A DNA stretch of 34,440 bases from Candidatus Tharpella aukensis (GTDB lineage Bacteria; Desulfobacterota; Anaeroferrophillalia; Anaeroferrophillales; Tharpellaceae): positions 1-34,440 of the forward strand of contig JAGGWR010000327.1 in NCBI GenBank assembly GCA_021163445.1. The letters run 5' to 3'. The notes under the pieces were generated by a model. The model was not told the DNA's origin, made no database searches, and worked only from the letters and a program-made list of their open reading frames with translations. Shown one piece after another: positions 1 through 34,440 of the stretch. Made by a program: the position numbers and the translations under genes. Within the stretch, counting starts at the first letter, position 1. Every line of letters begins with the position of its first letter.

Positions 1-54
1 CTTTTTTATATTGTTTTTGCAAACGCTAATGTGTAATATCATCTATGATGGCGT

Positions 55-165
55 CGTAAAAAGTTCCGATATCCTGCGTTGTTGCGGTTCTCCAGACACT
101 CGACATACTACATGTATGGTCTCGCGCCTGGAGAACCACAACATCTTGTCTATCGAAATTTTTAC
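55..165. repeat. Long imperfect palindromic dispersed repeat, copy 1 (MITE/REP-like), about 110 bp
   Basis: Nearly identical to 23390-23499. Outer arms gtaaaaagttccgata/tatcgaaatttttac; inner 16-bp arms 80-95 and 128-143 (15/16 paired). Confidence 0.85.
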
Positions 166-187
166 TTAGCCATCCCGTGACTTTTTA

Positions 188-213
188 CGAGTTCATCATC
201 TATAATGAACTCG
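188..213. promoter_or_regulatory. Perfect 9-bp inverted repeat in the leader of the lpd-like gene
   Basis: cgagttcat-catctata-atgaactcg, about 30 nt upstream of the likely ATG at 243. Confidence 0.5.
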
Positions 214-242
214 AATTTACAATCTTAACCGGAGTCTTTATT

Positions 243-1622
243 ATGCGGGAAGTTGAGTATCTGATTGTCGGTGTAGGAACTGCCGGTTTGGGAGCCTACA
301 GTCGGATCAGAAGGAAATCTAATAGTCTGCTCCTTATTCAACATGGTCCTTTCGGGACCACCTGCGCCCGGGTTGGCTGCATGCCCAGTAAAATGCTGGT
401 GACGGCAGGCGAACTCGCCTACAGCATTAATCAGGCGAACTATTTTGGGATTGATGGCGGATACAAAGTCGATGGGAAAGAGGTTTTTGCACGCTTGAAA
501 AGAGATCGGACGGAGAAATTTGTCGGCGGAGTCTTAAAAGCCGTTGATAAAATTCCAAAGGAGATAATCATTCGGGGGGAGGCTCGCTTTTCCGCTGAAA
601 ACAGGATTGAGGTAAACGGCGAGGAGATTGTTGCACAAAAGATCATCTTGGCCTGTGGCTCATCACCCTTTATTCCGACCCCATTGCGCCACCTGATCCC
701 CGAACTTGACACCTCAGATACGATTTTTGAGCTTGAAGAACTTCCCGAATCGATCGCCGTCATCGGCCTTGGCGTGATTGCGCTTGAGCTGGGACAGGCC
801 TTTCATCGTCTGGGAGTGCGCACAACCCTTTTTGGTCACAGCGGCCGGATTGGCCCCTTTACCCTCCCGGAAATGCAAAGCGATTGTCTCAAGGTCTTAA
901 GTAAAGAGCTTGATATTGTTCCGGCCGGAAAATTTACTGCGGCCCGAAAAGAGGGCTCTCAATTTTTGCTTGAATTTACAACCGGAGCCGGAGAAACGCT
1001 AGTCAGGAAGTTTGAACGGGTGGTTGTCGCCTCGGGCAGGCGCTCGAATGTTCTGAATATGGAGATCGCCAAATCAGGTCTCAAGCTTGATGACAGAGGA
1101 GTTCCGGTTTACAATCTGCAAACAATGCAATGCGGTAATGCGCCCATATACCTTGCTGGCGATGCCAACGAAGATCTGCCGCTCTGGCATGAGGCCTACG
1201 CCGAGGGGCGTATCGCCGGAGACAACGCTCTTCTTTTTCCAGAAAGCAAGCCGGTTAAACGACTTGTGCCGTTGGGCATCTATTTCTCCGATCCCCAGAT
1301 TGCGATGGTTGGTAAAAAATATTCGGAGCTTGATCCGAGCAAAATAGTTATTGGCAGGGCCTCGGTTGCCAACGGCCCTCGACACAAGATCTATAATGTG
1401 CGGGATGGTCAACTCTCAGTTTTTGCCAAAAAAGAGAGTGGCATGATATTAGGAGCTGAGATATTCGGCAAAGGCGCGGAGCATTTCGCCCACTATCTAA
1501 GCCTTGCAATCACCCACAAGATGACGCTGCAAAATGTACTGGAAGCCCCTTTCTACCATCCCTGCCTAGAAGAGGTTATGAAGGCATCATTAAACCAGGC
1601 GCTGTTTCAGCTGGCAAAGTGA
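243..1622 (+). CDS. Dihydrolipoamide dehydrogenase-type pyridine nucleotide-disulfide oxidoreductase
   Basis: Rossmann motif VGVGTAGLGAY, redox motif GTTCARVGCMPSK, second GLGVIALELGQ, C-terminal YHPCLEE. Start placed at the internal ATG (MREVEYLIVG). Confidence 0.9.
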   Translation: MREVEYLIVGVGTAGLGAYSRIRRKSNSLLLIQHGPFGTTCARVGCMPSKMLVTAGELAYSINQANYFGIDGGYKVDGKEVFARLKRDRTEKFVGGVLKAVDKIPKEIIIRGEARFSAENRIEVNGEEIVAQKIILACGSSPFIPTPLRHLIPELDTSDTIFELEELPESIAVIGLGVIALELGQAFHRLGVRTTLFGHSGRIGPFTLPEMQSDCLKVLSKELDIVPAGKFTAARKEGSQFLLEFTTGAGETLVRKFERVVVASGRRSNVLNMEIAKSGLKLDDRGVPVYNLQTMQCGNAPIYLAGDANEDLPLWHEAYAEGRIAGDNALLFPESKPVKRLVPLGIYFSDPQIAMVGKKYSELDPSKIVIGRASVANGPRHKIYNVRDGQLSVFAKKESGMILGAEIFGKGAEHFAHYLSLAITHKMTLQNVLEAPFYHPCLEEVMKASLNQALFQLAK

Positions 1623-1630
1623 ATCAGGCA

Positions 1631-2794
1631 CTATTTAAGTAGATGAGTCTGCCCGGTTCTTATTGCATCAATGACTAATTTGCCGGTCACTTTTAATTTT
1701 CCCAATGTTCCTTTCTTTTTTGCCATTATTATGTCGTAAAGTTCTTCTCTGGTTTGCGGTGGTCTGGTTTCGACCGACTTTTTTTGCAGAGAGATGGCTT
1801 TTGTCGGGCACGTCGGTACGCATACGCCGCAACCGATACAGCGGTTTAAGTCAATTGAGGCGGGCTCCTTTTTTTCGGGTACACTTACCGCTACGACCTG
1901 GCATCGCTTTTCACAAAGACCACAGCCGTTGCATAGCTTACTATCTATTACAGCATAAAAATTTGCAGCCCAAAAATCCACTGGTTTAGGCAGGTTTTTA
2001 TGCATAGCGAGCATTCCGCAGCAGCACCCGCAACATGAGCAGATAAACTCGGCTTTTTGCGTATTTGACGGTTGAAGGACTAACCCCTGTTTTTGATTTT
2101 GTTCAAGAATTGAGATAGCCTCATCCCGTGTAATTTCTCTTCCGATGTTCTGGCGCAGGACGGCTTGGGCCATATTGCCGGCGGCCAGGCAGGTTTCCTC
2201 CCGATCTGTGACTTGACAAGGCTCTCCCGCCAAGCTCTTTTTTTGGCGGCAGATACATGCAAAGATGGCAAAAGGTGCTTCAGCTTGCTGCATGAGCACC
2301 TCCACCTCGTCGAATGTACTTATGTTGTGCTGAGGTTGAATACTTTCAGCAATGGGGATGGTTCGCATCTGCGGAAGTTCTGTGCTTAAAAATTCCACCC
2401 CAAATTTTTTAGTTGAGGTGTATTTGTTGAAATCCTTAATAAACTCAGGGGTAAGTTTTCCAAGTTGGTATTCGTACATTCCTACAACCAGAGGGGCATT
2501 ACAATAAAGTTTATTGTTCTCAGTGATTTTTAATTCAATTCCCCCTTTTTTTTCAATGCAGTCAAGTATATCTTCGAGTTTTTCTGCTGAATTGACTATC
2601 TGTCCGGCTCTTCTAAATATCGTTTCAAGCGATTCAAACTTGAAGGTCAAACAGGTGCTTATCTCAGCCTCCAGCGGGGTAAAGATATGCTGTAAAATTC
2701 TTATTTCAGAACCTGATTTTGTCGCCGGAAAACCTACGGCCTGGTTATCTAAATGACGCTGAAGATTGATGTAAACAGTCTCATTTTTTGTCAC
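1631..2794 (-). CDS. 4Fe-4S ferredoxin-type protein
   Basis: CNGCGLCEKRC and CIGCGVCVPTCP clusters plus an unusual CSCCGCCCG motif. Confidence 0.85.
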   Translation of the reverse strand: MTKNETVYINLQRHLDNQAVGFPATKSGSEIRILQHIFTPLEAEISTCLTFKFESLETIFRRAGQIVNSAEKLEDILDCIEKKGGIELKITENNKLYCNAPLVVGMYEYQLGKLTPEFIKDFNKYTSTKKFGVEFLSTELPQMRTIPIAESIQPQHNISTFDEVEVLMQQAEAPFAIFACICRQKKSLAGEPCQVTDREETCLAAGNMAQAVLRQNIGREITRDEAISILEQNQKQGLVLQPSNTQKAEFICSCCGCCCGMLAMHKNLPKPVDFWAANFYAVIDSKLCNGCGLCEKRCQVVAVSVPEKKEPASIDLNRCIGCGVCVPTCPTKAISLQKKSVETRPPQTREELYDIIMAKKKGTLGKLKVTGKLVIDAIRTGQTHLLK

Positions 2795-2822
2795 CTTGTA
2801 TCTCCTGTTCTCTGACAGCCTT

Positions 2823-3047
2823 CTAGGAAATTATTTTCTTTACGACAGCGATATTTTGAGTGCCATATTTTACGGTCATGCCGTCGCGAATTTTTCGGCG
2901 TTTACGGGTTTCGATTTCGCCATTTACGGTTACTAATTGATCTTCAATAACCATCTTAGCCTGGCCCCCGGTATCACAGAGGCCGCTTGCTTTGAGGAGT
3001 TTATTGAGCTCGATATATTCGTCTGAAATTGGAAAATTTTGATCCAT
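2823..3047 (-). CDS. Small S4-domain RNA-binding protein (YbcJ-like)
   Basis: IELNKLLKASGLCDTGGQAKMVIEDQLVTVNGEIETRKRRKIRDG matches the S4/YbcJ pattern. Confidence 0.85.
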   Translation of the reverse strand: MDQNFPISDEYIELNKLLKASGLCDTGGQAKMVIEDQLVTVNGEIETRKRRKIRDGMTVKYGTQNIAVVKKIIS

Positions 3048-3079
3048 CTCTTTTCTACCTTTACGATTAACGATAGTAA

Positions 3080-3829
3080 CTAACGATTTAGAAGTGAGTT
3101 AAAATAAACCGGAATCGGTGCCTCAAAGCTCATCTTCTCTTTGGTGTGGGGATGTGAAATTGATATGGAGGCGGCATGCAGTGTAAGTCTTTTGATACCT
3201 TTTTCCTTTGTTCCATATATTTTATCGCCAGCGACAGGACAACCTTTTTCCGAAAAATGCACCCGGATCTGATTTTTTCTGCCGGTCAGCAACTCAATTT
3301 CAAGCAGACTGAATCTGTTTGATTCCCTTAGAATTTTATATCTGGTTTTAGCCAGTTTGCCTTTCTTGGGATTATCAACGGAATACATCTTGTGAGCTTT
3401 GTTTTCGACAATATATGAAGTAATTATTCCCTCTTTTTTCGGCAGCGTTCCATGGACAACGGCAAGGTATCTTTTCGTAAAATTAGACCACTCTTCCTGA
3501 AGATAAAACTTGGCTTTTTCATTTTTCGCAAAAACAATAACGCCGGAAGTGTCTCTGTCCAGGCGATGGACGATAAATATTCGCTTTCTTGATTTTGGGT
3601 TTCCTTTGCGCACATAGTCAGTTAGGAGATAGTAAGCTGTATTCTCTCTGATTTTATCAGTACTCACGGTTAGAAGGCCGCTGATCTTATCGACAACCAG
3701 AATATCGCGATCTTCATAGAGAACAGAGATTCCTCTGGGTTGAAATTTTTTTGGCGGAACTTTAAAATTTTTCTGACTTTCCTGCATAAAATATTTACCT
3801 GTTTGGGTGGCCGTCGGATTTGCTTCCAA
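3080..3829 (-). CDS. RluA-family RNA pseudouridine synthase
   Basis: VHRLDRDTSGVIVFAKN catalytic motif; GRKNQIRVHFSEKGCPVAGDKIYG. The start could be the internal ATG at 3787. Confidence 0.9.
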   Translation of the reverse strand: MEANPTATQTGKYFMQESQKNFKVPPKKFQPRGISVLYEDRDILVVDKISGLLTVSTDKIRENTAYYLLTDYVRKGNPKSRKRIFIVHRLDRDTSGVIVFAKNEKAKFYLQEEWSNFTKRYLAVVHGTLPKKEGIITSYIVENKAHKMYSVDNPKKGKLAKTRYKILRESNRFSLLEIELLTGRKNQIRVHFSEKGCPVAGDKIYGTKEKGIKRLTLHAASISISHPHTKEKMSFEAPIPVYFNSLLNR

Positions 3830-3846
3830 TCTGCATCAGTGACGGT

Positions 3847-4944
3847 TTAGCGTTTATCCATCATTTGCTGCATCAGTATTCTTTTTCTACGATTGTCCAG
3901 ATGGCCAATAAATTTATTTAAATCCTGAATCTTAGGAATATTAATAAGGTCGTTTTCAACCATATAATTCAGATAGTCCGTTTTTGATATACCATTTTGC
4001 CAATTTCCCGTTTTCCGAGCCAGAAAAGCTCCACCGGAAAAGATGAAAACGACAACAAAACAGGCCATGACGGGTTTTAAGCTGAATTTTTTGCTGGGTG
4101 AAGAGAGATCTAGCGCTCCCTTTTCAGGGCAGGTATCGACACATTTCCCACAGGCAAAACACTCGTCGGAGAGGACATTTCTGGTTTTACTGACCTTGAT
4201 GGATGATGGGCAGACTGTGTCACATCTTCCGCATGATGTGCAAACTTTCTCATTGCGTCTTACTTTGAAAGGGCTCAAGAAGCTCAATAATCCGAGAAAA
4301 GCACCATAAGGACATAAATATCGGCACCAGAAGTTGCGGATGAAAACCGAAAGTATAATAAGGGAAAAGATTGTGATTGTTGCCGTCATCGTAATGTCAG
4401 AAAAAAATATGAGCATTTTAATGTCGGCAAGAATATTATATGAGCTGTAGAGAAACTGCTTGATCACAAACTTGTTCATTTTAAAAAAGATCGAATAAAT
4501 AAAGAAAATCAGCAGGCCGTATTTGATAAGGCGAAGTGGGTAATCAATAAATTTGTTGACCCGCAAACCTCGCTTAAAAATCTTCAGATGTATTTTGACC
4601 AATATTTCTGATAAAAAACCGATCGGACAGACATAGCTGCAGAAACTTTTCTTGATCAGGAGGGAAAGAACCGAGATAAACAGAAAAATCAAAAGTCCCG
4701 AAGGGTGAACGTCGTTTATGATCCTTGTCTGAAAAAAATATTTCAGGCTGATAAGCGCACTGATCGGCAGAAAACCTTCGACTCCTGGAGGTCTGTCAAT
4801 CTCAGGGATAACCCCGATTTCAAGTTGAGCCGTAAAATTGTAAAACTTGTAACCAATAACAATGACAGTGATAAGAAAAATCACTTGGATAAAGTTTCTC
4901 GTACAACCAAATTTGGTTGTATTGAAGTTCCACTTTTTTATCAT
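3847..4944 (-). CDS. NapH/CcoG-like membrane polyferredoxin
   Basis: Multiple TM segments, CSYVCPIGFLSE, CRYLCPYGAFLG, CTSCGRCDTVCP and CFACGKCVDTCP. Confidence 0.85.
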   Translation of the reverse strand: MIKKWNFNTTKFGCTRNFIQVIFLITVIVIGYKFYNFTAQLEIGVIPEIDRPPGVEGFLPISALISLKYFFQTRIINDVHPSGLLIFLFISVLSLLIKKSFCSYVCPIGFLSEILVKIHLKIFKRGLRVNKFIDYPLRLIKYGLLIFFIYSIFFKMNKFVIKQFLYSSYNILADIKMLIFFSDITMTATITIFSLIILSVFIRNFWCRYLCPYGAFLGLLSFLSPFKVRRNEKVCTSCGRCDTVCPSSIKVSKTRNVLSDECFACGKCVDTCPEKGALDLSSPSKKFSLKPVMACFVVVFIFSGGAFLARKTGNWQNGISKTDYLNYMVENDLINIPKIQDLNKFIGHLDNRRKRILMQQMMDKR

Positions 4945-4945
4945 C

Positions 4946-5215
4946 TTAAAAATGTCCGAACTTTATTAATGATAGCGTATGTTCAATTGCGTAACAATTC
5001 TTCATGATGAATGGATGGGTTGCGTGGATAACAATAAAATCCTTCATGCCTTTTATTGTTGCACTTTCCAGCGCAACCTTACCGTCATCAACGCCAGGGA
5101 TAATTGGAGATAAAATAGGATTGATTGATCTGTCTCCGGTGATGATGCCCAAATCATAATCTACATCTCCTATTATTTCAGCACCTTCAGTTTCAATGGC
5201 GATTTTGTATCCACT
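4946..5215 (-). pseudogene. C-terminal remnant of an alpha/beta-hydrolase
   Basis: Open frame reads GYKIAIETEGAEIIGDVDYDLGIITGDRSINPILSPIIPGVDDGKVALESATIKGMKDFIVIHATHPFIMKN..., resembling hydrolase C-termini (GxxDGKVxVExTxxxGMxDxxVxxxTHxFMM). In-frame stop at 5216-5218; no N-terminal GxSxG portion. Confidence 0.7.
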
Positions 5216-5230
5216 TCATTCGTTGTTCGA

Positions 5231-5584
5231 TTACGCCATTGCTGGTTTCGGGTTCGGGCCATAGATATTTTCATCATTTTTACCTTCCTGGATCATAAAA
5301 ATGAATAAAACTATTGCGCCAATAAAGGGGATTATGCCGATTAGAAGCCACCAGCCGGGTCGTCCGGTATCGTGCAGCCTGCGGATGGAGACGGCTATGC
5401 TGGGTACCAGTACCGCAAGGCTGTATAATGTGCCGATTATACCGGGACTGCCCAATATCCACTCGACAATGCCAAGCACAAATGTAATAATTACATTAAA
5501 TAGAAGAAACATCCAGTATTCCTTCCGTCTGGCCCGACCAGAGAAGACAGCATATTTCTTTAAAACCTCTATGTACCATTCCAT
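5231..5584 (-). CDS. DUF805 family membrane protein
   Basis: Y..FSGRARRKEYWMFLLFN...SIRRLHDTGRPGWWLLI...IIPFIG pattern. Confidence 0.92.
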   Translation of the reverse strand: MEWYIEVLKKYAVFSGRARRKEYWMFLLFNVIITFVLGIVEWILGSPGIIGTLYSLAVLVPSIAVSIRRLHDTGRPGWWLLIGIIPFIGAIVLFIFMIQEGKNDENIYGPNPKPAMA

Positions 5585-5679
5585 CTCTTTCTCCTTTTAT
5601 TTCAATACACCATTGATTGATATTTGAAATGAATTCATGTATTACGTTGTGTTCAACTCGTAAAAAGTTCCATAACCGT

Positions 5680-5712
5680 CATTCCGGCGAAATCCGGTAT
5701 CCAGAAGTTGGA
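5680..5712. repeat. GTCATTCCGGCGAAATCCGGTATCCAG-type extragenic repeat
   Basis: Resembles the widespread 'gtcattcc(c)g...ggaatccag' palindromic intergenic repeats; preceded by tcgtaaaaagttcc, as in the 55-165 element. Confidence 0.6.
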
Positions 5713-5932
5713 GCCCAACTTTTGTCGAAATGATGAATCAAGGCAATTGTGGACTTCTTACGACACAATCATATCTACTTCTGCTGTATATATGATTGTT
5801 GAGACTAATGTCAATAATTGGAAAACGTAAGTCGCCGGAAGAAGTTGCCGAGGTTCGGTGTTGCGATTTGTTGGATGATATGGGCCTTTGAGAAGGTTGA
5901 AAAAATGGTAAGTTTGCCACGGGGGATAAAAT

Positions 5933-6745
5933 ATGTTGGAAATGAAACCGTTAACTGATTATCTATTAACTGAAGAGCCTTACTATTTGCCGGTGGCGGA
6001 TGAGATTAAGCTTTTTGACGCAGCTTGCAGTGAACGTTTGCCGGTGATGCTGAAAGGGCCGACCGGTTGCGGTAAGACGAGGTTTGTTGAATATATGGCC
6101 TGGTGTTTAGGGCGGCCGTTGGTGACCGTTTCATGTCATGAGGATCTTTTCGCCGCTGATTTAGTCGGGCGTTATCTTTTGACCGGTGATGAGACCGTTT
6201 GGATGGATGGGCCGTTGACTCAAGCTGTGCGGGGTGGCGCTATCTGTTATCTCGATGAGGTGGTCGAAGCACGTAAGGATACGACCGTGGTTATCCATCC
6301 GCTGGCTGATGATCGGCGGGTTTTGCCGATTGATAAACGGGGCGAAGTCGTCAAGGCTCATCCCGATTTTCAGTTGGTGATCTCCTACAATCCCGGCTAC
6401 CAGTCGGTCTTGAAAGATCTTAAGCAGAGTACCCGGCAGCGTTTTATCGCCTTAGAATTTGATTATCCGGAAGCCGCAGCCGAAAGTGCGATTGTCGCTC
6501 AGGAGAGTGGTGTCGGTTCTGATGAAGCGATTCGTCTGGTTCATCTCGCCGGTAAAATTCGCCAAATTCGTGAGCAGGGTTTAGCCGAGGGGGCCGGTAC
6601 CCGGCTTTTGATTTATGCCGGTCAGTTAATTCGGCAAGGCATTGATCCGGCTCGGGCGTGTAAAGCAGCGATTGCTCAGCCCTTGACCGACGATCCCGGT
6701 TTGCAGGAGACGTTGGATGAGATTATTTCCGATATTTTTGTTTAG
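5933..6745 (+). CDS. CbbQ/NirQ/NorQ-type MoxR AAA+ ATPase
   Basis: Walker A GPTGCGKT, Walker [30 protein letters not shown]. Confidence 0.9.
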
Positions 6746-6834
6746 ATGGCGGAGTTAAGTTATAGAGGGTAGCGGCGCAACTTTATAGTAATCAAGCCGA
6801 ATATTTACAATTTACCATAAATTATTATTTATCC

Positions 6835-9627
6835 ATGACTTATGACAATCTTACCCTGCTTGACCCTCTTTTTCAATGTGATGCCGAATTGGGTGAAAAG
6901 CTTTTGCAAAAGATCAATTTTTGCCAGTCGCCGCCGGGGACGGCTGCCATTGTTCGGATGGTGGTGGTAGCGGAGAGTTGGTTTAAGCGTAATGTCGAGG
7001 TTGCCCAACTGTTAGTTGAGGGATGTTGTGTTTTGTTGCCGCAGGTCGAAGATCGGGGTTTGGAAAACTATGTTGCGGCCGTTGATGCCGCCGGGATGAT
7101 TACGCCGGTTCTGGCTCGTTCGGCGGCGGAAAAGTTTGTTGCCATCTGTGCTGCCGGTGAGCCGTCACTTTATGCCTATAGTTGTCGGCTTTTTCGCGAC
7201 TTGGGGCCTTGGGGGCCTTATCCTCTGGGGCAGGTGACCAATGGTCTGCTGACGCTGCTTGAGGTCGGCGGCGCGGTTGTCGCAACGACTTACGCTAAGA
7301 TGATTGTTGCGGCTCTCGAACAGGGGATTGAAGAGAAGAAGCTGATTCGCCTGGTTGAGAATCTGGTCACCGGGATCAAGGGCATGGCCGATTTGAAACG
7401 GGTTTGGCAGGCGGGTCAATTGTTACGGGTGGTTGATCTCGATTGGCAGTTAGGGCGCTCATTTTTGCGCGGCTTGGAGCGGGGTTTGCGTTTTCTTAAA
7501 GAGCGGCATCTGACAAGTTTTGTCGATGCGGCTTTAAAAGGTGACGATCAGGGGGAGCGGCGCAGTCGTTTCTTGGGGCTGGAGGCAATTTCCGGGCGCG
7601 AGCTTTATCGTCAAATGCAGACCATGGCAACGTTGAATTCGCAACTCGTATCCCTACAGCGTTATCTTCAGGCTCGGGGCGGGCGGCCTTTGTCGGTGCG
7701 GCCTTTAAGTGAGATTCCCCGCAGTCCGCTGGTCAGCGAAGCGGCTTGTTGTACGGATGGGCGCAAGATTTTTCTGCCTGCCGAGATGGAGTTGGGTCAG
7801 AATGTTGAGGAGAATAAAAACTTTTATCGACTTTTTGCCGGTCTTGAACTAGCCGCGATTGAGGCGCAAAGTTTTGCTTTTGATTTTGGCCGCTGGCAAC
7901 GTTTGCGGGGCCGGGTCGCGGAGGTTGGTTTTGGTGCTGATACGGCTGCTGCTGCAACTTCTACCTCTACTGCAATTCCTTCGGCGACGGCGGCTTTTAC
8001 TTTTTCCGATTACTACGTTTTTTTTGCTCTTTTTCCCCAACCAGAACTGGCGGAAAAACTTTTTAATTTGGCTGAATTTGCTCGGATTCGTTACTTTTTA
8101 GAGCTTTACTATCCCGGTTTTGCCCGGCGCATCAAAGTTGTGATCGGAGACTTGACCGCAGTTACGCCGCAGGCTCCAGCTGGGGAGCGATTGGTTTGCT
8201 ATCTTTATCATGCATTGGTTTTAGGGGAGCGTTATAACCCAACCTGTACTCCCCTTGAACCTGAATTACTGGTCTTGGCTGACAAGCTGGCGGCTGCCGC
8301 CGAACTCTTACAACATGCGGCGGCGACAGTTGATAACGTTGCCGATTGGGTGGCAAAGGTTTACGGCAGGGTGGCCGATTTACCGTCAATAGCAGAAGCT
8401 TTTATCGCTTTCAAATTCCCTTTTGGCCGGCGATTACGTTTTGATCTGGTCTATCTGGCCGATCAGAAGAACGAAAAAAAAGCTCATCTTTGGCGCGAGG
8501 AGCTGGCCGAAAAAGGGGTTGGGGTTGATAAAAGTGAGCTCAAAGATATTTTGCACGATCAGAGTTTGCAACTGACACCCGAACTTTTACGGCAACTATT
8601 AGAACGTTCCGGCAAGTTGCGCGACCGGAGCGGCAAGCAGATGCTCAAATTGTCGCCGGGATTTGATTTGTCTGAGCTTTTGCCCAAAGGTGCGGCCGCC
8701 GCTGCGGTTTTAGACCAGGATGAGCAGGTGCCGACGTTCTGGTATGATGAGTGGGACTATCGCCTTAATGATTACTTGCGCAATCATGTCAAACTTCTTG
8801 AACATCGCCGGGTTGGCGGTGACGACACTTTCTATCAGGAGGCGATTGCTGATCACGGCGGTCTGATTCGTCGGATTCGGCGTAATTTTGAGTTGATCCG
8901 GCCCGAAGCCATCCAGATTCTGCGCCACTGGCCGGAAGGGGATGCTTTTGATTACGATGCGCTTTTGGAGTATGCGATTGACCGAAAAATGCGGATCACA
9001 CCGGATGAGCGTCTCTACCGCAAACGTTTAAAAGTCGATCGTGATGTTGCGCTTTTTGTTCTTGTCGATCTCTCGAGTTCGACCCGCAAAGCGGTGCTTG
9101 ATGGTGGGGGTAAGAGTATCCTCGCGGTCGAAAAGGAGGCGCTGGTTCTTTTTTGCGAGGCTCTGGAACGAGTTGGTGATGCTTACGCGCTGGCCGGTTT
9201 TTCCGGTTCCGGCCGCCTAGCGGCTGAATTTTTCTATCTCAAAACCTTTACCGAACCTTTAACTGATGAGGTTAAAGGGCGCATCGGCGGGGTTAGGCCG
9301 GAAAAAAACACCCGCATGGGGCCTGCCATCCGTCACGCCGCCAAAGAGCTTAAAGAGTATCCGGCCCGGGTCAAATTGCTGATTATTTTAAGTGACGGTC
9401 TGCCTAACGATCAGGATTATAGTAACGAATATGCGATTGCCGACAGTCGCAGTGCGATTCGAGAAAGCCGGAGCTCATTTATCCACGTCCATGCGATTAC
9501 CATTAACGCCGTCAATTCACCCCATCTCGATAATCTCTACGGCGACGTTCACCACACCGTCATCGCCGACGTCAAACAACTACCCGACAAATTGCCGCGT
9601 ATTTATCGCGCTTTGACAAGGCAGTAA
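6835..9627 (+). CDS. NorD/CbbO-type VWA domain protein (930 aa)
   Basis: C-terminal VWA with MIDAS DLSSS, YDEWDYRLNDYLRNH..., ILSDGLPNDQDY; immediately follows the Q-type ATPase. Confidence 0.88.
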   Translation: MTYDNLTLLDPLFQCDAELGEKLLQKINFCQSPPGTAAIVRMVVVAESWFKRNVEVAQLLVEGCCVLLPQVEDRGLENYVAAVDAAGMITPVLARSAAEKFVAICAAGEPSLYAYSCRLFRDLGPWGPYPLGQVTNGLLTLLEVGGAVVATTYAKMIVAALEQGIEEKKLIRLVENLVTGIKGMADLKRVWQAGQLLRVVDLDWQLGRSFLRGLERGLRFLKERHLTSFVDAALKGDDQGERRSRFLGLEAISGRELYRQMQTMATLNSQLVSLQRYLQARGGRPLSVRPLSEIPRSPLVSEAACCTDGRKIFLPAEMELGQNVEENKNFYRLFAGLELAAIEAQSFAFDFGRWQRLRGRVAEVGFGADTAAAATSTSTAIPSATAAFTFSDYYVFFALFPQPELAEKLFNLAEFARIRYFLELYYPGFARRIKVVIGDLTAVTPQAPAGERLVCYLYHALVLGERYNPTCTPLEPELLVLADKLAAAAELLQHAAATVDNVADWVAKVYGRVADLPSIAEAFIAFKFPFGRRLRFDLVYLADQKNEKKAHLWREELAEKGVGVDKSELKDILHDQSLQLTPELLRQLLERSGKLRDRSGKQMLKLSPGFDLSELLPKGAAAAAVLDQDEQVPTFWYDEWDYRLNDYLRNHVKLLEHRRVGGDDTFYQEAIADHGGLIRRIRRNFELIRPEAIQILRHWPEGDAFDYDALLEYAIDRKMRITPDERLYRKRLKVDRDVALFVLVDLSSSTRKAVLDGGGKSILAVEKEALVLFCEALERVGDAYALAGFSGSGRLAAEFFYLKTFTEPLTDEVKGRIGGVRPEKNTRMGPAIRHAAKELKEYPARVKLLIILSDGLPNDQDYSNEYAIADSRSAIRESRSSFIHVHAITINAVNSPHLDNLYGDVHHTVIADVKQLPDKLPRIYRALTRQ

Positions 9628-9647
9628 CCTTGCGGTCTGTCTCGGCT

Positions 9648-9694
9648 GGGGCCATTGCTGGTACAAGGTGCGTCAGCACCCCAGCTTTGACCCC
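9648..9694. repeat. Three-stem palindromic repeat, family A copy 1
   Basis: ggggcca-tt-gctgg-tacaa-ggtgc-gtca-gcacc-ccagc-tt-tgacccc. Confidence 0.8.
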
Positions 9695-9739
9695 GCTGGT
9701 GGAAAGCGAAGCGATGTTTGTTTTAACGGGAACCTCATA

Positions 9740-12361
9740 ATGGTTCAAAAAGATAACAACTTTCTCGATCGTGATGATGTCAAGAACTTAGCGGTTCTGA
9801 ATTTATTGCCGGAACTACGCCAAACATTGCAAGCCGGTCAGCAGGTGGTGTTGCAGGCCCCGCCGGGTTCCGGGAAGACGACATTGCTGCCGTTACTGTT
9901 ACGGGATGAGCCTTGGCTTGCAGGTTTAAAGATCGTGATGCTGGAACCGCGCCGCTTGGCGGCCCGGGCTGCGGCCCGGCGTATGGCCGCTTTGTTGGGG
10001 GAGGAGGTCGGAGAGACCGTCGGTTTTCGGGTGCGCCACGAGAGTGTGGTCGGCCGCCGCACCAGGATTGAGGTGGTCACCGAAGGGGTTTTAACTCGTT
10101 ATCTACAGAATGATCCGGCTTTAAGTGATTACGGTCTGGTCATTTTTGATGAATTTCACGAACGCCATCTCCAGGCCGATCTTGGTCTGGCTTTTACTTT
10201 GCAAGTGCAGGAACTCTTACGTCCTGAACTTAAATTGATGGTTATGTCGGCGACGTTGGCGGCGTGTGAGATTGCCGATTTTCTCGGCGGAGTTCCGCTT
10301 CTCGAAGCAAAACTTGCACCTTTTCCGGTAACGACATTTCATGCTGAAAGCAGCTTGGCGAAACTTTCCTTGCCGGTTGTGGCCCGGACGGTGGTGCGGG
10401 CTCTGCACGAAACCACCGGTGATATCCTGGTTTTTTTGCCCGGAGCCGGGGAGATTCGTCGCCTGACGGAACTTTTGCGTGAAGTTGGCCGACAACCTGA
10501 AAAGGGTTCGGCCTTAGATCCAAAAATTGAACCTGAAATTGAAATTATTCCGCTCTATGGCAATCTGCCCCGCGAACTTCAGGATCGCGCTTTTCAATTT
10601 TCGCAAAAAAAAGATTTGCCAAAGGGTGTTTTGGCAAAGGGAAATTTAGCAAAAAAGGCTTCAATATGTCGGATTCGCAAAGTGGTTTTGGCTACCGATA
10701 TTGCTGAATCGAGTCTTACTGTTCCCGGGGTCAGGGTTGTGGTTGACAGCGGCTGGCGGCGGATTATGCGTTTTGATCCGGCGAGCGGTATGGGCCGTCT
10801 GGAAATTGTTAAAATCAGCCGGGCAGCGGCCGATCAGCGGCGTGGCCGGGCCGCCCGCGAAGACAAGGGTTACTGTTACAGATTGTGGGCAAAGAGTGAT
10901 GAATCGGCAATGTTAGAGTTCAGTCAGCCGGAAATCAGGTTGGCTGATCTTACCTCAATGGTTTTGGAGCTGGCGGCTTGGGGCGTTTCTAAGATTTGCG
11001 ATTTGCGCTGGTTGACGCCGCCGTCGCAAGCTTTGGTCGATGCCGCTTTTAGCCTGTTGCGCCGTTTGGGGGCGGTTGATGATGATAATCGGATTACGGA
11101 ACATGGCCGGGAGCTGGCTAAACTGGGGATTCATCCCCGTTTAGCCCAGATGCTGTTGGCCGGTAAAAAAATCGGTCAGGGAAGGCTTTCGGCAATGCTC
11201 GCCGCATTGTTAAATGAGCGCGACCCGCTCGCCCCTGGCGACCGGCTACCGGATTGCGATATCGATCTTCGTCTTGAGCTCTTGCTGGCGGATGAAAAAA
11301 ATCATACTTCCGCAAGAGCTGATCGGGCGCTCTTGAAAAGATTGCGGCGCGAGGCGCAAAGGTTGACCCGGCAGTTAAAAATTGTCGAAAAAGGTCAGCT
11401 AACAACCGATTTCAGTGGTGAATTATTAGCCTTTGCCTATCCTGACCGGATTGCCAAAAAACGTTTACTTCGTGATGATGATTTACGTTTTTTATTAAGT
11501 GGCGGTCAAGAGGTTGCTTTCGCCTATCCCGAACCGCTTTCACACTCTTCCTATCTGGTCGTGGCTCAACTTGCCGGAGACAGGCGCAAATCCCGCATTC
11601 GTCTGGCCGCAGCCTATTCCGAGAGTAGTTTACGAAAACAGTTTGGCGATTTATTAAAACGTGAATCTCAGGTTTTTTGGGATCAGAAGAGCGGCTCCGT
11701 GGTGGCTCGGCAACAGCTAATGCTGGACTCTTTGACGCTCGAAGAGGGGTTCTTAAGAGAGCCTCCGGCAGCAGCCGTGGCTGGTGCCTGGCTGGAAGGC
11801 GTGCGTCGCGTCGGCCTTGATCTTTTACCCTGGAATAAAAACCTTCGCCAGTGGTGCCGCCGGGTTGAGTTTATTAGAAACAGCGGCTTGGTTGAAAAAG
11901 AGTCTTGGCCGGCTTGTGATAAAAAATCTTTGTTGGACGATCTCGAAAATTGGCTGGCCCCTCGATTAGGTCGAATCCGCAATCGTGATGGTTTGGCCCG
12001 ACTTGACTTAAAAACAATTTTGCGTGAACGTCTGACCTGGCAACAACAGCAAAAATTAAAACAACTCGCCCCGGTTGAGCTAAGCTTGCCTTCCGGGCGT
12101 CGTGCCCAACTCGATTATACCAGCGGCGCGGTCCCGGTGCTCGCGGCTCGAGTACAGGAACTCTTCGGCTGCCGCGAGACACCTAAAATTGGCGGCGGCC
12201 GGATTGCGCTGCTTTTACATGTCCTCTCACCGGCCCGCAGGCCGGTGCAGGTAACCGATGACCTGGCCGATTTCTGGCACGGTTCCTATCGCGAAGTCCG
12301 CAAAGAGATGCGGGGACGCTACCCCAAACACGCTTGGCCGGAAGAGCCTTGGCTTGAGTAG
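9740..12361 (+). CDS. hrpB: ATP-dependent helicase HrpB
   Basis: QAPPGSGKTT, FDEFHERHLQADLGL, VVLATDIAESSLTVPGVRVVVDSG, QRRGRAAR; C-terminal DLADFWHGSYREVRKEMRGRYPKHAWPE. Start placed at 9740 (MVQKDNNF). Confidence 0.95.
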   Translation: MVQKDNNFLDRDDVKNLAVLNLLPELRQTLQAGQQVVLQAPPGSGKTTLLPLLLRDEPWLAGLKIVMLEPRRLAARAAARRMAALLGEEVGETVGFRVRHESVVGRRTRIEVVTEGVLTRYLQNDPALSDYGLVIFDEFHERHLQADLGLAFTLQVQELLRPELKLMVMSATLAACEIADFLGGVPLLEAKLAPFPVTTFHAESSLAKLSLPVVARTVVRALHETTGDILVFLPGAGEIRRLTELLREVGRQPEKGSALDPKIEPEIEIIPLYGNLPRELQDRAFQFSQKKDLPKGVLAKGNLAKKASICRIRKVVLATDIAESSLTVPGVRVVVDSGWRRIMRFDPASGMGRLEIVKISRAAADQRRGRAAREDKGYCYRLWAKSDESAMLEFSQPEIRLADLTSMVLELAAWGVSKICDLRWLTPPSQALVDAAFSLLRRLGAVDDDNRITEHGRELAKLGIHPRLAQMLLAGKKIGQGRLSAMLAALLNERDPLAPGDRLPDCDIDLRLELLLADEKNHTSARADRALLKRLRREAQRLTRQLKIVEKGQLTTDFSGELLAFAYPDRIAKKRLLRDDDLRFLLSGGQEVAFAYPEPLSHSSYLVVAQLAGDRRKSRIRLAAAYSESSLRKQFGDLLKRESQVFWDQKSGSVVARQQLMLDSLTLEEGFLREPPAAAVAGAWLEGVRRVGLDLLPWNKNLRQWCRRVEFIRNSGLVEKESWPACDKKSLLDDLENWLAPRLGRIRNRDGLARLDLKTILRERLTWQQQQKLKQLAPVELSLPSGRRAQLDYTSGAVPVLAARVQELFGCRETPKIGGGRIALLLHVLSPARRPVQVTDDLADFWHGSYREVRKEMRGRYPKHAWPEEPWLE

Positions 12362-12513
12362 AAGGCTGTCTAAAAAAATAGTCGTAAAAGGCAAATTGAA
12401 TGTTTTCGGTTGACGAATGTTTCTCTTTATTTTAGGTATAGCGTGTGATTCTCGAAAAAGATACAAAGTTTCACTATCTGAAAATTTCAGTCGTTTACAA
12501 CGAGGAGGACAAA

Positions 12514-13101
12514 ATGAGTAAAAGAGTGATTCGGATCGTTACCCTGTCGTTATTGGTAACAAGTTTTCTGGTTGGTGGTTTTTTTGCAAATGTTTATGCG
12601 GCCAGCGAAACTATGTACAATAAGTACAATATTCACGCTCAGGCCGATAAAAAAGGTTTGCTTAAGTCGAGTTATGCCAATTATACCGATCCTGGTGCTG
12701 GTCATGTTATCATTCCACCCAATACTAAATTAACCGTCCGCCCCTGGAAGCGTTTCATGAAAAATTATGGCTTTTATTATGACCTGCCGGATGGTCGCCA
12801 TGGCGTTTTTGAGGTTCATACGAAACGGATGCAGATGAGTGTTGATGAATATGAAGAGTTGATTCTTTCGCCTAAGCCGATTTCCTTAAAAGGTTTTTCG
12901 GAGATCGATCTGAAAGGAATCAAAAAAGGCAAGGCCTACAAAGGGATGACCAAAAAAGGGGTAATGACGGCTTTAGGCTACCCCGCCGCCCACGAGACCC
13001 CCTCGCTTGATGATAATCAATGGAAATATTGGCGTAACCGTTTCCGCACCGTGGTCGTCGATTTCAACAGTAAGGGGCGAGTAGTGAATGTAAGGTATTG
13101 A
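12514..13101 (+). CDS. Exported protein with C-terminal SmpA/BamE-like motif
   Basis: Signal peptide MSKRVIRIVTLSLLVTSFLVGGFFANVYA; KGMTKKGVMTALGYPAAH...WKYWRNRFRTVVVDFNSKGRV. RBS gaggagg upstream. Confidence 0.75.
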   Translation: MSKRVIRIVTLSLLVTSFLVGGFFANVYAASETMYNKYNIHAQADKKGLLKSSYANYTDPGAGHVIIPPNTKLTVRPWKRFMKNYGFYYDLPDGRHGVFEVHTKRMQMSVDEYEELILSPKPISLKGFSEIDLKGIKKGKAYKGMTKKGVMTALGYPAAHETPSLDDNQWKYWRNRFRTVVVDFNSKGRVVNVRY

Positions 13102-13159
13102 GCAGGTTATGTCAGAACTGGAAAGATCTTGCAAAAGGCTGTAAACTCAGGAGTTGATA

Positions 13160-13372
13160 ATGCTGAATATTCAAATAGATAATCAGGAGCTTGAAAATAA
13201 TATCAGGCAAACTTACGGTAATGATTTACACTCTATTGCGGGAGCTTTTTCAGAGTTTATTCAACAGCAAAAAATTAAGCATGATATTGGCATCTCCATC
13301 CAACAGTTGGAGGCGGGGGAATCAGAGCCCCTTGATCAAGTTATGAGAGGCATTCGAGCCGAATATGAGTGA
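13160..13372 (+). CDS. Putative type II antitoxin
   Basis: Small ORF overlapping the ParE/RelE-like ORF by 8 nt; ends ...LDQVMRGIRAEYE. Confidence 0.65.
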   Translation: MLNIQIDNQELENNIRQTYGNDLHSIAGAFSEFIQQQKIKHDIGISIQQLEAGESEPLDQVMRGIRAEYE

Positions 13373-13652
13373 ACTGACGATTGTATTTTCTCCCCGTGCT
13401 CGTCAGCGCATGCAAGAGATTGCCTCTTACCTTTATCGACAAAACCTGTCCAATGACTTTGTGTTGGATTACTTAAATCGTTTCGAAGATTGGCTGATGA
13501 CGGTATTGATTCAGTTTCCAGATTCAGGTACTCCCATGCCTGAGTTTGGATTCAATGTTCGGCGTGTAGTTTACCAAAGATACAGTTTTGTTTATCGTGT
13601 CAGAGCCGATGTGATTGAAATACTAACTGTTTACCGTGAGAATCTCCCATGA
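13365..13652 (+). CDS. ParE/RelE-family toxin-like protein
   Basis: FSPRARQRMQEIASYLYRQNLS...FPDSGTPMPEFGFNVRRVVYQRYSFVYRVRADVIEILTVYRENLP. Confidence 0.85.
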   Translation: MSELTIVFSPRARQRMQEIASYLYRQNLSNDFVLDYLNRFEDWLMTVLIQFPDSGTPMPEFGFNVRRVVYQRYSFVYRVRADVIEILTVYRENLP

Positions 13653-14380
13653 AGTCGGAAAATAAAAAAATTGCTCTGGTGACCGGAGCCAGTCGCGGGA
13701 TCGGGGCGGCTATTGCTGAAACTCTGGCTGGCGACGGTTACGATATCTGGCTTAACTATCGTTCAGATCATGAAGCGGCGCAACGGGTTGCTGAAAAGGT
13801 TGCAGCTTGCGGGCGGCAATGCCTTTTGCTGCCCTTTGATGTCGCCGACGAGGAGGCGGTTGAGGATGCCTTAAGTGAGTTGCTGGCGGAAGAGACACCT
13901 TATATCCTGATCAATAACGCCGGTTTCGCTCGGGACGGAATCATGGCTATGATGAGTCGTTACGATTGGCAGTCGGTCTTGAATGTCCATCTCGACGGCT
14001 TTTTTCTGGTGACCAAATTGGTTGTGGCGCGGATGCTGAGAAAGCGGGCCGGAAGAATTGTAAATATCGTCTCCACTTCGGGCCAGATCGGGGTGGCCGG
14101 TCAGGTTAACTACAGCGCTGCTAAAGCCGGTTTGATCGGGGCGACCAGATCCCTGGCGGCTGAAGTGGCGAAACGCAAAATTTTAGTTAATGCGGTGGCT
14201 CCCGGTTTTATCGAGACCGAGATGACAGCGGATTTGCCGGTTGATCAAATCTTGCCGACCATTCCTCTGGCTCGTTTCGGTCAAACTCAGGAAGTCGCCG
14301 ATGCGGTCTCGTTTCTCTGCTCCGACAAGGCTTCTTACATTACCGGCCAGATTTTAGCCGTTAATGGCGGAATTGTTTAA
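13649..14380 (+). CDS. fabG: 3-oxoacyl-ACP reductase (FabG-like SDR)
   Basis: TGASRGIG, NNAG, S...YSAAKAG catalytic motif, VAPGFIETEMT. Confidence 0.92.
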   Translation: MKSENKKIALVTGASRGIGAAIAETLAGDGYDIWLNYRSDHEAAQRVAEKVAACGRQCLLLPFDVADEEAVEDALSELLAEETPYILINNAGFARDGIMAMMSRYDWQSVLNVHLDGFFLVTKLVVARMLRKRAGRIVNIVSTSGQIGVAGQVNYSAAKAGLIGATRSLAAEVAKRKILVNAVAPGFIETEMTADLPVDQILPTIPLARFGQTQEVADAVSFLCSDKASYITGQILAVNGGIV

Positions 14381-14433
14381 TTTTGATTTTGACTTTTTAG
14401 TTTTGGATTAAGGTGTAAGGTGGGGGTGTGACT

Positions 14434-14649
14434 ATGTACAGGTTTGCAGTTTGTTTAGATAACAATAATTACCCGGCATCACTGGAGCCACGGAAGTTGT
14501 ATGAAGTTACACCTGATCCCGAAGCCTTGAAACATAATCAAATAAGAGTCATTGATGAATCTGGTGAAGATTATTTATTTCCCAAAGAAATTTTTTTGGA
14601 ATTGCCGCTTGCCGAAGTAATTGCTGAGAGAATGGCACAAATTGCATGA
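14434..14649 (+). CDS. Small conserved hypothetical protein
   Basis: MYRFAVCLDNNNYPASLEPRKLYEVTPDPEALKHNQIRVIDESGEDYLFPKEIF; compact coding ORF on the operon strand. Confidence 0.75.
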   Translation: MYRFAVCLDNNNYPASLEPRKLYEVTPDPEALKHNQIRVIDESGEDYLFPKEIFLELPLAEVIAERMAQIA

Positions 14650-14672
14650 TTGATCTGTAGGTAAACAGAAAG

Positions 14673-15902
14673 ATGCAGCGATATAAAGTAGCGATAACCG
14701 GCGTCGGGATTGTCTCTTGTCTCGGGATCGGGGCGGGAGAGGTTGCGGCTTCGCTGCGCGAGGGGCGTTCGGGGATTGTGGTTGATGAGGAGCGGCAAGC
14801 TTTGGGTTTTCGCAGTCCTTTGACCGGTCGTCTGCCGGAGGTTTTTCCTGAGCGTTGTTTAAGTCGTAAGCAGCGAAAAACGATGCCCGATTTTGCGCAA
14901 AACGCCTATGTTGCGGTGCGTGAAGCACTTGATGGTTCCGGGTTGAGTGAAAAAGATTTGCAAAACCCGCAAAGCGGCTTGATTTTTGGTTGTGATTCGA
15001 GTTGTCTGGCAGTGGTAGAGCAGGTCGATATCTTACGTCAATATGGCGAGACTCATAAACTCGGCAGTGGCCTTGTCTTTCGCGCCATGACCTCGGCCAT
15101 AACCATGAATCTTAATGTTCTGCTCGGGACTCAAGGCGCGAGTTGGACGTTGAGTTCGGCCTGTTCGAGCAGCGGTCACGCTATTGGTCAGGCAGCGGAT
15201 TTGATCGCTTTAGGTCGTCAGGAGCGAGTGGTCTGCGGCGGAGCCCAGGAAATTAACTGGGAGTCGATGTGCAGTTTTGACGCTTTGGGGGCTTTTTCGA
15301 CCAGGATTGATAATCCGGCTGCCGCTTCACGACCCTTTGATGTCGATCGCGACGGTCTGGTGCCCAGCGGCGGGGCGGCAGCGTTAGTTTTGGAAAACTA
15401 TGATCTGGCCCGGCAGCGGGGGGCAACTATTTTGGGCGAAGTTCGAGGTTACGGTTTTTCGTCGGATGGTGGCACGCTTTCGGTGCCAAGTTCTGAGGGC
15501 TTGGCCCGGGCGATGCGAGCGGCGTTGGTTGATGCGGCGATCGATGCCCAAGATGTGACTCTGCTTTTGGCCCACGCAACTTCGACGCATGCTGGCGATG
15601 CTGCGGAAGCCGAGAATATCAGATCTGTTTTTGGCGCGGATACGCCTTATATCAGCGCTTTAAAAGCGCTGACCGGACATGAACTCTGGATGGCTGGAGC
15701 GGCCACTGCGGTTTATGCTGTAATTATGGCCCAAGCTGGTTTTATGGCCCCGACGATTAATTTTACGACTCCCGATGATAAGACCACAGGATTGCATATT
15801 CTAAAGCAAACTCTATCCCACAAGCCGGAGAAGGTTCTCTGTAACGCCGCCGGTTTTGGCGGCTCCAACGCCTCTATTCTCCTTGATTTTAGTTCGCAAT
15901 GA
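14673..15902 (+). CDS. Beta-ketoacyl-ACP synthase (KS1)
   Basis: Cys motif SSACSSSGHA, first His LAHATSTHAGD, second His KALTGHELWMAGA. Confidence 0.92.
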   Translation: MQRYKVAITGVGIVSCLGIGAGEVAASLREGRSGIVVDEERQALGFRSPLTGRLPEVFPERCLSRKQRKTMPDFAQNAYVAVREALDGSGLSEKDLQNPQSGLIFGCDSSCLAVVEQVDILRQYGETHKLGSGLVFRAMTSAITMNLNVLLGTQGASWTLSSACSSSGHAIGQAADLIALGRQERVVCGGAQEINWESMCSFDALGAFSTRIDNPAAASRPFDVDRDGLVPSGGAAALVLENYDLARQRGATILGEVRGYGFSSDGGTLSVPSSEGLARAMRAALVDAAIDAQDVTLLLAHATSTHAGDAAEAENIRSVFGADTPYISALKALTGHELWMAGAATAVYAVIMAQAGFMAPTINFTTPDDKTTGLHILKQTLSHKPEKVLCNAAGFGGSNASILLDFSSQ

Positions 15903-17482
15903 AATATGATTACCTGATTATCGGTGCCGGGATCTCCGGTTTGAGCAGCGCTTTGTTGCTGGCTCGGTTTGGCTTTAAAGTGGCGGTGGTTGAGCAGGCA
16001 CCGCGACCGGCACCGTTGGTTGAGGGGTTTGTTCGCAATAATGTCTATTTTGAAACCGGTTTTCATTATGCCGGGGGGCTCGAAGATGGCGGCGTTCTTG
16101 ATCTCAACCTGCGTCTTTTGGGGATTTCCGATCATCTGCAAAAAGTTCCATTTGATCTTAAAGTTTACGATACCGTAGTTCAGCCGGAAAGTGGTTTAAA
16201 CTTCTCTTTTCCGCAAGGTTATGCGGCATTGGGCGATGCTTTGCGCGAGCATTTTCCGACTCAGCGCCAAGCTTTAAGCGAATACTTTGAACGCATACAA
16301 CAGATTACCCGGAAACTCCCTTACTACTGTTTTCCGGAGCCAGTGAAACCCGAAGATTTAGGAGAATCGTCAGCTTCGGGGCTCTCTCTCTTGCACGAGT
16401 ACAATCTGGCTCAGGTTCTTGACGAATTGGCCATTGGCGGAGAGTTGCGGACTTTGTTGCAGATCCATTGTTTGTTGCATGGTTCTTTGCCCTCCGAAGT
16501 GCCTTTTGCCATCCATGCCGGGGTTGTCGATGGCTATTATCGTTCGGCCCATACTTTTAAAGGGGGCGGCCGCGCCCTGGTTACAGCATTGGTTACGGTT
16601 TTAAAACAATGCGGGGTTGATCTTTTCTGTCGTCATAGGGTAGAAGAGATCGAGTTGAGCGCCGCCGGGGCATTTGCCGGGGTTCGTTGTACCAACGGGG
16701 TTAAGTTGCAGGCTTCAGGTTGTATCTCCACGCTGCATCCTCAGGCTATGTTGAAATTGTTACCGGCTTCGGTTTTTCGACCAGTCTATCGCCGTCGCCT
16801 GGCCGCTCTGAAAGAGAGTCCGGGGGCGGAGATTGTTTTTCTTCGCCGTGAGCGTAAGCGAGGAAGTACTCTTGGGGTGCGCTGTGAGCGCCAGCGAGGA
16901 ATTACTCCTAGAGTAGATTCGTTACCAGTTCATAATTTTCAGGGCCGTAACTTTTTTTTCCTGCCGGGATCGGGAAAAGCGATGTTTGATCCTGATCTGC
17001 CGCTTTCTGAACGTCTGCTTTATCTTAATTTTGCCGGTTCTGCTGGTTCGGACGCTTCCGACAACAATTGGGAAGGTGGCGTGACGGCGATTCTTCCGGC
17101 TCCTTACTATGAACCCGGAACCGAGGTTTCGGCAACGCTTAGTTATGCCGAAAGAAAAGCGCAAACTGGGGAACTGGTGCGTAAGCGCATTATTGAATTG
17201 TTGCCCGAACTTGGTCCCGGACTGGAAGTTGAGTGTGTGGCGACCGGTAAAACCCTGCAGCGAATCAACGCCTCGGCTCACGGTTCACTTTATGGAGTAA
17301 AGCATATGGTGGGACAATTTAATCCATCCGCAAAAACCCGTCTGCCCGGTCTTTTTCTGGCAGGCCAGGCGACTGCCGCACCCGGCCTGCTCGGGGCGAT
17401 AACTTCGGCCTTGATAACGGTTGGCGGAATCGTCGGTCACGACCGGGTCGAAGCGTTGCGGCGTGATACCGCAGGGTTGTAA
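15899..17482 (+). CDS. CrtI/retinol-saturase-like FAD-dependent oxidoreductase
   Basis: N-terminal YLIIGAGISGLSSALLLARFGFKVAVVEQ, GFHYAGG; C-terminal GLFLAGQATAAPGLLGAITSA. ATGA overlap with KS1. Confidence 0.88.
   Translation: MKYDYLIIGAGISGLSSALLLARFGFKVAVVEQAPRPAPLVEGFVRNNVYFETGFHYAGGLEDGGVLDLNLRLLGISDHLQKVPFDLKVYDTVVQPESGLNFSFPQGYAALGDALREHFPTQRQALSEYFERIQQITRKLPYYCFPEPVKPEDLGESSASGLSLLHEYNLAQVLDELAIGGELRTLLQIHCLLHGSLPSEVPFAIHAGVVDGYYRSAHTFKGGGRALVTALVTVLKQCGVDLFCRHRVEEIELSAAGAFAGVRCTNGVKLQASGCISTLHPQAMLKLLPASVFRPVYRRRLAALKESPGAEIVFLRRERKRGSTLGVRCERQRGITPRVDSLPVHNFQGRNFFFLPGSGKAMFDPDLPLSERLLYLNFAGSAGSDASDNNWEGGVTAILPAPYYEPGTEVSATLSYAERKAQTGELVRKRIIELLPELGPGLEVECVATGKTLQRINASAHGSLYGVKHMVGQFNPSAKTRLPGLFLAGQATAAPGLLGAITSALITVGGIVGHDRVEALRRDTAGL
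16844..16915 (+). repeat. In-frame tandem duplication of a 36-nt dispersed repeat module inside the FAD oxidoreductase CDS
   Basis: Units 16844-16879 and 16880-16915 align without gaps (12 codons each) and match intergenic 28282-28316. Confidence 0.85.
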
Positions 17483-17507
17483 AAATCAAATTGGGGTGGC
17501 AATGAAA

Positions 17508-17596
17508 AATGTTCAGCTGCGAGGCGCCCGAAAGCTGAGGAATGAGGCGTACAAGCAGTACGCCGCAGTGACGAAGATTGAAGGGGAACGAAGCAG
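17508..17596 (+). repeat. Structured intergenic element between the FAD oxidoreductase and KS2
   Basis: Two hairpins: cagct...agctg and ggcgtac-aagca-gtacgcc (17546-17564); ends at the KS2 start codon. Confidence 0.55.
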
Positions 17597-18838
17597 ATGG
17601 ATATTTTTCGAAGCCAGCGGCGTGTAGCGGTTACCGGAATGGGCGCAGTCTCGCCCTTTGGTCGGGGTGTTACGGCTCTGATCAGCGGCTTGGTTGAGGG
17701 GCGCAGCGCGATTAAGATTCTTGATGAACTTAAAGAGTACGGCGGCCTGAGAACCCGGCTTGCGGCGTTGGTGCCGGGGGTCGACGGAAAAGAGATTCCC
17801 CGGAGTAAGCGGCGTTCGATGTCGCGGCAATCAATTTTTGCAGTGCTTGCGGCTCAAGAAGCTCTGGCTCAAGCCGCTTTACCGGAAACCGAATATGGCA
17901 GTGGGCGTTACGGCGTCGTGGTCGGAACCACAATCAGCAGTTTAGAGACCAGCGAAAATTTTTTTGCCGATCATTTTCGGGACAAAAGTTTTTCGCGCAT
18001 GAAAACTTCGCTTTTTTTCAAGACCATGAACCATTCGGCCGCCGCCAATGTGGCCCATTTCTTTGGTCTCGAAGGTCGCCTGCTGGCCCCGGCGGCGGCT
18101 TGTGCCACCGGGTGCCAGGCTTTGGGATATGCTTATGAAATGATCGCATCAGGAGTGCAAGATGTGATGGTTTGCGGCGGTACGGAAGAGTTTCACCCGC
18201 TTTCGGCCGCAACTTTTGACTTGATGAATGCCGCCTCTTTTCGCTATAATGATCGGCCTGAGCTGGCTTCTCGTCCGTTTGACCGGGAGCGGGACGGGGT
18301 TGTTTGTGGCGAAGGAGCCGGGATTCTGGTTTTGGAAGATTTACAGTCGGCCCAAGAGCGGGGAGCGGAGATTTTGGCCGAAATCAGCGGTTTTGCGACG
18401 TTGACCGAAACCGGCAGTATTGCCGAACCCAGCAGTGCCGCCATGCAGCGTTGTATGGCTCTGGCTCTGGCGGATGCCGGGGTTGAGGCGGGATCGATCA
18501 ACTACATCAACGCCCATGCGACGGCCACCGAAAAAGGTGATACTGCTGAAGCTCAAGCTTTGCTAGGTCTTTTTGGTGATCAGATTCCGGTTAGCAGCTT
18601 AAAAGGTCATCTCGGTCATACTTTAGCCGCCAGCGGCGGCCTGGAGACCATCGCCACGATTGAAATGATGTGTCGCGGTGAACTTATCCCGACTCGTAAC
18701 CTTGACGAAATCGACCCTCGCTGCCAAGGGCCGCGAATTTTCACCGCTATCGAAAAACAGACAACCAGCCTGGCTTTAAAAAATAATTTTGCTCTGGGAG
18801 GAGTCAATTGCTCCCTGGTAATCAGAGCAGGGCAATGA
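17597..18838 (+). CDS. Beta-ketoacyl-ACP synthase (KS2)
   Basis: AAACATGCQALG, NAHATATEKGD, LKGHLGHTLAASGG; Cys-His-His all present. Confidence 0.92.
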   Translation: MDIFRSQRRVAVTGMGAVSPFGRGVTALISGLVEGRSAIKILDELKEYGGLRTRLAALVPGVDGKEIPRSKRRSMSRQSIFAVLAAQEALAQAALPETEYGSGRYGVVVGTTISSLETSENFFADHFRDKSFSRMKTSLFFKTMNHSAAANVAHFFGLEGRLLAPAAACATGCQALGYAYEMIASGVQDVMVCGGTEEFHPLSAATFDLMNAASFRYNDRPELASRPFDRERDGVVCGEGAGILVLEDLQSAQERGAEILAEISGFATLTETGSIAEPSSAAMQRCMALALADAGVEAGSINYINAHATATEKGDTAEAQALLGLFGDQIPVSSLKGHLGHTLAASGGLETIATIEMMCRGELIPTRNLDEIDPRCQGPRIFTAIEKQTTSLALKNNFALGGVNCSLVIRAGQ

Positions 18839-18853
18839 TAACTTGAGGATAAT

Positions 18854-19117
18854 ATGACGGATACGGAAATAATCTCTTTGGTCAATGATTCATTGGTCGA
18901 AGAGTTTGAACTTGAGATTTCGACGATGGTGTCGGAGGCTGAGATTTTTGCTGATTTGGGGCTTGATAGTCTCGATATAGTTGATATGGTAGTTGTTTTA
19001 GAAGGAGCCCTGGGCATCAAGATTCGCGACGATGCGGGCTTGCGCGAGATTCACACGCTGGGCGATATTCATCAGTTTGTTTTGCAAAAAAAACGGGAAA
19101 CCGAGGCCGCCTCTTAG
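18854..19117 (+). CDS. Acyl carrier protein
   Basis: IFADLGLDSLDIVDMVVVLEGALGIKI; phosphopantetheine DSL serine present. Confidence 0.92.
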   Translation: MTDTEIISLVNDSLVEEFELEISTMVSEAEIFADLGLDSLDIVDMVVVLEGALGIKIRDDAGLREIHTLGDIHQFVLQKKRETEAAS

Positions 19118-19134
19118 GATGGTGTCGTAAGCTT

Positions 19135-19932
19135 GTGAAAAAATCCGACGCTTTTTCTAACGGCCCTTTACAGGATTTATCCCCTGCTGTCTGGTTGATG
19201 AATCTTTGGGTCTATCCCCTGCTTTTTCTCTGGACTATTATCGGTTTACTCATATCACCGGTGGCTTTTTGTTTCTGGAAAATTGTTACCGGCTGGTCTG
19301 TGGACCGGATTAGCCGTCATTTTATCTGGTTATACGGGCGCGGCTGGATGTTGATTATCGCCCCATTTGTCAGCTACGAATTGCAGGGTTTTGACCAGCA
19401 ATATCGGGAGCGGACGCCATGTATCTACGTGATTAATCACCTCTCCTTTTTTGATACTTTTTGTATGGCGATGCAGCCGGTCAGCAATATCTCCTTTGCG
19501 GTCAGGGCTTGGCCTTTTCGCCGGCTTTTCTGGTATACATTTTTTATGCGTCTGGCCCGCTATCTTGATGTCGAGGAGCTCGGTTTTTCCGAGAGTATGG
19601 AACCGGCTAAGGCAATTGTTGCCGCCGGAGGTTCAATTCTTTATTACCCCGAGGGTCATCGCAGTCGAGATGGAGAGTTGCAGCGTTTCTATTCGGGGGC
19701 TTTTCTGCTGGCCCTGAAACTGGGCTTGCCGCTGGTGCCGCTCTGTATTTCGGGCACCGATATCCTGCTGCCGCCGGGTTCTTTCCGGATGCACCCCGCC
19801 GCCATTCGCATGCACGCACTGGCCCCGCTCGACCCGGCCGCCTTCAACGGCGATGATGCTCATGTGGCAATGCGCAAACAGGTGAAAGAATTGATGTCGC
19901 AGGAACTGGAAAAAATGCGTAGGGAGAGATAA
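19135..19932 (+). CDS. Lysophospholipid/1-acylglycerol-phosphate-type acyltransferase (PlsC-like)
   Basis: NHLSFFDTF (NHX4D-type) and YPEGHRSRDGEL; GTG start. Confidence 0.88.
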   Translation: MKKSDAFSNGPLQDLSPAVWLMNLWVYPLLFLWTIIGLLISPVAFCFWKIVTGWSVDRISRHFIWLYGRGWMLIIAPFVSYELQGFDQQYRERTPCIYVINHLSFFDTFCMAMQPVSNISFAVRAWPFRRLFWYTFFMRLARYLDVEELGFSESMEPAKAIVAAGGSILYYPEGHRSRDGELQRFYSGAFLLALKLGLPLVPLCISGTDILLPPGSFRMHPAAIRMHALAPLDPAAFNGDDAHVAMRKQVKELMSQELEKMRRER

Positions 19933-19933
19933 G

Positions 19934-21523
19934 ATGAATGGAGATATAAAACTTTTTACTGCGGCCCGGATGCGGGCTTTAGATGGCCGCGCAATTCATG
20001 AAATCGGGATTCCCGGCGTCGTTTTAATGGAACAGGCCGGGCGCGGGGCGGTGCGAATTATTGAGGAGGCCGGATGGCTCGGTAGCCGGGATGATGCAGT
20101 ACTGCTCTTTGCCGGTAAAGGTAATAACGGCGGCGACGCATTTGTTGTCGCCCGGGTTTTGCTGCTGGCCGGCTTTCACCGGGTTAAGGTGGCATTGACG
20201 GCCTCTATTGTTGCAATCGGCGGCGATGCCAAAATTAATCTTGATGCTTTTATCCGCCTTGGCGGTCAGGTTGAGGAACTTCTCGATGAGGTCGCCTGGC
20301 AAGTTTTAAAACCAACGCTTAAAACACAGAAACTGCTGGTTGACGGGCTTTTAGGAACCGGTCTCAATAGTGATGTCCGAGCTCTTTATGCCGAGATTAT
20401 CGCGGCTATCAACCAGTTTTCAGGGCCGGTTTTAGCGCTTGATATTCCTTCCGGTCTTAATGCCGATTCTGGTCTGCCTCTGGGTAATGCCGTCAAAGCG
20501 ACGGCGACGGCGACATTTGCTTTTGCCATGCCGGGTCTTTTTGTTTATCCCGGCCATGAATATGCGGGTCGGGTTGAAATTGTTGATATCGGGATTCCAA
20601 AAGCTTGGGCTGACGAAGAGGACGATAAGTCCGCCGCCCGGTTACTGACGGCCGATTACTGCCGTCCGTTGTTGCCGCAAACGCCAACGGAAAATGGCCA
20701 TAAGGGTAACCGCGGTCACCTTCTCACCTTTGCCGGTGGGCCGGGCAAAGCCGGGGCTGGACTTTTGGCGGCCGGAGCCGGTTTACATTGCGGCTGTGGC
20801 CTCAGCACTTTAGCTCTGCCGACAACGGTTGCGGCCCACCTTGAAGGGCGCAATCCGGCCTTGATGTTGGCGGCTTTGGCGGAAGATTCCGCCGGCTTGA
20901 TGACTTTGCCGACTAAAGCTGAACTCGAAAATCTCTGCTCCGGAAAAACCGCGTTGGCGATAGGTCCCGGACTTGGCTTGCATGAAAATTCCGGTGAATT
21001 GGTGGCATCTCTGCTGCGTGATTGTGCTCTGCCGGTAGTTCTTGATGCCGACGCCTTGACTTTGTTGGCTAAATCTCCTGAAATAATGCCCAAAGGTCGG
21101 CCGCAGACAATTTTGACGCCACATCCCGGCGAAATGGCTCGTCTGTTAAAATGCACAAGTCGCGACATTCAAAATAGTCGTCTGGCATCAGCTCGCAAAT
21201 TGGCCTTGCAATGGGGTGTGCATGTAGTTCTCAAGGGGGCCGGTACCGTGATCGCCACTCCTGATGGTTCACTCTCAATAAATTCAAGCGGCAACTATCT
21301 GCTCTCAACTGCGGGTTCCGGTGATCTTTTGACCGGGATTATCGGCAGTTTTCTGGCTCAGGGCTTAGCGCCTCTAGCTGCCGCCCAATCCGGCGTTTTT
21401 CTCCATGGTCTGATTGCCGACCGCCTGCTGGCGGCAGGATTCAGTCATGGTGTTACTGCCGTCGAACTTGGTCAGGCACTGCCGGAAACCCTTTCGGCGT
21501 TGGTTTGTGATCTTAATGGTTGA
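19934..21523 (+). CDS. nnr: Bifunctional NAD(P)H-hydrate epimerase / dehydratase
   Basis: N-terminal YjeF-like GKGNNGGDAFVVAR; C-terminal KGNRGHLLTFAGG, LTPHPGEMARL, STAGSGDLLTGIIGSFLAQG. Confidence 0.95.
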   Translation: MNGDIKLFTAARMRALDGRAIHEIGIPGVVLMEQAGRGAVRIIEEAGWLGSRDDAVLLFAGKGNNGGDAFVVARVLLLAGFHRVKVALTASIVAIGGDAKINLDAFIRLGGQVEELLDEVAWQVLKPTLKTQKLLVDGLLGTGLNSDVRALYAEIIAAINQFSGPVLALDIPSGLNADSGLPLGNAVKATATATFAFAMPGLFVYPGHEYAGRVEIVDIGIPKAWADEEDDKSAARLLTADYCRPLLPQTPTENGHKGNRGHLLTFAGGPGKAGAGLLAAGAGLHCGCGLSTLALPTTVAAHLEGRNPALMLAALAEDSAGLMTLPTKAELENLCSGKTALAIGPGLGLHENSGELVASLLRDCALPVVLDADALTLLAKSPEIMPKGRPQTILTPHPGEMARLLKCTSRDIQNSRLASARKLALQWGVHVVLKGAGTVIATPDGSLSINSSGNYLLSTAGSGDLLTGIIGSFLAQGLAPLAAAQSGVFLHGLIADRLLAAGFSHGVTAVELGQALPETLSALVCDLNG

Positions 21524-21998
21524 GGAAATTGGTACAATGTGGGAGAGTCCGATAGCAACCTCGTCGGCCGAGGAGACTCTGGCCTTTGGCGAGAGTCTTG
21601 GCGCTTCATTTAAAAATGAGCTCTCTGTTATCACCTTGCAAGGAGAGCTCGGGGCCGGGAAAACCTTGCTCACCAAAGGTATTGCTAAAGGTCTTGGCGT
21701 TTCAGATTGGTACTATCTCAATAGTCCGACGTTTACTTTGATTAACGAATATCAAGGTCGTCTGCCGCTTTACCATTTTGACCTCTATCGGCTCGGCGAT
21801 ATGGATGAGCTTTTTGAGTTGGGATTTAACGACTATCTTGCCGCTCCCGGCATTTTGGTTATTGAGTGGCCCGAAAAAGCGTCAAGTTTATTGCCGACGG
21901 AAAACCTTCTCAACATTCGTCTTGAGATTGTCGGTAGTGAGAAACGTCTGCTGCATCTGGATGCAGGTTGGGTGGCTAGAGATTGGGGTAGTTCGTGA
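21516..21998 (+). CDS. tsaE: tRNA threonylcarbamoyladenosine biosynthesis ATPase TsaE
   Basis: LQGELGAGKTLLTKGIAKGLG, SPTFTLINEY, YHFDLYRL, IEWPEKA. Alternative start at 21537. Confidence 0.93.
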   Translation: MVEEIGTMWESPIATSSAEETLAFGESLGASFKNELSVITLQGELGAGKTLLTKGIAKGLGVSDWYYLNSPTFTLINEYQGRLPLYHFDLYRLGDMDELFELGFNDYLAAPGILVIEWPEKASSLLPTENLLNIRLEIVGSEKRLLHLDAGWVARDWGSS

Positions 21999-22465
21999 TG
22001 GGAAATCTTGAATTGCCACTGCCCGCCCACGACCTCATACCGCACCGTAAAACCATGCTTTTGATCGAGGCGCTGCTTACTTATGATCCGGAGACCGGAG
22101 CCGGGATAATCCTAGGTGGAACTAAGACGGGTTCAGTTTTTGCGGTCGAAGATGACAAAAAAAAAGGGGCTTTACTCGAAGAGGTTGTTCTCTTGGAGAT
22201 GATGGCTCAGGCTTATGCCTGTTTGCGAGGTTACGAAGATCAGCTCGCCGGTCTGCCGCCGAGCATGGGTTTTCTGGTCGGAGTCCGACACCTTATTTGT
22301 CATCGGCGGGTTGCTGTCAGTGAAGAGGTTACGATCAAGGTTGCAACTACGGCTCAGGTAGAGACTTTTTTTCTGGCTGAGGCGGAGGTTAAAGTCGCCG
22401 ATGAAAGAGTTGTCGAAGCCGAGTTGAAAATCTGGCTGCCGCCCGAGGAAGAGTCACAGGAATAG
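21995..22465 (+). CDS. ApeP/FabZ-like hotdog 3-hydroxyacyl-ACP dehydratase
   Basis: LIPHRKTMLLIEALL...LLEMMAQAYACLRG...GFLVGVRHL. Confidence 0.82.
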   Translation: MMGNLELPLPAHDLIPHRKTMLLIEALLTYDPETGAGIILGGTKTGSVFAVEDDKKKGALLEEVVLLEMMAQAYACLRGYEDQLAGLPPSMGFLVGVRHLICHRRVAVSEEVTIKVATTAQVETFFLAEAEVKVADERVVEAELKIWLPPEEESQE

Positions 22466-22485
22466 TTACTATTCGAGTAACTATT
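22461..22485. repeat. Perfect 10-bp stem, 5-nt loop, overlapping the dehydratase stop codon
   Basis: aatagttact-attcg-agtaactatt. Confidence 0.7.
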
Positions 22486-22544
22486 AAGGTGCCCACCATA
22501 AAGTTACAATAAATAGCGGCGAACTTTGCTTCGCTCTCATAAAC
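22479..22544 (-). repeat. Family B repeat module, copy 1
   Basis: Reverse complement reads gagcgaagcaaagttcgccgctatttattgtaactttatggtgggcacct; matches 28326-28392 and 33261-33342. Confidence 0.75.
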
Positions 22545-22591
22545 GGGGTCAAAGCTGGGGTGCTAGCGCACCTTGTACCAGCAATGACCCC
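22545..22591 (-). repeat. Three-stem palindromic repeat, family A copy 2 (all stems perfect)
   Basis: Reverse complement ggggtca-tt-gctgg-tacaa-ggtgc-gcta-gcacc-ccagc-tt-tgacccc. Confidence 0.85.
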
Positions 22592-22673
22592 AATCCCGGC
22601 AGTTTTGAAACAGAACCGAAGAGGGCGAAGCAATGCTCACTCTGACTTCTGCTGCTTATTTAGGTTATATGAT

Positions 22674-23378
22674 ATGTGTCGAGTTGTCACTCTTTTCTGT
22701 CTGTTGTTAGGTCTGTTTTCAGGTTGCCTGTCGTCGCCGGTTGGGGCTGTGGAGAGAGAAGCTGACTCAGTCAAAATAGAGGCCGAAAACTTGCTTGAAC
22801 CAACGCTGCAACGGATCCGGGAGGCGGCTGCCGGGGTTGAGACCATTACCAGCACAATGGTGCAAGAGAAATATCTTAAGGCTTTTGCCGAAGTGCTTAA
22901 AGCCCGGGGCAATTTTGCTTTTCATCGGCCCGATTGCTGGCGTTGGGAATTGGTCGAGCCAGTGCTTTCCGGACTTTCGGTTTGTGGAATTAACGGTCGG
23001 CGCTGGCATGAGAAAGGTGGTAAAGCGCAATCGTTTAAGCTCGCTGACGAACCCTGGTTGCGTCATTTTGCAACCCAAGTTACGGCCTGGACGACGGCCG
23101 ATTTTGCTTTTTTGCAAAAAGAGTATATTTTGACCCTTCTGGATTCTGAATTAAATCCCCAATTAAGCCCCGAATTAAACTCTGAACCGCCATCGCTTAA
23201 ACTGGTTCCCCGTGAGGTGGCTGCCCGTCGTCTGGTGGCCTCTTTAGAGATTACTTTCTCGGCCGATTACCGTTATGTTACACGGATTGTTATTCGTGAA
23301 GCGGATGGCGATTACACCGCGATCAATTTTCTTGATGTTATCATCAATCAGCCCTTACCCGAAGAGAGTTTCAAATGA
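22674..23378 (+). CDS. LolA-like outer-membrane lipoprotein carrier-type protein
   Basis: Signal sequence MCRVVTLFCLLLGLFSGC; internal MVQEKYLKAFAEVLKARGNFAFHRPDCWRWELVEPVLSGLSVCG resembles LolA-like proteins of polyene clusters. Confidence 0.72.
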   Translation: MCRVVTLFCLLLGLFSGCLSSPVGAVEREADSVKIEAENLLEPTLQRIREAAAGVETITSTMVQEKYLKAFAEVLKARGNFAFHRPDCWRWELVEPVLSGLSVCGINGRRWHEKGGKAQSFKLADEPWLRHFATQVTAWTTADFAFLQKEYILTLLDSELNPQLSPELNSEPPSLKLVPREVAARRLVASLEITFSADYRYVTRIVIREADGDYTAINFLDVIINQPLPEESFK

Positions 23379-23389
23379 AAAATGGCGTT

Positions 23390-23499
23390 GTAAAAAGTTC
23401 CGATATCCTGCGTTGTTGTGATTCTCCAGACACTCGACATACTACATGTATGGTCTCGCGCCTGGAAAATCACAACAACTTGTCTATCGAAATTTTTAC
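23390..23499. repeat. Long imperfect palindromic dispersed repeat, copy 2
   Basis: About 5 differences from 55-165; arms 23414-23429 / 23462-23477 and 23390-23405 / 23485-23499. Confidence 0.85.
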
Positions 23500-23549
23500 T
23501 TAGCCATTCAGTGGCTATTAACGAATATTTCAAGATTGGGTGGTTAAAG

Positions 23550-24338
23550 ATGGGTAAATTTTTTAGTTTCCGCAAAATTCTGCTTTTGTCTCTTTTGGGA
23601 ATGGTACTGCTTTCAGGTTGGGGTTGTGCCACCGGCAATCGTTTGACCCAGACTTCAACGATTGATGCACTTTTGGCCGGGGTTTATGACGGTGAGATGA
23701 GTTGTGGTGAACTGCTCGGTCATGGTGATTTCGGGATTGGAACTTTTGATCATCTCGATGGAGAGATGGTGGTTCTTGACGGCACCGTCTATCAGGTCAA
23801 GATCGATGGCCGGGTCTATCAGCCGTCCAAAGAGCTGAAAACGCCCTTTGCCAGTGTCTGTTTTTTTACCTCTGATCAAGAGATTACTATAGAGCCCGGC
23901 CTGAATTATAAGGCTTTAAAATTACTGTTGGATGAGATCTTACCCAACCGGAATCTCTTTGTTGCGGTCAAGATCGAAGGCCTTTTCAAACGTATGAAAG
24001 TGCGTAGCGTTCCGGCCCAGTCAAAACCCTATCAGCCCCTGGCCCAGGTGATTAAAGATCAGAAGATCTTTGAACTTGAAGAGGTTGCCGGAACTATCGT
24101 CGGCTTTCGTTCGCCGCCCTTTGTCAAAGGCATCAATGTCCCCGGCTATCACTTTCATTTTCTCGATCAAAAGCGCCAGGCCGGAGGCCATATCCTCAAT
24201 TTAGAAACCATCTCCGGCTCCTGTCAACTCGACATCCTTAACACCTTGACGCTGGTTTTGCCCACGGAGTCGGGCAGTTTGGCCGGAATCGATTTAAGTC
24301 AAGATCGGAGTCACGCCCTGGAAAAAGTAGAGCGCTGA
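23550..24338 (+). CDS. Acetolactate decarboxylase-family protein with lipoprotein-like signal peptide
   Basis: MGKFFSFRKILLLSLLGMVLLSGWGC; GDFGIGTFDHLDGEMVVLDGTVYQV; GYHFHFLDQKRQAGGH with the His triad of the ALDC metal site. Confidence 0.88.
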   Translation: MGKFFSFRKILLLSLLGMVLLSGWGCATGNRLTQTSTIDALLAGVYDGEMSCGELLGHGDFGIGTFDHLDGEMVVLDGTVYQVKIDGRVYQPSKELKTPFASVCFFTSDQEITIEPGLNYKALKLLLDEILPNRNLFVAVKIEGLFKRMKVRSVPAQSKPYQPLAQVIKDQKIFELEEVAGTIVGFRSPPFVKGINVPGYHFHFLDQKRQAGGHILNLETISGSCQLDILNTLTLVLPTESGSLAGIDLSQDRSHALEKVER

Positions 24339-24419
24339 TTATTTCCTAAAGATTTTTCCATTTTCTGCCGATAGCAGGAGAAATTGTTTCTGTGCGCGTT
24401 TTGGTAAGGAGATGTGAAA

Positions 24420-25283
24420 ATGAGTACTATTTCAAGCTTAGTTCCCAAGCAACTTGACCAGAGTGCCCTCTCCGGGAATTCCCAGCCCGAAAACTCATAT
24501 ACCTCTTTGGCTTTGAAAGCCGCCCGGGTGACCGCCTCAACCAGCTTTAGTAAAGATATAGCTATTGAAACGGACGAAGGCGATAAAGTCACCCTCTCCT
24601 ATAAAAACGATACCAGTTTTCAGGCGGCAAGCTATGACGCTTTTTATCAGAGGAACTCGCTGGTTAGTGGTGAAAACGGTGATCTTATGTGCCAGCAAAC
24701 CGCACAGTCTCATACCGATATTTTTTCTTATAGTCAGGAAACCCAATTTCCCCTGAGTATTGAAGGTGATCTTAGCGAGCAGGAACGTAAAGATATCAGA
24801 GAGGCTTTAGAGATCATCGATAAACTGATGATGGATACGTTGCAGGGCGGTGATCTTCTCAAAGCGGCTCAGGATGCGGCCAAAATCCTCGAGCTTGAGA
24901 GCATTGACACCGTTGATGCTGATTACCGTTATCAGAGCCTGATCACAATTGAAGAGATGACTCAGGTTTCGTCGGTATCCAATTATGGTGATGCGGAAGC
25001 CCTCGAAGGTACTCCTTCAAGACTTGAACTGCCGGAGCGGTCTTCGACCGAAGAACGGGTTCAGGAACTTATCGAGCGGATGGCCGAATTTATTGAAGAG
25101 TGGGCGGCCGAGAAAAAATTGAAGACCGAGCACTTCCTCCGCCCCGTAGAAAAACTTTTTGCCGATCATCTTGGGAAACTTGAAGATGACCCAGAGGCTC
25201 AGGCCCAACAGGAACTCTTTAAATATCTAGGCAAAGGTCTGCTGGAACAGATCCGAGATATGTCGGAGCCCGAGTTGGTCTAG
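24420..25283 (+). CDS. Hypothetical protein
   Basis: Long ORF with aggaga-type RBS; acidic, predicted helical C-terminal half; no family recognised. Confidence 0.6.
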   Translation: MSTISSLVPKQLDQSALSGNSQPENSYTSLALKAARVTASTSFSKDIAIETDEGDKVTLSYKNDTSFQAASYDAFYQRNSLVSGENGDLMCQQTAQSHTDIFSYSQETQFPLSIEGDLSEQERKDIREALEIIDKLMMDTLQGGDLLKAAQDAAKILELESIDTVDADYRYQSLITIEEMTQVSSVSNYGDAEALEGTPSRLELPERSSTEERVQELIERMAEFIEEWAAEKKLKTEHFLRPVEKLFADHLGKLEDDPEAQAQQELFKYLGKGLLEQIRDMSEPELV

Positions 25284-25296
25284 GCTCTATTTCTTC

Positions 25297-27414
25297 CTAT
25301 CTTATAGCCGGTAAGGCATCAAGCATGGTGTTGTCATGGCTGTTGTTGAGTTGGAAAGCAACCAGCTTATCGCCATCTGTGGAGTAGGTGAAATAGGTGG
25401 CGCCTGCGATGCTTGTGGTGAAAAAATCGGCCGCGATTTGAACCTTTTTCTCATAAGCTCGTAGAACTATAGAACCCGTGGCGATTGTCTCTCCGGAATC
25501 GTTATAAGCCTTAAGTCTAACGGTTGTCGGAGTTGTTTCGATATTGACTAGAGCAATGCCGGTCCAACCATTTTTTTCAAGATTAGCCAGTATGCCGTTA
25601 GAACCGCCGATGCCGACTCCAGAGTAGCCAGCCAGGCGTTGGTTGTCGCTGGTGCCAAAAAGCTCAAAACCGGAGACCCCACTTGCGTTTTCAAGTTTGA
25701 TCCAGGCCGTCTCCGGCGCTAAATCAAGCGTGCTTATTGTGCCCCGATACCTGGCATAGGGTAAAAGGGTTGTGGTTTGAACTGGTAACGGCGAGCCGTT
25801 TGTAGTAAAGGGCGAGATTGTTAAGACAGATTCCGCATTAAGGGGATTGTAAACCACAATTCCCGTCCACCACTGTTGATCATCGGCGATATGAGGAAAA
25901 TAAATTTCAGTGGAACTCTTGTCACTTAATAATATTCCGCTTAATTGATTGCCGTTGCCGAAAAGTTCCAGTCCGACGACTCCGACCATCCCTTCGATAA
26001 TTGCTGAATTTATGTCTGGTTGAGGAGTGTTATCGAACAGGCTTTTTATCGAAAAGGCCCGATGCTCTCCCGGGACGAGAGTCACATTTTTCATCACTCC
26101 GTTATTAAAATAGAGAGATAATATCTTTTCCGACAGTGTCGTATTAACCAAGCTTAAACCGGTCCACCAGTGCTGATCTGAAGCGATATGAGTGATCGGA
26201 ACAGCCCCTGAGTTCAGCTGAGAGACTGCAGGTATGGCAACCCGGCAGACTTCGTCAATAAAGAATTTTATAAATCCGGTAATATTCTCGCAATCACATT
26301 CCAAAACAATATAGCCGATGGTTTCAGGATTTCTGAATTGTTCGGCAATGTTAATGACTTGACGGGCATGTGGAGACAGGTTTAAGTCGAGATTGTCGGA
26401 AACCGGTTGTCCATTATTATCATAGGCTTTGAAAACACCGCTAATCGTCTGGCGGTTATCGGGATTGAGTGCGCATATCTCAGTTTGCCAAATTCCATCT
26501 CCACTGGCCACATGAGGATAATAGAGTTTTGTGAGCGGGGCCGGAGGGTCAGGCTCGCCGGGCTCCCAGCCAGCAATTCGGGCCATCATCCACCAGAATC
26601 CACGGCCTTTGAGGATGCAGTTCAAACATTGTGAATGAGCGCAACTGGTGCAATTTTCGGTTGTTACCGTCAAATCGCTGCTAGGATTAGCGGCAATCCA
26701 GTCGCGAGCCCAGTTTAGCTTGTACTCATTACTTCTGTAGTCACAATTGTCGTTAGCCATGAGTTGCATAAAGTTGACTGCACCATCAGGATCATAACTT
26801 TCAATGTCGGCAAAATCAAAAAGAATTTTATTGTGGTTCCGGCAATAGTTGCGAATGCGCTCATTCATCTGATGGAGATTGCCCGCCGCCCCTCCGCCAT
26901 CCAGGTGGCCGGTCATATAGATGAAAGTGACTCCGGGATAGCGTTGCTCAAGCTGGTGCATGGCATTTAGGTATGTGTCGATGCCGTCAGCATTGTTGTC
27001 ACTGACTCCGCCGCACCATGACCACATAACCACATTTCGGTCATTGTCGGGATCGTTGAGCATGGTTTCCGTTGCATCTACCCATCTCAAATCTCCTCTA
27101 TGACCCAGGTCACCGGCTCCATTATTAGCCCAGTAATCATTTATGAAGACGTAGGGTTCGGCTCCCCTGCCGGAACGGGTGAAATAATATCTTGAACCTT
27201 CACTACCCCGAAAAGCGGTTATGCCGCTTATCAACTGGCTGCCATGGGAGGTATGGGAATAACCGATTCGCAGATTGTTTCTGGCCGCCTGCAACCATGA
27301 GGTGGGAATCTTGTTGATATCCGTACATTGATGGTCAACGATAAAAGCGTTGGCCTCACTATAGCTGAGGAGAGCAATTATGAGCCATACAATTGAATGA
27401 ATTATTCTTTTCAT
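25297..27414 (-). CDS. Secreted protein: N-terminal putative hydrolase-like domain plus four C-terminal repeats
   Basis: Signal peptide MKRIIHSIVWLIIALLSYSEANA with GGAGGT RBS; IGYSHTSHGSQLISGITAF, MTGHLDGGG, C-x2-C-x4-C-x2-C cluster; repeats with HIAsDqqWWTGIvvyNp motif. Confidence 0.75.
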   Translation of the reverse strand: MKRIIHSIVWLIIALLSYSEANAFIVDHQCTDINKIPTSWLQAARNNLRIGYSHTSHGSQLISGITAFRGSEGSRYYFTRSGRGAEPYVFINDYWANNGAGDLGHRGDLRWVDATETMLNDPDNDRNVVMWSWCGGVSDNNADGIDTYLNAMHQLEQRYPGVTFIYMTGHLDGGGAAGNLHQMNERIRNYCRNHNKILFDFADIESYDPDGAVNFMQLMANDNCDYRSNEYKLNWARDWIAANPSSDLTVTTENCTSCAHSQCLNCILKGRGFWWMMARIAGWEPGEPDPPAPLTKLYYPHVASGDGIWQTEICALNPDNRQTISGVFKAYDNNGQPVSDNLDLNLSPHARQVINIAEQFRNPETIGYIVLECDCENITGFIKFFIDEVCRVAIPAVSQLNSGAVPITHIASDQHWWTGLSLVNTTLSEKILSLYFNNGVMKNVTLVPGEHRAFSIKSLFDNTPQPDINSAIIEGMVGVVGLELFGNGNQLSGILLSDKSSTEIYFPHIADDQQWWTGIVVYNPLNAESVLTISPFTTNGSPLPVQTTTLLPYARYRGTISTLDLAPETAWIKLENASGVSGFELFGTSDNQRLAGYSGVGIGGSNGILANLEKNGWTGIALVNIETTPTTVRLKAYNDSGETIATGSIVLRAYEKKVQIAADFFTTSIAGATYFTYSTDGDKLVAFQLNNSHDNTMLDALPAIR

Positions 27415-27436
27415 TTCGACCTCCCGACTTCTTACG

Positions 27437-28186
27437 CTAAATTTTGACATCACTTCTTTCCGGGGACTCTTTTTCCAGTTTTTTGAAGAGGCCTTCGAGG
27501 GTCTCTTTGAGCTCTTGGACGGCTTGGCTGTCAGCCGCCCCTTTTATTGCCTGTTTCAACTCTTCCAGTTTGTTTTCGATCTCCGTCATGGTTTGCTTGT
27601 AGCTTTCCGACTCCCGGGCTTGATTGAAAGTTTGTCGTAATTGCTCGGTTTTTTCTGCGAGCGCTTTCTCCATTTTTTTGAAGTCGATTTCAGCAAAAGC
27701 CTGGCGGATATCCTGCCAGACTTTTGCCAAATCATCGGAGCTTTTTTCTAAAGGTTCTGAATTGGTCATCTCGGCCATACGTTTCTCGGCCTCTATAATT
27801 GACCAGGCAAAAGCTGAATCAACGCCAACCAATCGCGTCTCAGGGGTGATGGGATTGCCGGTTTTGTGGGAGAGTCTGACCAGGACACATTTTCTTTTGT
27901 CATTGCGTGCGTCATTATCAATAAAGAAGGATGAGGTCGAGGAGATTTGGGCGAAAAAACCTTTTTTTAGATTGATGGTCACGGCTACCTGTCGGGCATC
28001 CGCTTTGATAGCTCGGACTTTGCCGACCAGAGCACCGGAGAGATAGACATGGTCATCGACCATCAGATGTTTGGCATTGGCAAAGGTGACAGTCACATTG
28101 GATTGTCCGTCAAGACCACGAAAGATGGTGACCCCGCCAACTATCAAAAATAATGTGGCCGCCAGAAAAAATAATTTTTTGAGCAT
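27437..28186 (-). CDS. MCE/MlaD-domain protein with C-terminal coiled coil
   Basis: N-terminal TM; VTVTFANAKHLMVDDHVYLSGALVGKVRAIK; long helical tail. Confidence 0.82.
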   Translation of the reverse strand: MLKKLFFLAATLFLIVGGVTIFRGLDGQSNVTVTFANAKHLMVDDHVYLSGALVGKVRAIKADARQVAVTINLKKGFFAQISSTSSFFIDNDARNDKRKCVLVRLSHKTGNPITPETRLVGVDSAFAWSIIEAEKRMAEMTNSEPLEKSSDDLAKVWQDIRQAFAEIDFKKMEKALAEKTEQLRQTFNQARESESYKQTMTEIENKLEELKQAIKGAADSQAVQELKETLEGLFKKLEKESPERSDVKI

Positions 28187-28239
28187 TTTAAATCTCCTCT
28201 TGTTACTATTCAGGTTCTGCTCTCAATCTGCCGGGGTTG

Positions 28240-28325
28240 GGGTCATTGCTGGTACACAAGGTGCGTCAGCACCCCAGGCTTCGCTGTGAGCGTAGCGAGG
28301 AAGCACTCTTGGGGTGTGTGACCCC
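28240..28325 (+). repeat. Family A repeat, copy 3, carrying a nested 35-nt module
   Basis: Outer arms ggggtca (28240) and tgacccc (to 28325) retained; insertion includes 28282-28316 cgctgtgagcgtagcgaggaagcactcttggggtg. Confidence 0.8.
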
Positions 28326-28392
28326 GTTTATGAGGGCGAAGCAAAGTTCATCCCCATTTGTTGTGACTTTATGGCGGGCGCCTGAGTGGTTA
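28326..28392 (+). repeat. Family B repeat module, copy 2
   Basis: gtttatgagggcgaagcaaagttcatccccatttgttgtgactttatggcgggcgcc. Confidence 0.75.
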
Positions 28393-28443
28393 CCTTTTTA
28401 CTTATATCGAAGATTAAATGAAAATTTCAACAAAAATGTCATA

Positions 28444-28485
28444 AAAGCGCTGGTCAGAGGTAGAAATAGCACGGACCAGCGCTTT
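28444..28485 (-). terminator. Likely intrinsic terminator of the RND efflux operon
   Basis: Perfect 12-bp stem aaagcgctggtc...gaccagcgcttt just after the stop codon; short T run on the minus strand. Confidence 0.7.
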
Positions 28486-28489
28486 GTTG

Positions 28490-31400
28490 CTACTTCTTTT
28501 GCCATCTCTTGGCAAATTGTTCATAAAGAGTCGGGATGACGATTAACGTCAGCAGGGTTGATGAGAAGAGGCCGCCGACTACGACGACAGCTAATGGGCG
28601 TTGAATCTCCGAGCCGGTGCTGTTGCTGAAAATCAGCGGCAGTAGGCCGACAGCGGTGGTGATGGTTGTGATCAGAACCGGCCTCAGTTTGGAGCTGCAG
28701 CCAGCCAAAACCCTTTTTCTAAGATCGTAGCCTTTGCTTTTCAGGTGCTCAAAGCGAGAGATCAGAACCAGGCCATCAGTTAAAGCGATGCCGAAGAGGG
28801 CAATGAAACCGATGGATGACGGAATACTTAGATTTTCCTGAAAAATTGCAAGACTGATGACGCCGCCAACTAGGGCCAGGGGGATATTGAGCATCACCAG
28901 AACAACATTACTGAATGAGTTAAAAAGTCCGTAGAGCATGACCATGACTAAGAGCAGGGTTAAAGGAATCACCATTAACAACCTTTTGTTCGCCGCTTCT
29001 CGCAACTCAAACTGACCGCCCCAGGCCAAGTGATAACCGGGGGGCAGCACAACTTTTTCGGCAATTTGGCGCTGGGCCTCGTCGACAAAACTGCCCGAAT
29101 CCCGGCCCCGAACGTTGCTTTGAATGGAGATGTAGCGCCGCGTATCCTCGCGACTGATCTGGCGTAAGCCGGAGACGGTTTCAATCTCGGCCAACTCTTC
29201 AAGCGGAACATTGTAACCGCCGGGGGTCTTGATCAGAAGCTTTTTTATGGCAGCAATCGAATTACGCGACGCTTTGTTAAAACGTACCGTAATGTCGAAC
29301 ATCCGTTCCCCTTTGAAAATCTGGCCTACAGTTTCACCCGCGACGGCGCGCGAAATTGTCCGTTGCACTTCATCCTTGCTTAAGCCATGCCGGATCCCGG
29401 CTTCCGGTTTTATGGTTATCTGTAACTGGGTTTGACCATCAACCTGTTCGGTACGAAGATCGGCAACCCCCTCTATATGGGCCAGAACCTCGCTGATTTC
29501 TGCGGCTTTTTCCAGCAAAGTATCAAAATCATCGCCAAAAAGTTTAGCTACCACACTGCTCCCGGCCCCGCCGATAAGGCCGTCAATTTCATGCTTGATC
29601 GGTTGAGAAAAAGTTGTCGAAACTCCAGGAAAATCTTTGATTCGCTGGTCAATAAGCTCAATCAACTCATCCTGGTTTGAGGCCGTCTGCCATCTGTCTT
29701 TTGGCTGCAAAGTGATATTCATACAGGCGTAATTGGTGTGGTGCATATGGGGGCCGACCTCGCCATAACCGATATCAACGACAACCTCTTTAACTTCGGG
29801 GAAGGCTTTCATCTCTTTTGCCATCTCTTTGGCTGTGGCGGTGATCTCTTCTAAAGAGATATTGGGGTTCATATAGGCGAGACTTTGCAGGGTGCCCTCC
29901 TGCAGAGTCGGGACAAACTCTTTACCGAGTTTTGCAAAGGTCAGGCCGCCGGAAAGAAGCAGGGCGACAATGATTAAAGTAACCAGCCAACGGCGCTCAA
30001 GGAAATAGTTTAAAATGTTCCGATAATGTTTCAACAGGGCACTTTCGTTGTAATCAGGCTCTTTTTGTTGACTCTTTTTGGGGCGCAAGAGACGAAAAAG
30101 AACCGGGGCAATCATCAAAGCATAGATCAGGGCGCCGATCATGGTTGCGGTAACCGCGATTGCCAGCGGGCGAAACATTTTGCCTTCAACTTCGCCTAAC
30201 GTAAAAATCGGCAAAAAAACGATGATAATGATCGCACTGGCAAAAAATATGGGCGTCGCAACCTCTTGGGCGGCACGTAGAATCAGGGTGCCGGGTGAGG
30301 CCTTTTCATCTGTCGTGGCAAAAGCCGATTGCAATCTTTCAACCATAATGATGGTCGCATCAACGATCATCCCCAAGGCGATGGCAATACCGCCAAAAGA
30401 GAGGAGATCGCCGGGAATCCCCCGATAATAGAGCAGGGTTGCGGCAAAGAGGGTCGCAAAAGGCAGGGCTCCGACAACCACCAGTGAATTACGCCAATTA
30501 CGTAAAAAAACTAAGGTGACGATGGAGATCATTAAAAGACCGAGAGAGAGGGCGTTGCGCACAGTGTTGATGCTGTTTTTGACGAGGCCGCCCTGATCGT
30601 AATAGGTGACAATTTTTACACCCTGGGGCAGCGATTGGTTGATTTTTTCGAGTCGTTCTTTGACCTCGCCGATAACCGCAAAGGAGTTGGCACCATAGGT
30701 TTTGTAGATGGTGCCGCTGACAATCTCTTTGTCGGCATTGAGTAGCGAGACTCCTCGCCGAAAAGCTTTTCCCTTCTCGACAATGGCGATATCGCTGATA
30801 AAAATTGGCCGCTTTTCGCGGGTCGTAATCACCGTATTTTTAAGATCATCGAGTGAACCGAGCAGGCCGAGGCTGCGCACGATCAACTCTTCCGAGCCGC
30901 GCTCGATAATCCCGGCCCCAAGATTGTGATTATTGCGTCGAACGGCCGCAACCACTTCATCTAAAGTCAGATTATAGGCGGTCAGAAGATCCGGATCGAC
31001 TTTAATCTGGTATTGACGGACATGGCCGCCCTGACTGATGACTTTGGCCACCCCGGGCACGGTCTGCAGCTCACGTTTAACAATCCACTCCTGCAGGGTG
31101 CGGAGCTCGGTAATGTCATAGTCGCCAGCTTCGAGATAGTAACCCAAAATCTTACCCATGCCGCTGACGATCGCGCCCATCTTGAGACCGTGCGGCATAA
31201 CCCCTTTGGGAATTGCTTCCTCCGCCTCTTTGAGTCGTTCAGAAACCAGCTGCCGGGAACGATAAATGTCAGTTGTATCGTCAAAGTAGATATTGATGGT
31301 CGCCAGACCAAATGATGAGAGGGACGGATTTTAGTGACACCGGGGATGCCGCGCATGATGACTTCGACCGGGCGCGTGACAAACTGTTCACACTCTTCGG

Positions 31401-31572
31401 CCGCCATCCCCTCAACTTCAGCAAAAACCTGAACCAAATTCGGGCTGATGTCGGGAAAAGCATCAATTGACATACGCGTAAATGACAAGGCCCCGGCACT
31501 ACAGACCGTAAAAAAAAGGATAAGCATCAAAAGCTTATATTTTAGTGAAAATTGTACCAGTTTTGCAATCAT
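28490..31572 (-). pseudogene. CusA/CzcA-family heavy-metal RND efflux pump, interrupted by an apparent 1-nt frameshift near 31319-31323
   Basis: N-terminal frame MIAKLVQFSLKYKLL...RGIPGVTKIRP; the other frame continues LSSFGLATINIYFDDTTDIYRSRQLVSERLKEAEEAIPKGVMPHGLKMG.... TM4 GGIAIALGMIVDATIIMVE. Confidence 0.85.
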
Positions 31573-31650
31573 TTATTGAAAACTCCATTTTAGAGTAAAG
31601 TCAATTCTTGACTTAATAATTAAAGTTGGAACTAAACAGGTTGTTTGTAA

Positions 31651-31732
31651 GGCACAAAGGCAGCAGGCACAAAGGCACAAAGTTTTTTAGCTTTTAACTT
31701 TGTGCCTTTTGCCTCTGTGCCTTTGTGCCTGC
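31651..31732. repeat. Long inverted repeat built from ggcacaaa units, between adaptor and pump genes
   Basis: caggcacaaaggcacaaagtt...aactttgtgccttttgcctctgtgcctttgtgcctg. Confidence 0.85.
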
Positions 31733-31801
31733 AAACGGATTTTGTTAAAAGCTGAAAAATATAATTTTAATCTTTTTCCATTAGAATTAATTAGTTTGAA
31801 A

Positions 31802-33181
31802 CTAATGAATATGGCCGGGGGTGCCGCAGCCGGAACCAACGCCGGTTTCCAGGGCCGCTTTGAGGCGGAAACCGTTTTTTACGACCACCAACTCACCCGG
31901 AGAAAGTCCGGCGATGATCTCCACTTTTCTCGCATTAGTTTCGCCCAGACGTACCGGGCGGGGTTCAAAACCGTGTTCATCCTGAACAAAAACGCAAGTT
32001 TGGCCGCCGACTTCTTGGAGAATATCTCGATCGACAACCACCCCGGCCGCAATCTCTTTTGTCACAATTTCAGCCGTGATAAAAGTGCCGGGACGTAAAA
32101 CCTCATCCTCATTATTGATGATGACCCGGGCCATGGTGGTGCGAGTGCTTTCATCAACCAGAGGGGCGACGTAATCAATAACAGCCGCAAGCGGCCGCCT
32201 TTGCGAGGGCAGTGTGATGAATACTTTCTGGCCTTTTTTTACGCTGTCGGCATCTTTGCGATAGAGGTCAAGATCGACCCAGACTGTGGTCAGGTCAGCG
32301 ACGACAAATATCTCTTTCGTATCCGTGATCACCTCACCCAGAGCAATATCTTTCTTAATGATGTGGCCGGTAAAGGGGGAGCGTACCGCAAACCGGCTCA
32401 ACTCGGTAGCCGGTTCGGACGACAGTTTCTTGAGCTCAGTTTTATTGAAACCTAAGATTTTCAGCCTCTGTTCACAATTTTTCAGCGTAATTTCAGTTTC
32501 GGCGAAAGCCTGCTTGGCGGCCAGGTGATCTTGCTCGGAGCTGACTTTTTTGCGCCGTAATTTTTTTTCACGCTTAAAAACAATTTCAGCTAATTCGAGA
32601 TGTTTGATGACGCTCAGATAATCGGTCTTGGCGTCGGCCAGTTCCCGACTTTCGATGATTGCCATAACGCCCCCTTTTTCAACAAAATCTCCAAGGGTAC
32701 GGTAAACCTTTAAAACAATACCCGATACCCGGGGAACAATATGGGCTGTGCGGTCACTATTGAGCGTAATCTCCCCCCGCACTTTGACTGAAACTTCCAG
32801 ATTGTTGGTTGTTGCCTTCTCAACGACAATGCCAAAACGCTTCATCTCTGCCGCCAACATGCTGACGACTGAGTCAGGACAACTCTCCGGAATCGATGCC
32901 GCTAAGAGGCCGGGATCAGGACTTGCGTGGTCATGACCGTGATTGCAGTTGGAGTGATCATCATGTTTTTCTTCGCTATGTTGGTCGTGAAGGTTGCAGT
33001 CCTGATGGTCGTCGTGGTTATGCTTGTCTGCATCCTGATGATGATCGTGTTTGTTGCTTTCCTGAGCCCAGAGCGTCTGAGGGCTTAAACTCAATACTGA
33101 AAAGATAGTTATCAGGGCAATAATTTTTGCCCAGCTTAAGGTCTGCTTTTTTTCTATATTTTTCATATCTGTCTTTTTCAT
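31802..33181 (-). CDS. RND efflux periplasmic adaptor (CusB/CzcB-like) with His-rich N-terminus
   Basis: Signal/TM, HDHHQDADKHNHDDHQDCNLHDQHSEEKHDDHSNCNHGHDH, then HlyD-like GEVITDTKEIFVVADLTTVWVDLDLYRKD. Confidence 0.9.
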   Translation of the reverse strand: MKKTDMKNIEKKQTLSWAKIIALITIFSVLSLSPQTLWAQESNKHDHHQDADKHNHDDHQDCNLHDQHSEEKHDDHSNCNHGHDHASPDPGLLAASIPESCPDSVVSMLAAEMKRFGIVVEKATTNNLEVSVKVRGEITLNSDRTAHIVPRVSGIVLKVYRTLGDFVEKGGVMAIIESRELADAKTDYLSVIKHLELAEIVFKREKKLRRKKVSSEQDHLAAKQAFAETEITLKNCEQRLKILGFNKTELKKLSSEPATELSRFAVRSPFTGHIIKKDIALGEVITDTKEIFVVADLTTVWVDLDLYRKDADSVKKGQKVFITLPSQRRPLAAVIDYVAPLVDESTRTTMARVIINNEDEVLRPGTFITAEIVTKEIAAGVVVDRDILQEVGGQTCVFVQDEHGFEPRPVRLGETNARKVEIIAGLSPGELVVVKNGFRLKAALETGVGSGCGTPGHIH

Positions 33182-33206
33182 AATTTTCCTCAAATTGTCT
33201 CGGCAT

Positions 33207-33260
33207 GGGGACATACCTCCAGGCCGGGCTTTAGCCCGTGACGAGCTGAGCTGTGTCCCC
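33207..33260. repeat. Palindromic repeat with ggggaca/tgtcccc outer stem and gggctttagccc inner hairpin
   Basis: ggggacatacctccaggccgggctttagcccgtgacgagctgagctgtgtcccc. Confidence 0.7.
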
Positions 33261-33342
33261 CTCGAAGTAGGCGAAGCAAAGTTCGTCGTTATTTGCTATA
33301 GGTTTACTTGCTATAGCTTTATGGTGAGCACCCGAATAGTTA
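33261..33342 (+). repeat. Family B repeat module, copy 3
   Basis: aggcgaagcaaagttcgtcgttatttgctat...ctttatggtgagcacccgaatagttaa. Confidence 0.7.
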
Positions 33343-33354
33343 ATGATTAAATAT

Positions 33355-34440
33355 CTATTTTATCCGATCAATTTCTTGAGCGATCAAACGCTCGATGCTA
33401 ATTCTCCGGTCATGGTATCTTTGGAGGCTGTCAACCAGTTGTTCTCGCAGCTCAATCAATGTTCTCTGGGCATCAAGCACATCTAAAAACTCAAATTGAC
33501 CCTGCTGGTAGCCCCAATTTATCGCCTCAAAGGTCTCTTTTGCGACCGGTAAAATTTGCTCTTGCAAAGAGTTTACTTCAGCGGATGCAGCCTGGAAATC
33601 CTCATAGTTTTGGCTTAGATCAGTTTTGATTGCGATTACTATGGCTTGGTTTTTACTTTTTTGAGTAGAGACTTCGGCTTTTGCGGCGCTGATGCCTCCT
33701 TGATTGCGATCAAAAACCGGCAGGGCCATGGAGAACCCGAAAAGAAACGTGAAATCGTCAATATCTTCATGGCGTTTGACGCCGGCACCCACATTTATAT
33801 CGGGCACTGCGAGCGCTTTCGCCATACTCAGTCTCGTATTTTGCAGTTCGATTTCGGTTAGCTGCCGGGCAATTTCAGGGTTTTGGGTTAATCGTAGACC
33901 AATACTCGCCAAGCTCGGCGGCATACCTGTTTTTTCAAAATTGCCGACAGCCTTGGCAAAATGTGGTTTAGTTGCTCCCCAGGTGGAGGCTAAATTATGG
34001 AGGGCGGCCTTCAGGGTGCGGACATGATTATTTAAGGCAATACGATTTTTGCTGACTACTATTTGGGCTCGATTTTTTTCCAGGGGCGAGGCCTTACCGG
34101 CCTGAACCCGGATGTTTACGGTGTTGAAAACCTCCTCTGCCAGCGCCAGGTTCTCTTGGCCCAGCTGCATTCGTTCCTGGGCTGTGAGAAGCTCAAAAAA
34201 GGCTTTGTTGGCAGCCTCTAAAATGTCGAGACGGGTGGTCTCATAGTCCCAGCCTGCAAGATCACGTACAAGGTTGGCGATTTGCAACCGCCGGGCGCGT
34301 TTGCCACCAAGTTCGATCAGTTGACTTAATCGCATAGAGCTTTCAGCTGACTTGAAGCTGCCAGTCTCGTCTTTGCCCAAAATATTTTCAGTTCCTAACT
34401 CAATTTCCGGGTTGGGCAACAGTTTTACCTGTCGTACTAC
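33355..34440 (-). CDS. TolC/CusC-family outer-membrane efflux protein, N-terminus beyond window edge
   Basis: Frame stays open to the edge (VVRQVKLLPNPEIELGTENIL...); LSQLIELGGKRARRLQ, GWDYETTRLDILEAANKAFFELL. Confidence 0.9.
   Translation of the reverse strand, partial: VVRQVKLLPNPEIELGTENILGKDETGSFKSAESSMRLSQLIELGGKRARRLQIANLVRDLAGWDYETTRLDILEAANKAFFELLTAQERMQLGQENLALAEEVFNTVNIRVQAGKASPLEKNRAQIVVSKNRIALNNHVRTLKAALHNLASTWGATKPHFAKAVGNFEKTGMPPSLASIGLRLTQNPEIARQLTEIELQNTRLSMAKALAVPDINVGAGVKRHEDIDDFTFLFGFSMALPVFDRNQGGISAAKAEVSTQKSKNQAIVIAIKTDLSQNYEDFQAASAEVNSLQEQILPVAKETFEAINWGYQQGQFEFLDVLDAQRTLIELREQLVDSLQRYHDRRISIERLIAQEIDRIK

Follow-up and report, generated by a model that had tools for sequence, protein, structure and literature searches.

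Units of a short dispersed repeat lie in frame within a FAD oxidoreductase gene and vary in number among its orthologues

Here we describe a family of 35–36-nt dispersed repeats, two units of which lie head to tail and in frame within a gene for a FAD oxidoreductase. Very probably, these units derive from a mobile element of REP/MITE-like, non-autonomous type that inserted into the gene in frame and was later duplicated, reduced or lost, most likely with neutral effect. The stretch of DNA analysed (the window, 34,440 nt) is the whole of contig C85 of a 3.1-Mb draft metagenome assembly in 363 contigs. Its relatives, as matched by protein, are metagenome assemblies labelled 'Deltaproteobacteria / Thermodesulfobacteriota bacterium', and the genomes compared (G001 and so on) are draft metagenome assemblies, several of them incomplete.

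The host gene (15899–17482, plus strand) encodes a 527-aa CrtI/CrtD/phytoene-desaturase-like protein, assigned by matches to Pfam (Amino_oxidase, 1.3e-18), NCBIfam (CrtD, 1.4e-22, a score under that model's cut-off) and PDB (phytoene dehydrogenase 4dgk, E = 1.1e-11), and is flanked by ketosynthase genes on both sides. Unit 1 (16844–16879, plus strand; residues 316–327, RRERKRGSTLGV) is directly followed by unit 2 (16880–16915, plus strand; residues 328–339, RCERQRGITPRV), which is identical to it at 28 of 36 positions, is degenerate at its 3′ end and has an orthologous counterpart in G001, G003 and G007. The preliminary description had placed two gap-free 36-nt units at 16844–16915, and these match letter for letter, each adding 12 residues; the frame 15899–17482 runs uninterrupted across both, and together they make up residues 316–339. 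The AlphaFold model of the enzyme is poor (mean pLDDT 45.9, 10 sequences) and gives no surface placement of the insert. In it, residues 319–344 form an unordered stretch between strands 310–317 and 351–354, with a pLDDT of ~27 for the insert coil. Because this model stretch is unordered and the gap in the alignment to 4dgk falls at the unit site, the insertion site is likely to be a tolerated turn, the kind of site that has been proposed for intragenic REPs generally (PMC3733652).

Comparison of the orthologues by protein-level and codon-level alignment revealed two units in the window's own genome, G001, G003 and G007, one unit in G008 and in G010, degenerate units in G012 and a possible unit relic in G006; G011, whose contig ends within the unit, was left out of the count. 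The units are absent from the FAD oxidoreductase of G009, from that of another genus (G014) and from Geobacter homologues. The empty site in G009 reads GTTTTTCTC^TCATCGCCGCAAGCC (^ marks the insertion point), as against GTTTTTTTG^72 nt^CGGTCGCTGCAAGCC in the filled site of G003, and the flanking residues are contiguous in G009, as an alignment proposed in the preliminary description was to reveal. From the insertion point to the next conserved block G009 has eight codons, and taking 36n nt out of the other genomes leaves the same eight, which shows the insertion to be exact. The single unit of G008 begins like unit 1 and ends like unit 2. In the neighbouring-gene tree, G009 groups with G003 and G007 (support 93.8/94) and is nested within the unit-bearing clade, and unit carriers occur in both of the branches into which the genus first divides. 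Parsimony thus favours one old insertion with a later duplication, a contraction in G008 and an exact loss in G009, although exchange with an empty allele would leave the same pattern as exact loss.

The module is dispersed well beyond this gene, as the preliminary description expected of a genome search. Sequence searches of genomes provided the census; in the window's own genome, where the query was the 91 nt around the copy at 28282, ~20 copies were found, with unit 1 at E = 1.1e-8 and other copies at values down to ~3e-33. Within the genus, the module pattern gave 40 matches versus 0 for a control pattern read backwards, and modules occur in 11 of the 13 genomes, with up to 28 matches in G001. 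They are spread over three genera of the class (the genus itself, g2 and g5), including genera whose FAD oxidoreductase has none. In the rest of the phylum, 377 other genomes yielded 2 single matches, a level similar to that of the backwards control (1 match); the plasmid and phage collections searched contained no match, nor did an Rfam search of the window return one. As far as searched, the element thus appears, by its sequence, to be confined to one class of deltaproteobacterial (Thermodesulfobacteriota-like) bacteria.

Three subfamilies can be distinguished: 35 nt within a composite repeat, 35 nt with other flanks, and 36 nt as solo or tandem units. The preliminary description had equated the genic units with an intergenic 35-nt copy. 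That copy is present, as an exact match, at 28282–28316 (plus strand), but it belongs to the separate composite 35-nt subfamily, lodged in a host repeat (B, below). The element-strand consensus, CACCCCAAGAGTACTTCCTCGCTNNCGCTCANGGCG, has imperfect inverted ends (CACCCCAAGAG versus CTCAGGGCG) that are clear only in GCCCTGAG variants, and the 94 aligned copies begin with CACCCC and end with GGCG or CAGCG on this strand. Folded as DNA, the solo module does no better than shuffles (z −0.45 and −1.35), and a composite 47-mer that includes the left arm folds at z −3.1. Between genes, two 36-nt units stand in tandem at orthologous positions, G007:C43:6135–6206 (L087) and G003:C49:23249–23320 (L108); the second unit has decayed in G003, and from the divergence of this pair it follows that the element is not tightly constrained everywhere.

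Further evidence of movement comes from larger repeats in which the module is nested. Host repeat A is a MITE-like sequence of ~120 nt with terminal inverted repeats (TGGCAAAGTAAAATGT / ACATTTTACGAAGCCA) and 26 matches in the window's own genome; an empty copy (17495–17618, plus strand) lies just 3′ of the FAD oxidoreductase gene, before the ketosynthase gene, in this genome and in G003, and is absent there in G007 and G008. Modules occupy several different positions within repeat A. Taking 36 nt out restores an uninterrupted repeat A at GAGGCGCG^CGAAACC (L014), at GGGCAA^CGAAGCAGG, where the module is in opposite orientation (L009), and at TAACGAAG^CAG, with one host G missing nearby (L070). 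Elsewhere the module sits as a 35-nt form at GGTTG^AGGG, one A short of the host (L068), and as a 26-nt deleted form at CATATG^CAAGG (L198). Host repeat B is filled with the module at 28256–28344 (plus strand); parts 6–27 and 67–91 of the 91-nt query recur at many places without it, and a repeat search of the window found its empty form at 9663–9695 (plus strand). Being nested in two larger dispersed repeats, the module moves or has moved. Insertions are clean and the junction is mostly G^C; the filled site minus 36 nt equals the empty site, a result in which a target duplication of 1–2 nt (G or GC) is indistinguishable from none. Several copies of host repeat A in G012 are fused to the module (for example, C309:6765–6860, C236:3325–3421 and C87:4151–4247), as though repeat and module had spread together as a composite.

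Y1 transposase genes (RAYT/IS200-type) were found in 9 of the 13 genomes. No module was present at the 20 Y1 loci examined with flanks of ~1.5 kb where the contig allows, and the module-rich G003 and G009, both incomplete assemblies, show no Y1 transposase gene; on these grounds we rejected a RAYT as the mobiliser.

The element has also entered two other protein-coding genes. In the window's own genome, a NuoC-like gene (Complex1_30kDa) contains exactly 36 nt, CACCCCGAGAGTACTTCCTCGCTAACGCTCACGGTG, between GCACCG and CCTGTAGAG, and its open frame is 201 aa long compared with 189 aa in six relatives; the NuoC gene of G012 is likewise without the insert. In the FtsQ-like gene (POTRA_1, FtsQ_DivIB_C) of G003 and G007, the element, again exactly 36 nt, lies between AGGCCG and CAAAC, whereas G001 has the empty site AGACCG^CAAACG; eight genomes lack the insert. 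Both elements are oriented opposite to the copy in the FAD oxidoreductase gene and add HPKSTSS-type peptides near the C-terminus, and the relatives with empty sites are without exactly those 12 residues. Together with the empty site of G009 and the variable copy number, these exact insertions uphold the suggestion in the preliminary description that a mobile, partly palindromic repeat had inserted in frame. The FtsQ-like frame of G007 (G007:C2:16816–17652, L244) has an in-frame TAG soon after the 36-nt insertion, and the G003 frame continues without a stop as far as the shared end.

Four of the six frames of the 36-mer consensus are free of stops, and its length corresponds to 12 codons. The 36-nt form accounts for all three genic insertions but for only 26 of the 80 non-genic copies, a chance of ~0.03 if the three are independent events; reading frame is therefore likely to act as a filter on genic insertions. 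The coding copies had been thought to have gained an extra base that keeps the frame, but as the 36-nt form is common outside genes, the base was not gained for that reason. Five loci (L155, L028, L079, L170 and L167) were not counted as genic, because each falls in the first part of a stop-to-stop frame, which most likely precedes the actual start codon.

These data allow us to propose a course of events. An element of 35–36 nt, presumably mobilised by an enzyme, would insert mostly at G^C junctions and leave no resolvable target duplication. Where the 36-nt form entered genes, some of these insertions would survive because it consists of whole codons and is open in most frames. Probably already in the genus ancestor, or earlier still, one such insertion would have struck the turn of the FAD oxidoreductase, and the unit would then have been doubled head to tail, either through slippage or because another copy inserted at the GTG^CGC junction made by the first. 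Later events would have left one hybrid unit in G008 and removed the insert exactly in G009, and two further insertions would have reached the C-terminal tails of NuoC and FtsQ. The effect on the proteins would most likely be neutral, as the inserted residues would fall in a disordered loop or tail.

If an old insertion simply decayed neutrally, its units would not be expected to show the extreme synonymous conservation seen here. In G001, G003 and G007, third codon positions are identical in 23 of 23 unit codons versus 123 of 303 codons outside, and the best other contiguous 23-codon stretch of the gene reaches at most 16. This identity cannot come from selection on the peptide. An appreciable, if lesser, possibility that is compatible with insertion of a mobile element is that the units are kept identical as DNA, whether by gene conversion among copies, including the dispersed ones, by repeated insertion, by interspecies exchange or by a function of the element's DNA or RNA. 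The first three are the simple candidates, with a function at the DNA level as a further possibility. The ~13 codons upstream of the insert (about 303–315, window 16805–16843) also have unusually conserved third positions, at 0.85–0.94 versus a mean of 0.65, when scored within the clade of the window's own genome, G001, G003 and G007, in which the comparisons are not independent, and the codons downstream are not unusually conserved in this clade; this raised upstream conservation favours an exchange tract. Against identity maintained at the DNA level stand the divergence of the intergenic tandem pair shared by G007 and G003 and the negative Rfam result for the window.

A bolder version of the mobile-element account, which we regard as rather unlikely, would have the element still active and precisely excising as 36-nt mobile DNA, with an enzyme joining the ends at G^C and conversion homogenising the array of 12-codon cassettes. 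If so, its 36-nt length would let the element enter and leave genes as a reading-frame cassette. Improbable, in our assessment, is a true exaptation as claimed in the preliminary description, in which the 12-residue block would have a function in the enzyme and selection would have retained and duplicated it for its basic peptide. The block does occur in most of the genus, in the same frame and always open, but the number of units varies from 0 to 2 among orthologues with exact absence in G009, overall its amino acids are conserved no more strongly than those elsewhere in the enzyme, in contrast to its third positions, and in the weak structural model it falls in a low-confidence coil between two strands. 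Birth of a minisatellite within the gene by local slippage, with only a chance likeness to the intergenic repeats, would fit the head-to-tail layout and the resemblance of the G008 unit to a slippage hybrid of units 1 and 2, but it is hardly credible given the same 36-mer genome-wide and copies in genera without a genic unit, and the same insert in NuoC and FtsQ rejects it as the origin, leaving slippage to explain at most the duplication.

Insertion of a mobile element in frame has precedents. Rickettsia palindromic elements (RPEs; Ogata et al. 2000, 2002) are described as dispersed and found in frame in unrelated protein genes (PMC10969869, PMC2229807). Judged from these descriptions, the present element resembles them in its mode of working, that is, in-frame insertion into unrelated conserved genes, presumed to be tolerated in loops; in the FAD oxidoreductase, NuoC and FtsQ, too, it lies in frame at sites that are empty in orthologues. 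The RPEs covered by these descriptions measure ~105–150 bp, whereas the present element has 35–36 nt and, at one site, is arrayed in tandem with a variable number of units. Short elements of the CGTC type are present in R. conorii as well (PMC3733652). GTAG/CGTC REPs (Di Nocera et al. 2013) are 20–40 bp long, partly palindromic and present in dozens of copies as singles and dimers; they occur inside coding regions in many species and sometimes inside other palindromes, and the CGTC type is also found without a flanking transposase (PMC3733652). Like these, the present element is short, has many copies per genome and lies inside genes and other repeats; unlike them, it carries no unpaired end tetranucleotide, GTAG/CGTC appearing only in the variable middle of the 94 aligned copies. 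Because the family has neither REP end tags nor, among the Y1 loci examined, any copy beside a Y1 transposase gene, we do not file it as REP. REPINs are inverted REP doublets attributed to RAYTs, and exact excisions of them have been seen in population sequencing (PMC3116915); the present element is similarly miniature and non-autonomous, but solo or direct-tandem and without RAYT association among the Y1 loci examined.

A CRISPR repeat was rejected, as the tandem units abut without a spacer and the other copies are solitary. The small dispersed repeats of cyanobacteria, reportedly described by Elhai and colleagues in 2008, are said to be very small, mobile and nested in other repeats, with filled and empty sites; by that account, the present element differs in belonging to another phylum and in its genic in-frame tandem insertion. 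The kind of element is thus already known from RPEs and intragenic REPs, and the most fitting label for the present family is REP/MITE-like, new and untagged, with protein-coding insertions. Small selfish DNA that was captured in frame and so contributed protein sequence has been documented mainly in Rickettsia and a few REP-rich bacteria, and here an unrelated lineage presents the same outcome with an unusually clean record of exact empty and filled sites in three genes. This record, in which a single site holds 0, 1 or 2 units across a known tree, opens two questions to testing: whether the inserts are neutral ballast or have been tuned as parts of the protein, and how a 36-nt element moves.

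Two other features of the window were observed. A 718-aa open frame (25297–27453, minus strand) without a Pfam match adjoins an MlaD-like gene. A 143-nt repeat is present in two copies that are 92% identical (48–190 and 23382–23524), with inverted ends around ACTTTTTACGA, and from this arrangement it looks like another MITE-type element.
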